From assembly GCA_008375315.1 (NCBI GenBank), contig CP032507.1, forward strand, positions 3,868,071-3,932,070: a stretch of 64,000 nt of DNA, given 5' to 3'. Numbering within the stretch: the stretch's first letter is position 1; each line of letters begins with the position of its first letter. Made by a program: the position numbers and the translations under genes. This document shows positions 1 to 64,000 of the stretch, piece by piece. The DNA is from Ectothiorhodospiraceae bacterium BW-2. GTDB lineage: Bacteria > Pseudomonadota > Gammaproteobacteria > Thiohalomonadales > Thiohalomonadaceae. The notes under the pieces are model-generated. The model ran no database searches. It saw nothing but the letters and a program-made list of their open reading frames with translations, and was not told the origin of the DNA.

Positions 1-685
1 TCACCTCTCGCAACTGCTGAAGCGACGCTTCGCTCAAACCATCATAAAAGAGTGCCCGATCGATAAAGGGCTCCTCTCGATGCCGCAGATTATGCACCCC
101 AGCACTCAAATGATCGCGTAGATTGCGCCCAAAGAAGTGGAGTAACTCCTCCTCCCCCTGTTGCGGTACAAACGCCTGCTGTCGCAACACCACTCGCTGT
201 TCGGCGTCGATCTCGACTAGTCCAAGTCGTAACCAGTCATCCAGCACCGAACGGGGGCGAACATCCCGACTGACTGACTCCACCAGCGACTCAAAATCGA
301 CCCCCTGCTCACTTTTGCGCGGCAGCGGCAGCGGATTACCCTCAGCATCGCTGTAGCTCGGCTCTCCTAGCCACAGCGCCAATAGCCGAGTACCGAGTGA
401 AATATGGCCGGCAGGGGGCTCCGACAGCAGTGGCTGCTCTAACTGCCGTTTAATCTCCTTACGATGAATACCGGTCGCGAGCGATAAGGCGCTCATATTA
501 GCCTTGCCCACTTGGGCCGCTTTCGCCTCTTCAATATAGAGCGGACGCAGTTGATCTATCAACATCGGCAGAGTAACCCCTTGTTGTAAAAGCAGCTTCA
601 CTAGCGGTCGCAGTAGCGTTCGCACTGCTTTTAATAGCTGCTGTTGTAGTTCGGTTAGTGGCACAGTCAACTCCTCTTTAGCCAT
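1..685 (-). CDS. DUF6502 family protein, partial (3' end beyond left edge)
   Basis: An open reading frame runs from an ATG at 685 to the left edge of the window (228 codons seen) with no stop. The start reads MAKEELTVPL and is the first usable ATG: one 4 bp upstream meets a stop after two codons. The N-terminal part, LLRPLVKLLLQQGV followed by a YIEEA segment and a helix-turn-helix-like stretch (residues about 60-85), resembles the DUF6502 family, whose function is unknown. A winged-helix-like N-terminal half is an inference. The gene lies downstream of the tRNA-Val terminator on the same strand and has no visible operon partner in the window. Identification rests on remembered family sequence, so it is moderate. 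Confidence 0.6.
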   Translation of the reverse strand, partial: MAKEELTVPLTELQQQLLKAVRTLLRPLVKLLLQQGVTLPMLIDQLRPLYIEEAKAAQVGKANMSALSLATGIHRKEIKRQLEQPLLSEPPAGHISLGTRLLALWLGEPSYSDAEGNPLPLPRKSEQGVDFESLVESVSRDVRPRSVLDDWLRLGLVEIDAEQRVVLRQQAFVPQQGEEELLHFFGRNLRDHLSAGVHNLRHREEPFIDRALFYDGLSEASLQQLREV

Positions 686-761
686 CCATCCCCCAAGTAT
701 AGCTCAAAAATGTGAAAAATTCCCACAAATTTCTTCAGTGAAATGGGTAGGCGTTAGGCGT

Positions 762-787
762 AAAAAAACCCGTTGTCACACGGGTTT
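762..787 (-). terminator. Rho-independent terminator after tRNA-Val
   Basis: On the minus strand a perfect 7-bp stem (AACCCGT / ACGGGTT, plus-strand 767-773 and 780-786) with a 6-nt loop is followed by a run of seven T (plus-strand A 762-768). It sits 40 bp downstream of the tRNA 3' end and is correctly oriented to end the tRNA transcript. Confidence 0.9.
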
Positions 788-826
788 GAGTGGGTTGGGT
801 TGGTGATAGGGTGCTGAAAGTAGATC

Positions 827-903
827 TGGTAGTCGCGATTGGATTTGAACCAACGACCCCTACCATGTCAAGGTAGTGCTCTAACCAACTGAGCTACGCG
901 ACT
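827..903 (-). tRNA. tRNA-Val (anticodon GAC), CCA encoded
   Basis: The 77-nt minus-strand sequence folds into a full cloverleaf. The acceptor stem AGTCGCG pairs with CGCGACT, the D stem GCTC with GAGC, the anticodon stem CTACC with GGTAG around the loop TTGACAT, and the T stem GTTGG with CCAAT around TTCAAAT. The anticodon is GAC (valine; reads GUC and GUU). Discriminator A and the 3' CCA (plus-strand TGG 827-829) are encoded, as usual in gammaproteobacteria. A consensus promoter lies just upstream and a terminator just downstream, so it is a monocistronic tRNA gene. Confidence 0.95.
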
Positions 904-918
904 TTTGAATTGGCAGGC

Positions 919-946
919 ATTATAACCGGAAAAAAAATTGTGTCAA
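919..946 (-). promoter_or_regulatory. sigma70 promoter of tRNA-Val
   Basis: On the minus strand there is a perfect -35 TTGACA (plus-strand 941-946) and a perfect -10 TATAAT (919-924), separated by 16 bp that include a run of eight T. The -10 ends 16 bp before the mature tRNA 5' end, leaving a short leader for RNase P. This is the strongest promoter seen in the window. Confidence 0.9.
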
Positions 947-1020
947 CAGGTTTTTTAACCCATTGAATTTAAATTAAATCTACTAGCTGCAGTTCAGATC
1001 ACTGTTCATTGCTCTCAGCT

Positions 1021-1776
1021 CTACTTCCAGTAGGAGAGCCCATATTTTGCCAAAATCTGTTCGAGCTCGCCCGATTTTTTCATGGCCACAATCCCTTTAG
1101 ATAAAATATCGGCGTATGTTTTTGACTCTGCAAGGGCTGGGGAGAAGGCGATATAGAGCTTATTCGCGTCGCCTTGATCACCGACGTGTTCGATTTTGTC
1201 GCTCACCCCCATCTCTTTCACTTTTTGCATGAAGACATTCGAATCTTCAACCAAAACATCCACTCTACCGGCCAATAATTTTTTGATATTTTGATCCAAG
1301 GGTGTTTTACCAAAGACATGCTCGGTGATTTGGGGGTGTTTGGCAAAAAAGTCATCTAACTCCTCTCCAAAGGAGTAGTCCTGAATAATACCCACCTTCA
1401 GGTTAAGCAGTGATTCGAGCCCCGTATAGCGCCAAGCTGATCCTTTTTGCACAAAAAAGGAGTTTTTGGAGACGCCAAACTCCTCGTCAGGAAAGATGAA
1501 GTCGGGGGCATCCTCAATATAGGCACCAATGACGGCACTATATTTACCCTCTCGGGTCTCCTTTAACGCTCTATTCCACGGCATAATCAAATAGTTAACA
1601 CTATGGCCAGCTTGGGCAAAGGCCTGTTGAGCAATCTCTATTCCATAACCTGGCATGGCCGAATTCGGCACACTGTTATAGGGTGCCCACTCATCCGCCA
1701 CAATCGTAATCGTATCCGCTTTGACTAAATTAGCCAAGAGCAGTAGTACCGCTAACACAATCATATTTGCACGCAT
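1021..1776 (-). CDS. Periplasmic substrate-binding protein, amino-acid type (SBP_bac_3)
   Basis: A 251-residue protein with a clear Sec signal peptide (hydrophobic MIVLAVLLLLANLVKA, cleaved before about residue 21). The mature part has the layout of family 3 solute-binding proteins: WAPYN near the mature N-terminus, PGYGIEIAQQAF, MPWNRAL, and a closing helix ending EQILAKYGLSYWK. These proteins bind polar amino acids or related small molecules in the periplasm; members without permease genes often serve as sensors. No permease or ATPase gene is adjacent, so transport is not supported by context. The ATG at 1776 is preferred over the GTG at 1779 because GGAG lies 8 bp upstream of it. The ligand cannot be predicted. 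Confidence 0.8.
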   Translation of the reverse strand: MRANMIVLAVLLLLANLVKADTITIVADEWAPYNSVPNSAMPGYGIEIAQQAFAQAGHSVNYLIMPWNRALKETREGKYSAVIGAYIEDAPDFIFPDEEFGVSKNSFFVQKGSAWRYTGLESLLNLKVGIIQDYSFGEELDDFFAKHPQITEHVFGKTPLDQNIKKLLAGRVDVLVEDSNVFMQKVKEMGVSDKIEHVGDQGDANKLYIAFSPALAESKTYADILSKGIVAMKKSGELEQILAKYGLSYWK

Positions 1777-1779
1777 CAC

Positions 1780-2100
1780 AATATCTCCGGATAGTCATTA
1801 AAAAGTTGAAGCGGGTAGCCTACCCTCAAATTATTAATTTCTGACTACAATTTGTTTACAAGTCGTTTAATAAATTAAGAGGTTGCTCATCGTTTCGCCC
1901 TTTTTTGGTCTCCTACCCCCCCCCACAGCGGTGGAAGGTCGGTTGCGCAGGTTTTTCTTTGGGATTGGGATAGAGTCGGTTACACTGGCCTCTGACATCA
2001 CACGGCCTCATTTGGGCGATGTGTTGATGTCACTTGCGTCCTGAGAAACTTTACCGGTTTTCGCTCTTAGCTGGCGATACGAAGCAATTTTATCTAAAAA
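1780..2100. other. Intergenic region with an imperfect inverted repeat and a repeat-family half-copy
   Basis: No gene is seen. The region holds (i) a copy of the TTGnTCATCGTTTCG repeat-family motif at 1881-1900, (ii) a C9 run at 1916-1924, and (iii) an imperfect inverted repeat at 1993-2032 (TGACATCACAC against GTGTTGATGTCA, one bulged T, loop about 17 nt) about 70 bp before the HEPN-type gene. The inverted repeat could be an operator or a hairpin. No convincing -10/-35 pair was found. Confidence 0.5.
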
Positions 2101-2547
2101 ATGGGCATTGTGATTATGTATCAAGAAAAACTGGCTCAATTTAAAAATACTGAAACCCTTGCGTGGAAAGCGTGGCAACATGCTTTGACTATTGATTTAT
2201 TATCGGATACAGACATTAAAGACTGCTCCATAGAGTGTTTCCATTATCAACAAATGATGGAGCTCTTTTTCAAGCACTTACTGGAAACAAAAAGTCAATT
2301 CGGTTCATATAGCAAGTCTCATAAACTACAAAAATTATTAGAGGAAGTCCTTGCTAGTACAAAATTTAAAACGAACAAAACAAAATACTTTATGGCGCTC
2401 CAAGTTATTACGGTTTGTGCGGAAGAATACAGATATCATTTTTTAATCGATTGTGACGGTTACAGACAAAGTGTAACTATTTGTGACAATCTTCTGGATG
2501 AGTTAATCGAGTTTAATGAAAACGGCGAAACACCAGCCGATTCTTAA
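2101..2547 (+). CDS. Orphan HEPN-domain-like protein
   Basis: A 148-residue, all-helical, AT-rich gene. The first 75 residues (AWKAWQHALTIDLL, then YQQMMELFFKHLLE, then SHKLQKLLEEV) follow the HEPN pattern: a first helix starting W..A, a Q-rich second helix that packs the dimer, and an H.L..L motif before the third helix. The last helix region, YRYHFLIDCDGYRQSV, occupies the place where MNT-linked HEPN proteins carry a RYP-type motif; a canonical RxxxxH RNase motif is not obvious. HEPN proteins are usually paired with a nucleotidyltransferase (MNT), but none is adjacent, so this is an orphan. Its base composition is lower in GC than its neighbours, suggesting transfer. The second Met (codon 6) is an equally possible start; neither has a good ribosome-binding site. 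Confidence 0.55.
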   Translation: MGIVIMYQEKLAQFKNTETLAWKAWQHALTIDLLSDTDIKDCSIECFHYQQMMELFFKHLLETKSQFGSYSKSHKLQKLLEEVLASTKFKTNKTKYFMALQVITVCAEEYRYHFLIDCDGYRQSVTICDNLLDELIEFNENGETPADS

Positions 2548-2554
2548 AAAAATG

Positions 2555-2575
2555 GGCCTTGTTCATCATTTCGTC
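2555..2575 (+). repeat. Single end of the TTGTTCATC repeat family
   Basis: GGCCTTGTTCATC followed by ATTTCGTC lies between the stop of the HEPN-type gene and the ribosome-binding site of chrA. It matches the left end of the longer element at 3793-3940. No matching right end was seen here, so it is a solitary end or remnant. Confidence 0.6.
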
Positions 2576-2596
2576 CAAGCTAAGGAGTTTGCCTAA

Positions 2597-3781
2597 ATGA
2601 ACGGCGGTAAGATAAGAGATATCTTTAGCACATTTTTAAAACTTGGCTTAACCTCTTTCGGTGGCCCGATTGCCCACATCGGATATTTTCGAAAAGAGTT
2701 AGTTGAGCGACGCCAATGGGTGACAGAGAGTCAATATGCTCAACTACTGGCAATATCCCAATTTTTACCAGGCCCGGCAAGTAGTCAACTCGGGTTTGCG
2801 ATAGGACTGATACGAGCAGGTGCCGCAGGTGCTATCGCCGCATTTATCGCCTTTACGCTCCCCTCCGCGCTACTCTTACTCCTCTTCGCTTATCTGGTTC
2901 CTAACCTCGTCGATCCTATTGGTCAAACGATTATTCATGGCCTAAAAATCGTTGCCTTTGCGGTTGTGGCCGATGCCGTATTCACTATGTTTCGTAACCT
3001 CTGCCCCGATACTAAACGACGCGCTATTGCCATGTTTGCGACACTTTTGTTGCTGCTGACTAGCTCAGCTTGGTTCCAAATTTTGGTAGTGCTCTTTGGG
3101 GCCGCGCTTGGGCTGATGCTCTGTCGGCAGGAGCACGCTGTCACCGAGGCGCAGATCACAGTCCCCATAGCTCGCCAAACCGCCCTACTCCTATTCGCCC
3201 TGTTTCTGCTGCTGCTCATAGCACTCCCTTGGCTAGCGACGGCTACCGGCGAGCTCGCTAGTATCGCTAATGCCTTCTATCGTTCAGGCGCTTTGGTCTT
3301 CGGGGGCGGGCATGTCGTCTTGCCAATGCTCGAACAGTCGGTAGTCGAACCCGGCTGGGTAAGTGCGGAGCACTTTCTAGCGGGGTATGGTTTTTCGCAA
3401 GCGATTCCCGGCCCAATGTTCGCCTTTTCGGCCTATCTAGGCGCACTCATCCCCTCAGATCATAGTAGTTTACTCACAGCCACGATTGCGCTAGTTGCTA
3501 TCTTTCTCCCCGGCCTGTTATTAATTGCAGCGGCGTTACCCGCTTGGCAAGTTATCTCTCACCAACCGTTGGCACTCAATGCTATCGCTGGTGTCAATGC
3601 GGCCATTGTCGGGATTCTCTGCGCCGCGCTATACGATCCACTCTTTACCTCTGCCATTTTGTCCACTACCGATATGGCGATTGCTACCGCCGCTTTTGGT
3701 ATGCTCACCCTCTGGCGACTATCGCCACTCTGGGTTGTTGCCTGGGGCGTTGCTGCCACGGTGATTAGTGGCATACTCTAG
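2597..3781 (+). CDS. chrA: Chromate transporter ChrA, two-domain form
   Basis: A 394-residue membrane protein of the CHR family. The duplicated CHR domain is visible: the N-terminal half starts FLKLGLTSFGGPIAHIGYFR and contains QFLPGPASSQLG; the C-terminal half starts FYRSGALVFGGGHVVLPML and contains FSQAIPGPMFAFSAYLG. The paired FGG and PGP motifs are the family signature. About ten hydrophobic segments place it in the inner membrane, where family members export chromate with proton coupling and confer chromate resistance. A strong Shine-Dalgarno (AAGGAG at 2582-2587) sits about 10 bp before the ATG. There is no chrB or other resistance gene nearby. Inverted-repeat elements abut the gene on both sides, suggesting acquisition as part of the accessory island. 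Confidence 0.92.
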   Translation: MNGGKIRDIFSTFLKLGLTSFGGPIAHIGYFRKELVERRQWVTESQYAQLLAISQFLPGPASSQLGFAIGLIRAGAAGAIAAFIAFTLPSALLLLLFAYLVPNLVDPIGQTIIHGLKIVAFAVVADAVFTMFRNLCPDTKRRAIAMFATLLLLLTSSAWFQILVVLFGAALGLMLCRQEHAVTEAQITVPIARQTALLLFALFLLLLIALPWLATATGELASIANAFYRSGALVFGGGHVVLPMLEQSVVEPGWVSAEHFLAGYGFSQAIPGPMFAFSAYLGALIPSDHSSLLTATIALVAIFLPGLLLIAAALPAWQVISHQPLALNAIAGVNAAIVGILCAALYDPLFTSAILSTTDMAIATAAFGMLTLWRLSPLWVVAWGVAATVISGIL

Positions 3782-3792
3782 CCAATGCGGAA

Positions 3793-3940
3793 GGCCTTGT
3801 TCATCTCTTCGTCAGCCCCCGCCAAACTTCCCCCCGCTGGTGGGAGGCTTTTTATGCGCCTAGCCCCCAGTAGGAGTGCTTGGGGAGGGGGAAGGCGGGG
3901 AATCGTTCCTCATGAGGGTGACGAGACGATGAACAAGGTC
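3793..3940. repeat. MITE-like element with terminal inverted repeats (copy 1)
   Basis: A 148-bp element begins at 3793 with a 22-nt end containing CCTTGTTCATC and TCGTCA and ends at 3940 with its inverse (TGACGA and GATGAACAAGG). The two ends match at 18 of 22 positions. The interior is GC-rich and contains a CTCATGAGG palindrome near the right end. A further loose copy of the end motif (CTTGTTCATCAGC) lies just outside at about 3959-3971. The element carries no credible gene; the 81-codon open frame spanning it has no homology that I recognise. It lies between chrA and jetA. Confidence 0.65.
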
Positions 3941-4185
3941 GTCCACATGGCTTTTATCTCTTGTTCATCAGCTTGCAGTTTTGCAACCGGCTTCCTTCAG
4001 ATATCTGTTAATTGCTCCTCGCAGGATTAGCCCTTGCTTTTCGCTGGTAGTTATCGTCTAATCACTCATCAATGGTTGACCGTGACTTTCCTACAGGGGA
4101 GCCATTAAATGTGCTGGGTATCATAGCCAAATGAATGATAAGGCAGCGGCGTGCTTAAAAAGATGAAAAATTTACCTCTGACAAG
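3941..4185. other. Leader region upstream of the Wadjet operon
   Basis: No gene is seen in these 245 bp. They contain an extra end of the TTGTTCATC repeat near 3959 and lead into jetA. A TTGACC at about 4076 and a TATCAT at about 4118 are promoter-like but not at a usual spacing, so the operon promoter is not assigned. Confidence 0.35.
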
Positions 4186-5637
4186 ATGGCACTAGACTAC
4201 GCCACATTAGAGCTGCTCCGCCAGAACCACCCAGCGTGGCGGTTACTGTGCGCAAATCACGCGCCGCTGGTGGCCAGTTTTCTGCACCGGGTGTTCATCG
4301 TGCCTAATGTGCGCAATCTCTCTCAGGCAGATCTAGTCGAGGCGTTGGAAGATGAACTCTTCGCCCTGCGTGAGCAGCTCGGGGCCAATGCCTTTGCCGC
4401 AACGGCGCAGAGCTATCTTAAAGAGTGGGCCGAAAACGATAAGGGGTGGCTGCGAAAATTCTATCCACCCGAAACGGACGAGCCGCACTTTGACCTGACC
4501 CCCGCAACAGAAAAGGCCTTGATCTGGCTAGAGGGGCTGACCGAACGCGCCTTTGTCGGTACCGAATCGCGCCTACTGACCCTGTTCGATCTGCTACGGC
4601 AGATGAACGAGGGGAGCCAGAGTGACCCACAACTACGCATCGCCGAACTGCAAAGACGCCGCAACGATATTGATGTGGAGATCGCCCGCATTTTGGCGGG
4701 TGATATTCCGCTTCTGGATGAGACCGGTCTGAAGGATCGCTTTCAACAGTTTTTACAGTTGGCGCGGGAGCTGCTGACCGATTTTCGCGAGGTGGAGCAC
4801 AATTTTCGCACGCTCGACCGGCGGGTGCGAGAACGCATTGCCCTCTGGGAGGGGGCTAAAGGGGCACTGCTCGAAGAGATCATGGGCGAGCGCGATGCTA
4901 TCGCCGATTCGGATCAAGGAAAGAGCTTTCGTGCCTTCTGGGATTTTCTGATGTCTCAGTCTCGGCAAGAGGAGTTGACCCGCCTACTAGAGCAGGTTTT
5001 ATCCCTGCCTCCGATCCAGTCGATGCGTCCTGAAACTCGCCTGCTGCGCGTCCATTATGACTGGTTGGAGGCAGGTGAACACACCCAGCGCACGGTGGCT
5101 AAGCTTTCCGAGCAGCTACGGCGCTTTCTCGACGATCAGGCTTGGTTGGAGAACCGTCGCATCATGGAGCTCCTGCACGCTATCGAAAACCATGCGCTAG
5201 CGTTACGCGAGACGGCACCTAAGGGAGATTTCATGCCGTTAGCCGAGACATCCGCAACGGTTGAACTGCCCTTCGAGCGACCTCTCTACCGACTACCGCT
5301 TAAGCCCCTCATTACCGAAGTGGCACTAGATGAGGGGGATGCGGATGTCGATACAGCGGCTCTCTATGCCCAAGTGGTGGTTGATCGGGCCGAGTTGAGT
5401 CGAAATATTCGGCAAGAGCTCCAAGTTCACAGTCAGATCACCCTAACCGATGTGGTCACTCGCCATCCGCTGAGTCATGGATTGGCCGAGCTGGTGGTCT
5501 ATCTGCAGCTAGCTGGTGAGTGGCCCAAAACGGCCGTGGATGATGAGGTTCAGGAGCAGGTGAGCTGGCAGATAGAGAGCGGCCTCATGCGCCAAGCAAC
5601 CTTGCCGCGCATTATTTTTCTGAGGAGCAATGAATAG
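4186..5637 (+). CDS. jetA: Wadjet system protein JetA (DUF3375)
   Basis: A 483-residue protein with the DUF3375 layout: an N-terminal winged-helix-type part (ATLELLRQNHPAWRLL, HAPLVASFLHRVF), a central helical region with a coiled-coil segment around residues 145-230 (AELQRRRNDIDVEIARIL; LTDFREVEHNFRTLDRRVRE), and a C-terminal domain ending in PRIIFLRS. JetA is the kleisin of the type I Wadjet SMC-like complex. In this family (established knowledge) it bridges the JetC ATPase heads and recruits JetB, so that the complex extrudes loops on closed circular DNA and hands plasmids to the JetD nuclease. First gene of jetABCD; jetB follows after 5 bp. No strong ribosome-binding site is seen before this ATG. 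Confidence 0.9.
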   Translation: MALDYATLELLRQNHPAWRLLCANHAPLVASFLHRVFIVPNVRNLSQADLVEALEDELFALREQLGANAFAATAQSYLKEWAENDKGWLRKFYPPETDEPHFDLTPATEKALIWLEGLTERAFVGTESRLLTLFDLLRQMNEGSQSDPQLRIAELQRRRNDIDVEIARILAGDIPLLDETGLKDRFQQFLQLARELLTDFREVEHNFRTLDRRVRERIALWEGAKGALLEEIMGERDAIADSDQGKSFRAFWDFLMSQSRQEELTRLLEQVLSLPPIQSMRPETRLLRVHYDWLEAGEHTQRTVAKLSEQLRRFLDDQAWLENRRIMELLHAIENHALALRETAPKGDFMPLAETSATVELPFERPLYRLPLKPLITEVALDEGDADVDTAALYAQVVVDRAELSRNIRQELQVHSQITLTDVVTRHPLSHGLAELVVYLQLAGEWPKTAVDDEVQEQVSWQIESGLMRQATLPRIIFLRSNE

Positions 5638-5642
5638 CTAAG

Positions 5643-6269
5643 ATGAGTGTTACTGATGCCGACCCTAACTATTCGGCTAGACCGAACCACGAGCTCTCGT
5701 CTGTGGTGGTGCCGCTACTGAAAGGCGTGCTCTATCGGGAGGAGAACCCCGGACTATGGGGCTCGCTGCTGAAGCTGCAAGCGAGCGTGCTGGATTTTGT
5801 CGCCGTGCTCGGTCTGGAGCTAATGCTCGATGAGGCGGAGGGCTACGCTTTTTTGCGTTCGCGGCCGGATGAGGAGGGCCAGACTCTCACGCCGCGCCTA
5901 GTGACGCGGCGGCAGCTCTCCTATCCGGTCAGTCTGCTGCTCGCTCTGTTGCGGAAAAAACTGGCTGAGTTCGACGCGGGCGGCGGTGATACGCGGCTGA
6001 TTCTCTCCCGTGATGAGGTGGTGGAGTTGATCCAGATCTTTCTACCGGCAGGCAGCAACGAGGCGAAACTTATCGATCAGATCGATACTAGCTTGAACAA
6101 AATTGCCGAGCTCGGCTTTATCCGCCGTCTGCGTGGGCAGGGGCAGATGATCGAAGTGCGGCGCATTATCAAGGCGTTTGTCGATGCGCAGTGGCTCGCC
6201 GATTTTGACCAGCGATTGGCCGAGTATCGACAGCAGCTAGCTGGAACGCTGGAGGGGAGCGATGGCTAA
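5643..6269 (+). CDS. jetB: Wadjet system protein JetB (DUF4194)
   Basis: A 208-residue protein matching DUF4194 in size and layout: [20 protein letters not shown] near the N-terminus, a central winged-helix block ([26 protein letters not shown]), and a C-terminal winged helix ([17 protein letters not shown]) followed by [10 protein letters not shown]. It is the KITE-type subunit that binds the JetA kleisin; it corresponds to MukE/MksE. It starts 5 bp after the jetA stop and overlaps the start of jetC by 8 bp, indicating translational coupling and a single operon. Confidence 0.9.
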
Positions 6270-9200
6270 ATCGTTTCAATTGGAACTTATGGCAGATGAT
6301 CGGTTGGCCGGTTTTCGGCTGCAACGACTTGAGGTTTTTAACTGGGGAACCTTTGATGGGCGGGTCTGGACGCTGCGTCTGGGCGGAAAAAACGCTCTTC
6401 TCACCGGGGATATAGGTTCGGGAAAATCGACCCTAGTTGACGCCGTCACCACCCTGCTGGTGCCGAGTCATCGCGTTGCCTACAATAAGGCGGCCGGGGC
6501 CGATAGTCGTGAGCGTTCACTCAAATCCTATGTGCTGGGGATTTACAAGTCAGAACGGCAGGAGAGCTTGGGTAGCGCTAAGCCGGTCGCACTACGGGAC
6601 TTTAATAGCTATTCGGTAATCCTCGGCGTTTTCTACAACGCCGGCTACCACAAGACGGTTACCTTAGCGCAGATCTTCTGGATGAAAGAGGCCAATACGC
6701 AGCCGGTTCGCCTGTATGCGGCCTGTGAACGCGATCTCTCTATTGCGGCAGACTTTTCCGGATTCGGCAGCGAGATGGTGGGGCTTCGCAAACAGCTACG
6801 CTCGAACGGTGTCGAGCTGTTCGATAGCTTTCCGCCCTACGGCTCTTGGCTCCGCCGCCGTTTCGGCATCGATAACGAACAGGCCTTAGAGCTCTTCCAT
6901 CAAACCGTGTCGCTCAAGTCGGTCGGCAATCTGACCGACTTCGTGCGCAGCCACATGCTTGAGCCCTTTGATGTCACACCGCGCCTCGAAGCCCTCATCG
7001 GCCACTTCGAGAGTCTCAACCGCGCTCACGAGGCAGTCCTTAAGGCCAAACGCCAAGTGGAGATGCTGACACCACTGGTGGCCGATTGCGAGCGACATCG
7101 ACAACTTGCCCAAACGGCAGATACTCTACGAGCTTGCCGCGCTGCCCTACGCCCTTGGTTCGCCTCATTGAAACTCGATCTCCTAGAGAGACGCCTCACC
7201 TCGCTGACTGAGGAGTGGGATCGCCACCGAGTCGCCATTGAGCGGTTAGAGGAGCAGCGTCGCACCCAGCAGGGGCAGGAGCGTGAACTACACCGTACCA
7301 TCGCGGAAAATGGGGGAGACCGTATTGAAAGCATCGGTCAGGAGATCCTCAAACAGCAGCATGAGCTAGAGCGTCGGCAGCAGCGAGCCTCGCGCTATGA
7401 GACACTGGTACGCGCCTTAGGGCAACACCCCGCCGCGACCGAAGAGGAGTTTCTACAGCAATGCTCTGAAATCGCCAAGTGGCGTGAGACGACAGAGGAG
7501 GAGGAGGCTCACATCCAGAATAGTCTCAATGAGGCAGGTGTCCTCTTTAAACAGGGTAAGGACGAGTACACTCAGTTGCACTCTGAAATTACGGGCTTAA
7601 AAGCCCGAGTCAGCAATATCGACGAAAAACAGATTACCATGCGCCACACCCTCTGCCAGGCACTCGCTCTTGCCGAAGAGGAGATGCCGTTTGCCGGTGA
7701 GTTGCTACAGGTACGCGAGACGGAACGGGAGTGGGAGGGGGCGATTGAAAGGTTGCTCCACAACTTCGGCTTGTCGCTGCTAGTTCCAGATCGCTACTAC
7801 ACTAAGGTGGCGCAGTGGGTTGACCAGACCCACCTACGGGGGCGGCTGGTCTATTTCCGTGTACGGGACGGGGGGCGCGGCGAGTTGCCATCACTCCATC
7901 CAGACTCCCTAGTGCGTAAGCTGCAAGTCAAGCCCGATTCGCCCTTTTACGACTGGATCGAACGGGAGGTGGCCCACCGTTTTGATCTGGCCTGCTGTGA
8001 GAGCCAAGAGCAGTTTCGTCGTCAAACTCGCGCTATTACCAAGGCCGGACAGATCAAAGCGCCCGGGGAGCGGCATGAGAAGGATGATCGCCATCGGCTA
8101 GATGATCGTCGCTGTTATGTCCTTGGCTGGAGCAATGCCGAAAAGATCGCGGCATTGGAAAAGGAGGCCAAACGGCAAGAGGGCTGCCTTGCCGACCTTG
8201 CCACTCGCATCAGCGCACTGCAGAAGGAGCAGTCGGCCTTCAAAGAGCGTCTCTCGCTCCTCTCGAAATTAGGAGAATATACCGACTTTCGTGATCTTGA
8301 CTGGCGACCCGTGGCGGTTATCATCGCCAGATTAGAGGCTGAGAAACATGAGCTAGAAGCGGCCTCGGATCTACTCAAGACTCTGGCCTCACAATTGGCC
8401 ACACTCGAAGAGGCGTTACAAGAGACCGAGAGTCAGCTCGATGAACGGAAGGATAAACGCTCGAAAACCGAGCAAAAAATCAGCATCGCGCAAGAGCTAC
8501 AGCAACAAGAGCAAACTCTTTTAACAGCGACACCCGAAGCTATTAGGCAGAACTTTGAGCAACTGGAAGCGATGCGCGAGGAGGTGCTTAGTGGTCAGAT
8601 GCTGACAGTCGAATCTTGCGACAATCGTGAGAGCTATATGCGTAACTGGCTGCAAACTAGGATCGACACCGAAGATGCGAAGATCAAGCGTCTCTCGGAA
8701 AAGATCGTTAAGGCCATGACCGAATATAGAGGGATGTGGGCGCTAGAGAGTGGCGAGGTCGATGCCAATCTAGCGGCTGCCCCTGAATATAGATCAATGC
8801 TAGATCAGCTACAAGCCGATGATTTGCCCCGATTTGAAGGGCGTTTTAAGGAGCTCCTAAACGAGAACACCATTCGCGAGGTGGCCAATTTTCAATCCCA
8901 GCTAGCACGCGAACGAGAGACCATTAAGGAGCGCATCGCAAGAATCAACGAATCGCTCACCCAGATCGATTACAATCTAGGTCGTTATATCAGTATTGAA
9001 GCGCAGATAAATCTCGACGCCGATATCCGTGATTTCCAGACTGAGTTGCGTACCTGTACCGAAGGTGCGCTCACCGGCTCGGAGGATACGCAATATTCGG
9101 AGGCAAAGTTCTTGCAGGTGAAGCGAATTATTGAGCGGTTTAGAGGCCGAGATGAGTACTCGGAGTTAGATCGGCGCTGGACGGCCAAGGTGACCGATGT

Positions 9201-9627
9201 GCGTAACTGGTTCGTATTCGCCGCTAGTGAGCGCTGGCGTGAAGACAACAGCGAGCATGAACACTATGCCGACTCCGGCGGAAAATCGGGCGGACAGAAG
9301 GAGAAGCTCGCCTACACCGTCCTTGCCGCTAGCCTAGCGTACCAATTTGGTCTGGAGTGGGGGGCGGTACGCTCGCGCTCTTTCCGTTTTGTAGTCATCG
9401 ATGAGGCGTTCGGACGCGGTTCCGATGAGTCGGCCCAATATGGTTTACAGCTATTCGCGCAGCTCAACTTGCAGCTACTGATCGTCACGCCGTTGCAGAA
9501 AATCCATATCATCGAGCCGTTTGTCGCCGGTGTCGGGTTTGTACACAATGAGGATGGCCGCAACTCGGTCTTGCGCAACCTGAGCATTGAGGAGTATCGA
9601 GCCGAAAAACAGCGGGCGCAAGAGTGA
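6262..9627 (+). CDS. jetC: Wadjet SMC-like ATPase JetC
   Basis: A 1,121-residue SMC/MukB-like ATPase. Walker [10 protein letters not shown] is at residues 49-57, after a [12 protein letters not shown] lead-in typical of this group. Long coiled coils (residues about 270-450 and 620-950) flank a hinge-like central region. The ABC signature [12 protein letters not shown] is near residue 1005 and Walker [18 protein letters not shown] near 1040-1053, with the catalytic Glu at about 1048. All ATPase motifs are intact. JetC is the motor that extrudes DNA loops in type I Wadjet, which restricts plasmid transformation. It has a strong ribosome-binding site (GGAGGGGAGCG) inside the end of jetB and overlaps jetD by 4 bp. 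Confidence 0.92.
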
Positions 9628-10814
9628 GCTGGACGAGCCTAGCTGATCTTAAAGCTCAGGTGCGAAAGCTTTGGGATCGCGGTTGGCTGCTCGCCGCTGC
9701 GTGCGGCAACGGGGATGACAAAGAGCCGCTCTTCCCTCGGCGGCTAACCCTCAAAGGCCCTAACTCTCGGGAGCTGAGCGAGCGATTCCCCGAAGTGCGG
9801 GGTTGGATTACGCAACTATCCGCCGGTGCAGGTCTCTATCGAATTGAGTGGCGCAGCGTCAACCACCGTGTTCTTGGTAACAATGAGATCCCAGCGGCAA
9901 TCTGGATCGACCAGCTAGCAGATGCTCTCGATCTGATTGGCAAGCGCCGAGCAGCCGATCAGTTTGCATCTCTGCTCGAATTGACCGAAGAGAGATGCCC
10001 CGAATTGCTCCCTTGGCTGGCAAAACGGCCTCTGCGTGCCTTGGCGTTGACCGAGGAGTGGCCACGACTGCTAGAGATTATCGCTTGGTTGCTTAAGCAT
10101 CCTCGTCCGGCGATCTATCTGCGTCAGATAGATCTGCCAGGTGTCCATACCAAATTGATCGAAGGGCATCGCGGTGTACTGGCAGAACTGCTCGATCTCG
10201 TGCTGCCAGAGGATTCTATTGATAAGAACCACACGGGCATCAACGGCTTCTGTCGTCGCTACGGTTTTCTTGATAAACCGTCGCGAGTCCGTTTTCGGCT
10301 GCTAGACTCAAACATCCAACTACTGCCAGTGGCAGCTGAGCAGGATATCACCCTAACAGAGGCCACCTTCGCCTCACTCGCTTTGCCGGTATCGAAAGTG
10401 TTTATCACCGAAAATGAGATCAACTTTTTGGCGTTTCCGGATATCTCTATGGCAATGGTAATCTTTGGTGCAGGATACGGCTTTGACAATCTCGCGGCCG
10501 TACCGTGGCTGCACGAAAAAGAGCTCTACTATTGGGGAGACCTCGATACTCACGGCTTTGCCATTCTCAATCAATTGCGCGGGCTCTTGCCTCATGTCGC
10601 CTCATTTTTGATGGATCAGCAGACACTCCTTGCCCATAAAGCACTGTGGGGAGTGGAGAGGCAGCCTAACACAGGAGCTCTGATGCGGTTGAACTCTGAA
10701 GAGAGCCTACTTTACGATCAATTGCGTCAAAATTATTGGGGAGAGCAAGTTCGTCTGGAGCAAGAGAGAATTGGGTTCGACTTTCTGCGAAATACTCTAC
10801 CGCTAAAAGATTAG
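9624..10814 (+). CDS. jetD: Wadjet nuclease subunit JetD (DUF3322-DUF2220)
   Basis: A 396-residue protein. The N-terminal half ([18 protein letters not shown] at the start, the [14 protein letters not shown] block near residue 75) is DUF3322. The C-terminal half is the DUF2220 Toprim-like nuclease domain, with VFITENE (Glu at about 263) and [14 protein letters not shown] (Asp at about 306 and 308) supplying the metal-binding acidic residues seen in topoisomerase VI-like Toprim domains. JetD cleaves DNA held by the JetABC motor. The start is a GTG at 9624 overlapping the jetC TGA by four bases. The gene converges with phoB, leaving only 5 bp between the stops; no terminator hairpin is visible. 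Confidence 0.92.
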
Positions 10815-10819
10815 GTATT

Positions 10820-11518
10820 CTAGCCTTTTTTATCGTTAACCGAAAAGCGGTAACCGATACCACGAACGGTACGAATATAGTGTGACAATCCATAGGGTTC
10901 TAGCGCCTGTCGAAGACGGCGAATATGGACATCGACAGTGCGCTCCTCGACATAGCCACTTCGACCCCAAATGTAGTTTAGTAGCTGATTTCGGTTAAAC
11001 ACCCGCTCTTTATGCTTAATAAAAAATAGTAGCATTTTATACTCAAGCAGCCCCAAATTTACCTCATTACCATCACAGTAAATTTGATAGGCCTCGATAT
11101 CAATTTTTATTTTTCCAGCTTCGACAATACCATCTTTCTCATGCGAAAAGGCACGACGCAAAATAGTATTAATTCGAGCAACTAACTCGCGCGGGGAGAA
11201 TGGTTTGGTAACATAGTCGTCCGCACCGGTATCAAGCCCTTGAACTTTCTGATTTTCACTCACTTTTGCGGTGAGCATCACCACCGGAATATCGGAGTAA
11301 ATATCGCTCTTTCGTAGCTGTTTCAAAAATTGTACTCCCGTGGTGCCCGGTAACATCCAGTCGAGTACAATTAAATCGGGTCTAATATCAGCAATGCGAA
11401 GCTCTGCCTCGGGGACTGACTCAGCCTCAGTCACCATAAACCCCTCTTGGGTCAAGATTTGGTGCAGCATTGAACGAATCGATTTTTCATCGTCAACTAC
11501 CAAGATAACTTTGTGCAT
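10820..11518 (-). CDS. phoB: Phosphate regulon response regulator PhoB
   Basis: A 232-residue OmpR-class regulator. The receiver domain has the acidic pair D9/D10, the phospho-acceptor D53 (LIVLDWMLPG), the Thr of VVMLTAK and the Lys of YVTKPFSPREL. The C-terminal winged-helix DNA-binding domain includes VFNRNQLLNYIWG and RTVDVHIRRLRQAL, the PhoB recognition-helix pattern. Phosphorylated PhoB activates Pho-box promoters under phosphate limitation. It is downstream of pstCAB-phoU-phoU on the same strand, 131 bp after phoU. The expected partner phoR is not in the window, although it is normally adjacent to phoB. Confidence 0.93.
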   Translation of the reverse strand: MHKVILVVDDEKSIRSMLHQILTQEGFMVTEAESVPEAELRIADIRPDLIVLDWMLPGTTGVQFLKQLRKSDIYSDIPVVMLTAKVSENQKVQGLDTGADDYVTKPFSPRELVARINTILRRAFSHEKDGIVEAGKIKIDIEAYQIYCDGNEVNLGLLEYKMLLFFIKHKERVFNRNQLLNYIWGRSGYVEERTVDVHIRRLRQALEPYGLSHYIRTVRGIGYRFSVNDKKG

Positions 11519-11649
11519 TATTCCAGAGACTTAAATCTTTCTTTCAAGCTAAAGACACCATGAGAAAACTTGCTCAACAGAGTAAAACTCTCCTCGGCTC
11601 TATTAAAACCTAAAGCAAATTTAATCATAACCGGTTAGAGCGCCAACAC

Positions 11650-12363
11650 TTAGGTTAAACTGGCCGAAATATCACTAGCTCTCTCATGGCGAATATCTTT
11701 TCCCTCTACCATATAGATTGCCGCTTCACCAATATTTCTGGCATGGTCACCAATGCGCTCTAAGGCATAGGCAACCCACATTAGATCGATAATGACGGCG
11801 ACATGCTCTGGTGCATCGAGTGCTAATTGGTTCAGTTTAGTCACCACTTCACTATAGTGCTCATCAATCAGCTCATCATGACGCACAACATCAATCGCCT
11901 GCTGGGTATCCATACTTTTATAGGTATTAAGAGCGCTATCAAGACCGGAGAGCGCCTCATTAGAGAGGTTAATCAACCCTTGGTGAACACCTGGCAATGA
12001 GGCGTTTAACTCTGAGTGATTTAATATCTTTTTCGAGATATGTTTCGCCTGATCACCAATGCGCTCTAAATCATTAACAATTCGGGTTGAGGCAATAATT
12101 ACCCGTAAATCGACAGCGGTCGGCTGATAACGAGCAATAGTCTGATTGCATTCATTATCTATGATCATCTGCAACCGATTAATCTCCGTATCGCGAGAGA
12201 TAACTCGATTCGCAATCTCATGGTTGTGTTCTAACAGCGCCTGCATGGTATGCTGTAACTGCTCTTTAACCACGATCCCCATTGAGCTAACATTATTAAC
12301 AATCGTCATTAGCTCAACATTAAATCTATTTGAAATATGATGTTTAATATCATCCCGTTCCAT
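11650..12363 (-). CDS. phoU: Phosphate transport regulator PhoU
   Basis: A 237-residue all-helical protein with the two PhoU repeats: ISNRFNVELMTIVNNVSSMG at the start and metal-binding E/D clusters in each half (ERIGDQAKHISKKI near residue 100, ERIGDHARNIGEAAIYMVEG near residue 207). PhoU links the PstSCAB transporter to the PhoR kinase and keeps the Pho regulon off when phosphate is plentiful. This copy has the canonical double ERIGD motif and is probably the functional PhoU. It is 43 bp downstream of the second PhoU-like gene. Confidence 0.93.
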   Translation of the reverse strand: MERDDIKHHISNRFNVELMTIVNNVSSMGIVVKEQLQHTMQALLEHNHEIANRVISRDTEINRLQMIIDNECNQTIARYQPTAVDLRVIIASTRIVNDLERIGDQAKHISKKILNHSELNASLPGVHQGLINLSNEALSGLDSALNTYKSMDTQQAIDVVRHDELIDEHYSEVVTKLNQLALDAPEHVAVIIDLMWVAYALERIGDHARNIGEAAIYMVEGKDIRHERASDISASLT

Positions 12364-12405
12364 TTTTGACTCCTCTAGTCCAAGCTATATAAAATCAGTT
12401 AGCCA

Positions 12406-13092
12406 CTACTCTGTAATGGCGCTATTCACTAGGCTCTTACCTACCACCAAGGTGACAATCGAGTCACAAATATTTAGCGTGTGATCTCTAACCTGATCCA
12501 TGGCCCGTAAAATCCACATAGTGTTTAAAACCTGCCCCACCTGTGAGGGGTGCTCTATTATACATTCATTTAGCTGTTTTAAAATCGATTGATACTCACA
12601 ATCGATTGCCGCCTCTAGGTTGACCACCTCTCTCGCCTTAGCTGCATCGACAGTCACTAGCGAGATAAGTGCCATCTCCAGAGAGTTATTGACCCTCTCA
12701 GAGAGCTGACTTAACTGCATTACGCACTCTAAATCGTGCTCCTGTTTCCGCTCCATAGAGAGTGAATATCGGGCAATACTAGCCAGATGGATCCCAAGGC
12801 GTTCTAAATCAGTCGTCGATTTAATAATGACAATAATCAGCCGCAAATCCCGCGCCGTTGGCTGATAGCAAGCGAGAATATGGGTATATTTCTCGCCTAA
12901 CAGTAACGCACAGTGGCGAATCCGACTCTGATTACGCGTAACCGTCTCTGCAAAACGGCTATTTTGAGAAGAGAGAATAGCAGAAGAGAGCGATGCCTGC
13001 TGCTGCACCAGCCCACTCATGCGGGAGAGAAGCGTCCGTATCTCCTCTATATCCGCATTATATTTTTGCAGAATATGCTGTCTGAACTCCAT
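12406..13092 (-). CDS. Second, divergent PhoU-like protein
   Basis: A 228-residue PhoU-family paralogue. It begins MEFRQHILQKYNADIEEIRT, which aligns with family N-termini, so the ATG at 13092 is chosen over a GTG 27 bp upstream. The first metal motif reads TDLERLGIHLASIARYSL and the second MDQVRDHTLNICDSIVTLV, so the ERxGDH motifs are partly degenerate compared with the neighbouring PhoU. It lies between pstB and phoU. It may modulate the same transporter or bind the second PhoU; a distinct function is inference. Confidence 0.85.
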   Translation of the reverse strand: MEFRQHILQKYNADIEEIRTLLSRMSGLVQQQASLSSAILSSQNSRFAETVTRNQSRIRHCALLLGEKYTHILACYQPTARDLRLIIVIIKSTTDLERLGIHLASIARYSLSMERKQEHDLECVMQLSQLSERVNNSLEMALISLVTVDAAKAREVVNLEAAIDCEYQSILKQLNECIIEHPSQVGQVLNTMWILRAMDQVRDHTLNICDSIVTLVVGKSLVNSAITE

Positions 13093-13137
13093 TGAGATTA
13101 GAGCGCTCCAGTTCAGCACGGCATACGCTGTTAAAAT

Positions 13138-13974
13138 CTAACCGTAGCGACCGGTAATATAGTCCTCGGTCTGCTTTTCGGTTGGATTGGTGAACAGCAT
13201 GTCGGTAGCCCCAAACTCAATCAGATCGCCCATATACATAAATGCGGTATAGTCAGAGACCCGAGCCGCTTGCTGCATATTGTGGGTGACGATCACTATC
13301 GTGTATCTATCCTTCAACTCATAAATGAGCTCTTCAATCTTTAAAGTCGAGATGGGATCAAGCGCTGACGCCGGCTCATCTAGCAGTAGTACTTGGGGCT
13401 CAATCGCAATTGCACGGGCGATGACTAGCCGCTGCTGTTGACCTCCGGAGAGGCCGAAGGCGCTATCGTTTAGACGATTTTTCACCTCTTCCCACAGTGC
13501 AGCCCCCTTGAGTGAGCGCTCGACAATCTCGTCCAAATCACTCTTCTTGTTCTGCCCCTGCAATCTTAAACCATAGGCGACATTTTCATAGATCGATTTA
13601 GGAAAGGGGTTCGGTTTTTGGAACACCATGCCAACATGGCGCCTTAACTCGGCCACATTTACCCCTGGAGCGAAGATATTGCTCCCCTCTAGCCGAATCT
13701 GGCCAGTAACGCGACAGCCATCGACAAGATCGTTCATACGGTTAAAACAGCGTAACAGAGTCGATTTACCACAACCTGAGGGGCCGATAAAGGCAGTGAC
13801 TCGCTTATCGGGAATCGTCATATTGATCCCTTTTAGCGCCTGTTTTTCGCCATAAAAGAGATCAAGATTATCAACTTCAAGACAGATAGTCTCCTCCTCT
13901 AGCGATCTACTCTTCGCATTCGTGTCAATTGAACTGGAGATATCTACAGCATGGGTAGGGGTTGTATTACTCAT
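13138..13974 (-). CDS. pstB: Phosphate ABC transporter ATP-binding protein PstB
   Basis: A 278-residue ABC ATPase. Walker [10 protein letters not shown] is at residues 64-72, then the Q-loop [19 protein letters not shown], the signature LSGGQQQRL, Walker [14 protein letters not shown] and the switch His in [13 protein letters not shown]. The Q-loop sequence with NPFP is diagnostic of PstB. It has a Ser/Thr-rich N-terminal extension of about 30 residues before the ABC fold. It forms the phosphate importer with PstA and PstC and supplies ATP hydrolysis at the inner membrane. It sits 55 bp after pstA. Confidence 0.95.
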
Positions 13975-14029
13975 AAGGGTCTCTTCTGTGCCTTAAACTA
14001 TAAATTAATAACGAGGGTTAGCGGTGCGA

Positions 14030-15679
14030 TTAATGTTCCAGCGCCCGATACTTCTCACGCAGGTGGTTACGAATATGTATCGCAGAGATATTCAGCAAGA
14101 TAATCACCAACACCAGCAGTAGCGCTGTGGCATAGACTAGTGGTCTTGCCGCTTCCACATTAGGGCTCTGAAAACCGACATCGTAAATGTGGAAACCGAG
14201 GTGCATAAATTTGCGATCTAGGTGTAAAAACGGAAAGTTACCATCCAGTGGCAGCGTTGGTGCCAACTTAACCACCCCGACCAGCATTAAGGGCGCGACT
14301 TCGCCCGCTGCCCGCGCGACGGCTAAAATCAGGCCTGTCATCATCGCAGGACTTGCCATCGGAATAATGGTACGCCACAAGGTCTCGATTTTCGTTGCCC
14401 CAAGCGCCAAGGAGCCCTCACGAATCTGCTGCGGAATACGGGATAACCCCTCCTCTGTCGATACAATGACCACCGGCAGGGTCAAAATTGCCAGCGTTAA
14501 TGATGACCAGAGCAGCCCTGGTGTCCCAAAAGTGGGCGACGGTAACGCCTCTGGATAGAACAGAGCATCAATACTGCCGCCGAGGAAATAGACAAAGAAG
14601 CCTAGACCAAACACCCCGTAAACGATCGACGGTACCCCCGCTAGGTTATTTACCGCAATTCGAATCAGACGGGTGAGTGGCCCTTGGGTCGCATATTCAC
14701 GCAGATAGACCGCCGCCACCACGCCAAAGGGTGTCACGATTACCGCCATCAGAAGTACCATCAGTACCGTACCAAAAATAGCGGGGAAGATCCCCCCTTC
14801 GGTATTAGCCTCTCTTGGCTCGCCAAAGATAAACTCACCTAGTTTGGCAAAATAGAAGCCCACTTTATCCCCAAAGGTCATACTATTGGGCATATAGGCG
14901 CGAACAATTTTAGCGAGGGATAGCGTCACAGTGGTGCCATCCATAATCGTTGCCGTTAGACTATCGCGTTCGCTCTCGCGGTAGAGCTCATTGAGCTGCT
15001 GCTGCAGGACTTTATACGCTTCATCTAGCTTAACTCGCTCCGCCGCAATCTTTTGGTAGGCTTGCGATCCTTTCGGCTCTTTATCTAGCTCCAGTCGCCG
15101 CTCAGCTAAGCGCAGCTCTTCGAGTTGATAGTTTATGGCACCGATGTCATCGCGCTCAATCACCTTAATCTGCTCATGCAACAGGGTCACTCTCTCCAGA
15201 CGAGTCTGTAGCTCTCCCCAAAGATTGCCACCGGCGGGGGTGATCGTCTCTCCCTGCTCCTCTATCGACTCTAAAAAGCCGTAGAAGTTACCCCACTCAT
15301 GCCGCTCTAGCACCATGAGGCTCTCCGGTTTCTTCACCGATTCGACCTCATCGACCACAATCCAGCGAAAATCGAGCCCGTTGGCTTCGCGGTTACCGAT
15401 CTTAATCAGGCGGCGCTCTACCATCTGATCTGGATCTTCGGCATTGATGGTAATTTGACGCATCGGCACCGTTTCGGAGTCGTGAGTCTCACCAATCAGC
15501 CGGATGGAGGTACCCTGTGCGTTTGGGTACTGATACTCCAATACCTCTTTAGGCCAGAAGTGGCCCATGCCACGCACTGTAATCAGAATCAGCAGCGAAA
15601 CCACCATGACCACACTGATACTCACCGCACCAGCGTTAAGCCATATCCATGGAGAACCACTTTTATACCAATCTTTCAT
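14030..15679 (-). CDS. pstA: Phosphate ABC transporter permease PstA (long form)
   Basis: A 549-residue permease of the long type found in Pseudomonas and Vibrio rather than the ~300-residue E. coli type. The first 300 residues hold one membrane segment and a periplasmic/coiled region (DUF3333-like), and the last 250 form the permease domain with GGIFPAIFGTVLMVLLMAVI and the EAA-type loop EGSLALGATKIETLWRTIIP. It forms the inner-membrane channel for phosphate with PstC. It is 17 bp after pstC and translationally close, in the order pstC-pstA-pstB. Confidence 0.93.
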   Translation of the reverse strand: MKDWYKSGSPWIWLNAGAVSISVVMVVSLLILITVRGMGHFWPKEVLEYQYPNAQGTSIRLIGETHDSETVPMRQITINAEDPDQMVERRLIKIGNREANGLDFRWIVVDEVESVKKPESLMVLERHEWGNFYGFLESIEEQGETITPAGGNLWGELQTRLERVTLLHEQIKVIERDDIGAINYQLEELRLAERRLELDKEPKGSQAYQKIAAERVKLDEAYKVLQQQLNELYRESERDSLTATIMDGTTVTLSLAKIVRAYMPNSMTFGDKVGFYFAKLGEFIFGEPREANTEGGIFPAIFGTVLMVLLMAVIVTPFGVVAAVYLREYATQGPLTRLIRIAVNNLAGVPSIVYGVFGLGFFVYFLGGSIDALFYPEALPSPTFGTPGLLWSSLTLAILTLPVVIVSTEEGLSRIPQQIREGSLALGATKIETLWRTIIPMASPAMMTGLILAVARAAGEVAPLMLVGVVKLAPTLPLDGNFPFLHLDRKFMHLGFHIYDVGFQSPNVEAARPLVYATALLLVLVIILLNISAIHIRNHLREKYRALEH

Positions 15680-15696
15680 GATTCAATTCCTGTCAG

Positions 15697-17919
15697 TTAC
15701 ATTGAGCTATATTTTTTACGCAAACGGTGTCTGACAATTTCAGCCAGCGTATTAAAGAAGAAGGTAAAGATGAGCAGTACCAGTGCAGTGAGAAACAGAA
15801 TCCGGTAGTGGGTTGAGTCCACCTCCGACTCCGGCATCTCTACGGCAATGTTAGCTGCTAGGGTTCTCATCCCTTCAAAGATATTAAAATCCATAATCGG
15901 GGTATTACCGGTAGCCATTAGCACGATCATCGTCTCCCCCACGGCACGACCGAGACCGATCATCACCGCTGAGAAGATACCCGGACTCGCGGTCAAAATG
16001 ACCACTCTTGAGAGGGTCTGCCATGGTGTCGCCCCCAAGGCTAGCGAGCCGAAGGTGAGGTGCTTTGGTACACTAAATACCGCATCCTCGGTAATCGAGA
16101 AGATGGTTGGAATAACCGCGAACCCCATCGCTAGGCCGATAATAATTGAGTTTCGTTGGTCAAAATCGACCCCAATCTCCCCTAGCCAACCACGCATGTC
16201 ACCGCCGAAGAAGAGGCTCTCTAATAGCGGGCTAATCGCCAGACTCAACCAGATGGCAATAAAGACTACCGGCACCAGCATCGCCGCCTCCCAGCCATCG
16301 GGCACGCGGCTCTTTATATCTTTAGGCAGACGCCACCAACCATAACTAGCAGCAAATATCGACAGCGGGACAATGAGCAGCATGGCGAACATACCGGGCA
16401 GATTGACCTCTATTGACGGCGCTAGCCACAAACCGGCTAGAAAACCGATAATAACCGTAGGCAGCGCCTCCATAATCTCAATCGTCGGCTTAACCATCTG
16501 CCGCATCTTGGGAGTCATAAAGTAGGCGGTATAGATAGCCCCCAAAATCGCCAGCGGCACCGCCACCAGCATCGCATAGAAGGCCGCCTTCAAAGTACCA
16601 AAAGCGAGCGGAACCAAGCTATATTTAGGCTCAAAATCGTTATTAGCGGCAGAGGATTGCCAGATAAACTCCTCTTGTGGGTAACCTTCGTAGTGGACAG
16701 AACTCCAGAGGGAGTTCACCGACACTTCAGGGTGCTCGTTGTGCACCTCATAGAAGTGGAACTGGTTCCCACTATCGAGCGCTAAAAAGCTATCGGAACG
16801 GGGTGAGCTGGCCAGCGCTACAATCGGATCATCGCTTACCGGCACCTTCAACAGCTCCCGCTCGGCAGTGGTGTGGTAGATGGTGACATTGCCTAAACTG
16901 TCCCCCGTCAACACCCCTTTACGGCGCAGTTCGGTAGCAATGGTGGTCACTTCGCCGCCGGTGCTGCTAGCCTCACCTAAATCGCGAATCCGTTTCAGGG
17001 TCAATGCGCCCTGCTCATCGCGCACATTAAACCATTGGGATAGAACGCCGGTCGCATCACCGAAGAGTAACGATACTCCGCCAATCAGAAATTTAATGCT
17101 GTTAATCTCGCCACTCTCAAGCAGCCGTCTCTCCTCTATTTTAGAAATAGCTTCGACATTGGTGACTAGAAACTGCTGATAGTTACCCTCTCTATCAGCT
17201 AAAAAGAGGTGGCGCTGCTCCGGATCGAGCATAATAAACTCTGGCGTAAGCTCCGTATCGATCACGCTGCTGCTGCGGGTGAGCGTCACATCATCCTCAT
17301 CTAGGAAGGAGACCTCCTTCTGAATTTGAATCAGCTCAATACCGCGACTGCCGCTTAGGGCTGCCAAAGTCAGCTTCTCATCACTATTGCGCATCGCTAG
17401 CCGACGGAGAGTTGAATCGCTCACCTGTAGCGGCTTCTCACCGTAAGGAAACTCCACTAACGGCTTAACCACTCGGCGATCTGGATAGGTCACCCTAAAA
17501 CCGGCCCGAACGACCAGCGCCGACCCATCGTCATACCCCAGCGCCAGCACCCCATCTTCGTAATTATCGACCGCAAGGGTGGTCATGTTGCCGTAGGAGG
17601 AGAAGTCGTAGCGCTTAATCTCTACCCCAGTGCGCACATCGAAATAGATAATTTCGGCGCGGTTATTAGCGACAATGGCGTATTCACTCTGCTCATCGAC
17701 CAGCATGAATTCGACCTGACCGCTATTCTCTAGCGCATAGGTGGCTACTTTGGTGCTATCGGGGCTCTCGAACATCGGCAACACCACCCAAGCGAGGTAG
17801 AAGAAGATGGTCACAATCGCCGCGATCACCCCAACCCCCCCCAGCGTAATTCCGAGCCGGGCGAGTTTATCCTTTTGCGTCCGCCACTTTTGACGGGAGT
17901 CTGCTACAAGCTGAATCAT
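15697..17919 (-). CDS. pstC: Phosphate ABC transporter permease PstC (long form)
   Basis: A 740-residue long-form PstC. One N-terminal membrane segment (GGVGVIAAIVTIFFYLAWVVL) is followed by a large periplasmic domain of about 380 residues with beta-propeller-like repeats, and a C-terminal permease domain with the EAA loop FGSLALGATPWQTLSRVVI. First gene of the minus-strand pst operon. The 189-bp divergent region upstream contains a perfect Pho half-site CTGTCA on the minus strand (plus-strand 18007-18012) about 90 bp before the ATG, but a full Pho box could not be convincingly drawn. Confidence 0.92.
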   Translation of the reverse strand: MIQLVADSRQKWRTQKDKLARLGITLGGVGVIAAIVTIFFYLAWVVLPMFESPDSTKVATYALENSGQVEFMLVDEQSEYAIVANNRAEIIYFDVRTGVEIKRYDFSSYGNMTTLAVDNYEDGVLALGYDDGSALVVRAGFRVTYPDRRVVKPLVEFPYGEKPLQVSDSTLRRLAMRNSDEKLTLAALSGSRGIELIQIQKEVSFLDEDDVTLTRSSSVIDTELTPEFIMLDPEQRHLFLADREGNYQQFLVTNVEAISKIEERRLLESGEINSIKFLIGGVSLLFGDATGVLSQWFNVRDEQGALTLKRIRDLGEASSTGGEVTTIATELRRKGVLTGDSLGNVTIYHTTAERELLKVPVSDDPIVALASSPRSDSFLALDSGNQFHFYEVHNEHPEVSVNSLWSSVHYEGYPQEEFIWQSSAANNDFEPKYSLVPLAFGTLKAAFYAMLVAVPLAILGAIYTAYFMTPKMRQMVKPTIEIMEALPTVIIGFLAGLWLAPSIEVNLPGMFAMLLIVPLSIFAASYGWWRLPKDIKSRVPDGWEAAMLVPVVFIAIWLSLAISPLLESLFFGGDMRGWLGEIGVDFDQRNSIIIGLAMGFAVIPTIFSITEDAVFSVPKHLTFGSLALGATPWQTLSRVVILTASPGIFSAVMIGLGRAVGETMIVLMATGNTPIMDFNIFEGMRTLAANIAVEMPESEVDSTHYRILFLTALVLLIFTFFFNTLAEIVRHRLRKKYSSM

Positions 17920-18049
17920 AGTGCCTCATTTAGAATCGGGTTAATTAACTGCGGCGAGAATAAAGGGCAGGCGTTAATAGTTAATGATGAAAATATTAAG
18001 TTTTAGTGACAGCAGCAGCGAGCCAGCCGATTTTATCAAACGGCCACTA

Positions 18050-18078
18050 TCGATCCTGTTATCACCTTCCGTTATACT
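18050..18078 (+). promoter_or_regulatory. Possible promoter of the decayed binding-protein gene
   Basis: TATACT at 18073-18078 (5 of 6 to the -10 consensus) lies 17 bp downstream of TCGATC at 18050-18055 (3 of 6 to -35). The ATG with an AAGGA ribosome-binding site is 30 bp further on. The -35 is weak. Confidence 0.35.
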
Positions 18079-18108
18079 GCACTTTGCCTTCGGTTCAAGG
18101 ATAGTTCT

Positions 18109-18825
18109 ATGTCAAATCTCGTTAAAATACTCCTGCTCGCAAGCTGCTACCTCACGACAGCAACGGCAACGGATATCAAATTTAGCTGTACCTCGGCAGG
18201 GTGTGAGCCCTTTTTTGACGCCTCAATCGCGTGGGCTACGGCGCATGGTCACACCTTAGTGCCGTATCAGTCCGGACGACTAGCCGATAACCTACTCGGA
18301 CTCTACCGTCAGGTGTTAAGTACCCGAAGTGATGAGTTCGACATTATGCTGATAGATACCGTCTGGCCGGGAGCATTAGAGAGCCATCTCATTGATTTTA
18401 AAAAAATTATCCCCCAATCCCAACTCGATAGCCACTTCAAACCCATTATCGATAACTTAACCACAGCAGACGGCCGTCTCATCGCCATGCCGCTCTTCAC
18501 CGACGCCGGAGTGCTCTACTACCGCAAAGATCTGCTGCAAAAATATGGCTTTGCCCCCCCAAAGACTTGGGGGGAGCTAAAAGATATCGCCCTAGCGATT
18601 ATGGCTAAAGAGAATAATCCCGATCTAATGGGGTATGTGTGGCAAGGCAAAGGGTATGAGGGGTTAACCTGTAATGCGCTAGAGTGGATCGACTCCCATC
18701 ATGGCGGCACCTTCATCGATGCTAGCGGTAACATTACCGTTAACAATCGCGCCACTGAGACAGCACTAGCGATGGCACGAGACTGGATCGGCACCCTCAC
18801 GCCGGTGGAGGTGCTCAACAGCTGA
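18109..18825 (+). pseudogene. Truncated extracellular sugar-binding protein (SBP_bac_1), C-terminal half lost
   Basis: The 238 codons encode a signal peptide (ILLLASCYLTTATA) and the N-terminal half of a family 1 (maltose/trehalose-type) binding protein: FDIMLIDTVWPG, MPLFTDAGVLYYRKDLL, PPKTWGELKDIALAI, GYVWQGKGYEGLTCN and ALEWIDSHHGG. Full-length members have about 400-430 residues and continue past the TPxGVLN-type segment; here the frame stops right after TPVEVLNS. The bases beyond belong to a different gene (a HAMP-GGDEF protein) in another reading frame. This looks like a deletion that joined the two genes out of frame. A secreted half-domain could be made but should not bind sugar. The AAGGA ribosome-binding site is intact. 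Confidence 0.75.
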
Positions 18826-20283
18826 TACAGCAGCAGACACTCACCAAAATCGAGACTCAAAAGATGCAGATAGCGCAGCAACTTGTCGAGGCTAAAGAGC
18901 AGCTAGAGCAGCGGCTACAGCAGCGGTTAGCGATTATGGTTGAGACGGTCAAGGCCCCCCTACTTAACCATATTAGCGCCATCAATCTACCCGACAGCCC
19001 GATAGCAAAGCAGCAGTTTGTCGGGCAGTTTAGAGACTGTATTGAGAACTATAAGGCCCTCCTCCTACAACACCACTGCCTTAAAGCCGTCTCGCACCAA
19101 TTTGCTACCGATTCGGTCGCACTTATTAACCGAGTGATGATTAAAACGGTTATTGAACTGCTGCTATCGAGTGACGAGTTAGTCGCGGTAGAGATACACG
19201 ACTGGAATAAGGCACTATTTGAAAGCTTTACGATAACTCCAGAGGGTACGCTACAGCCACTACAGCACCCCTTTATCCCCCCCGATGAGACTCAAGAGTT
19301 GAGTCGCGAAATCATTGATGGAGAGTATCTAGGTAGCGTCCACCTCTTCTATCAGACCAAAACACTAAAAGAGATAGAGCGCCAAGGCGAGCAGAGCATT
19401 GCCGATTTTATTGACCAAAGTGAGCGACTCTTTGCTGAAACTCGACAACGGATGCTCCGCTCTCGTCTGCTTGAGGTGGTGATCTTCTTTATCGTCACCG
19501 TTGCGGCGATGTTTACCATTAGCCTGCTAACGATAGTTCGCCCCTTTAAAGCGGCTCACCGACCATGCCGCCAAGTTAGCTAAAGGGGAGTTTGTACTGA
19601 CCACGGTGTCGGCCAAAGGGAACGATGAAATTGCTCTGCTAGCTCGTACATTTAACACCATGAGCAGCAATTTACAGCTCTCCTACGAGGCATTAAAGGC
19701 GACCAATAACTATTTAGAAGAGAAGGTACGCGAGCGCACTGAAGAGCTAGAGCAGAAGAACCGCCAACTACAGCAGCTATCGATCACAGATCGTCTCACA
19801 CAGTGCTATAACCGCGTTAAAATGGAGGAGCTACTAGCGCAGCAGCTCCATCTAGCCCAGCGCTACCAGACCCCCTTTTCACTCTTTATCGCCGATGCCG
19901 ATCACTTTAAACAGGTCAACGACCACCATGGCCATCAGATGGGAGACAAAGTACTCATCGAGCTAGCTAACCGCCTAAAAGAGGCCATCAGAGAGAGTGA
20001 CGCTATCGACCGTTGGAGGGGAGAGGAATTTCTCATTTTATGCCCTAACACCGCAGCAGAAGCGGCACAACAACTAGCACAACGGCTCTGTCAAACGGTT
20101 GCAGCAACGGCGTTTAGCTGTTTTAACCGGCGGATGACAGTAAGTATCGGCGTCTCAGCTCACCAAAGCAGTGATAACTCCATCGATTCACTCCTTGAAC
20201 GAGCAGATATAGCCCTCTACAGCGCGAAGGCAGAGGGGCGAAATCGGGCCGTTCTCTATCGGCCAAAAGCGGCAGCGAGTTAA
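18822..20283 (+). pseudogene. Diguanylate cyclase (periplasmic sensor-TM-HAMP-GGDEF), 5'-truncated and frameshifted
   Basis: In the frame starting at 18822 the sequence reads as a periplasmic coiled-coil sensor (TKIETQKMQIAQQLVEAKEQ onward; first Met at 18864), then a membrane segment (LEVVIFFIVTVAAMFTISLL) and the start of a HAMP domain, then a stop at 19582. The HAMP domain continues one frame over (LTDHAAKLAKGEF, GNDEIALLARTFNTM), followed by a coiled coil and a GGDEF domain ending at 20283. Dropping one C from the C4 run at 19541-19544 would restore one frame. The GGDEF active-site motif reads RWRGEEF (GGEEF expected; the first Gly is Arg), and the I-site is not evident. The first membrane helix is missing, apparently lost in the fusion with the upstream binding-protein gene. 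The downstream part could initiate at the GTG or ATG near 19606-19660 but would lack the sensor. Confidence 0.75.
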
Positions 20284-20308
20284 CCGTCTTCACTAAAAAT
20301 TAACCCTT

Positions 20309-20327
20309 GATTCATTAATTAGTCACA
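20309..20327 (+). promoter_or_regulatory. Pho box upstream of pstS
   Basis: The 19-bp stretch has two TTCA/GTCA half-sites 11 bp apart (TTCATTAATTAGTCACA) and matches the consensus Pho box at about 13 of 19 positions. A CAAGAT about 8 bp downstream could serve as the -10, the usual layout for a PhoB-activated promoter. The pstS ATG is 54 bp downstream. Confidence 0.5.
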
Positions 20328-20380
20328 ATTTAGCGTCAAGATCACCGCTGTTTTCACAACTCTGACTAAAGGAGAACTTT

Positions 20381-21358
20381 ATGCGTTGGCAATCTATTTT
20401 GACTGCTACCTCACTCGTGGCATCTTCGATGCTAATCCCTCTTTCCGGCCATGCCATTGAACTCGATGCCGGACTTCCCGACTATCAGCGCACCGGGGGT
20501 GTCTCTGGTAACCTCTCTAGTATCGGTTCAGATACCCTAGCTAACCTCATGACACTGTGGGCAGAGGAGTTTAAGCGCCAATACCCGAATGTTAACATTC
20601 AAATTCAGGCAGCTGGCTCCTCCACAGCCCCTCCGGCACTGACCGAAGGGACTTCAAATCTTGGTCCAATGAGCCGCAAGATGAAGGATAATGAGATTGA
20701 GGCCTTTGAGCGCAAACATGGCTACAAACCGACCGCAGTCCCGGTCGCTATTGATGCGCTAGCGGTCTATGTCCACAAAGATAACCCGGTTAAGGGGTTA
20801 AGTATCCCTCAGGTCGATGCTATCTTCTCCGCTAACCGCAAGTGTGGTGGGGCTAAGGATATCACCAAATGGAGCGATGTCGGTATCGGCGGTGCTCTAG
20901 GGGGACAGATTATTCAGCTCTACGGTCGTAACTCAGTCTCGGGGACTTATGGTTACTTTAAAAGTGTCGGACTCTGTAAGGGCGACTTTAAAAATAGCGT
21001 TAACGAGCAGCCAGGATCGGCGTCAGTGGTGCAGTCGGTCTCTAGCTCAATTAACGGTGTCGGCTACTCCGGTATCGGTTACAAAACCTCCGGTGTCCGT
21101 GCTGTGCCTCTAGCTAAAAAAGAGGGGGGTGCCTTTGTTAGCGCTGAACCAGAAAACGCCATCTCTGGTGAGTATCCTTTAAGCCGTTTCCTCTATGTCT
21201 ATGCCAACAAGCATCCTAGCAAGCCGATGGGGCCACTAGAGCGCGAATTTTTTAAGATGGTGCTCTCTAAGATCGGTCAAATGGTCGTCCTCAAGGATGG
21301 TTATATCCCACTACCTGCCACTGTTGTTAATAAGCAACTTGAGAAGCTAACCAACTAG
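20381..21358 (+). CDS. pstS: Phosphate-binding periplasmic protein PstS
   Basis: A 325-residue protein with a signal peptide ending GHA at about residue 25. The mature part starts with [20 protein letters not shown], contains [20 protein letters not shown] (the phosphate-contacting Ser/Thr loops), the [12 protein letters not shown] loop and [11 protein letters not shown]. It belongs to the Pseudomonas-like PstS group. It delivers phosphate to PstCAB. It stands alone on the plus strand, about 2.5 kb from pstC and in the opposite direction, behind its own Pho box; the ribosome-binding site AAAGGAG is strong. Confidence 0.95.
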
Positions 21359-21373
21359 ACGGCGACGCTCTCA

Positions 21374-21396
21374 TCTCCCTTGCCTCACGAGGGAGA
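21374..21396 (+). other. Hairpin downstream of pstS without a T tract
   Basis: A perfect 7-bp stem (TCTCCCT / AGGGAGA) with a 9-nt loop starts 16 bp after the pstS stop. It lacks a following T run, so it may protect the mRNA 3' end rather than act as an intrinsic terminator. Confidence 0.4.
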
Positions 21397-21485
21397 GCTA
21401 GAGACCGGCGGTATAGTTCACCACTTTAGACTAGCCGCCGACTCTTTTATCTCCTCCCCTCCCCCTCCCCTACGCAAACCCAAAA

Positions 21486-21499
21486 GTGATCTATATCAA
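21486..21499 (+). promoter_or_regulatory. FNR/CRP-family binding site
   Basis: GTGATCTATATCAA matches the FNR/Anr consensus TTGAT-N4-ATCAA at 9 of 10 defined positions; it also partly matches CRP. Its centre lies about 70 bp upstream of the predicted start of transcription of the 92-residue gene, a usual class I activation distance. Confidence 0.6.
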
Positions 21500-21526
21500 G
21501 ATAAGCTGAGTTAATAAAAAAGCGGC

Positions 21527-21555
21527 TTGATTAAGCGTCTCCCAACCTATATAAG
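21527..21555 (+). promoter_or_regulatory. sigma70 promoter of the 92-residue gene
   Basis: TTGATT (-35, 21527-21532) and TATAAG (-10, 21550-21555) are separated by 17 bp. The matches are 4/6 and 5/6 to consensus. The gene starts 66 bp downstream of the -10. Confidence 0.6.
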
Positions 21556-21587
21556 TATATTATTATTTTCTTATACATATAAGTATA
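21549..21587 (+). promoter_or_regulatory. Direct repeat ATATAAGTATA, possible operator
   Basis: The 11-mer ATATAAGTATA occurs at 21549-21559 and again at 21577-21587, 28 bp apart. The second copy overlaps a perfect inverted repeat TTATAC-N6-GTATAA (21571-21588). The first overlaps the -10, so a bound protein would affect transcription start. The regulator is unknown. Confidence 0.45.
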
Positions 21588-21621
21588 AGATTAACTTTCA
21601 ATTAGTTAGGAGATATTTTTT

Positions 21622-21900
21622 ATGAATACTATGCCCGCAATTGTCTTAGCTGCCCTAATGAGCGATGCTAACCTAGCAGAGGTTGATGTGGCTGTGATTA
21701 GCTGCCCTAGTCTGGAGCAGGCCGCTTGCGCCCTACCGGATGGCAAGGTTTACTCCTATCAACGCTGGACCGAAACCATGGCTCGCTCTCCGGTAGAGGT
21801 GCTGCATGTCAGCCATAACCAAGGCGGCCTAGATCAGATTTGGTATATTAAACGCCCTGCGCTAACTGCGGCGGTCACACTAGATCAGACAGAGGAGTAG
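21622..21900 (+). CDS. Small protein of unknown function, 92 residues
   Basis: I do not recognise this protein. It begins MNTMPAIVLAALMSDANLAE, has a Cys-containing middle (VISCPSLEQAACALPDG), an aromatic patch (YSYQRWTETM) and a C-terminal half with HVSHNQGGLDQIWYIKRP. The hydrophobic N-terminus is too short and acidic for a clear signal peptide. The predicted fold is mixed alpha/beta. It has a good ribosome-binding site (TTAGGAGA, 10 bp before the ATG), its own promoter, an FNR/CRP-type site and AT-rich repeats upstream, so it is a real, regulated gene. No adjacent gene shares its transcript: pstS ends 263 bp upstream and the next gene is on the other strand. Oxygen- or redox-dependent expression is inferred only from the FNR-like site. 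Confidence 0.75.
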   Translation: MNTMPAIVLAALMSDANLAEVDVAVISCPSLEQAACALPDGKVYSYQRWTETMARSPVEVLHVSHNQGGLDQIWYIKRPALTAAVTLDQTEE

Positions 21901-21945
21901 ATCGTAACCGCCGGACAGTCAGTGCGGCACGCTGTTCGATTAGGG

Positions 21946-22074
21946 GATCTTGTTCATCGTTCCGTCACCCTTGCAGTTTCTATTATGCCCCTCTTTTTAA
22001 ACGACCCTTTTTTCCGGTAATCCACGGCTCATGAGGCATGATTCCCTCGCCCTCTCTCTGAGATGAACAAGGCC
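21946..22074. repeat. MITE-like element with terminal inverted repeats (copy 2)
   Basis: A 129-bp element begins CTTGTTCATCGTTCCGTCA and ends GATGAACAAGGCC in inverted orientation. It shares with copy 1 (3793-3940) the end sequence and an internal CTCATGAGG palindrome next to an ATTCCC-type stretch. It has no coding capacity. It sits in the 263-bp gap between the 92-residue gene and the convergent NorD/CbbO-like gene. Confidence 0.6.
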
Positions 22075-22163
22075 GATTAGGGTAACGATGCGCACAATCT
22101 TAGCTGATCGGCAAAAGGGGGCAGTACCCGCTATTGACGGGCGATAGCGGATAAACTCTCTGC

Positions 22164-24287
22164 CTAAGCGAGAGTTAAGCGCCGATAGATATCAGAGATC
22201 TTATACGGTAGCTGCTCGACACGACTCACCACCGTATAGGCGGCTGGCCCATAGAGGTGGGGCAGATAGTCCCGCGCATCTTGATCGATAGTAATGCAGT
22301 AGGGGTGAATACCGTTGCGCCGCGCCTCAATTAGCGCTCGGCGGGTATCTTCAATACCATACTCACCGCGATAGTCGTTATAGTCATCGGGTTTACCATC
22401 GGAGAGGGTAATTAAAAGGCGCGTTTTCGCTTCAACCTCAAGTAGCTGCTGCGTTAAATGGCGGATTGCAAAGCCCATACGGGTATAGTCCTGCGGGCGA
22501 ATGGCGCTAATTCGCCCCTCTATCTCACGGCTAAAGGGCTCCTCAAACCGTTTAATCGTATAGATTTCACACCGCAGGCGAGTCATACCGGAGAAGCCGT
22601 AGATAGCGTAGCGATCATTGAGGCTCTCTAACGCTTCACACAGCAGCAGCAGCGATTCGCGTTCGGCATCGTTAATCCACCCCTTAGTCGAACCGCTCAT
22701 ATCGACCATAAAGACCACCGCAATATTGCGATCTGCCCGGTGCATACGGGTAAAGAGCCGATCGCTCATCTCCTCCCCCCGCGCTCGATCAGCTAGCGCC
22801 TCGACTAAGGCCTCAAAATCGATACCATCGCCACTCTCCTGCTTGCGTAAAACTCTATCTTCATCACGCATTGCCTCAAAAGTTTTACGCAAATGTTTCA
22901 TTAATGGCGAGTATTTTTGCCGAGTTAAATAGATAAACTCATCGTCAACCGGAGTCACCTCCTTCTCCCGCACCGCGCACCAGTTTTTACGATAGTGCTG
23001 CCGACCGTGATCCCACTCATCGTAGAGAGAGGCCCCCTCCAGATGGTAGGTACCGTGCCAAACCGCGTCGCTATCGGCTTCGCTATCGGGAAAGAGCCAC
23101 TTCGGATCGTAATCCCCCGCCCCAGCCGGTTGAAGGTAGTCGGGAGGGAGTTCACCAAAATCTTGAACAATCGATCGCAGTAGCTGCCGCTGCCTCTGTG
23201 GCAGTTTAATCACGCTGCCATCGAAGGTAATCTCGATCTCAAAGCCATCAGGATGCTCCGACTGCTCCTCTATCTTCTGTTCGATCGCGGGTAGCTCAAT
23301 CGTCTCAGGACGCAGCTCCTTAACTAGCTCATCCATACCGACCTTAAACCGCGCCTTCTCCTTCGGCTGTCGCTCTAGCTGCACCCGTAGCACCGCATCG
23401 AGATGGAGCTGCGGCTGATAGCAGCAGGGGGCGAGGGGTTCGAGCCGGTGTAGCTGCTGTTCGACTAACGAGATGACCGACTCGACCTCTCGCGCCTGTA
23501 GTAGCTGCTGGCGTAACTGCCGCCACTCGGCACTGAGTTGACTAACATCGTCACTTAGGCTCTGCATGGAGCGGTAGAGCCCCGGTAGCTCTCTAGCGAT
23601 GTAACCCTCCAGACGCCAGCGATCTAGCGCCGCAAAGAGCTGTAGATAGCGCTCAGGGTAGCCAGAGGCCTCGGCATAGCGCTGCAATGGATAGCGAAAA
23701 GTCCCAAAACGGGCCTGCGCCCACTGATAGACCATGAGCGCTTTATAGAGCAGAAAGTTCTCCTCTGGGGTATCGCGCTCGGCCACCATCGCCGGCAGAT
23801 AGATCACCTCGGTATCGGTATAGCTAAACGGCTCCTCTGAGCGTTTAATATCGAGTTCCCGTCCAGAGAGACCGTGTAGAACATGGCGCAGCACCCGCTC
23901 GTGCCGATCGAGCGGGGCACCGAAACTGCGCTCTCGTTGACTTTGAAAAAAGATCTCAATATCGCGAATTTGCGCCATCGCCGGATGGAGACCCGACACA
24001 TCATAGGTATCCATCACATGCAGCGCCCACGACTCAATGAGCTCGCGATCGATACCCCTCCCCTCGCCCTCAGTGTGGGTTAGGGCGTTCAGAATCAGCT
24101 CATACCCTATCTGAATGTGGGTTGAGGTGATCCGCCCTAGCCAGTTGAGAATAAACTCCTGCTCACTACGATTCAGCTTAACAATACGATCTGCCAACAC
24201 CTGGCTATGGAGGAAGGTAAACTCGACCTCCAGCAGCTCATCAAGGTGGCTAACCAGCGCTTGGTAACCTAACGGCGACTTTTGCAT
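22164..24287 (-). CDS. NorD/CbbO-like VWA-domain protein
   Basis: A 707-residue protein. The C-terminal ~190 residues are a von Willebrand A domain with an intact MIDAS: VVFMVDMSGSTKG, the Thr of DYTRMGFAIRHL and the Asp of LITLSDGKPDDYNDYRGEYG. The DGKPxDYxxYxGxYGxxDTRxA pattern is typical of NorD and CbbO. The N-terminal 500 residues are helical with charged regions. NorD and CbbO work with MoxR-type AAA+ ATPases (NorQ/CbbQ) to activate nitric oxide reductase or Rubisco. No such ATPase is in the window, so the target cannot be decided; Rubisco would suit an autotroph. It begins 3 bp after guaB and is probably cotranscribed with it. Confidence 0.8.
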   Translation of the reverse strand: MQKSPLGYQALVSHLDELLEVEFTFLHSQVLADRIVKLNRSEQEFILNWLGRITSTHIQIGYELILNALTHTEGEGRGIDRELIESWALHVMDTYDVSGLHPAMAQIRDIEIFFQSQRERSFGAPLDRHERVLRHVLHGLSGRELDIKRSEEPFSYTDTEVIYLPAMVAERDTPEENFLLYKALMVYQWAQARFGTFRYPLQRYAEASGYPERYLQLFAALDRWRLEGYIARELPGLYRSMQSLSDDVSQLSAEWRQLRQQLLQAREVESVISLVEQQLHRLEPLAPCCYQPQLHLDAVLRVQLERQPKEKARFKVGMDELVKELRPETIELPAIEQKIEEQSEHPDGFEIEITFDGSVIKLPQRQRQLLRSIVQDFGELPPDYLQPAGAGDYDPKWLFPDSEADSDAVWHGTYHLEGASLYDEWDHGRQHYRKNWCAVREKEVTPVDDEFIYLTRQKYSPLMKHLRKTFEAMRDEDRVLRKQESGDGIDFEALVEALADRARGEEMSDRLFTRMHRADRNIAVVFMVDMSGSTKGWINDAERESLLLLCEALESLNDRYAIYGFSGMTRLRCEIYTIKRFEEPFSREIEGRISAIRPQDYTRMGFAIRHLTQQLLEVEAKTRLLITLSDGKPDDYNDYRGEYGIEDTRRALIEARRNGIHPYCITIDQDARDYLPHLYGPAAYTVVSRVEQLPYKISDIYRRLTLA

Positions 24288-24290
24288 CGG

Positions 24291-25751
24291 TTATAGACGG
24301 TAGTTCGGTGCCTCTTTGGTAATCTGCACATCGTGCACATGACTCTCGGTCATACCGGCGTTAGTCACCCGTACAAATTCGGGCATCGTGCGCATCTCAT
24401 CAATAGAGGCGCAACCGGTATAACCCATACTCGAACGCAACCCCCCCATCAATTGGTGAATCAGCGGCTGCAGCGACCCTTTGTAGGGGACGCGCCCCTC
24501 AATCCCTTCGGGCACCAGCTTATCGGCCTTACTCCCCTCCTGAAAGTAGCGATCTGAGGAGCCCTGCTGCGACGACATCGCCCCGAGTGACCCCATACCA
24601 CGATACGCCTTATAGGAGCGCCCTTGGTAGAGCTCCACCTCACCCGGTGCCTCCTCCGTACCGGCAAACATACTCCCCATCATCACCGAATCGGCACCGG
24701 CAACGATCGCCTTAGCAATATCTCCCGAGTAGCGAATACCGCCATCGGCAATGACCGGAATATCGCTTCCAGCTAGCGCGATGACAGCGTTATCGATAGC
24801 CGTAATCTGCGGCACACCAACACCGGCGACGATACGAGTCGTACAGATAGATCCCGGACCGATACCGACCTTCACCGCATCGGCCCCCGCCTCTTTGAGC
24901 GCCAGCGCCGCCGCCCCGGTGGCAATATTCCCCCCGATCACCTGCAACTCAGGGTAGTGCTGTTTAATCCAGCGAACCCTCTCCAACACCCCACGAGAGT
25001 GGCCATGAGCCGTATCGACCACCACCACATCGACACCCGCAGCCACTAACGCCGCTACCCGTTCGTCAGTCCCCTCCCCGACCCCGAGCGCAGCACCGAC
25101 TCGCAGCCGCCCAGAGCTATCTTTACAAGCAAACGGCTTATCGGTCGCCTTCTGAATATCCTTAACAGTAATCAGGCCGCACAGATGGAACTGATGATCG
25201 ACCACCAAGATCTTTTCGATGCGGTACTCATGCAATTTGTGCAGGATCTCCTCCCGCTCAGCCCCCTCAAGCACCGTAATCAACTTCTCTTTTGCCGTCA
25301 TAATCGTCGAAACGGGGGCATCGAAGCGGGTCTCAAAACGGAGATCGCGGTTAGTTACAATCCCCACCAAATCGCTACCATCGACCACCGGCACCCCCGA
25401 TATCCCGACCCGCTGAGTGAGCTCAATCACTTCACGAATTGAGGCACGGGGCGAGACGGTAATCGGATCCTGAATAATACCACTCTCAAACTTCTTAACT
25501 CGGCGCACCTCTTCAGCCTGCCGCTCAATGGTCATATTTTTGTGCACAATACCGATGCCGCCCTCCTGTGCCATAGTGATGGCTAATCGCGACTCAGTCA
25601 CCGTATCCATCGCTGCCGAGACTAGCGGGATGTTGAGCTCAATCTCCCGCGTTAAACGAGTTTTTAACGAAACATCCTTCGGCAAGAGATTTGATTCGGC
25701 CGGAATTAACAGCACATCATCAAAAGTCAGGGCTTCCTGGGCTATACGCAT
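24291..25751 (-). CDS. guaB: IMP dehydrogenase GuaB
   Basis: Oxidises IMP to XMP with NAD, the first committed step of GMP synthesis, in the cytoplasm. With the start at 25751 the protein has 486 residues (family about 488) and begins [18 protein letters not shown] as in other gammaproteobacteria. The longer open frame to 25808 is rejected because a consensus promoter overlaps its first codon. Two CBS domains follow residue 90 ([21 protein letters not shown]). The catalytic loop is [15 protein letters not shown], and the flap RYFQEG is intact. Unusually, guaA does not follow; a NorD/CbbO-like gene does. Confidence 0.96.
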
Positions 25752-25806
25752 AGATTTATCGCCTTCAATTGGTTGGGGGTTTGAAAACTCTGTTGTCACT
25801 TTAACC

Positions 25807-25835
25807 ATTATAGGGTTTGACGCCCCAGTGGTAAA
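25807..25835 (-). promoter_or_regulatory. sigma70 promoter of guaB
   Basis: On the minus strand TTTACC (-35, plus-strand 25830-25835) is separated by 17 bp from a perfect TATAAT (-10, 25807-25812). Transcription would start near 25800, so only the internal ATG at 25751 lies on the transcript. A direct repeat ATAGGGTTTGAC at 25810-25821 and 25881-25892 covers the -10 and the upstream region. Confidence 0.7.
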
Positions 25836-25948
25836 CTGGCTAAGCTATAATCGGTTTCAACCAAATATAGCGCTTCCAACATAGGGTTTGACCCGCCGGA
25901 AGCTCAACTAGCCATCATTGACCGCCAAAATCGAGGAGATAGAGACTT

Positions 25949-26422
25949 ATGTTAAAACAGACCATTGCCGCTACCGCACTAGGGCTACTCGTTGCCTGTT
26001 CCATCACACCAGAGCAGAAAGCCAGCCTTTACATTAAGGACGCTCAAAGCGATCTGGAAATTGCAAAATCAAAGGGTTACTCAGGAAGTGACGCCTCTAA
26101 TTCGCTCCAACAAGCCCAAGCGCAACTGGCTAAAGGCCAATATGGCCCCGCCATCACACTGGCTAAACAGTCGCAGTTTCAGTCGGCCGAAGCGATTATG
26201 CACGCCGACGCGATGGAGATGATTCAAGCGGCAAAAGCGATGCTAAAACAGGCCGGCAATCACGCCTGGCGCGATACCGGCAAGATGATTCAGCAGGCAC
26301 AGGAGCTGTTCGACCAAAAACGCTACGCCGACTCCCTAGTCATCTCTCAACAAGCCAAACGGCAGTCGGAGCTAGCGCTGGCGCAGTATGCCCAGTATAA
26401 GGGGGCCGCGGACAGATTCTAA
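25949..26422 (+). CDS. Small helical lipoprotein (DUF4398-like)
   Basis: A 157-residue lipoprotein. The N-terminus MLKQTIAATALGLLVACS has a lipobox LVAC with the lipidated Cys at residue 17. The mature part is entirely helical and built from two similar halves rich in A, Q and K (SNSLQQAQAQLAKGQYGPAI; GKMIQQAQELFDQKRYADSL), as in DUF4398 or TPR-like periplasmic lipoproteins. The Ser after Cys suggests outer-membrane sorting. It is transcribed divergently from guaB with its own ribosome-binding site (CGAGGAGA). Function is unknown. Confidence 0.7.
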   Translation: MLKQTIAATALGLLVACSITPEQKASLYIKDAQSDLEIAKSKGYSGSDASNSLQQAQAQLAKGQYGPAITLAKQSQFQSAEAIMHADAMEMIQAAKAMLKQAGNHAWRDTGKMIQQAQELFDQKRYADSLVISQQAKRQSELALAQYAQYKGAADRF

Positions 26423-26446
26423 GCCTAACGCACCAAGAGTCGGGTC

Positions 26447-26469
26447 AGGGCTGGCGCTGCTCCAGCCCT
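26447..26469 (+). other. Perfect hairpin between the lipoprotein gene and the YdjM-like gene
   Basis: AGGGCTGG and CCAGCCCT form a perfect 8-bp GC-rich stem with a 7-nt loop, followed by a C-rich rather than T-rich stretch. It may stabilise the upstream mRNA end or slow polymerase; it is not a standard intrinsic terminator. Confidence 0.45.
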
Positions 26470-26497
26470 CCCCCCTCCCCTAGGTAATCGCTCAAAC

Positions 26498-27211
26498 ATG
26501 GCCAACTTTAAAACCCATATCGTCACCGCAACGGTCGCCTCCGGCATCGCCTCAACCGCCCTCTATGTCATGGATCTACTTACCAGTGTTGAATCGGTAG
26601 TGATGCTAGGTGCGGGCATTATTGGCGGCGCTCTGCCCGATATCGACTCAGATCACTCCACCCCGCTAAAGATCGCCTTCACCCTACTCTCGATTATTAT
26701 TTCATTCATTGTTATGTTCTCCCAGCCGTTTGGCGATACAGTCGTTGAGTTAATCGCGCTCTGGATTGCTACTTTTATGGTGATGCGCTTTGTAGTACTA
26801 CGACTATTTCAATCGATAACTGTCCATCGGGGTATTATCCACTCACTACCGGTCGCCGCCATCGCCGGCCTGCTATCGGTGCACTTTATCTACCACTACT
26901 CTGATCAGAGCGCCTACCTCGCCTGGATGTTCGGCAGCTTTATCACCTTCGGTTTTCTTGTCCACCTACTATTAGACGAGTTCTATAGCGTCAACCTACT
27001 CGGCATTGAGGTCAAAAAGTCATTAGGAACCGCCTTTAAATTGTACGATAGCAGCCAAATCGGCCTATCGCTACTGATGTACCTAATCGCAGCGGCGCTC
27101 TTTTGGAGTGCCCCCTCCCCGCTCCAATTTGCCACTATGATCTTTAACGCCCACAACTGGGATCACTTTCTGACGATGCTCTACCCGACACAGGGGTGGT
27201 TTACTCGCTAA
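26498..27211 (+). CDS. YdjM-like inner-membrane metal-dependent hydrolase family protein (DUF457)
   Basis: A 237-residue membrane protein with the family metal-site motifs: an N-terminal His (NFKTHIVTATVASG), GALLPDIDSDHS-type motif (IIGGALPDIDSDHSTP), and HRGIIHSLP plus a VHLLLDEFYSV segment in the membrane. Family members (E. coli YdjM, DUF457) are inner-membrane proteins of uncertain substrate that resemble phospholipase C-type zinc enzymes. Six or so hydrophobic segments are visible. The 3' end overlaps the 3' end of the minus-strand dsrS-like gene by 11 bp. Confidence 0.75.
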   Translation: MANFKTHIVTATVASGIASTALYVMDLLTSVESVVMLGAGIIGGALPDIDSDHSTPLKIAFTLLSIIISFIVMFSQPFGDTVVELIALWIATFMVMRFVVLRLFQSITVHRGIIHSLPVAAIAGLLSVHFIYHYSDQSAYLAWMFGSFITFGFLVHLLLDEFYSVNLLGIEVKKSLGTAFKLYDSSQIGLSLLMYLIAAALFWSAPSPLQFATMIFNAHNWDHFLTMLYPTQGWFTR

Positions 27212-28334
27212 CCCCCTCCCCACGCAAAGCGGCAAGATGCGCCAACATCGGCCCACTGATATGGGCGATTTTTTGACGCATCACCGAACCGATAGAGTCA
27301 TTGACACTAAAGACCGGCAACACCACCGTCTCATCAAAATGGGCCAAAAAGAGTAGCGCCTCCAAAGCTAGCCGCTCCTCCTCATCGAGTCGCTCCTGTA
27401 GCTGCCGCCACTGACTATCCTCAACGCCCTTCACCACCGCCTCAATCTCCTCAATCGTTCGTAGCGGCTCATGGTGGTAGCGAAGAGGAGCAAAATAGCG
27501 GCCAATGGCACTAAAGAGCGCCGACACCACCTCCTGATCCGCTGGCCGTCTCATCGCTTCGGTCACCATACGGCAGAAGGTCTGCCCCGCTGCCGAATAG
27601 AGGTGGAGGAGCTGCGTGGCATAGCGATTCTGCTGCGCGATGAGTGGTGCTAACGACTGCTGTAGCGCTGCCCACTTCGGATGGGGCGGATCCTGTTCGG
27701 GAAGATTATCGGGCTCAGAGAGCAGAAAGCCGACCCGATAGGTGCTTTTACTCTTGCCACGCTGCCACAGCGCCAGACGCTGCTGTGCATTAATTAACCC
27801 CGGCTGCAGCACCAGCCGCACAGTATCGAGCATATCGCGATGTTCGGTCTCAAACGGCAGATGCTCAACCAGATGCTCGGCCAATACCTTCCCCATCGTC
27901 CCCTCGACCACCGCCCGCCGCTCCAACATCCGTCTAGCGTGTTCCGACCAAGGGGCGATCCACCACGCCTTTCGGGCCAACTCATCGGTTAACCCGGGCG
28001 CACAGACGACAGCCATCACCGCCTCCATCTCGCCGATGCGTAGCAACCTATCTAACTGATCGTTATCGATCTGCCCCATACGAGTCCAGCGGCGCAAAAA
28101 GACCGGATACCCCCCCGGCGAATCGAGTACCACCGAGGCGAGTAGCTCCCGCACCGCCGTTAGATACCTATCCGCTCGCAGCGTGGGGTTAAGATCGACC
28201 CTCATCTCTTGCTCCCCCATGAGACCATACACCGCCATCGCGTTCTCATCAATGCGCACCGCCTCCGCCTGCGTCAATAACACATTAAGGCGCAAATTAT
28301 CTTCCGGACTTAGACTCAAACCACTCACTCCCAT
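27201..28334 (-). CDS. dsrS: DsrS-like sulfur metabolism protein
   Basis: A 377-residue soluble protein resembling DsrS of purple and other sulfur-oxidising gammaproteobacteria: LSPEDNLRLNVLL at the start, a conserved SPGGYPVFLRRWTRMGQ block at about residues 73-89, GEMEAVMAVVCAPGLTDELA, and FETEHRDMLDTVRLVLQPG. DsrS was first noted at the end of the dsr gene cluster of Allochromatium and influences sulfur oxidation; its mechanism is unknown. Here it is not in a dsr cluster but last in a three-gene run behind an aminotransferase whose stop directly abuts this ATG (TGA-ATG). Identification is from remembered family sequence. Confidence 0.65.
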   Translation of the reverse strand: MGVSGLSLSPEDNLRLNVLLTQAEAVRIDENAMAVYGLMGEQEMRVDLNPTLRADRYLTAVRELLASVVLDSPGGYPVFLRRWTRMGQIDNDQLDRLLRIGEMEAVMAVVCAPGLTDELARKAWWIAPWSEHARRMLERRAVVEGTMGKVLAEHLVEHLPFETEHRDMLDTVRLVLQPGLINAQQRLALWQRGKSKSTYRVGFLLSEPDNLPEQDPPHPKWAALQQSLAPLIAQQNRYATQLLHLYSAAGQTFCRMVTEAMRRPADQEVVSALFSAIGRYFAPLRYHHEPLRTIEEIEAVVKGVEDSQWRQLQERLDEEERLALEALLFLAHFDETVVLPVFSVNDSIGSVMRQKIAHISGPMLAHLAALRGEGVSE

Positions 28335-29504
28335 TCAAAGTTGACGCTGGCGCCAGCTTTGCAACCGCTCTAGCGCCAGCTCAATACGCTCAATCGAGGT
28401 CGTATAGGCAAATCGCAGATGATCAGCGGCGCGATAGTCGCCAAAATCGCCCCCCGGCGTCACCGCCACCCCCGCCTCGTAGAGTAGCCGTCGCGAGAGC
28501 CCCATGCTATCGTCAGACCAGCGACTCGAATCGACATAGAGATAGAAGGCCCCCTCTGGCAGCCGCGCCGGCGGCAATCCTAACTCACACAACCCTTCGG
28601 CCAATCGATCACGACGCTGCAAAAAGTGGTGCCGTCGCTGCTCGACTATCTCGATAGTCTCCGGCGCAAAGGCGGCCAGTGCCGCCTGCTGCGACAGCGT
28701 TGTCGGGGCAATATAGAGATTTTGAGCCAACTTGGCCACCTCCTCTACCGCCCCCGCTGGCAGCAGTAGCCACCCTAAGCGCCAGCCGGTCATACAGAAA
28801 TATTTGGAGAAGCTATTAATCACAAACCGATTGCCCCCCAGCGCTGCCGCGCTCGGCAACGGCGTCTCACCATAGCTTAGAGCGTGATAGATCTCATCGA
28901 CCAATAACACCCCCTCCCGCTCTGATACCTCAGCGGCTAGCTGTTGCAGTGCCGGTTGAGATAGCACCGTACCGGAGGGGTTGGAGGGCGAGGCAAGCAT
29001 CACCGCCCGACTATGATCGCGCCAATGTTCGGCCACCGCAGCGGCGCTTAACTGATAGTTATCATCAGCACTGACCGCCACCGGCTGTGGTTCGGCACCG
29101 ACAAAGGTGACAATGTGGCGATTACAGGGGTAGCCCGGATCGCTTAACAGCACCCCCTCCCCCCGATTAACCGCGACACCGAGGGAGAGGAGCAGCGCCG
29201 CCGAGGCACCACTGGTGATGACGATATCGTCCCTATCGATACTCAACCGATAGCGCTCACCATAGAACTGCGCGATGGCCTCTCGTAGCGCCGGTAACCC
29301 CAGCGCCGAAGTGTAGTGCTGCGACTGCTGCTGCAGAGCCCTCTGCGCAGCTCGAACCACCGGCTCCGGCGTCTCAAAGTCGGGCTCACCAATCTCCATG
29401 TGGACAATATCACGCCCCTGCGCCTCTAGTGCCCGCGCCTCATCTAATAGCGCCATCACGCGAAACGGCTCGATGGCTACCATGCGCTCGGCGGCGCTAA
29501 ACAT
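28335..29504 (-). CDS. PLP-dependent aminotransferase, class I/II
   Basis: A 389-residue fold-type I aminotransferase. Visible motifs are IGEPDFETPEPV near the N-terminus, SGASAALLLSLGVA, DPGYPCNRH, ASPSNPSGTVLS, LVDEIYHALSYG and the PLP-lysine site NSFSKYFCMTGWRLGW. This places it in the aspartate/aromatic aminotransferase superfamily. The substrate cannot be told from sequence. The ATG overlaps the stop of the CbbY-like gene by 1 bp (TGATG) and the stop abuts the dsrS start, so the three are translationally coupled. Confidence 0.85.
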   Translation of the reverse strand: MFSAAERMVAIEPFRVMALLDEARALEAQGRDIVHMEIGEPDFETPEPVVRAAQRALQQQSQHYTSALGLPALREAIAQFYGERYRLSIDRDDIVITSGASAALLLSLGVAVNRGEGVLLSDPGYPCNRHIVTFVGAEPQPVAVSADDNYQLSAAAVAEHWRDHSRAVMLASPSNPSGTVLSQPALQQLAAEVSEREGVLLVDEIYHALSYGETPLPSAAALGGNRFVINSFSKYFCMTGWRLGWLLLPAGAVEEVAKLAQNLYIAPTTLSQQAALAAFAPETIEIVEQRRHHFLQRRDRLAEGLCELGLPPARLPEGAFYLYVDSSRWSDDSMGLSRRLLYEAGVAVTPGGDFGDYRAADHLRFAYTTSIERIELALERLQSWRQRQL

Positions 29505-30271
29505 CAGCTATAACCCATCTTTTGATGCAGTTTTTGAATTAACTCAATATCGACCCACGAGTGACCAAAGCTCTGCCCCTGCCGCAGGGTGAACGGGGCA
29601 TCGGGCTCGCCAAAATCGGAGACCACTAGCGCCGCACCGTTAAACTCGTCACTAGCAGTGTAACCATTGGTGGTAATCAGCACCGGCAGTTCGGCATTGA
29701 GTGCCGACTGGAGCCCGTTCCAAGAGTCCTCAAAAGCGAAACACTCCTCAGGTCGCAGCCCCATTTCGGCCATCGCAAACTGATAGACCGCCGGCGAAGG
29801 CTTTTTCGCCTCGACAATATCACCGGCCGCAACCACCTCAAACCAGCCCATATAGTCCTTGCCTAAGGTATTGAGCAGCAGCGCATCGACATTCTCTGGC
29901 GTGGTAGTCGTTGCAATCGCTAAACGCAACTTCTGCTCCCGCGCCTGCTGTAGCAGCCGTTTAACCCCTGGACGCAGCGGAATGTTGCCCTCGCCTAGCA
30001 GCTCGGTGTAGAAGCTGGTTTTACTACGGTGGAGCGAGGCGATAAACTCGCTGCGCTCTCTAGGGGGCGTATAGTCGGGTAGATAGGTCTCCATATAGTG
30101 GCTAATACGCTCCTTCCCGCCGGTTATGTTGAGCAGCTCGCCATAGAGCGCCTCCGACCAGTGCCACTGTAGAGCAGCGGCGCGAAAGGCGAGATTAAAA
30201 GCGACCCGATGCCCATCTCGTTCAGTATCGGCCAAGGTACCATCAACATCAAAAATAAGTGCTTGTAGCAT
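29504..30271 (-). CDS. cbbY: CbbY-like HAD phosphatase
   Basis: A 255-residue HAD hydrolase of subclass IA. Motif I is LIFDVDGTLADTE with the nucleophile Asp8 and acid Asp10, motif II IATTTTPEN, motif III Lys in EAKKPSPAVY, and motif IV FEDSWNGLQSALN. The cap region ERDGHRVAFNLAF and ITGGKERISHYM match CbbY, which in Calvin-cycle bacteria removes xylulose-1,5-bisphosphate, a misfire inhibitor of Rubisco. No cbbLS genes are in the window. First of a coupled trio with an aminotransferase and dsrS; an S24-like gene lies 40 bp upstream on the same strand. Confidence 0.7.
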   Translation of the reverse strand: MLQALIFDVDGTLADTERDGHRVAFNLAFRAAALQWHWSEALYGELLNITGGKERISHYMETYLPDYTPPRERSEFIASLHRSKTSFYTELLGEGNIPLRPGVKRLLQQAREQKLRLAIATTTTPENVDALLLNTLGKDYMGWFEVVAAGDIVEAKKPSPAVYQFAMAEMGLRPEECFAFEDSWNGLQSALNAELPVLITTNGYTASDEFNGAALVVSDFGEPDAPFTLRQGQSFGHSWVDIELIQKLHQKMGYS

Positions 30272-30311
30272 AGCGACTGTTAACGACTCCTAATAGTTCA
30301 TGGGGCAGGGC

Positions 30312-30704
30312 TTAGACATAGCTTTTGCGCATTCTGCGCCCCCCCGGACTCTTCTTCTGGGTAATCACCCCCTTAATCGCCTGAGCGCCACTTAACGGCT
30401 CATCGGCAAAGTGGGAATTTAAGGGGTGGAGCCAAAACGCCTCCCCTCGAATATGTAGCTGGCGAAAGATATACTCCCCCTTATGCCAAGCGATAACATA
30501 GCTGCCATCGACATAGGGGTGGCTCGGTTCGATCACGATAATATCGCCATCGTTAAACTCCGGCTCCATACTATTGCCCATCACCATGAGCACATAGGGC
30601 TCCGCCTTTTCACAACTACCGCTATCAAACAGCGGCTCGGCGCCACTCTCTTCGGCCGGTACCGCGTGGTCATCGAACGCGGCGACATAGTAGGGTTGCC
30701 TCAT
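30312..30704 (-). CDS. S24/LexA-like domain protein lacking a DNA-binding domain
   Basis: A 130-residue protein that is essentially a bare S24 (LexA/UmuD-type) fold. VMGNSMEPEFNDGDIIVIE carries the nucleophile Ser at about residue 45. The strand that should carry the catalytic Lys reads AWHKGEYIFRQL, aligning Arg81 with Lys156 of LexA. There is no helix-turn-helix at the N-terminus, only about 30 residues with an AEESGAEPLF linker. It may therefore be a non-cleaving relative or act on a partner. The C-terminus is basic (KKSPGGRRMRKSYV). It lies upstream of cbbY on the same strand and is divergent from the rhodanese gene. Confidence 0.7.
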   Translation of the reverse strand: MRQPYYVAAFDDHAVPAEESGAEPLFDSGSCEKAEPYVLMVMGNSMEPEFNDGDIIVIEPSHPYVDGSYVIAWHKGEYIFRQLHIRGEAFWLHPLNSHFADEPLSGAQAIKGVITQKKSPGGRRMRKSYV

Positions 30705-30817
30705 AACACCTTCTCTAACTCAATTTCACTCAACATAGTCCCTAAACAAAGTGGTAAAATGGGGCCATGGTACCAAATTTCACCGCAATAGCCCTATTTT
30801 GAACCGGAAATCTCTGC

Positions 30818-31285
30818 ATGAAACACTTCAACGATCTCATTGCCGAATGTCTGACCGAAGTTGACGAACTCTTTCCTTGGGATCTGGAAGAGCGACTTAG
30901 CCTAGACAACGCCCCCTTTCTACTCGATGTGCGTGAGCCGGAGGAGTATCGGCAGCTCCACATTCCCGGCTCAATTAACGCCCCTCGGGGGATCCTCGAA
31001 ACCTGCTGCGAATGGGATTATGAAGAGACCATTCCCGAGCTAGTCGAAGCACGCGACCGAGAGGTAGTCGTCATCTGCCGCTCCGGTAACCGCAGCGTCC
31101 TAGCCGCCCACACCCTACAACGAATGGGGTATAAAAAAGTGATCTCTTTAAAAACCGGCATTCGCGGCTGGAACGACTACGAACAGCCCCTAGTCGATCA
31201 GACTGAGCAACCGGTCGCTATTGAACAAGCCGATGAGATCCTCCGCTCCCGTATCCGCCCTGAACAGCGTCGCCCCCCCCTTTAA
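30818..31285 (+). CDS. Rhodanese-domain protein
   Basis: A 155-residue single-domain rhodanese, cytoplasmic (no signal peptide). The fold is marked by FLLDVREPEEYRQLHIPGS, the active-site loop VVICRSGNRSVLAA (catalytic Cys at about residue 87) and the C-terminal GIRGWNDYEQPL. The CRSGNRS loop size fits sulfurtransferases. An N-terminal helix of about 30 residues precedes the domain. In a sulfur oxidiser it may handle persulfide sulfur between carriers; that is inference. Divergent from the S24-like gene; it converges on tex with no spacer. Confidence 0.88.
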   Translation: MKHFNDLIAECLTEVDELFPWDLEERLSLDNAPFLLDVREPEEYRQLHIPGSINAPRGILETCCEWDYEETIPELVEARDREVVVICRSGNRSVLAAHTLQRMGYKKVISLKTGIRGWNDYEQPLVDQTEQPVAIEQADEILRSRIRPEQRRPPL

Positions 31286-33589
31286 CTACCCCTTCGCGGC
31301 GCGACGAAACGCCTCAGCCATCGCCCCGGCGGCCGCACTGCCGCTCGGCGTTGGCGCAGTTGGTGCACTGGTCTGACGAGAGCGACCCCGCCCGTTGCTC
31401 TTCTCAGTCGGGCGCGGCTCTTGGAGCCGCATAGAGAGCGCGATACGCTTACGAGCCACATCGACCTCCACCACCTTCACTTTGACAATTTCGCCCGCCT
31501 TAACCACCTCATGCGGATCTTTCACAAATTTATCGGCTAGCATCGAAATATGGACTAACCCATCCTGATGGACTCCGACATCGACAAAGGCACCAAAGTG
31601 GGTCACATTGGTCACCACCCCCTCCAGAATCATCTCCGGTTTCAGATCCGCTAGCGTCTCGATCCCCTCTTTAAAACTAGCGGTGCGAAATTCGGGGCGA
31701 GGATCGCGCCCCGGCTTCTCTAGCTCGCCAATAATGTCGCGCACCGTCGGCTCACCAAAGCGATCATCGATAAAATCGTTCGCCGCTAACTGACCTAACA
31801 GCTCTTTAGCACCGAGTAACTGCGCGATTGAGCGACCCGTTTTGGCAATAATTCGCTCCACGATAGGATAGGCCTCAGGATGGACAGCCGAGGCATCGAG
31901 CGGATTATCCCCCCCAAGGATGCGCAAAAAACCGGCACACTGCTCAAACGCCTTCGGGCCCAGTCGCGGCACCTTAAGGAGCTGTTGTCGGCTACGAAAC
32001 GGGCCGTTGCCGTCACGGAACTCGACCACATTGGCCGCCAACGCCCCATTGAGCCCCGCGACATGGCTCAACAGCGCCGTTGACGCGGTATTAATATCGA
32101 CCCCGACCCCATTGACACAATCTTCGACCACCGCCACCAATGCCCGCTGTAGCCGAGTCGAGGCTACATCGTGCTGATACTGCCCCACCCCAATCGACTT
32201 AGGATCGATCTTGACTAGTTCGGCAAGCGGATCTTGCAGCCTGCGAGCGATAGAGACCGCCCCTCGCAGCGAGACATCGAGCTTAGGAAACTCATTTGCC
32301 GCTAACTCTGAGGCCGAATAGACCGATGCCCCCGCCTCACTCACCACCACCTTAGTTAAGTTAAGCTGCGGATAGCGCTGCAGCAGCTCGGCCACCAGCT
32401 TCTCGGTCTCGCGGGAGGCGGTACCATTACCGATACTCACCAGCTCCACCCGATGGCGCTCAGCGAGCCGTTTAAGCTGCGCTAGCGAGCTATCCCACTG
32501 CCGTTGCGGGACATGGGGGTAGATAGTCACGGTCTCCAGTAACTTACCCGTACCATCGACCACCGCCACCTTCACTCCGGTACGAAACCCAGGATCGAGC
32601 CCCATCGTTGGCCGATGACCGGCTGGGGCCGCTAAGAGCAGATCTTTAAGATTACGGGCAAAGACCTCAATCGCTGCCCCCTCGGCACCTTCACGAAGCT
32701 GGCTCATAATATCGGTCTCTAAACGGGTCGCGAGCTTAACCCGCCAGCACCAGCGGATACTCTCCTGTAGCCAGCTATCGGCGGGGCGCTGCTGCGGCTT
32801 AAAGCCAACATGGCGAGCCACAACCGCCTCAGCTTTTCCCATCTCACCTAGCGCCAGATCGCGATCCGTGCTCAGTTCAAGGCTAATGGTTAACGCCCCC
32901 TCACTCTGCCCACGAAACAGCGCCAACAGTCGGTGGGGGGGGATCTCGGCCACCGCTTGGTGATAATCGGCATAGTCGGCAAACTTCCCCTCCACGACCG
33001 ACTCATCGATCCCCTTGGCAATAACCACCCCCTCCTGCCATAGTAGCTGGCGCAGCTCAGCGACTAGCGTCGCCTCTTCGGCCCACTGCTCCATTAAGAT
33101 CTGCCTAGCGCCATCGAGCGCGGCCTTCGCACTCTCCACCCCCTTATCGGCATCAATAAAGGGCACGGCTGCCTGCTCAGGCAGACTCTCTGGCCGCTGC
33201 CATAGCTGCTGCGCCAGCGGCTCTAACCCCGCCTCCCGCGCGATGTGCGCTTTAGTTCGCCGCTTCGGTTTATAGGGGAGGTAGAGATCTTCTAGCTCAG
33301 TCTTACTTGAGGCCGACTCTAGCGCCTGCTGTAGTGCTGGCGTGAGCTTCTGCTGCGACTCAATCGACTTTAAGATCGTCTGCCGCCGCGCCTCCAGCTC
33401 TCGTAGATAACCAAGCCGCTCACTGAGATGGCGTAGCTGGGTATCATCCAGCCCACCGGTAGCCTCTTTACGATAACGGGCGATAAAGGGGACAGTCGCC
33501 CCCTCATCGAGCAGCGCTATCGCCGCCGCCACCTGGTTAATATGAACAGCTAACTCGGTTGCTAAGCTCTTTGCAATGGTTGCCAACAC
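31286..33589 (-). CDS. tex: RNA-binding transcriptional accessory protein Tex
   Basis: A 767-residue Tex/YhgF protein. Domains in order are the N-terminal HtH-like region ([20 protein letters not shown]), the YqgF/RNase H-like domain ([18 protein letters not shown]), the helix-hairpin-helix pair ([35 protein letters not shown]) and the C-terminal S1 domain ([20 protein letters not shown]). The tail after the S1 domain is basic and Ser/Thr/Pro-rich. Tex binds nucleic acid and acts in transcription; it is broadly conserved. It ends exactly against the rhodanese stop. Confidence 0.95.
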
Positions 33590-33596
33590 GCTCTCC

Positions 33597-34145
33597 TTAT
33601 GTTTTAGGCAATAAAATATTAATTAAACGCCAGCGAAGATAGCCCTGGCGCTGCAAAATAAGTTGCAGATGCTGACCACGACTATTCACCGCATCAATGG
33701 TAAACTGCTCTAGCGAGTTAAAACCGAAGGTTATCTGATCAAACAGCGGTGGCTGCGTCGCCTCCCCACTCGCTGACGGCTCCCCCCCCGAACTATCGGG
33801 AGCCGATAGCGGCTCCACCCCCTGAATGGCACTGGCTAACCCCTCGGGGGTGACATAGGCATCAATAACCCCATCGGCTAACCGTCCCGCCAGAGCCGCC
33901 CCCAATAGAGCCAGTGGATGACTCTGAGCCTGACTGCTCTTTAGCTTCTCATCTAGCCGCTGCTTTAGCTGAGCTTTGATATTTTGCCGTAACTGCGGAT
34001 AGTCGATGACCGGATCAAGCCTCGCCGCATCGCGCTGCTCTAGCCCCTGCTGCAGCTCTTTTGCCGCCAAAAAGGGGCCGGCGACAAAGGTAGCCACCGC
34101 CACCAGCGCCACGATTATGACTAAAATGATCACTTTTTTAACCAT
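33597..34145 (-). CDS. Membrane-anchored DUF2939 family protein
   Basis: A 182-residue protein with one N-terminal membrane anchor ([19 protein letters not shown]) and a periplasmic part of the DUF2939 type ([20 protein letters not shown], a mobile middle rich in Ser/Gly, then [16 protein letters not shown] and [11 protein letters not shown]). The start at 34145 is chosen because GGAG lies 9 bp upstream; longer open frames to 34193 have no such site. Function unknown. It is 7 bp upstream of tex and probably cotranscribed. The region just upstream (34146-34304) holds the displaced 3' tail of glmM. Confidence 0.7.
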
Positions 34146-34182
34146 CACAATTGACTCCATAAGTTTCGCATCAATCAATAAC

Positions 34183-34304
34183 TCAAGCGGCACCCACCAG
34201 CGCTCTAACCCTATCGGCCAACTGCGCCGCCAACCGCGCCACTTGATCAGCCTCCTCCCCCTCGACCATCACCCGCAATAGCGGCCAAGTCCCCGATGCA
34301 CCCA
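34183..34304 (-). pseudogene. Displaced original 3' end of glmM
   Basis: Downstream of the present glmM stop, in another frame, the minus strand reads [20 protein letters not shown] then AAQLADRVRALVGAA and a TGA at 34183-34185. This is what a normal GlmM C-terminus looks like. Joining it to residue 423 of the present protein gives exactly 445 residues, the E. coli GlmM length. It is therefore probably the original end, separated by a local duplication. Confidence 0.7.
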
Positions 34305-34390
34305 CTACAACCCTTCCACCACCCCCCACACCACTCTCCCCCACTCCTCCCCCTCGACCATCACCCGCAATAGCGGCTCAGTCCCCGATG
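34252..34390. repeat. 47-bp direct repeat at the glmM 3' end
   Basis: The copies at 34252-34298 and 34344-34390 are identical at 45 of 47 positions and offset by 92 bp, which is not a multiple of three. Both encode the [11 protein letters not shown] segment of GlmM. The 45-bp spacer looks like a shortened, scrambled version of the real tail. Confidence 0.85.
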
Positions 34391-35612
34391 GACGCAATAG
34401 CACCCGTCCCCGACCCGCTAGCGCCTCTTCCGCCGCGGCCACCGCCTGCTGTAGTGCGGGGCTCTGCATAATCTCGGCTGCGGCGGTACCTAATTTGACA
34501 TTGCATAGCTGCTGCGGATACCTCTCTACCCCCGCAAGCGCCTGCGCCAGCGTCAACTGCCGACTCACCAATACCGCTAGCACCTGTAGTGCCGCCACAA
34601 TACCATCACCGGTAGTGGTTTTAGAGAGATCGATAATATGCCCCGACCCCTCCGCCCCTAAGTGCCACTGCCGCTGCTGTAACAGCTCCAACACATAGCG
34701 GTCTCCAACTGCCGCGCGGGCCATGACAACCCCCTGCTGCTGTAGCGCCCTCTCTACCCCTAAATTGGTCATTAGAGTACCGACCACACCCTCAGGCCGC
34801 TGTTTACCATGCACCGCCAAAATATAGAGCAGCTCATCGCCATCGATTAGCCGCCCATCACCATCGACAAACAGCACCCTGTCGCCATCGCCATCAAACG
34901 CGATCCCCATATCGGCTCGATGGTGTCGCACCGCCTCAATGAGCGCTTGCGGCTCGGTTGAACCGGCATCGACATTGATATTGAGCCCATTAGGCTCGAC
35001 ACCTAACGGAATCACCGTAGCCCCAAGCTCAGTGAAGACACTCGGCGCGATATGGTAGGTCGCCCCATGGGCCGAATCGATGACCAAGGTGAAACCGCGC
35101 AGATCGAAGCGATAGGGAAAAGTCCCTTTACAGAACTCGATATAGCGCCCGGGGGCGTCATCGATGCGATAGGCCTTACCCAGCTTTTCCGAGCTCACAC
35201 AGCGCAGCGGTCGCTTTAGCGCCGCCTCAATCTCCATCTCGACACTATCGGCCAGCTTCATCCCCTCACGCGAAAAAAATTTAATGCCATTATCGTGATA
35301 GGGGTTATGCGAGGCGCTAATCACAATGCCCGCATCCGCGCCGAGGGTACGGGTGAGATAGGCGATCGCCGGAGTCGGCATCGGCCCTAGCAGCATCACC
35401 GTCACCCCAGCTGCCGCCAACCCCGCCTCCAGCGCCGACTCAAACATATAGCCGGAGATACGGGTATCTTTGCCGATAACGACCTTCCGTTCCCCTTTTT
35501 GCGCCATCACCTGCCCGACTGCCCAACCTAAATGGAGGGCAAAATCGGGGGTAATCGGATACTCACCCACCCGCCCCCGAATGCCATCGGTACCAAAATA
35601 GTCTCTGCTCAT
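34305..35612 (-). CDS. glmM: Phosphoglucosamine mutase GlmM with altered C-terminus
   Basis: Converts glucosamine-6-phosphate to glucosamine-1-phosphate for UDP-GlcNAc, peptidoglycan and LPS. The start at 35612 ([19 protein letters not shown]) has a strong AGGGGGAG site; a TTG one codon earlier is rejected. The catalytic Ser loop is [15 protein letters not shown], the Mg loop [11 protein letters not shown], the sugar loop GAEGSGHII and the phosphate loop [15 protein letters not shown]. The last 12 residues ([12 protein letters not shown]) do not look like GlmM; the expected helix is displaced downstream. The protein is 435 residues against about 445. The phosphate-binding loop is intact, so activity is likely. 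Confidence 0.93.
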
Positions 35613-35648
35613 CAACTCCCCCTCCTCATCTCATCTCTCCCCACTGCG

Positions 35649-36671
35649 CTACCAACTCAATAGGCTCTCCATAAAACTGCGATCGAAGCGAACTTTAACA
35701 TAGTCTCCTAGCTGAATCCTTCTCGCCTCCTCTGCCTTATCCACCAGCGCCCAGCTATAGTCGGCACCGATCTGGTCGGTCACAGTGGCACTCCCAATAC
35801 CTCGTTCGACCAAAGTCACTTTCTGAGTCAAACGGTTACCCTCCTGCCGCAGCCGGATAATCTCGATCTTATCCCCTTTGCTAATATGGCGCTGCCGGCC
35901 AATCATTATTTTGATCAAATACTCTTCGCCATCGCTGCGCATATCGACCACATAACTGCTAGCCGCAAACCGGTTCTGCAACTCAACCCGTCCGCTATCG
36001 AGACTCTCCTCTCCAGCCCTCGCCACTAGAGCGCTATATTTGCCGTTAGCGCTGCTACAGTGTTGACTCTCCTCCTCCATCGTCTCGCTACCACTTAGGG
36101 CGATACGCTCCACCATCTGTAGCTCTGGAATCGAAAAGATCTGTAGCGTCGCCTTCACTGTCGCTTGATAGGTACACTTCGCAGGGACTCGCTCGCTCCC
36201 CTGCTTGGTCTTTCTCTCGTAACTCTTGGCAAACTGACTACCCGTCTCAATGCTATCGATCCGCCCCATAACGGCAAAATCGGCCACCTCCGGCCCCTGA
36301 TAGCTCCCCGAACGACCGGTCGCCTCGGCCAGTGCTAGCTCGCTCAACAGCTTTTGCGCCTGATGGCGATCAATGAGCTGCACCCCCGCCCCAGTGAGAT
36401 GCTGCTCTAGTCGGGCAGAGAGGGTGGCTACCACTTGGCTCTGCTGCGCTAAGGCGCTCGGCTGCGATAGCGTAAAACCGGAACTCACCACCCGAATCTT
36501 CTGCTGCGAACGGGCTAGCTGCGCCTCGGTCGGGGCGAGCTCTGCTAGCGGCAGATTGACCGGCTGCCAAGCGTCAATATCGTCAATCGTGAGTCCTGCG
36601 CAGCCAAAAAGGGCTGTCATCACGGTAGCGACTACTGCGGTAGCGACTCTGTTTCTATTTCGATGCTGCAC
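35649..36671 (-). CDS. Outer-membrane-type lipoprotein, CsgG/FlgT-like
   Basis: A 340-residue lipoprotein with signal MQHRNRNRVATAVVATVMTA and a lipobox LFGC. Residues 55-210 resemble the CsgG/LpoB-like nucleotide-free fold (LIDRHQAQKLLSELALAEAT; ADFAVMGRIDSIETG; KATLQIFSIPELQMVERIAL). The C-terminal 90 residues (RHISKGDKIEIIRL; GIGSATVTDQIGADYSWALV) look like the beta-barrel C-terminal domain of FlgT-type proteins. The gene starts 15 bp after an LPP20-type lipoprotein gene. The pairing of LPP20 (FlgP-like) and a FlgT/CsgG-like protein recalls the flagellar flgOPT cluster, but no flagellar gene is adjacent. Confidence 0.6.
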   Translation of the reverse strand: MQHRNRNRVATAVVATVMTALFGCAGLTIDDIDAWQPVNLPLAELAPTEAQLARSQQKIRVVSSGFTLSQPSALAQQSQVVATLSARLEQHLTGAGVQLIDRHQAQKLLSELALAEATGRSGSYQGPEVADFAVMGRIDSIETGSQFAKSYERKTKQGSERVPAKCTYQATVKATLQIFSIPELQMVERIALSGSETMEEESQHCSSANGKYSALVARAGEESLDSGRVELQNRFAASSYVVDMRSDGEEYLIKIMIGRQRHISKGDKIEIIRLRQEGNRLTQKVTLVERGIGSATVTDQIGADYSWALVDKAEEARRIQLGDYVKVRFDRSFMESLLSW

Positions 36672-36686
36672 GTCACTCTCCTCCCG

Positions 36687-37691
36687 CTAAATTCCCAACA
36701 GCGTTAACACCGACTGCTGCGCTATCTGCTGCTGCAGCGAGCTCACCGCGCTCTGTGTCGCGGCGGCATAACTTAACGCCGAAGCCCCCGATAGCTCCAG
36801 ATTGCGACTCGCCACCGCTTCACCCAAACCATCCTGCGCCACCAGCGAGACAAACAGCTTCACGATAAAGTTACCGTAAACCTTTGAGCGCTGCTCACTC
36901 ACCTCAATCGTAATATTGACCCCACTCTGCCCGCGCGAGGGGGGAGTCACCAGCGTATAGCGCTCCCGATTCAACCCCTCACGCAGCACATCGCTAATAC
37001 TACGCCAGCCGCTCGCCCCCTGAATCGAAAATGTCAACCCCGCCGCCGCCTGCTGTAGCGCTCGGCGCTGCGAGGCGATATCGATCGGCTCGGATAGACG
37101 ATGAAAGGCGTTCAAAAGTTGCTGCAATAGCTCTAGCTCATCGATTTTCGCATACAACGGCGCCATCTGTTTTAGCTGCCGCAGGGCGCTTTGGCGCTTA
37201 AATTGGGCTAAGGAGAGCTCAATATCTTGCTGTAGCTCTTGCAGCCGCTGCTCTTTTTGGCGCAAAAACGGCCCCTGCTCCACCTGTAGCAGCACCAAGT
37301 GGCGTCCCCCCTGCTGTAGCCGCTGCATGACCCGATAGTTATTGAACGTCAGCGCAGCACTCTCGGCGGTAACACTCTGACTCGACTGCCGCTGTAACTG
37401 CTCTCGTCCATTGAGAGTGGAGACCGAGAGCTGCTGCTGACTACGGGAGCGAATTGTAGTCTGGAGACGAGAGGCGATCATCGCTAGCGCCTTCTCCTCC
37501 GCCTGTTTGGGTGTCACCGCCTCAGCCGCCCCATACCAAAAACGGCCATCGTCAGTCGGTGGCGAAAAGAACCATGCCGGCGGGGTATTCACGACCGCCT
37601 CGGAGCCACTCTTCCCCCCCCCTAGCAGGCTACAACCCGCCACAGCCCACACCATAACGGCTATCATCGCACCGATATGCCAGTTCAACAT
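36687..37691 (-). CDS. LPP20-family lipoprotein
   Basis: A 334-residue lipoprotein. The ATG at 37691 begins MLNWHIGAMIAVMVWAVAGC (lipobox VAGC) and has a GAGG site; the open frame upstream to 37865 lacks a signal peptide and is rejected. The LPP20 domain covers about residues 35-140: PPAWFFSPPTDDGRFWYGA, EEKALAMIASRLQTTIRSRS and LVLLQVEQ. A C-terminal part (VNITIEVSEQRSKVYGNFIV) is less typical. The mature start contains a G9 run (plus-strand C9 at 37614-37622, encoding GGG) right after the lipidation site. It is divergent from ppiA and is followed by the CsgG/FlgT-like lipoprotein. Confidence 0.75.
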   Translation of the reverse strand: MLNWHIGAMIAVMVWAVAGCSLLGGGKSGSEAVVNTPPAWFFSPPTDDGRFWYGAAEAVTPKQAEEKALAMIASRLQTTIRSRSQQQLSVSTLNGREQLQRQSSQSVTAESAALTFNNYRVMQRLQQGGRHLVLLQVEQGPFLRQKEQRLQELQQDIELSLAQFKRQSALRQLKQMAPLYAKIDELELLQQLLNAFHRLSEPIDIASQRRALQQAAAGLTFSIQGASGWRSISDVLREGLNRERYTLVTPPSRGQSGVNITIEVSEQRSKVYGNFIVKLFVSLVAQDGLGEAVASRNLELSGASALSYAAATQSAVSSLQQQIAQQSVLTLLGI

Positions 37692-37770
37692 GACCCTAAC
37701 CTCTTCGTTACCACTATTCCGATGGCGACCAAATGTGTATGATGGCCGCTTTTTAACCGTGAGGGGAGTT

Positions 37771-38346
37771 ATGTTACACCAACTACGATATTTTGGGTTG
37801 TTGATTCTGCTACTATGGGCACCTTTGTCACAGGCAGAGACGATTAAGGTCGTCCTAACAACCAACCTAGGCGAGATGATGATTGAGCTCTATCCCGATA
37901 AAGCACCAAAAACGGTCGCTAACTTTCTTAACTATGTCGATAGCGGCTTCTATGAGGGGACGATTTTTCACCGCGTCATTGATGATTTTATGGTTCAAGG
38001 GGGTGGTTACAGCGCCGATTTTGCCAAAAAACCGACCCAAGCGGCTATCGAAAACGAGGCCGACAACGGCCTGCGCAATATTATCGGCACCGTGGCGATG
38101 GCCAGAACGGGTGACCCCCACTCCGCAACGAGCCAATTTTTTATTAATGTCGCCAATAACAGCTTTCTCGACTTCAGAGAAAAGAGCCCTAGAGCGTGGG
38201 GCTATGCCGTTTTTGGACGGGTCGTTAAGGGGATGAGCACCCTTGAGGCGATCAAGTCCACCCCTACCGGCGCTAAAGGGCCATTTAGCAAAGATGTCCC
38301 CCTTAGTACGGTGACCATTGAATCGATTCAACGACTGCAGGAGTAA
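37771..38346 (+). CDS. ppiA: Periplasmic peptidyl-prolyl isomerase PpiA (cyclophilin)
   Basis: A 191-residue cyclophilin with a signal peptide ([15 protein letters not shown]-type, cleaved after QAE). Core motifs are [52 protein letters not shown] and [14 protein letters not shown]; the catalytic Arg of FHRV and the QFF motif are intact. It speeds proline isomerisation during periplasmic folding. The ATG at 37771 is chosen because of the GAGGGGAG site and the signal peptide; the longer frame to 37507 is rejected. A TATGAT at 37738 may be its -10. ppiB follows after 8 bp. Confidence 0.93.
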
Positions 38347-38354
38347 ACAACCCG

Positions 38355-38867
38355 ATGATTTTAATGCAGACTAGCTATGGTGATATCACCCTAAAACTCG
38401 ACGCCGACAAAGCACCGGAAACGGTCGATAACTTTGTTAGCTATGTCAATGACGGCTTCTATGATGGCACCATTTTTCACCGCGTGATTAACGGTTTTAT
38501 GATCCAAGGCGGCGGCATGGAGCCTGGCATGAGAGAGAAGGAGACCAAAGCGCCGATCCAAAATGAGGCCTTTAACGGCCTAAAGAACAGCCGCGGCACC
38601 ATCGCCATGGCTCGTACCATGGAGCCCCACTCGGCCACGGCGCAATTTTTTATCAATGTTAACGATAATAACTTTTTAAACTACACCGGTAAGACCCGTG
38701 ATGGTTGGGGCTACTGCGTCTTTGGCGAAGTGGTCGATGGCATGGAGGTGGTTGACAAAATTAAAGCCGCCACCACCGGCAATGCCGGCTACCATCAGGA
38801 TGTCCCGGTTAACGATATCCTCATCGAATCGGTACGGATTATCGATGATCCTGAATCGAGCAAGTAA
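38355..38867 (+). CDS. ppiB: Cytoplasmic peptidyl-prolyl isomerase PpiB (cyclophilin)
   Basis: A 170-residue cyclophilin without signal peptide. [15 protein letters not shown] leads into [52 protein letters not shown] and [15 protein letters not shown]. It is a close paralogue of the ppiA product encoded 8 bp upstream, and the two form a secreted/cytoplasmic pair in one operon with lpxH, the same ppiB-lpxH order as in E. coli. Confidence 0.95.
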
Positions 38868-38906
38868 CCGCTCTCGCCTCCCCATTTAAACACTTGAAAT
38901 AGCCCT

Positions 38907-39665
38907 ATGCGCCGCGCGTTTATCGCCGATCTCCATCTGAGCCCCGATAACGGTCGGCGTCGGGCACTCTTTAGCGACTTTTTAGCCTACGCTACCACAG
39001 AGTTTACTCAGCTCTATATCTTAGGCGACCTATTCGATATCTGGTTAGGTGATGATATTGAACTAGAGCGCTTTCGGGACGAAATAGAGGCACTCGCCGC
39101 TGCGAGTGCCGCAGGATTAGCCCTCTGGTACCTGCCCGGTAACCGCGATTTTCTGATCGGTGAGTCGTTCTATCGACAGAGCGGCTGTCAGCCGCTACCG
39201 GAGCCGACCACGATTCAGTGTGGCCGCTACCCGACACTGCTACTTCATGGCGATACCCTTTGCAGTGACGATAGCGACTATCAACAGCTACGCCAACAGC
39301 TACGACAGCAGCCATGGAGAGACGATTTTCTCGCCAAATCTGCCACAGAGCGCCAGAGTATCGCCACAACACTCCGCCAACAGAGTGACACAGATAAGCG
39401 ACAAAAGAGTGCTGCCATCATGGATGTGAGCCCCGATACGGTGGTTACCATAGCCACCGAGTGGCAAGTCAGTCGCATAATTCATGGCCATACTCACCGC
39501 CCCGGGGTCAATCTACACCAACTGCATCAGCAGGCGCTGCTGCAACGATTCGTCGTCGATGAGTGGCAAGATAGCAGCGCCGGCTATCTTAGCGAGAGAG
39601 AGGGCCACTTCGAGTTCCATCGCTTTGCCCACACAACCTCATCGACTACCGCGACTCACCGTTAA
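38907..39665 (+). CDS. lpxH: UDP-2,3-diacylglucosamine pyrophosphatase LpxH
   Basis: Hydrolyses UDP-2,3-diacylglucosamine to lipid X in lipid A synthesis at the inner membrane face. The 252-residue protein has the calcineurin-type metallophosphatase motifs: [48 protein letters not shown] and [10 protein letters not shown]. Length is near the family norm of about 240. It follows ppiB by 39 bp. The 3' end overlaps that of the convergent hybrid kinase gene by 20 bp. Confidence 0.95.
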
Positions 39666-41301
39666 GCCACTGATAGAGCGTCTGATAGAGCCGCTCCGGC
39701 GCTAGCGGTTTAGTGAGAAAGTCGTTCATGCCGACACTTAACGCTAGCTCTCTATCTTCGGGGCTCACTTTAGCCGTCACCGCAATAATCGGGGTATTGT
39801 CGTGGTGCGATAGCTGCCGAATAGCCACTGTCGCTTCGATACCGTCCATCACCGGCATCTGTAGATCCATTAATATCAGTTGATAGAGATGGGCTCTAGC
39901 CTGCTCGATCGCCTCGACGCCATTGTCGGCCGTATCGATGCGAAGCCCTAAATCCTCCAGCAGCGACAGCAGAATATCTTGATTAATCGGCTCATCCTCC
40001 ACTAGCAGTAGCCGGAGCTGTTCGCCTTGAGCGATAAGCCACTGCTCAGCCTCTGTCGCATCGTCCTGCGCCTCTGCCGCCATCTTCTCTACCCTGGCCG
40101 TGAGCCAAAAACAGCTCCCCTCACCGACTCGACTCTCAACGCCGGTCTCGCCCCCCATCAGACGCGCAAGACGATGGCTCTGTCGCAGACCGATACCGAC
40201 GCCGCCATAACGGCGAGTATCAGAGCCATCGATCTGCTCAAAGAGACAGAACAGATGGTGCAAATTCTGCGCTTCAATACCGATGCCGCTATCCTCGACC
40301 TCAAAACAGAGCACGACTGTTTGAGAAGACTCTTCGCTTATCGATACCCGTAACACAATCTCCCCTTCAGGAGTAAATTTAAAGGCGTTACTAATAAAAT
40401 TAAACAGCGCCTGCGATAGCCGTTGCGCATCGCCGCGCAGGGTGAGATCACCACAGCTATTATTGATGCTAAAGCTAACTTTAGGGTGGTATAGCGGTGC
40501 CGTGCGACTCTGGACTATCTCTAGTAGCTGCTGTAGCGTAAAGGGGTAGCTACTCAAAATAAAGCGCTCCGATTCGAGCCTCGCAATATCGATAATATTG
40601 GTCAGCATATAGAGCAGTTGATCACTCGACTTAATGATCGTCTGTAATCGCTGCTGCTGCTGTGGTAGTAGTGGCTCGCGCTGAATCAGATTGGCCATCC
40701 CGCTAATTGCGTTTAGGGGGGTTCGCACTTCGTGGGAGATATTGGAGAGAAACTCATCTTTGGCAATATTGGCCGCCTCAGCCCGCTCTTTAGCCTGCTG
40801 TAGCTCCATCGTTCGCTGCGCTACCTGCTCCTCCAGACTCTCTTGGTGCTGCACTAGCGCCTGTTGACTTAGCGTTAGTTGATCATGGAGCTGTTTATGC
40901 TCTAACTGGCTGCGTACCCGAGCGATTACGCTAGTTGCCCGATAGGGTTTGGAGATAAAGTCGTTCGCCCCGAGCGCTAACGCCCGCTGCTCAATCTCAT
41001 CTTGATCGCGACCGGTAATAATAATCACCGCAGTCCCATCTAATAGCGAATCCTGTTTAATAGTGCGACAGATATCGAGTCCATCCATATCCCCTAGGCC
41101 GATATCGAGTAGCAGCAGATCGGGACGGCGCTGGCGCAGCAGCGTTAACCCCTCAACACCCGACAGAGAGAAGATAATCTCTAGCGGCTCACGGGCTAAG
41201 GTCTGTCGCAGTGACAAAATGGTCTCAGGGGAGTCATCAATAATCAGAACCAGTGGCTGGTGGCGAAGGGAAGAGTGACGGTCTTGGTCAGATATTGTCA
41301 T
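39646..41301 (-). CDS. Hybrid histidine kinase REC-HisKA-HATPase-REC, soluble
   Basis: A 551-residue cytoplasmic hybrid kinase. Domain order: receiver (acceptor Asp66 in [13 protein letters not shown], residues about 16-130), coiled coil (to 180), HisKA with [16 protein letters not shown], HATPase with [15 protein letters not shown] and [20 protein letters not shown], and a second receiver ([13 protein letters not shown]) to the end. No membrane segment or output domain is present. It starts 15 bp after the large membrane-bound hybrid kinase and the two are probably one phosphorelay. The DNA-binding output partner is not in the window. Confidence 0.9.
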
Positions 41302-41316
41302 AATAGTACCGTTGAG

Positions 41317-44300
41317 TTAGGTAGATAGAAGCCACTCTTTGAGCAGGGTGGCCGCCTCATTAAAACGCAAATTGTGAATTAAGTCGGCCAACTCATGTAG
41401 CTCCTCTTGCGCCATCTGCTGCTCAAGCCATGGCTGTAGTTGGCGAAAGTGATCATACGCGATCAGATCGTGCCTTTGAAGCTGCGACACCAGTTGCTGC
41501 AACGCCGACGCATCTCCAGCGACTTCATGGTTAGTTAAGCTCTGCATCTGCTGCTGTAGCTGTGGTAGCTGTGCGGCTAATCGACTCAATTCATCGGCCA
41601 GCTCAGGGCAGCTCACCTCGTGGTTGTCCGAAGCGTGCTGTAGTCGCGTCTCACAACGACGGGCGGTAGCGGCGAGTGACTCTAACCCCAACAGTAGCGC
41701 CCCTCCGGCTAGCTTATGGCACCTCGCCGCGGTTAACTCGGCCTCGGCGGTCGTCTCCATTAAATCGGCAAACTCCGCCATAAAGCGCTGCACCATGAGC
41801 CCAAATAGCGCCAAATCGCCATCGAGTCGCCGCCAAACTGACGCCATATCGACACCTTCGAGTTGTGGCCACTGCCGTAGTGCTATCTCACTACTGCGAC
41901 TTGCGGCTGTGGCTGGAGAGGGTTGCGTTTTGTCCACCACTGTTTGACCACGATAGCGCTCAATTTGTGCCGCGATGGTCTCAAGTAGCAGGGCTGGCTC
42001 TATCGGCTTAGTTAAGTAGAGATCCATCCCCGCCTCTAGCGAGCGATCTCGTTCGGTCGTTAACGCCCCGGCGGTAATACCCACAATCGGCAGGGTTAGC
42101 TGTAGCTGTTTACGAATCAGTCGCGTCGCCTCATTACCATCCATCACCGGCATCTGTACATCCATTAAGACTAGATCGAACTTCTCAGGATCGTGTTGCA
42201 GTCGCTGTAGCGCCTCCTCGCCATTGGTCGCTCGTGTCACCAGCACCCCCTCACGGCTGACAATGCGCTCCATCAGTTCGAGATTAATTTGGTGATCATC
42301 GACCAGTAGCAGGTGGTAGCCCGTTAATGTCGAGACGCCAGAGGGCGCGGCGATCGGTAGCGGCTCTAGCGCTGTCGCTATCGACGCCTCACTCTGTCGC
42401 TCTAGCTCATCAGTCGGATAGCATAGCGGTATCTCTACCCGAAACGAGCTACCACTGCTATCACTATGGAGCAGTCCCACCTCCCCCCCCATCAGACGGC
42501 AGAGCTGCCGTACAATCGAGAGTCCCAACCCCGTGCCGCCATGTCTGCGGGTAAAGGAGCTATCGGCTTGGGTAAAGGGTTCAAACAGATAGTGCTGCAC
42601 CTCAGGCAAAATCCCCTCACCGCTATCGTTGACCTCAAATCGAAGCCAAATTTGGTTCTCGCTGCTCTCCTTGCCATAGATCGGTGCCACCGTTACCCGA
42701 ACCCACCCTTTATGGGTAAATTTGAGCGCGTTCCCGATAAGGTTGATCAATATCTGCCGTAGCCGTCCGGCATCGCCCCGAAGTCGCTGCGGCAGATGAT
42801 GGCCAGTATCCACAAGGGTCAGGTTGATGCCTCGGGCGTTGGCGATCGGGTCGAACATCCGCTTAATGGAGGCCAGAAAGCGCCCTAAATCGAAGTTAAC
42901 TGGCTCTAACTTCAGCTCATCGGCCTCAATTTTAGAGAGATCGAGAATATCGTTAATTAGCTGCAGCAGATGGCGTCCAGAGCTCTCAATCGCCGCCACA
43001 TCGTCAAACTGCTGCGCCTGTAGCTGCGACTGTTTGAGCAGGTGGGTCATGCCGATAATGGCATTTAACGGGGTACGAATTTCGTGGCTCATATTGGCCA
43101 AAAAGGCGCTTTTAGCCCGATTCGCCTGCAAAATCGCCAATTCGGTCTGTTTGCGTCGGGTAATATTTTGGCAGGTGCCGATAACCTGCTCCAGCCGCCC
43201 TCTCTCATCGTAACGACGCACGGCCGAGAGCCGCAACCAACGCTCCTCTCCGATGGGGGTGATAATTCGCGTCTCCGGTTCAAACAGACTCTCTTCACGC
43301 AAAAAGCGTTCAAATAGATCGGTTACCCACGGTAGATCATCAGGGTGGAGCCGCTCTAACCACTCATCCATCTCCCCCTTAAAACGCTGCTGCTCGATGC
43401 CGTAGTTATCGAGCGTGGTGGCGTCCCAGTGCATATAGCCGCTAATCACCTCCAGCTCCCAAATACCGATCCCAGCCGCTTCGGTAGCTAGCGCTTGGGA
43501 GAGCACCCGCTCACTGCTCTTTTGCGAGGTAATATCTTCGGTCAAAATAATCACGCCCCCCACCTCGGAGTCGGCATCAAACCAGGGCTGTACCGACCAG
43601 CGCAGCCACATTTGGGTACCGTCGTGACGGGTAAATAGCACCTCACTCGCCTCACTGCGCTGCCCCTGTAGCGCCAGCTTGTGTGCTTCCAACCAGTGGC
43701 TCTCCAGCTTTGGAAAGATATCGTAGTGCCGTTGTCCCACCAACCAACGCTTACCAAGATGGTAGTCATCGATCCAACGCTGACTGACCGCCAGATAGAT
43801 CATGCGTCGGTCAAACATCGCCATCGCTACCGGTGCATGGTCGATAAAGCGTTTCATCTCCTCTAGTTGACGCCCTAGGCGGTGCAACATATCGCGACTC
43901 GCTTGCATATCGGAGATATCCCGCGCGACCAGAAAGATCCCCTCTAGCTGCCCGCCTGTCCCCATTAATGGCCCACCGGTGACCATCAATGAGCGGCGGC
44001 CAATGGCGGTCTCGAACTCCATCTCCAGCGTCACGACCTGATTGGCGTTAGCCACCTCTTCTGAGAAGGCATGGATACGGTGGGCCGATTTGAGCGGGAG
44101 TAGTAGATCAAAGTGTTCCCCTAACGCCTGCTGTTGCACCAAATTAAAATAGCGGCAGGCGTTATGGTTTAAAGTGACAAAGCGCCCCGCAGCATCGGTA
44201 GAGAAGATAACTAAGTCGGCCGCCTCAATGAGCGAATTGAGTCGCTCCAGCGCCACAGTACGCTCCATCTGCACCTGCATCTGCCGCAGGGTGACGGCAA

Positions 44301-44472
44301 ACAGAATCGGCCACAACCCCATTAACAGGCCGATAGCCACCCTCTGCGACCACGGCAGCGCTGCCCAAGAGAGAGAGAAGAGAACCCAGAGCGCAACCAA
44401 TAGATAGATCACCAGCAACAGCGGCAACCACCTATTTTGTGACCAGTGTCTCAGAAAAGAGTAAAAAAACAT
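41317..44472 (-). CDS. Membrane hybrid sensor kinase TM-PAS(3)-HisKA-HATPase-REC-Hpt
   Basis: A 1,051-residue sensor. Two N-terminal membrane segments (WLPLLLVIYLLVALWVLF; VAIGLLMGLWPILFAVTL) are followed by three PAS domains (about residues 75-440; DAAGRFVTLNHNACRYF, APVAMAMFDRRMIYLAV, the third with WELEVISGYMHWDATTL and PAC-type tails), HisKA (FLANMSHEIRTPLNAI), HATPase (FTRRHGGTGLGLSIV), receiver (DLVLMDVQMPVMDG) and an Hpt domain with the phospho-His in CHKLAGGALLLGLESL. This BarA/ArcB-like layout carries a complete internal relay. The signal is unknown; PAS domains with no visible heme or flavin motif give no hint. Confidence 0.92.
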   Translation of the reverse strand: MFFYSFLRHWSQNRWLPLLLVIYLLVALWVLFSLSWAALPWSQRVAIGLLMGLWPILFAVTLRQMQVQMERTVALERLNSLIEAADLVIFSTDAAGRFVTLNHNACRYFNLVQQQALGEHFDLLLPLKSAHRIHAFSEEVANANQVVTLEMEFETAIGRRSLMVTGGPLMGTGGQLEGIFLVARDISDMQASRDMLHRLGRQLEEMKRFIDHAPVAMAMFDRRMIYLAVSQRWIDDYHLGKRWLVGQRHYDIFPKLESHWLEAHKLALQGQRSEASEVLFTRHDGTQMWLRWSVQPWFDADSEVGGVIILTEDITSQKSSERVLSQALATEAAGIGIWELEVISGYMHWDATTLDNYGIEQQRFKGEMDEWLERLHPDDLPWVTDLFERFLREESLFEPETRIITPIGEERWLRLSAVRRYDERGRLEQVIGTCQNITRRKQTELAILQANRAKSAFLANMSHEIRTPLNAIIGMTHLLKQSQLQAQQFDDVAAIESSGRHLLQLINDILDLSKIEADELKLEPVNFDLGRFLASIKRMFDPIANARGINLTLVDTGHHLPQRLRGDAGRLRQILINLIGNALKFTHKGWVRVTVAPIYGKESSENQIWLRFEVNDSGEGILPEVQHYLFEPFTQADSSFTRRHGGTGLGLSIVRQLCRLMGGEVGLLHSDSSGSSFRVEIPLCYPTDELERQSEASIATALEPLPIAAPSGVSTLTGYHLLLVDDHQINLELMERIVSREGVLVTRATNGEEALQRLQHDPEKFDLVLMDVQMPVMDGNEATRLIRKQLQLTLPIVGITAGALTTERDRSLEAGMDLYLTKPIEPALLLETIAAQIERYRGQTVVDKTQPSPATAASRSSEIALRQWPQLEGVDMASVWRRLDGDLALFGLMVQRFMAEFADLMETTAEAELTAARCHKLAGGALLLGLESLAATARRCETRLQHASDNHEVSCPELADELSRLAAQLPQLQQQMQSLTNHEVAGDASALQQLVSQLQRHDLIAYDHFRQLQPWLEQQMAQEELHELADLIHNLRFNEAATLLKEWLLST

Positions 44473-44496
44473 AGCTCATTGTAACAGAGCCACCCG

Positions 44497-44525
44497 AAAA
44501 AAAAACGCCCCACAAGAGGGGCGTT
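44497..44525 (-). terminator. Rho-independent terminator of the qmoAB-hdrCB operon
   Basis: On the minus strand a perfect 8-bp stem AACGCCCC/GGGGCGTT (plus-strand 44504-44511 and 44518-44525) with a 6-nt loop is followed by a run of T (plus-strand A from 44497). It lies 38 bp beyond the hdrB stop. Confidence 0.92.
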
Positions 44526-44562
44526 AAATTCAAAGTGAAGTATGATTCAATGGCGACAACAG

Positions 44563-45462
44563 TTAATTAGCAATGCTCTCTAACTGCTTCGCTTTAATGA
44601 TTTGACCATCAAGCGCCGCGTCCTTGCCGCTGCGGCCGAAGGCGACCGACATGAGTGTCGAGTAGTAAACGACCGGTAGCTGAAATTTCGTGCCGTAGGT
44701 GGCATTAATCTGATCCTGATAGACCTCAACATTCATCTGACAGACCGGACAGGGGGTTACAATCATATCGGCACCACCATCATAGGCCGCTTCAATAATA
44801 TCCCGCACTAGCGCCTGCGACTTCTCCGGCTCGGAGAACATTAACGCCCCCCCACAGCAAGAGACCTTCTTTTCGTAGTTCTCGACCGGTGAGGCACCGA
44901 CCGTTTCGATAATTTTATCGAGATATTTCGGGTTCTCAAACGACTCGCCATCGATCCCAAACGGACGGTTGGTCTGGCAGCCGACATAACCGGCTATTTT
45001 AAGCCCATCAAGCGGCTTTTTGACCTTGCTCTTAATCTCGTCAAGACCGACATCTTCGAGCAGCACCTCGACCATGTGGCGCGACTTGGGCATTTCGCCC
45101 TCAATTTTGACCCCAATCTCGCCCAAGGCGCTCTCAATACCACTGCGAACGCGTTGACTCTCCTCAATTCGCTCCTTCGCCTCCCGCGTAGCTAGCCAAC
45201 AGGCGGCACAGGTAGCGACAATATCTTGCGGCCCATGTGCCTGCTGCGAGAGGGCGATATTGCGTGCCGAGAGCGAAATGCGTGGCAGTTCGCCTCCGCC
45301 ACCATAACCGATGGAGGCACCGCAGCAGTTCCAGTCGGGAATTTCATTAAGTTGAATATCGAGCTCTTGGCAGATCGTCTGAGTCGAGCGCAGATAGTTA
45401 ATGGATGAGGCACCGCTTTGCGAGGAGCAGCCCGGGTAAAATGAGTATTCGTACTTTGCCAT
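44563..45462 (-). CDS. hdrB: Heterodisulfide reductase subunit B-like protein (HdrB)
   Basis: A 299-residue protein with two CCG domains that bind the noncubane iron-sulfur clusters: YPGCSSQSGASS with WNCCGASIGYGGG, and YVGCQTNRPFG with VSCCGGALMFSEPEKSQ plus TPCPVCQMNVE. All cluster Cys are present. In methanogens HdrB reduces the CoM-S-S-CoB disulfide; in sulfur bacteria with Qmo it stands in for the soluble half of QmoC. Last gene of qmoA-qmoB-hdrC-hdrB, 13 bp after hdrC, with a good GGAG site and a terminator downstream. Confidence 0.9.
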   Translation of the reverse strand: MAKYEYSFYPGCSSQSGASSINYLRSTQTICQELDIQLNEIPDWNCCGASIGYGGGGELPRISLSARNIALSQQAHGPQDIVATCAACWLATREAKERIEESQRVRSGIESALGEIGVKIEGEMPKSRHMVEVLLEDVGLDEIKSKVKKPLDGLKIAGYVGCQTNRPFGIDGESFENPKYLDKIIETVGASPVENYEKKVSCCGGALMFSEPEKSQALVRDIIEAAYDGGADMIVTPCPVCQMNVEVYQDQINATYGTKFQLPVVYYSTLMSVAFGRSGKDAALDGQIIKAKQLESIAN

Positions 45463-45475
45463 AGGTTATCTCCTG

Positions 45476-46090
45476 TTACTGGTGACCTTGCGCTTCAATC
45501 TCTTTTGCTTTGGCAATCATCTTTTTGATCCCGCTAGCATCTTTACATTTATGACCACCGAGGATCTCCATCGGGTTCATTCGCCCCGACTTTAGCATCC
45601 CGAGACCGACATCTTTCATCTTCATCGCCGTTTTGACCCCATCGCCAAAACCGTTCATAAAGTAGAGCGAGAGTCCTAGCTTTAGCTCGTTCACCCGTCC
45701 GGTCTGGGAGAGGTTATCCCAAAATAGCTGCGAAAACTTGGCGGTCGGCTGCTCTTTCGGCTCCAGACCGAGCCGTTTCGCGTAGCTAGCTAGTCCGTGC
45801 ATAATGTGGGTAATCGGCAGCCCGCGCGGACAGCGGGCAATACAGTTGTAGCAGGAGGTACACATCCACATCGAACTGGAGCCTAACACCTCTTCACGCT
45901 TATTGGCGCGAATCATCATAAACAGCTCTTGCGGCGGGTGCTCCCAATGGTTCTGCATCGGGCAGGAGCCGGAGCAGACACCACACTGCATACACATCTT
46001 AACCCACTCGCCCTCCTCTACATTGGCTTCAACCTCTTTAAGAAAAGAGCTGCGATACTTTTCGATCATCGCCTGATTCATATTACTCAT
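45476..46090 (-). CDS. hdrC: Heterodisulfide reductase subunit C-like protein (HdrC)
   Basis: A 204-residue iron-sulfur protein with two [4Fe-4S] motifs, CMQCGVCSGSCP at about residue 33 and CTSCYNCIARCPRG at about 75. The ATG at 46090 is chosen (8 bp after GGGAG); a GTG two codons earlier is possible. Unlike QmoC it lacks the C-terminal membrane cytochrome b part, so another protein must make contact with the quinone pool. It passes electrons between QmoB and HdrB. Confidence 0.9.
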   Translation of the reverse strand: MSNMNQAMIEKYRSSFLKEVEANVEEGEWVKMCMQCGVCSGSCPMQNHWEHPPQELFMMIRANKREEVLGSSSMWMCTSCYNCIARCPRGLPITHIMHGLASYAKRLGLEPKEQPTAKFSQLFWDNLSQTGRVNELKLGLSLYFMNGFGDGVKTAMKMKDVGLGMLKSGRMNPMEILGGHKCKDASGIKKMIAKAKEIEAQGHQ

Positions 46091-46105
46091 TTGCACATCT
46101 CCCGC

Positions 46106-48337
46106 TTAGAATTTGAACGGACTCATGCCGATTTCACCAATGGTCTTCTCCATATCGTTAATCAGCTGAGGGATTCGTTCAATATCGGTAATGGATACTT
46201 CAAAGGTCTGCACCCGCTCTTTCTCCAGATTGAGCTGGCTGAGAGTATCATCAATTTTGCTCATACGATAGTGGGCCATCTCGGAGCCTTTGACAAAGTG
46301 GCACTGATAGTTATCACCCTTTTGGCACCCCATGAGCATCACCCCATCATAACCGCTGTTGAGCGCATCGGTAATCCAGATCGTGTTCACCGAACCGAGA
46401 CAGCGAATCGGAATGATACGGGCAAACGAGCTGTACTCTTGATGGGTCATACCGGCCATATCGAGCGCTGGATAGGCGTCGTTTTCGCACGCTAACACCA
46501 AAATCCGTGGCTTCTCCTCGAACTCATCGGGGATATCGACATTTTTAATCTGCTGACCGACGGTATCGACCGAGTAGTTCTCAAACGAGATCACTCGCAC
46601 CGGACAGGCCCCCATACAGGTACCGCAGCGGCGGCAACGCGCCTCGTTATACTGCGGATACTTCTCCTCATCCTCATTAATCGCACCGAAGGGGCACTCA
46701 ACAGTACAGCGCTTACACTGGGTACACCCCTCTCTACGGAAAGTAGGGAAGCTTAAATCGCCCGAACGGGGGTGAGCCGCTCGGCCTAGTGCCGCATTTT
46801 CACACGCCTGAATCGCTTTTAGCGTCGCGCCGGTAGCGTCCTCTATCGTCTGGGCAATATCCATCGGCCGTCGTAGTGGCCCTGAGGCATAGATCCCAGT
46901 ACGGCGAGTCTCATACGGAAAGCAGATAAAGTGTGAGTCGTTAAAGCCGTGCTTAAGGTGGGGCAGATCGGAGCCTTGACGATAGTCTAAGTTCAAAATC
47001 GGTGCGGGCTGAATCGCGATCTCCGCTTCGAGCTGTTTGACTAGCGCCTCATCCTTCGCATCCTTAGCGTTACCGAGCTCCAGCTCCAGATAGGGGTTCG
47101 GGCCAGAGTTTGGCACCATGCCGGTGGCTAGCACCACAATATCGGCATGAATAGTGCTCTGTTCGTTAAGAATTTTATCGGTATAGTTGACCTCAAGCCC
47201 CTTACCCACCTTAACGCTACTCACTTCGCCTTTGGAGAAGGCCACTCCCGCCTCCTGACCTGAGCGGTAGAAATCTTCACCAGAGGCCCCTGGGGTACGC
47301 AGATCGTCAAAAATGACCGTCGCATCGCCACCTGCGGCTCTCACATAGTGCGCCTGTTTAATTGAGGTGGTGCAGCAGTGGCCGGAGCAGTAGGGGAGAT
47401 GGCCCTCTTTATCGCTGCGCTGACCGGCACACTGGACAAAGACCACATTTGTCGCCTCAGAGCCGTCCGCCTTTTTGATAGCGCCATGATTGGCCTTCAC
47501 CCTCTGCTCAAACTGTAGCTGATCTATCACATCAGCGTTATCGGGGCTAAACTCCGGCAGCAGGCTCATATCGTATGTTTTAAAACCGGTCGCCTGCACA
47601 ATCGCACCGACGCTGAGGCTTTTCCCCCCCGCTAGCTCGACGCTAAAACGCCCCGGCGCACCCTCCGTTTTAGTAATCGCGCTACTGAGGTGGACGGTAA
47701 TTTTATCACTCCCCTCAACAGCGGCGATCATCTCGCCAATGGTGTTATCGACCGGCCCTTGCAGACCGTTTTTAGCCGGCACCCGCTTATAGAGCTCGGC
47801 GGCAATACCACCGAGTCTGTCGCTCTTTTCGACCAGATCGACCTCATAGCCAGTTTTTGCCGCCTCCAGTGCAGAGGTGAGACCGGAGACACCGCCACCG
47901 ACCACCATAATCCGCTTAGTCAGCTCCTGTTCGCCACTTGATGAAGGAACCTTCAGGAATTTAGCTTCAGCACAGGCCATGCGCACATAGTCGTCTGCCA
48001 TCTCTTGAGTCGTCTCTTGCGCCTCATCGTTATTAGGACGAACCCAAATCACCCCTTCACGAATATTGGCCCGCGACAGGGTGACCCCCTCAAAACTAAA
48101 CGCCTCAGTTTTAGCTCGGCGGGAGCAGCCGACGATCACAACTCGATTCACCCCGTCGTTATCGATGTCGTCTTGAATCATCTTCACGCCATCGGCGCTA
48201 CAGAGAAATTCGTGATCTTTGCTAATGGCCGCTTTACCATCTCGTTTGGCGGTATTGACCAGTTGGTTGACATCAAGGCGCTCTTCAATGCCACACCCTT
48301 TACAGATATAGGCGCCAATTTTCTTTTCGTCTGCCAT
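46106..48337 (-). CDS. qmoB: QmoB-like FAD/iron-sulfur protein (HdrA-MvhD fusion)
   Basis: A 743-residue protein. An N-terminal region with CKGCGIEERLD is followed by an HdrA-type FAD domain (VVGGGVSGLTSALEAAKTGY), a Cys-rich SGHCCTTSIKQAHYV block, two [4Fe-4S] motifs (CTQCKRCTVECPFGAI; CRRCGTCMGACPV) and a C-terminal MvhD-like domain with LACENDAYPALDM and GCQKGDNYQCHF. This is the QmoB arrangement. QmoA/B link APS reductase to the quinone pool; in sulfur oxidisers electrons from sulfite oxidation to APS would flow outward. It starts 3 bp after qmoA with an AGGAGGC-type site. Confidence 0.92.
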   Translation of the reverse strand: MADEKKIGAYICKGCGIEERLDVNQLVNTAKRDGKAAISKDHEFLCSADGVKMIQDDIDNDGVNRVVIVGCSRRAKTEAFSFEGVTLSRANIREGVIWVRPNNDEAQETTQEMADDYVRMACAEAKFLKVPSSSGEQELTKRIMVVGGGVSGLTSALEAAKTGYEVDLVEKSDRLGGIAAELYKRVPAKNGLQGPVDNTIGEMIAAVEGSDKITVHLSSAITKTEGAPGRFSVELAGGKSLSVGAIVQATGFKTYDMSLLPEFSPDNADVIDQLQFEQRVKANHGAIKKADGSEATNVVFVQCAGQRSDKEGHLPYCSGHCCTTSIKQAHYVRAAGGDATVIFDDLRTPGASGEDFYRSGQEAGVAFSKGEVSSVKVGKGLEVNYTDKILNEQSTIHADIVVLATGMVPNSGPNPYLELELGNAKDAKDEALVKQLEAEIAIQPAPILNLDYRQGSDLPHLKHGFNDSHFICFPYETRRTGIYASGPLRRPMDIAQTIEDATGATLKAIQACENAALGRAAHPRSGDLSFPTFRREGCTQCKRCTVECPFGAINEDEEKYPQYNEARCRRCGTCMGACPVRVISFENYSVDTVGQQIKNVDIPDEFEEKPRILVLACENDAYPALDMAGMTHQEYSSFARIIPIRCLGSVNTIWITDALNSGYDGVMLMGCQKGDNYQCHFVKGSEMAHYRMSKIDDTLSQLNLEKERVQTFEVSITDIERIPQLINDMEKTIGEIGMSPFKF

Positions 48338-48340
48338 CGT

Positions 48341-49624
48341 TTATGCCTCCGCAGCTGAAACTTGATTGACGATCTGAATCGCACGCAGCGCGGCCGCCGT
48401 TGCATTTTGCGCCGCACGGTTAACATCCAGAGCGTCAGATGAGCAGCCCGCACCAAAGATAGCGCCGTTAGACTCATCTAAGTCGATAAAGTTGTGTTCG
48501 TTCACCACCGTCCCTTCGGGGAAGATGCCTGCCGGAACGGTTGACTCCATTCCTGTCGCCAGTACCACTAAATCGTGCTCGCTCGCATAGCGGTTATACC
48601 CCTCGGTATCGACCCCGTGGAGAATCACATTGCCGTTAGCGCCAGCGACGATGTTAGCGACCTTCGATTTCACAAAGCTAACATTCGGATCGGCCTTCAC
48701 CTTTTGGTGAAAATCGTCGATACGGTCGATAGCACGAATATCGATGTAATAGACCGTTGATTGACACTCATCCCCAAGCTTTTCCGCCACATAGGTAGTC
48801 TGCTTTAGTGTCGCCATGCAGCAGATACGGGAGCAGTGCTTTAGATGGTTCTTATCCCGCGAACCGGCACACTGAATAAAGGCGATATTTTTAGGTGCCG
48901 CGCCATCAGAGGGGCGCTGAATCTTACCAGCGGTTGGGCCGAAAGGATCGAGCATACGCTCAAACTCAACATTGGTGATGACATTCTCGTAGCGATCATA
49001 GCCGTAGGGCTGAATTTTGGCCGCATCGTAGGGCTTCCAGCCGGTGGCCCAAATCACTGCGCCAACGCTAAGGGTTAGCGCCTGCTCGGCCATCTCAAGG
49101 TCGATCGCCTCAAATCGACACGCCTCTTTCGCCTTGGTCGCATCGTCGGTGCCAATTAGCGCCGGATCGAGAATGTAGCGCTGCGGATAGGCCATCGGCG
49201 AAGGGATATAGGCCCCTTTGCGCTTTTTCATCTGATAGTTAAACTCATCATCAAATTCGGCCTCAACCGCCTCACCACACGCGCCACAAGCGGTACAGTT
49301 TTCGTTGACATAGCGTGGAGAAACTTTGACATCGACACTGTAGTTGCCGCTCTCACCGCTAATGCCGGTCACTTCGGCCATCGTCATAAGGCGAATATTT
49401 TTATTCGCCTTCAAACGACGGTACTGAATCTCCAAGCCACACTGCGGATAGCAGAGTTTAGGAAAATATTTATAGAGTTGGCTAACTCGGCCACCGACAG
49501 ACGGCGCCTTCTCCAGCAGCAGCACCTGCTTACCGCACTCTGCGGCTTCCAGTGCAGCGGTCAGGCCGCTAATGCCACCCCCAACAACCAGAATGGTTTC
49601 GTTGGTTGCGATTACCTCAGACAT
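48341..49624 (-). CDS. qmoA: QmoA-like FAD protein (HdrA family)
   Basis: A 427-residue HdrA-family flavoprotein. The FAD site is VVGGGISGLTAALEAAECG; the cluster motifs YPQCGLEIQYRR, CTACGACGEAVEAEF and CSRICCMATLKQTTYV are visible, and the C-terminus has GAGCSSDALDVNRAAQNATA. It pairs with the larger QmoB. First gene of the operon, with a strong GGAGGT site; the 329-bp region upstream is shared with ispB. The aprBA genes expected beside it are not in the window. Confidence 0.92.
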   Translation of the reverse strand: MSEVIATNETILVVGGGISGLTAALEAAECGKQVLLLEKAPSVGGRVSQLYKYFPKLCYPQCGLEIQYRRLKANKNIRLMTMAEVTGISGESGNYSVDVKVSPRYVNENCTACGACGEAVEAEFDDEFNYQMKKRKGAYIPSPMAYPQRYILDPALIGTDDATKAKEACRFEAIDLEMAEQALTLSVGAVIWATGWKPYDAAKIQPYGYDRYENVITNVEFERMLDPFGPTAGKIQRPSDGAAPKNIAFIQCAGSRDKNHLKHCSRICCMATLKQTTYVAEKLGDECQSTVYYIDIRAIDRIDDFHQKVKADPNVSFVKSKVANIVAGANGNVILHGVDTEGYNRYASEHDLVVLATGMESTVPAGIFPEGTVVNEHNFIDLDESNGAIFGAGCSSDALDVNRAAQNATAAALRAIQIVNQVSAAEA

Positions 49625-49953
49625 TGATTACCTCCAGTTAAGGTCAATCTAAAAAACAGGGTTGCGAACTTCGCCAATGACCACACTGTAGCCATGCACG
49701 GGTGGGGTCGGCGAAAGACGCCCTAACGCAAATCGGCTATTCTACCCCATATTCGCCGACTGCACGCGCCCAAACAGGCACAAAAGTCGCTGCGTTTTAC
49801 GCTACTTGGCTCCAAAAAGCCAATACGCTCTGCTTATCGCGGTATAGATAAACCCTAATTGCCCCTCAAACGGCGCTACTGCTTGACACGCCTCCCCCTG
49901 CTGCCTACGATTCCCCCCGCTCTGTAACCGAAGGATCGAAACTTAAACCCGCC
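49625..49953. other. Divergent control region between qmoA and ispB
   Basis: No gene. On the plus side there is a sigma70 promoter for ispB (listed separately). On the minus side TAGAAT at about 49735-49740 could be the -10 of qmoA, 110 bp before its ATG, but no -35 is convincing, which would fit an activated promoter. An inverted GGCGAA/TTCGCC pair surrounds the region 49666-49717. Confidence 0.45.
49883..49911 (+). promoter_or_regulatory. sigma70 promoter of ispB
   Basis: A perfect -35 TTGACA at 49883-49888 is followed after 17 bp by TACGAT at 49906-49911 (4 of 6 to -10). The ispB ATG is 42 bp further on. Confidence 0.65.
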
Positions 49954-50922
49954 ATGCAGATTGAAACCGTCTATCAACTCATTGCCACCGAACGCGAGGC
50001 AGTGGATGCCGAAATTAGCCGTCAACTCCACTCCGGCGTCGTGCTAGTCAACCAGATTGGCCGCTACATTATCAACAGCGGTGGCAAGCGATTGCGGCCG
50101 ATGCTGATCCTTCTGGTCGCCAAGGCTTGGGACTATCAAGGGAGCGCCCACCACCGCCTAGGAGCGGTAATCGAGTTTATCCATACCGCCACTCTGCTGC
50201 ATGACGATGTGGTTGATGGCTCCGATCTGCGCCGGGGTAACGATACCGCCAATCGGGTCTGGGGCAATGAGGCGGCGGTGTTGGTGGGCGATTTTCTCTA
50301 CTCACGGGCGTTTCAGATGATGGTATCGCTGCAAAATATGCGGGTGATGGAGGTTTTGGCCGATACCACCAATACCATCGCTGAAGGGGAGGTACAGCAG
50401 CTACTCAATATCCACAATGCCGATATCGACGAAGAGAGCTATCTTAGGGTCATTCGCTCTAAAACGGCACAACTCTTTGCCGCCTCGGCGCAACTTGGGG
50501 CGATTATCTGCAACCGCAGTGCCGCTGAGGAGCAGGCGATGGCCCGTTTTGGAATGCATCTTGGCACCGCCTTTCAAATTGTCGATGATGCGCTCGACTA
50601 TCGCGGCAACGCCGAGGAGCTAGGAAAAAATCTGGGCGATGATCTGGCTGAGGGCAAACCGACTCTGCCATTAATCCATATTCTACGCCACGGCACCCAG
50701 AGCGAAAAGCGGCTGGTCAGAGAGGTTATCGAACAAGGCGATCGCAACCGCATTGACGCCATCCTAGAGGCGATTGAGGCCAATCGTGCCATCGACTACA
50801 CCCTAGAGGCCGCACGCAACGAGGCCGAATTAGCCCTACAACAGCTCACCCTCCTGCCCGACAACGATCTTAAAAGTGCACTCATCACCCTAACTCGCTA
50901 CGCTGTGGATCGCACCTATTAG
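49954..50922 (+). CDS. ispB: Octaprenyl diphosphate synthase IspB
   Basis: A 322-residue trans-polyprenyl synthase that makes the ubiquinone side chain by adding IPP units to FPP. The first Asp-rich motif is LLHDDVVDGSDLRRG, the second FQIVDDALDYRGN; GGKRLRPMLILLVAKA precedes the first. Length matches the family (about 323). The exact chain length cannot be read with certainty. The gene is followed after 3 bp by an HAD phosphatase gene. Confidence 0.93.
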   Translation: MQIETVYQLIATEREAVDAEISRQLHSGVVLVNQIGRYIINSGGKRLRPMLILLVAKAWDYQGSAHHRLGAVIEFIHTATLLHDDVVDGSDLRRGNDTANRVWGNEAAVLVGDFLYSRAFQMMVSLQNMRVMEVLADTTNTIAEGEVQQLLNIHNADIDEESYLRVIRSKTAQLFAASAQLGAIICNRSAAEEQAMARFGMHLGTAFQIVDDALDYRGNAEELGKNLGDDLAEGKPTLPLIHILRHGTQSEKRLVREVIEQGDRNRIDAILEAIEANRAIDYTLEAARNEAELALQQLTLLPDNDLKSALITLTRYAVDRTY

Positions 50923-50925
50923 CTG

Positions 50926-51735
50926 ATGACGCTCAAACTTCTCGCAACCGATCTTGATCGCACCCTACTCCCGAATGGCCGCTGGCCAGCCGATGAGGGG
51001 GCGATTGAGCAGTTTAACCAGCTCACCTGCCGCCACGATCTACGGCTCGTCTATGTGACCGGTCGCAATTTAGCACTGACGGAGAGCGCCATTGCTGAGT
51101 ATGGCATTCGCTATCCCGATACCCTCTGCGGCGATGTCGGCACCACGATTTACCACTATCACGACGGCCACTGGCACGAAGATAGCCGCTGGCATAGCAT
51201 CATCGAACAGCGCTCCCCCCGCTGGAGTGCGACCGACATCGCCGCCCAACTAAGCTCACTCAGCGAGTTAGAGCCCCAACCGAGTGAACAGTGCCACCGC
51301 TTTAAACAGAGCTACTATCTGCCCCCTACGGGGCGTGAGGCGCTAGTACAGCAGCTACGACAGAGGCTATCAGATCGTTTTGATGCCGTGTTAATCGACA
51401 GTTTTGATCCGGTTAACGACCTCGCCCTGCTCGATATTCAGCCCGCTAGCGCCACCAAAGAGAGTGCGCTACGCTTCGTCGCCACCCACTATGGCGTAGC
51501 CAACCAGCAGGTGGTCTATTGTGGCGATAGTGGTAACGATCTCCACCCTTTGAGCGCCGGCTTTTGCGGTGTCGTGGTCCGAAACGGCGATGCGCAGCTA
51601 CGGCAGGCACTCAAACAGGTGCAACAGGAGCAACCTAAGTTGCAGCTCTACTTCGCCTGCGGTAACTATGGCGCGGGTAGTGGCTACTATACGAGCGGGG
51701 TGATTGAGGGGGCACGCCACTACCGACTCATCTAA
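50926..51735 (+). CDS. HAD-IIB phosphatase, sucrose-phosphatase-like
   Basis: A 269-residue HAD hydrolase with a C2b cap. Motif I is LLATDLDRTLLPNG (nucleophile Asp8, acid Asp10), motif II VYVTGRN, motif III a Lys in ATKESALRFVATHYG and motif IV YCGDSGNDLHPL. GDVGTTIYHY matches the sucrose-6-phosphate phosphatase/mannosylglycerate-type branch. It may make a compatible solute or act on another sugar phosphate; no glycosyltransferase partner is adjacent. It directly follows ispB. Confidence 0.8.
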   Translation: MTLKLLATDLDRTLLPNGRWPADEGAIEQFNQLTCRHDLRLVYVTGRNLALTESAIAEYGIRYPDTLCGDVGTTIYHYHDGHWHEDSRWHSIIEQRSPRWSATDIAAQLSSLSELEPQPSEQCHRFKQSYYLPPTGREALVQQLRQRLSDRFDAVLIDSFDPVNDLALLDIQPASATKESALRFVATHYGVANQQVVYCGDSGNDLHPLSAGFCGVVVRNGDAQLRQALKQVQQEQPKLQLYFACGNYGAGSGYYTSGVIEGARHYRLI

Positions 51736-51748
51736 ATTCCCCACAAGA

Positions 51749-51764
51749 TGTGACATCGGTCACA
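51749..51764 (+). promoter_or_regulatory. CRP/Vfr-type binding site, perfect half-sites
   Basis: TGTGACATCGGTCACA matches the consensus TGTGA-N6-TCACA at all ten defined positions and is itself a perfect inverted repeat of six. Its centre is 41 bp upstream of the predicted transcription start of the YjfB-like gene, the class II activator position. Confidence 0.8.
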
Positions 51765-51784
51765 CTTTTGCCCCCCCTTGGTGT

Positions 51785-51790
51785 TATACT
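51785..51790 (+). promoter_or_regulatory. -10 element of the CRP-dependent promoter
   Basis: TATACT (5 of 6). The sequence 17 bp upstream has no -35 match (ACACTT), as expected for a class II CRP-activated promoter. A start near 51797-51798 gives a 33-nt leader with the AGGAGG site at 51814. Confidence 0.65.
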
Positions 51791-51830
51791 GCCCGCTCTT
51801 TCCATTGACCCTGTAGGAGGCTACGAAACC

Positions 51831-52037
51831 ATGGATAGCACATCAGGCATCTCAACTGCCTCATTAAAGATGAGCGCCGCCGACACTGCCCAACAGGTGC
51901 AGATGGCGATGTTAAGCAAAGGCAAGGATATGATTGAGCAAAATGGCCAGTCGGTCATGCAGCTCATTAACAGCGCATCCCAGCCCGCACCACAACCGGT
52001 AGGCAGTCTGGGCAACAACCTTAATGTTTACGCCTAG
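51831..52037 (+). CDS. Putative motility protein, YjfB-like, 68 residues
   Basis: A small Ala/Gln/Met-rich helical protein: SAADTAQQVQMAMLSKGKDM followed by QNGQSVMQLINS and a C-terminus rich in Pro and Asn ending GNNLNVYA. This fits the YjfB family, small proteins linked with flagellar motility by neighbourhood and expression. The ATG at 51831 is chosen over an earlier start at 51750 because TAGGAGG (51813-51819) lies 11 bp upstream and the earlier start lies inside the CRP site. It is monocistronic with its own CRP-dependent promoter. Confidence 0.75.
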   Translation: MDSTSGISTASLKMSAADTAQQVQMAMLSKGKDMIEQNGQSVMQLINSASQPAPQPVGSLGNNLNVYA

Positions 52038-52230
52038 AACGCTCTAGCTCTAACCCGAGATCAAGGATGATCTCACCCTCAACTTAGCTCCCTAGCCCCT
52101 TCGCGCCACTCCTCTGTGCGCTCGTCCCAGATTCACTAAAAATAACTTCAGAAAGCACCCACAGCTGTCGATTAAAGGGGTAACCGCTACCCGTTAACCC
52201 AATCTTATCGCCATATAGCTGACTACAATC

Positions 52231-54141
52231 ATGAGCCAAACTGACAATAACAGACTATCGTCCGTTCCCTCGACCGAGGGTGAGAGTGAGAGTGCTCTGC
52301 CTACCGAGATCGAATCGACCCCACTGCCCGACACAGCACCGGCCATCACCGCTCTACAAGAGGGACTAAGCCGCCACGATAAGGTGCTCTCGACCCTACA
52401 GCAACAGCTAGAGAACCAGATAACAGAGCGCGACTTTACCCCCTATATTAAGAGAGTCGAGCAGCTAGCGGCCCAAATTACCGCCCTCTCAGAGCTCTCC
52501 CCCCAACAGCTAGCGCCGCTACAGCAGCAGCTACAGCAGTTTGAAGCAGCGCTACAGCAGCAACAGCAGCAGACTCAGAGCGCCCTTAAAGCACGACAGC
52601 AAGATAGTGAACAGCAGCAGCAGGCCACCGAACAGAAGCTACAGCAGCAGCAGCAGGCGCTAGCGGCGTGTCAGCAGCAGCTACAGCAGATACAAGATCA
52701 TCTGCAACAGCTAGAGAGCCAGCAGCAGCAGCTCGACCACCACCAAAAGCGGCTAGAGAGCGGCGAACAGCAACGCACGGCACAACAGCAGCAGCTCCAG
52801 ACGCTACAGCAGCAGCTACAGCAGCTAACAGAGCAGCAGCAGCAGAACGATAACTCGCTAGCGCAGCTACAGCAGCAGCAACTAGAGTCGCTGCAACAGC
52901 TCATCTCGCCACTACAGCAGCAGCAGCAACAGCAGCAGCAGCAGTTAACGCTGCATGAAAACCGGCTCACCACCCTCAAACAGCAGCAGCAGCTACAGAG
53001 TGATGGGCTAGCAGACCAAATTCAGCAGCTATTAGATGAGAGCCAACAGCTACAACTGAACCAACAGAGTCAACGACAGCAGCTTGACGCCATCAATCGC
53101 CGTCTCGAACAGCAGCAGCAGCAGCTACAGCACCAGCATGAAGCGCTACTAGCGCATGAACAGCAAGAGGCGGTTACCCTAGCCCGTATCGATCAAAGTT
53201 TTACCCATCTAAATCAGAGTGTTACCGAGTTAGAGGGCTATCTAGGCGAGCTCACCGAGCAGCAGCAACAGCAGCACCACTCCCTAGAGCGCCTCGACCA
53301 GCAGCAGCTACGGCTGCAAAAAGCGTTGACTAGCTCCGATAACCGTGCCGATATCCGTCTCCACTACCAACAGAACAGTCTCGAAAAATTAGAACAGCGA
53401 CAGCAGCACTCCAGCCTAGAGCAACACAGCTTTGAGAGAAAGACTCGCCACTGGCAAAAGAGCGCCGTGCTAAGCACACTCCTTATCGTAGTGGCGATTG
53501 TGATCGGGCTCGTTATCACCCACCAGCAGCAGCAGCGGGCACTACAGCAGGTAGATGAGCAGTATCAGCAGCAGATGGCGCTCTTAACCGCACTACAGCG
53601 CTCGGGGGAGCTATCGCGAGAGAACTTTAACGCTATCATCCGCCTACGCCAGCAGTTAACCGAGCAACAGGAGCCGACCGCCGATCCCCATATCAAACAG
53701 CAGCTAGCTCAGATAATCGCTAACATTGAGGCGCTACGGCTGAGTGATTACACGCTGCAAGAGCGCAACCAGAGGCTAACCGATGCCCTGTTAGGACTTG
53801 ATCGCAAGCTGGTACGGGCACTGCCGCCACAAGCGCTGTACGATGAGTTATGGCTACAGCAGCAGCCTAGCAGCGGCTTCATGATTCAACTCCTTGCCGG
53901 TCAAGATCGCCAAAAAGTGGCGCAACAAGCGCAGACCATTAGCCGTATCAAGCCGTTGGCAATCTACCACCGCCCCGCCAAAGAGAGCGGTGCGAGTGGT
54001 TGGTATATCCTACTAGGGGGGCTCTACGATAGCTTCGCTCGCGCCGAGAGCGCGATTCTCGACCTACCCGCTGAGCTACAGCGCAACCAGCCTCTGGTGC
54101 GCTCTAACCGTTCGGTGTTAGCGGAGATGAATGGAGAGTAG
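52231..54141 (+). CDS. Glutamine-rich coiled-coil membrane protein with SPOR-like C-terminus
   Basis: A 636-residue protein of unusual composition. Residues about 85-400 are a long coiled coil made almost only of Gln and Leu with some Ser/Glu/Lys (LQQQLQQLTEQQQQND and similar), encoded by CAG/CTA runs. A single membrane segment follows at about 411-430 (VLSTLLIVVAIVIGLVIT), then a second coiled coil and, at about 549-625, a SPOR-like peptidoglycan-binding fold (FMIQLLAGQDRQKVAQQAQT; GWYILLGGLYDSFARAESAI). Topology by the positive-inside rule puts the coiled coil in the cytoplasm and the SPOR-like domain in the periplasm, as in DamX-like proteins. No known protein is recognised over the full length. 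It overlaps the convergent giant gene by 38 bp. Confidence 0.75.
   Translation: MSQTDNNRLSSVPSTEGESESALPTEIESTPLPDTAPAITALQEGLSRHDKVLSTLQQQLENQITERDFTPYIKRVEQLAAQITALSELSPQQLAPLQQQLQQFEAALQQQQQQTQSALKARQQDSEQQQQATEQKLQQQQQALAACQQQLQQIQDHLQQLESQQQQLDHHQKRLESGEQQRTAQQQQLQTLQQQLQQLTEQQQQNDNSLAQLQQQQLESLQQLISPLQQQQQQQQQQLTLHENRLTTLKQQQQLQSDGLADQIQQLLDESQQLQLNQQSQRQQLDAINRRLEQQQQQLQHQHEALLAHEQQEAVTLARIDQSFTHLNQSVTELEGYLGELTEQQQQQHHSLERLDQQQLRLQKALTSSDNRADIRLHYQQNSLEKLEQRQQHSSLEQHSFERKTRHWQKSAVLSTLLIVVAIVIGLVITHQQQQRALQQVDEQYQQQMALLTALQRSGELSRENFNAIIRLRQQLTEQQEPTADPHIKQQLAQIIANIEALRLSDYTLQERNQRLTDALLGLDRKLVRALPPQALYDELWLQQQPSSGFMIQLLAGQDRQKVAQQAQTISRIKPLAIYHRPAKESGASGWYILLGGLYDSFARAESAILDLPAELQRNQPLVRSNRSVLAEMNGE
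52500..53170 (+). repeat. CAG-rich low-complexity coding repeat
   Basis: Continuous interrupted runs of CAG and CTACAG codons encode poly-Gln with Leu every third to fourth residue. The longest pure stretch of CAG/CAA is at 52917-52942. This DNA can slip or recombine. Confidence 0.8.
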
Positions 54142-57100
54142 CGGTTTGGGGCGAGGAGATCGCCTCAGGAGCCCCCCCCCACCCCGAATCGACCCCCCCC
54201 TCACTCTCGACCGGCGGTGTAAGTAGTAACGAATCGGCGCTAGCGAAGTCAGAGAGTGCCCCGTTGTAGCCGTCACTCGCAATGCCGCCACTAGAGAGCC
54301 TCTCTAACATTAGCTGACAGAGCGCCTCATCGGTTGTTATCGTCCCATCGGAGAGCAGCCGCTCCCCCAGTGCGAGCTCAAACAGCTCCTGCTCGCCAAC
54401 GATCGGCTCCGGTGCGGGCCGCTCGGCCTGAATCTTCGCCATCGCCTCCAAAAACTGCTGTTCAAAGTCGCTATCTGAGAGTTCAAACGCCCTATTTTGC
54501 TCGGCCTGTTGCAGCGTTTGCTGCTGTGCCTGACGCATTTGCGTCACAAATTCGTCCGCTTCGGTCGCCGATAGTGGGCAGGTGCGGTAGGCAAAAGCGG
54601 CATCGGCGGCGGTAGTGGTCGAGCCATCGGCTAGCTGCACGACGCTCTGACCATGGACAGTCACCCCCTCGACAGGATGCGCTAACTCGCCATCGCTCAC
54701 CAAGCCAATACGCGCTATCCCCCATTCGGCCAGCGATTTCACCTCCCCGGTTTCACTCACACCGTTGCTGTTACTATCTTGCCAAATGGCAAACTCACCC
54801 CACTGGCTATCCTGACTATCGAGCCAGCTATCTTGATTAGTATCAAAGGCGAGTTGCAGTGCCTCCATGTCGGTTTTGGTATCAGGGGCGTGGTCGGTGA
54901 AGACGAACTCTGAGCGATCGGTGATGGTTCTGTCAGCACCGATATCTAATACCAGCAGGCCATCTTCTGTGCCGACCCAAGCTGTGATCTCTTTGATACT
55001 ATCGCCGTTATAGTCAAAACTACTCTCTGACTCACTCAGGCCAATGTAGTTAAATCCGTTGTTGTTGAGATCAATAACAACAGGAGCCGCACCATCATAA
55101 TAAAACTCATACACAACGGCCGCACCAGGGTTACCTGCTTCGTCAACCTGACGAATATAAAAAGTGTTATCCCCGACACTAGCTGTGTAAGAGGAACTCC
55201 AATTAGCATTATCAGAGCTGTATTCTATAGTTGCTCCAGTCTCAGTTGCAGAGACTAAAACATTTCCACCTGAAACATCGATTGGAGATGTGAATCGAGC
55301 TACCAAATAATCACCATTATTATTACCAACCAATACAACATCACCATTATTATCAATAATAATTCCGGTCTTTTCTGTTCCAACTTCAGCGACATCAATT
55401 TTTCCTGTTCCGTCGCTAGAAAATGTAGTATCAATACTACCATCGCTATTCAAGCGAACAACATCAACCCCCGAAGTATTTCCTGTAAATACTATTTTAC
55501 CACTACTATCAATTGCGATACCCCCTCCCCTATTCAAAACAGAGTTATTCATATAGACAGAAGCAATGCCATTTGTGCCAAAACTAGTATCAAGCACACC
55601 ACTACTATCGAATTTTGCCACCCCCATATAAGATGAACCAGTAGACGACAAAAGATAAATATTGCCACTACTGTCTATAACTGAATCCTGATTATCATCC
55701 GTCCCACCACCATCCATATCGATATTAACAATACCATCCCCTCCTCCAAAGGTAGTATCAATTGAGCCATCAGCATTTAATCTAACAATATAGCTCTCTT
55801 GACTACCAGTTAAACCAAGTCCTGTATAAGTCCGGCCAATAACTATAATCTTATCATCACTTTGAATAGAAACATCAGAACTAAAATCGACATAACCAAC
55901 GCCAGGACCATAAAGCTCACTTCCGACATCAATCACAGTCACACCTGAAGTTCCAAATGTCGTATCTAGTGTTCCATTTGTATTATACCTAGCAATAGCC
56001 ATATTCTCATTTCGCGTACCACCATTCGTATCAACATCATCAGCATAAGCAATCATAATTATTTTACCATCGGATTGTATTCCAACGGCTTGAGCACTCT
56101 CGTTGTCATACGCTGTACCAAATTTATTCAAAACCACTCCATCTGTGTCAAAAGTCAGATCCAAAACACCTGAAGATGTTATTTTAGCTATTGATGCATC
56201 ATAAAGATCAGCCCCTCCCCCATTCTGATTCGAAGGTAAATAGATATTATTAGCACTATCAATAGCCGCATCACCTCTCACGTAGTTTGTACCAAAGTCA
56301 ACAACTATTTTTCCGGTGCCACCACCAAATGATGTATCAAGATTTCCTGACTGATCGAGTTTTATAGCTGACATACTGACATCCCAGGAACCATCATAAA
56401 ATGAATTTCCACCTGATATAATATATCCACCTCCGGAGAGTGAAAATATAGATGCTTGAACTCCCTCTCCTGTTTTTGTCGTTGTATCTATTTCGACTAC
56501 ACCATTAGAACCAAAAGTAGTATCAAGTTGATAACTTATATCTACCACCGCAGGTGAAGTAGTATCAATCACCCATGCTGTAGTATTACTGCCAGCAGTA
56601 GAGATATTTCCAGAGCTATCAGTCTGTCTTACCTGTATCACTCCGATACCATAACTACCTTCACTTAACACAAAGGCAGAACCAGAACCACCAGACCAAG
56701 TTGAACCACTATCAGTGCTGTATTCCCAGGTCGCTCCGGCTTCAATTCCGGAAACATTGACGGTACCATCACGACTAATCCCATCACTACTACTGCTACC
56801 CAGATCATTGGCCAGAGCCAGTGTTGGCGTAACTGCCGAGTTATCAACAGTTACCACAAAAGCCTCCGTCATTGGAGCGATATACCCTTCTGCATTTGTT
56901 GCTTGGGCTCTAAAATTATAGGTAGTACCATCGCTTAAACCTGAAGTGGTATAACTCCAAGTTGTTCCTGTAACAACCGCATTGCCTAAAAATGTATAAT
57001 TATCGTAAATAGATACCGTGGAACCGGCATCCACTGTTCCGGCAAGTTGCAATGTTGTATCATCACTCGTATCTCCGGATGTTAAGGCACCTGTTATTGT

Positions 57101-60100
57101 ACCCGCATCATCGGTTATGGTATCCAGTGTAATCGCCGGAAGATCATTCGTTCCTACCACAGTAAAAACAGCATTAGCAGAAGCAGTCAAACTACCATCA
57201 GTTACCTGAATAGTAAAACTATCGGTCACCTCTTGCCCGTTCGTTAACGCTTGTGTATCTGGATCACTATCATCCAGAAGATAACTAACCGTATCGGTTG
57301 CAAGCGTTAAAGTTGCGGTACCATAAATACCCGGTTTGACATAAGTTAGCCCGCCATCAGCGCTGCTCCAACCATTACCCGTTAACCATGTGGTATCGTA
57401 ACTAACGCTATCTCCTACATCTTCATCACTTTTGGTGAGTAGCACAGATGAGCTGTTAACCGCCTGAAAATTGGCATAGTTATCGTCAAAAGCAGTACCG
57501 TAGTTACCCCCCCATCCCTCAGCATCATCACCCTGTAATTCGATATAGATATAACGGAGATCTGCCCCATAATTAGCAAATTGTCGGTCAATATTTAGCC
57601 AGCTACTTGTAGTAGTGAGTAAGGTAGAATCATAACTATCGAGCACAGCACGGGAACTATTTTTTAATTCAATTATAACGCGGTAAGTGTCGCCACTATT
57701 ATGATAGTCCTTCACCCAGGTACCGATGTCAATACTCGATTGACTATCCAAAAATCCGCTCGAGTACCCAGCAGCAAGCAGGTCTATCTCTTGACTTAAT
57801 GTTCCAAGTTGATAAGAGGAGTTAAAGCTATAGGCTCCGGTATTAGAGTTTCCCCAGCGGCTTATCCAAGGGTCACCGCCTGTAACAGCTATCCAACCGC
57901 TTAAATCTCCTGTCTCCCCACCCGGGTTAGTAAGGAGAATTGATTCACCAGCTTCTACTAAGTAATTGGTAGGAACACTAGCTGTTAGCGTTGGGACATC
58001 ATTGACATTGGTTACCGTTATATTAAACGACTGCTGAACCGGAGTAGTAATACCATCGCTCACCTGTAGCGTCACGGCATGATCGCCCACTTCGTTATTG
58101 GTCGGCGTGCCGGTTAAAGCGCCGGTACCGGCATCAAAACTTAACCATGCCGGCAGGGTCGGGGCGCTGTAGCTGAGCGTATCACCCGTATCAATATCAG
58201 TCGCAGCCAAGGTGTAGCTATAGGCACTATCTTCACTCACTACCACCGCATCGGTGCCGTTCCAACCGACTATCGGCACTGAAGTTATCGTTGGGGCGTC
58301 GTTGACATCACTCACCACAATTGCAGCACTCGCCTCTTGCGCTGAAAAAGCGGTAGTCCCTCCATTAGTAGTTACATCAGCGGTTCCTCCCGCCACACCA
58401 CTGGTTTGATCCCAGCCTCTGAAGGTAAAGGCTGCCGTCTCGCCACTCACTCCATCGGGCTGATAACGCAGTTGGGCAGCCGAGTCGAGCAGCCGTGCCG
58501 AGGAGGCGGTCACAGCACCGACCGCGCTCCAGTTCGTACCATCAATGCTGTATTCCCAACTACCGTTACCTGTTGTCGCAGTGATCGCCATCCCTGACGC
58601 ACCAACATCGGGATCGCTATAGCCCATATCGGTTAATATCGTGGCGACGGTAACAATCGAGGAGGGGGTATCTTCATCTGTCGTAGCAAAACTGTAGCCG
58701 TTGTTACCGGGCCAAGAGTAGGTCAAATTATCCACTACCCCTAAACGACTACCACTATTAGAGAACCATGGATAGAGCGTATCACCTTCATTAATATTGA
58801 GATTAGTTAATGTATTTGTTACGACATCTGCCGCCAAAGTGGTCACCGCGCCGCTACTGTCACTATTCCGTATTTCAAAGGAGACATTGTAGTTATTTGA
58901 TTCAATTGGGGTAATTTGATAAATGAGTTTATACCAATTGCCTAGTATTAGCGCATCCCCCCCCCCCGTAGTCCAACTGAGCGAGGTTGACACCGTATCG
59001 TTATGATAATACCCCCCCCCACCATGAAACCCCATGCCTAAATTAAAACCATCTGGCCGACCAAAAGATGAGGCTGAATTAGCACTATTGACGGCAAAAC
59101 CCATTCCACCATAGCCAGAGTTTCCAGAGATATAGGTATCCATTGAGAGGGTATAGGTCGTCCCACTCACCAAGGTTACCCCTGTATTTGAAGTCCAGAC
59201 TTCAGAAGTACTGCCAGGAATCGAAATCCCCCCCGTGCCACTCACGCCTGCGGTACTACTCCAAGCCATATTGCCGGTGGTCGCGCCATTATTATTGAAG
59301 TTGTCGGTGAACTCAGCCTCTGTGTCAAAGCTATTAGCCACTGTCCCCCCTAGCCCCGTCAGCGCCGGTGCATCATTCACAGCCAACACCGTCGAAGCTA
59401 GCGTAACCCCCGCCGCTGAAACTTGGGATGTCGCATCATCAGTGGTGATATTAAAGAGCTGTCGAGTCGCCCCACTGGTGAAGGTCACTGCCGCCGAACT
59501 ATCCACCGCATGAACCGTTAACCCCCCTGGTGAGCCGTTGTAATTGGCATTCGGTAAAAAGCGCAGCAGGGTACTGCCATCAAGCAACAACGCACTACTA
59601 CCACTCACCGCGCTGCTACTCACCCCATACCAGTTAGCGCCACTATCGGTACTGTATTGCCAGAGCCCTTCGGTAGCGTCATTAGCGGCATCGGCGCTAA
59701 TGGCAATACCGGCTAGGGTGTCGCCCTCAATATCGCTCATTAGACTACTAAATAGAGTAGCCACGCTGCTACCAGCAGGGGTCGCATCTTCATTCATCTC
59801 TATTACGCTCGGCGCACCGCTCCAAGTCGGGGCATCATTGAGCGCTGTTACGCCCATTGCATAGTGATAGCTACCCGATGAGTAGGCGCTACTCCCTCCC
59901 GTCGGCGTCGCTATCGTCGCAACGGTATGCGCTGTGCCGGCACTGCCATCCCAACCATAGAGGGTCATACTGCTACCGCTAGCGTTATTCGCTCCGGGCA
60001 TAAAGCGGAGCCAGTCACTGCTATTGAGCAGATAGAGATCGCTGTCATTGACCAAACTAGCTAGCGCTAGCCAACTCCCATCACTCCCATTGGTTGAGTC

Positions 60101-63100
60101 GGTAGAGTATTGCCATTCACCCACTCCCGCACTGTCTTGGGTGTAGCTCGCAGCTAACCCGACACTGTCCCCATCAGGGTCGCTCAAGCCAAACTGGGTG
60201 ACAAGAGCGCTAACCTGCACCCCCGTTGAGGCGTTATCTTCCGTCGTGGTACCACTTACCGTGGTGATACCATTCATTGACCAAGTTGCGCCATTCATAA
60301 GAGTCTGTGTCCGGCCAGCAGGCGTCGAATCAGCAGCGCTAGTGCCGCTCCCCTCGGTAAAGCCCCAGTGGGCAGCTAGATTCGTTTCATTGCCGGTTAA
60401 AGATTGTGACATTAGGGCACTCATGTCGCTCTCCGTCAGTAGCTGGCTCCATATCGACACCTCATCCATTTGACCGTTAAAAAACTCATCTTGGCTACTA
60501 CCTATCAGTTTTTTGCCGCCCAATACCACGCTATCTAAATCATCGACAATACGCCCCCCTAGGGTGCCACTGCCGGCATGAACGCCGTTAATATAGAAGT
60601 TAACACTACTCCCTTGCATGGTATAGGCGACATGGCTCCAGCTATTTGCCGCCACAGAGGCGGTGGATGAGACACTCGTCCAGCCCAACGCTTGGGCATC
60701 AATCCCCACCTCTAAGGCACCACTACTATTGAGTCGGAATCCTAAATAGTCGGTTGAGCTATCAGTATTGGTCACACTCCCTCCAAAGGAGAGGATAGTG
60801 TAGGTGCCACTAATTAGTGCAGGATTGACCCATGCGGCGACCGTGTAGGCTGAGCCACTATCGATTTGGGCATAGGGGGAGGAGCCGCTAATGGCATAGT
60901 CATCGACACCATCGAGTTGCAGCGTATTGCCAGTGCCGGAGCTGAGTGGGGCGTCATTCACATTCGCCACGGCTGCGGTGGCAGCAGAGCTCACCGCTTC
61001 TGCTGTACCGTAGCTATCGATATAAGTTGCCGTGACCCGAATCAAGTTACCCACTTCAGCTTGAGTGAGAGTATAGCTGTTACCCGTTGCCAACACACTC
61101 CAAGAACCTCCCCCATTACTACTCATCTCCCAGTGATAGGTTCTGGCCGTTAAACCATCCTCGTCAGTAAGTGTGTCGGTAAAAGTTAGCGTCTCATCTT
61201 CGCTAGGAGCGCTATTACTAAGAGTGATAGCTCCCGTCGGTAGATCGTTAACATTGGTGACGGCGGTGGTTGCGCTTGAGGTTAGGCTCTCAAGACTACC
61301 TTGGCCATCAATGTAACTGACGGTGACGCTAATCGCTGCTCCAACTTCAGCTTGAGTCAATGTATAAGTTGACGCTGTTGCGCCAGTAATGACAGAGCCT
61401 CCAGCTAACCACTGGTAGCTGAATACACCTAAACCATCTTCATCGGCAAGAGCGCTGGTATCGGCGGTTAGCGTTTGATCTTCGGTGGCTGTGCCGGTAA
61501 TGGCCACGGTGCCGGTGGGTAGATCATTCACATTCGCCACGGCTGCGGTAGCAAGCGAAGTGAGAGTTTCGGTGCTACCTTGGCCATCAATGTAACTGAC
61601 GGTGACGCTAATCGCTGCGCCAACTTCAGCTTGAGTCAATGTGTAAGTTGAGGCTGTTGCACCAGTAATGGCAGTGCCTCCAGCTAACCACTGGTAGCTG
61701 AATACACCTAAACCATCTTCATCGGCAAGAGCGCTGGTATCAGCGATTAGCATTTGACCTTCGGTGGTTGTGCCGGTGATGGCCACGGTGCCGGTGGGTA
61801 GATCATTCACATTCGCCACGGCTGCGGTAGCAAGCGAAGTGAGAGTTTCGGTGCTACCTTGGCCATCAATGTAACTGACGGTGACGCTAATCGCTGCGCC
61901 AACTTCAGCTTGAGTCAATGTGTAAGTTGAGGCTGTTGCGCCAGTAATGGCAGTGCCTCCGGCTAACCACTGGTAACTGAATACACCTAAACCATCTTCA
62001 TCGGCAAGAGCGCTGGTATCAACAGTTAGCGTTTGATCTTCGGTGGCTGTGCCGGTGATGGCCACGGTGCCGGTGGGTAGATCATTCACATTCGCCACGG
62101 CTGCGGTAGCAAGCGAAGTGAGAGTTTCGGTGCTACCTTGGCCATCAATGTAACTGACGGTGACGCTAATCGCTGCGCCAACTTCAGCTTGAGTCAATGT
62201 GTAAGTCGAGGCTGTTGCGCCAGTAATGGCAGTGCCTCCGGCTAACCACTGGTAGCTGAACTCGCCTAAACCATCTTCATCGGCAAGAGCGCTGGTATCA
62301 ACAGTTAGCGTTTGATCTTCGGTGGCTGTGCCGGTGATGGCCACGGTGCCGGTGGGTAGATCATTCACATTCGCCACGGCTGCGGTAGCAAGCGAAGTGA
62401 GAGTTTCGGTGCTACCTTGGCCATCAATGTAACTGACGGTGACGCTAATCGCTGCGCCAACTTCAGCTTGAGTCAATGTGTAAGTTGAGGCTGTTGCACC
62501 AGTAATGGCAGTGCCTCCAGCTAACCACTGGTAGCTGAATACACCTAAACCATCTTCATCGGCAAGAGCGCTGGTATCAGCGATTAGCATTTGACCTTCG
62601 GTGGCTGTGCCGGTGATGGCCACGGTGCCGGTGGGTAGATCATTCACATTCGCCACGGCTGCGGTAGCAAGCGAAGTGAGAGTTTCGGTGCTACCTTGGC
62701 CATCAATGTAACTGACGGTGACGCTAATCGCTGCGCCAACTTCAGCTTGAGTCAATGTGTAAGTTGAGGCTGTTGCGCCAGTAATGGCAGTGCCTCCGGC
62801 TAACCACTGGTAGCTGAACTCGCCTAAACCATCTTCATCGGCAAGAGCGCTGGCATCGGCGGTTAGCGTTTGACCTTCGGTGGCGGTGCCGGTGATGGCC
62901 ACGGTGCCGGTGGGTAGGTCATTCACATTCGCCACGGCTGCGGTAGCAAGCGAAGTGAGAGTTTCGGTGCTACCTTGGCCATCAATGTAACTGACGGTGA
63001 CTCTAATCGCTGCTCCGACTTCGTTTTGGGTCAGTGTGTAAGTTGACGCTGTTGCGCCAGTAATGACAGAGCCTCCGGCTAACCACTGGTAGCTGAATAC

Positions 63101-64000
63101 ACCTAAACCATCTTCATCGGCAAGAGCGCTGGTATCAACAGTTAGCGTTTGATCTTCGGTGGCTGTGCCGGTGATGGCCACGGTGCCGGTGGGTAGATCA
63201 TTCACATTCGCCACGGCTGCGGTAGCAAGCGAAGTGAGAGTTTCGGTGCTACCTTGGCCATCAATGTAACTGACGGTGACGCTAATCGCTGCGCCAACTT
63301 CAGCTTGAGTCAATGTGTAAGTTGAGGCTGTTGCGCCAGTAATGGCAGTGCCTCCGGCTAACCACTGGTAACTGAATACACCTAAACCATCTTCATCGGC
63401 AAGAGCGCTGGTATCAACAGTTAGCGTTTGATCTTCGGTGGCTGTGCCGGTGATGGCCACGGTGCCGGTGGGTAGATCATTCACATTCGCCACGGCTGCG
63501 GTAGCAAGCGAAGTGAGAGTTTCGGTGCTACCTTGGCCATCAATGTAACTGACGGTGACGCTAATCGCTGCGCCAACTTCAGCTTGAGTCAATGTGTAAG
63601 TCGAGGCTGTTGCGCCAGTAATGGCAGTGCCTCCGGCTAACCACTGGTAGCTGAACTCGCCTAAACCATCTTCATCGGCAAGAGCGCTGGTATCAACAGT
63701 TAGCGTTTGATCTTCGGTGGCTGTGCCGGTGATGGCCACGGTGCCGGTGGGTAGATCATTCACATTCGCCACGGCTGCGGTAGCAAGCGAAGTGAGAGTT
63801 TCGGTGCTACCTTGGCCATCAATGTAACTGACGGTGACGCTAATCGCTGCTCCAACTTCAGCTTGAGTCAATGTGTAAGTCGAGGCTGTTGCGCCAGTAA
63901 TGGCAGTGCCTCCGGCTAACCACTGGTAACTGAATACACCTAAACCATCTTCATCGGCAAGAGCGCTGGTATCAACAGTTAGCGTTTGATCTTCGGTGGC
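54104..64000 (-). CDS. Giant multi-domain surface/secreted protein, N-terminus beyond right edge
   Basis: About 3,298 codons lie in the window; the frame is open to 64000, so the start is outside. From the N-terminal side: ten or more tandem 93-residue Ig/cadherin-like repeats (DLPTGTVAITGT... FSYQWLAGG ... VSYIDGQGSTETLTS), an IgL-like unit, a LamG domain (LQLDGVDDYAISG; SWSHVAYTMQGSSVNFYING), several Ig-like modules with EDxxSxxV starts, a He_PIG-type cadherin domain (LPAWLSFDAGTGALTGTP), VCBS-like units, eight or so delta-60 repeats (LDTTFGSNGVV; DLTFDTDGVV) and a C-terminal calcium-binding module (VIDLNNNGFNYI, DTNQDSWLDSQD, WQDSNSNGVSETGEV). The C-terminal ~170 residues are helical and acidic. 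No LPxTG or classic GGxGxD nonapeptide array is seen. Such proteins are typically type I-secreted adhesins. No secretion genes are in the window. Confidence 0.9.
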   Translation of the reverse strand, partial: ATEDQTLTVDTSALADEDGLGVFSYQWLAGGTAITGATASTYTLTQAEVGAAISVTVSYIDGQGSTETLTSLATAAVANVNDLPTGTVAITGTATEDQTLTVDTSALADEDGLGEFSYQWLAGGTAITGATASTYTLTQAEVGAAISVTVSYIDGQGSTETLTSLATAAVANVNDLPTGTVAITGTATEDQTLTVDTSALADEDGLGVFSYQWLAGGTAITGATASTYTLTQAEVGAAISVTVSYIDGQGSTETLTSLATAAVANVNDLPTGTVAITGTATEDQTLTVDTSALADEDGLGVFSYQWLAGGSVITGATASTYTLTQNEVGAAIRVTVSYIDGQGSTETLTSLATAAVANVNDLPTGTVAITGTATEGQTLTADASALADEDGLGEFSYQWLAGGTAITGATASTYTLTQAEVGAAISVTVSYIDGQGSTETLTSLATAAVANVNDLPTGTVAITGTATEGQMLIADTSALADEDGLGVFSYQWLAGGTAITGATASTYTLTQAEVGAAISVTVSYIDGQGSTETLTSLATAAVANVNDLPTGTVAITGTATEDQTLTVDTSALADEDGLGEFSYQWLAGGTAITGATASTYTLTQAEVGAAISVTVSYIDGQGSTETLTSLATAAVANVNDLPTGTVAITGTATEDQTLTVDTSALADEDGLGVFSYQWLAGGTAITGATASTYTLTQAEVGAAISVTVSYIDGQGSTETLTSLATAAVANVNDLPTGTVAITGTTTEGQMLIADTSALADEDGLGVFSYQWLAGGTAITGATASTYTLTQAEVGAAISVTVSYIDGQGSTETLTSLATAAVANVNDLPTGTVAITGTATEDQTLTADTSALADEDGLGVFSYQWLAGGSVITGATASTYTLTQAEVGAAISVTVSYIDGQGSLESLTSSATTAVTNVNDLPTGAITLSNSAPSEDETLTFTDTLTDEDGLTARTYHWEMSSNGGGSWSVLATGNSYTLTQAEVGNLIRVTATYIDSYGTAEAVSSAATAAVANVNDAPLSSGTGNTLQLDGVDDYAISGSSPYAQIDSGSAYTVAAWVNPALISGTYTILSFGGSVTNTDSSTDYLGFRLNSSGALEVGIDAQALGWTSVSSTASVAANSWSHVAYTMQGSSVNFYINGVHAGSGTLGGRIVDDLDSVVLGGKKLIGSSQDEFFNGQMDEVSIWSQLLTESDMSALMSQSLTGNETNLAAHWGFTEGSGTSAADSTPAGRTQTLMNGATWSMNGITTVSGTTTEDNASTGVQVSALVTQFGLSDPDGDSVGLAASYTQDSAGVGEWQYSTDSTNGSDGSWLALASLVNDSDLYLLNSSDWLRFMPGANNASGSSMTLYGWDGSAGTAHTVATIATPTGGSSAYSSGSYHYAMGVTALNDAPTWSGAPSVIEMNEDATPAGSSVATLFSSLMSDIEGDTLAGIAISADAANDATEGLWQYSTDSGANWYGVSSSAVSGSSALLLDGSTLLRFLPNANYNGSPGGLTVHAVDSSAAVTFTSGATRQLFNITTDDATSQVSAAGVTLASTVLAVNDAPALTGLGGTVANSFDTEAEFTDNFNNNGATTGNMAWSSTAGVSGTGGISIPGSTSEVWTSNTGVTLVSGTTYTLSMDTYISGNSGYGGMGFAVNSANSASSFGRPDGFNLGMGFHGGGGYYHNDTVSTSLSWTTGGGDALILGNWYKLIYQITPIESNNYNVSFEIRNSDSSGAVTTLAADVVTNTLTNLNINEGDTLYPWFSNSGSRLGVVDNLTYSWPGNNGYSFATTDEDTPSSIVTVATILTDMGYSDPDVGASGMAITATTGNGSWEYSIDGTNWSAVGAVTASSARLLDSAAQLRYQPDGVSGETAAFTFRGWDQTSGVAGGTADVTTNGGTTAFSAQEASAAIVVSDVNDAPTITSVPIVGWNGTDAVVVSEDSAYSYTLAATDIDTGDTLSYSAPTLPAWLSFDAGTGALTGTPTNNEVGDHAVTLQVSDGITTPVQQSFNITVTNVNDVPTLTASVPTNYLVEAGESILLTNPGGETGDLSGWIAVTGGDPWISRWGNSNTGAYSFNSSYQLGTLSQEIDLLAAGYSSGFLDSQSSIDIGTWVKDYHNSGDTYRVIIELKNSSRAVLDSYDSTLLTTTSSWLNIDRQFANYGADLRYIYIELQGDDAEGWGGNYGTAFDDNYANFQAVNSSSVLLTKSDEDVGDSVSYDTTWLTGNGWSSADGGLTYVKPGIYGTATLTLATDTVSYLLDDSDPDTQALTNGQEVTDSFTIQVTDGSLTASANAVFTVVGTNDLPAITLDTITDDAGTITGALTSGDTSDDTTLQLAGTVDAGSTVSIYDNYTFLGNAVVTGTTWSYTTSGLSDGTTYNFRAQATNAEGYIAPMTEAFVVTVDNSAVTPTLALANDLGSSSSDGISRDGTVNVSGIEAGATWEYSTDSGSTWSGGSGSAFVLSEGSYGIGVIQVRQTDSSGNISTAGSNTTAWVIDTTSPAVVDISYQLDTTFGSNGVVEIDTTTKTGEGVQASIFSLSGGGYIISGGNSFYDGSWDVSMSAIKLDQSGNLDTSFGGGTGKIVVDFGTNYVRGDAAIDSANNIYLPSNQNGGGADLYDASIAKITSSGVLDLTFDTDGVVLNKFGTAYDNESAQAVGIQSDGKIIMIAYADDVDTNGGTRNENMAIARYNTNGTLDTTFGTSGVTVIDVGSELYGPGVGYVDFSSDVSIQSDDKIIVIGRTYTGLGLTGSQESYIVRLNADGSIDTTFGGGDGIVNIDMDGGGTDDNQDSVIDSSGNIYLLSSTGSSYMGVAKFDSSGVLDTSFGTNGIASVYMNNSVLNRGGGIAIDSSGKIVFTGNTSGVDVVRLNSDGSIDTTFSSDGTGKIDVAEVGTEKTGIIIDNNGDVVLVGNNNGDYLVARFTSPIDVSGGNVLVSATETGATIEYSSDNANWSSSYTASVGDNTFYIRQVDEAGNPGAAVVYEFYYDGAAPVVIDLNNNGFNYIGLSESESSFDYNGDSIKEITAWVGTEDGLLVLDIGADRTITDRSEFVFTDHAPDTKTDMEALQLAFDTNQDSWLDSQDSQWGEFAIWQDSNSNGVSETGEVKSLAEWGIARIGLVSDGELAHPVEGVTVHGQSVVQLADGSTTTAADAAFAYRTCPLSATEADEFVTQMRQAQQQTLQQAEQNRAFELSDSDFEQQFLEAMAKIQAERPAPEPIVGEQELFELALGERLLSDGTITTDEALCQLMLERLSSGGIASDGYNGALSDFASADSLLLTPPVESEGGVDSGWGGAPEAISSPQTATLHSSPLTPNG
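58957..59020 (-). repeat. Two long poly-G tracts in coding sequence
   Basis: On the plus strand C10 at 58957-58966 and C9 at 59012-59020 lie 45 bp apart; on the coding strand they are G10 and G9. Two more, G9 (54172-54180) and G8 (54193-54200), lie near the 3' end of the same gene. Confidence 0.85.
61222..64000 (-). repeat. Tandem 279-bp repeats in the giant gene
   Basis: Anchor sequence TGGCCACGGT recurs at 61501, 61780, 62059, 62338, 62617, 62896, 63175, 63454 and 63733, exactly 279 bp (93 codons) apart. Units are nearly identical in DNA; differences fall in a few positions (VFSYQW/EFSYQW, TAITG/SVITG, QTLTVD/QMLIAD) that recur in mixed order. The 61222-61500 unit is diverged. The array continues beyond the right edge. 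Confidence 0.95.

Follow-up and report, generated by a model that had tools for sequence, protein, structure and literature searches.

We report that the DNA upstream of a 92-codon frame, here ORF92, carries an FNR/DNR-type site with 14 letters (TGATCTATATCAAG) in common with two others, one ahead of norC and one in the space separating a multihaem cytochrome gene from that of a CRP/FNR-family regulator, and that the frame itself has the coding character of the genes in the window (i.e., the whole stretch of 64,000 nucleotides analysed). Our tentative reading, with a probability of roughly 0.42, is that ORF92 is genuine and that a DNR-type regulator acts at 21486-21499, the product being made together with nitric oxide reductase. 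Specifically, ORF92 would be a lineage-restricted small gene under its own promoter, and a DNR-type, NO-responsive CRP/FNR regulator, for which there are two candidate genes, one near the nor genes and one near the cytochrome gene, would bind 21486-21499 and aid RNA polymerase at about 21527-21555 from upstream, in a class I-like position. ORF92 would then be expressed alongside the multihaem cytochrome and nitric oxide reductase during nitrogen oxide respiration, and its product may be a small alpha/beta protein, probably located in the cytoplasm, that most likely serves as an accessory or regulatory partner and not as an enzyme. The features of the locus are as follows.

21368-21403 and 21406-21440, plus strand: two stable hairpins 3' of pstS (fold analysis)
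21486-21499, plus strand: FNR/DNR-type site GTGATCTATATCAA, 9/10 to TTGATNNNNATCAA
21527-21555, plus strand: candidate sigma70 promoter TTGATT-17-TATAAG, 9/12, absent from the strict scan
21549-21559 and 21577-21587, plus strand: copies of the direct repeat ATATAAGTATA (repeat search)
21569-21590, strand-neutral: palindrome TCTTATAC-N6-GTATAAGA with 8-bp perfect arms
21608-21612, plus strand: AGGAG, Shine-Dalgarno-like, with the ATG 9 nt further on
21622-21900, plus strand: ORF92, 92-aa orphan protein, codon score 0.25 per codon, homologue search negative

The FNR-type site and its matches elsewhere in the genome

The original prediction placed a 9/10 FNR-type site ahead of the frame, and GTGATCTATATCAA is present there. 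By itself a 9/10 site means little because 250 places genome-wide score at least 9/10; the reversed pattern gives 65, a control that is biased by other word preferences, and the ratio of 250 to 65 is not relied on. In the window the pattern occurs four times at this level, and 20 orderings of the half-site letters (the actual one included) give 0-7 places, i.e. the motif count is at chance level. The number of genomic places favours the alternative that ORF92 is a real orphan whose FNR-like site arose by chance, the gene having a constitutive or AT-rich promoter under another regulator, possibly acting through the ATATAAGTATA repeats or the palindrome. We regard this as a serious contender, at somewhat less than even odds.

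Forty-three loci, taken from among the matches listed and covering part of the 250 places, were classified; 27 lie within a called frame, whereas the ORF92 site is intergenic and upstream of a gene, which speaks against chance. Seven are copies of one repeat, and seven lie within 400 bp ahead of a gene, including ORF92 and the cytochrome/regulator site; for the other five of these a nitrogen-oxide link is not plain, which counts against DNR control. The norC locus is not among the seven since a frame was drawn across its site, which we take to be a false extension of norC. One intergenic 9/10 site (L145) precedes a gene that, by eye, is molybdate-binding-protein-like. Perfect FNR palindromes number 11 in the genome, and on our reading only three of them fall outside genes, i.e. 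at the cytochrome/regulator pair, at norC and directly after a stop codon, the last over 200 bp upstream of a gene for a secreted-like protein.

A 3255-aa frame at 54104-63871 of the window has a stretch similar to one in a large frame near 3942 kb, where it surrounds a perfect FNR palindrome within the coding sequence. Seven copies of ATGATAACGATCAA with near-identical flanks and a spacing of 268-648 bp (G000:C1:94893-97188, own genome; L154-L160) precede, by about 1 kb, a gene that looks ParA-like by eye.

A better argument for the site is its likeness to two others. The sequence TTGATCTATATCAA has exactly two places in the genome, upstream of norC and in the cytochrome/regulator intergenic region, and the ORF92 site is its sole one-mismatch match; with about 2.1 such matches expected, the single one found is not significant, which is in keeping with a chance site. 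The 13-mer TGATCTATATCAA occurs at three genomic places (upstream of ORF92, upstream of norC and between the cytochrome and regulator genes), and extended by its flanks it gives the 14 letters common to all three, which argues against chance. An order-3 chain trained on the window predicts 0.15 genomic occurrences of the 13-mer and 0.03 of the 14-mer, the latter having been chosen post hoc. The four spacer letters of the 14-mer have no known role in DNR binding.

The copy at norC starts 75 bp upstream of the gene; after norC come norB, an AAA ATPase gene and, further on, a VWA protein gene (the names norC, norB, norQ and norD were assigned by order and sequence). The second copy separates the multihaem cytochrome gene (Pfam Multi-haem_cyto) from the CRP/FNR-family regulator. 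The published DNR consensus CTTGATnnnnATCAAG (PMC1274295) is matched at 12 of 12 letters by the norC site, 11 of 12 by the cytochrome site and 10 of 12 by the ORF92 site. Among norC loci, a site with one mismatch or none lies within 350 bp in 7 of 15 (own included); for the relatives (12 from the family and two from the class, with five weak norC rows excluded) this is 6 of 14, so even this core target is not uniformly marked.

Like known DNR/FNR denitrification promoters (norCB, cytochrome genes), ORF92 has a near-palindromic upstream TTGATnnnnATCAA site. It differs from them in that its first half-site reads GTGAT where TTGAT is usual, its site is centred at about -69.5 and not at -41.5, and the target is an orphan protein.

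Site spacing, candidate regulators and the other upstream elements

The distance of -69.5 is relative to the proposed promoter and its putative start. No -10-like hexamer was found that would place the ORF92 site at -41.5 ± 4; a class II promoter was rejected since the nearest hexamers match at 4/6 and put the site at about -32.5 and -34.5. For Escherichia coli, PMC3688515 gives a site at -41.5 ± 4 for 19 of 23 directly activated promoters with known start, and at -60.5 for one of the 23. This spacing fits a site that occurs by chance. At the cytochrome gene, 5/6 -10-like hexamers put the 14-mer at -38.5 and -40.5, i.e. at the class II place, and a 4/6 hexamer of the adjacent regulator gene puts it at -41.5; for norC, our rule gave no -10-like hexamer in the tested range. 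The case for anaerobic or nitrogen-oxide control is no more than suggestive: it agrees with the 14 letters common to the norC and cytochrome/regulator promoters, but the spacing is not class II. We put the odds that a DNR/FNR-type protein controls ORF92 at roughly even.

Two CRP/FNR proteins (cNMP_binding and HTH_Crp_2 domains) are encoded at 309582-310262 and 322785-323471 of the own genome. Both have ETLSR in the putative recognition helix, and neither reaches the cut-off of any of the NCBIfam models listed for it. We infer that they could be DNRs that read the ORF92 site. Positions 9596-14259 of L162 form one run of genes, comprising that of a multihaem cytochrome, whose match to hydrazine dehydrogenase is sub-threshold, two small ones and one resembling flavocytochrome c sulfide dehydrogenase; the run lies opposite the CRP/FNR regulator, with the DNR-type site at class II distance in between. 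A transposase-like frame (by eye) is present in copies at G000:C1:300184, 303648 and 312092 (own genome; L162), two of which flank the cytochrome/regulator and molybdenum-cofactor-like genes.

A good sigma70 promoter with 17-bp spacing had also been predicted. A 9/12 pair with a 17-nt spacer is present (-35 TTGATT at 21527-21532, -10 TATAAG at 21550-21555), but "good" is generous: the -10 lacks its final T, and because of this the strict scan upstream of ORF92 returned no promoter. The predicted repeat pair is there as described, with one ATATAAGTATA copy, at 21549, covering the -10 and the other, at 21577, within the TTATAC-N6-GTATAA palindrome, the core of which (21571-21588) lies within the arms TCTTATAC and GTATAAGA. 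The palindrome at 21569-21590 is a candidate operator or 8-bp 5'-UTR hairpin. Its core has one place in the whole genome and no palindrome-based regulon could be built; the lack of a second copy also weighs against another regulator using it.

When the 163 bp upstream were dinucleotide-shuffled 1000 times, a 9/10 FNR site appeared in 8 of the shuffles and an 11-bp direct repeat (scored as an 11-mer repeated within 60 nt) in 6, compared with 53 for the promoter under a looser rule and 70 for the 8-bp palindrome. The FNR site and the direct repeat are locally unusual and the promoter and palindrome hardly so, in AT-rich DNA. Of the local features the direct repeat is the rarest, a point for regulation by another protein. 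With the promoter and the palindrome near chance, and the palindrome without a second copy, the argument that the degree of control implies a meaningful role is weak. Among 30 other upstream stretches of the window, chosen by us and some of them within operons, none had the FNR site, the promoter or the direct repeat and two had the palindrome. Folded as RNA, the ORF92 5' UTR (z -1.17) and 3' region (z 0.07) are unremarkable.

Coding character and relatives of ORF92

The codon score of ORF92, 0.25 per codon, falls within the range of the 31 training genes of the window (0.043-0.442, each scored with its own codons removed). Of 133 in-frame chunks from real genes (taken from the score-training genes, ORF92 being outside the training set), 71% scored at least as high; the corresponding share was 3% for the antisense frame and 0 of 133 for every one of four wrong frames. 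The GC contents of the three codon positions (0.64, 0.43, 0.53) match real genes. ORF92 is probably a real small gene, lineage-restricted and orphan. That the frame is spurious, the upstream elements being chance features of an AT-rich spacer, would fit the empty homologue searches and the strict scan without a promoter; given the gene-like codon score and codon-position GC, a score that exceeds every chunk of the four wrong frames, and the AGGAG 9 nt ahead of the ATG, we consider it very unlikely.

The homologue search suggested with the original prediction was run and, at E ≤ 0.001, gave no relative outside the own genome in sets of near, order, class and phylum genomes, which overlap. The own genome alone was matched among 56 near genomes (own included) at E ≤ 0.001, and at E ≤ 0.01 among 20 genomes of the order and 398 of the phylum (own included in each); in the near and order sets the own genome is the sole member of its genus. 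The 369 class genomes (own included) gave no match at E ≤ 0.001 outside the own genome. Weak rows (E 0.003-0.1, three of them below 0.01) came from 18 other genomes of this set, fewer than the ~37 expected by chance among 369 genomes at that limit. The frames were inspected for three genomes and the matches rejected: the L008 match runs antisense to an isochorismatase-like frame, and those at L005 and L007 are parts of a long membrane-protein-like frame (all named by eye). ORF92 had no match in contigs of close relatives, viral contigs, phages, plasmids, PHROGs, PDB sequences or PADLOC, and only sub-threshold matches in Pfam and NCBIfam. A real gene that could not be placed had been predicted, in agreement with the host-like codon use and with the lack of a homologue in the sets searched.

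An orphan in an isolated position, in a genome with repeated transposase-like frames (named by eye) elsewhere, might also derive from a phage or mobile element, as cargo or accessory gene left stranded in the spacer. We find this very unlikely, as the viral contigs, phages, plasmids, PHROGs and PADLOC were all without a match, codon use is host-typical and the repeats across 21359-22163 are 10-20 nt, unlike element borders.

Neighbourhood, predicted structure and implications

The segment 21350-21460, which includes both hairpins, folds with -35.8 kcal/mol (z -3.06; 2 of 200 shuffles were equally stable), and the terminator scan did not flag its hairpins. They may end transcription and probably separate ORF92 from pstS, and with two strong hairpins in between we treat ORF92 as its own unit. 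The proposed link to the phosphate genes finds no support: none of the 10 relatives whose pstS loci were read has an ORF92-like frame after pstS (five weak pstS rows left out; the L166 locus extends just some 257 bp past the gene), and their genomes have no ORF92 match anywhere. Among 120 loci, a search with ORF92 gave a true match in own-genome loci only (the weak rows reached E values no better than 0.001), and one with pstS at E ≤ 1e-5 likewise gave own loci only, the flanks being short. ORF92 is outside any conserved pst phosphate cluster. On the other side, 22164-24287 encodes a VWA protein; its relatives, counting paralogues, were present in 26 of the 38 other genomes searched, and no ORF92 lies alongside them in the loci examined. 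At 18109-20283 of the window one diguanylate cyclase gene is apparently split into three frames, a solute-binding-like sensor (matching just positions 48-199 of a 307-position profile), a middle piece and a HAMP plus GGDEF piece, which may reflect decay or an assembly error.

Single-sequence modelling of the whole protein gave a mean pLDDT of 56.5, with one of five models well above the others; a core model reached 69.6 with the same elements, i.e. a strand, a helix and two strands. The GTP cyclohydrolase I feedback regulatory protein (GFRP, PF06399) ranked first with both models, at Z 7.1; the top rows had Z 6.5-7.1 and aligned 54-60 residues at an rmsd of 1.7-2.4 Å and 16-18% identity, followed by a KCTD12 domain (Z 5.5 and 6.2), which ties with GFRP in the second comparison. 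The modelled likeness to GFRP is a lead only because a best Z of 7-8 is usual with this tool for models without a clear match, and because the family profile is unmatched: PF06399 gave no match to ORF92 at E ≤ 10 with the HMMER filters on, no match in the own genome at E ≤ 1 and none above cut-off in 56 genomes, a search that had no positive control since the 14 control genomes were also all below cut-off.

Membership of DUF7693 (PF24745) was rejected at 15.4 bits against a cut-off of 27, with 29 residues of ORF92 aligned (E 0.022). The viral structure library had no row for the ORF92 model at E ≤ 0.001; DUF4177, an idea prompted by the C-terminal YIKRP of ORF92, accounted for two non-significant rows there, and a DUF4177-like query (an approximate sequence) had no match in plasmids or phages. 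That ORF92 is a new, small NO- or anoxia-induced regulator, confined to one sulfur-bacterial lineage, with a GFRP-like beta-alpha-beta-beta fold, tuning an enzyme (e.g. a GTP-consuming one in cofactor synthesis) as denitrification starts, with the AT-rich palindrome as a second, gene-specific layer of control, is a long shot.

At present ORF92 is another small orphan gene with a suggestive promoter. Should the DNR-type site work, a lineage-restricted protein would be wired into a nitrogen-oxide regulon, and ORF92 would provide a test case for the contribution of orphan genes to denitrification in sulfur-oxidising bacteria.
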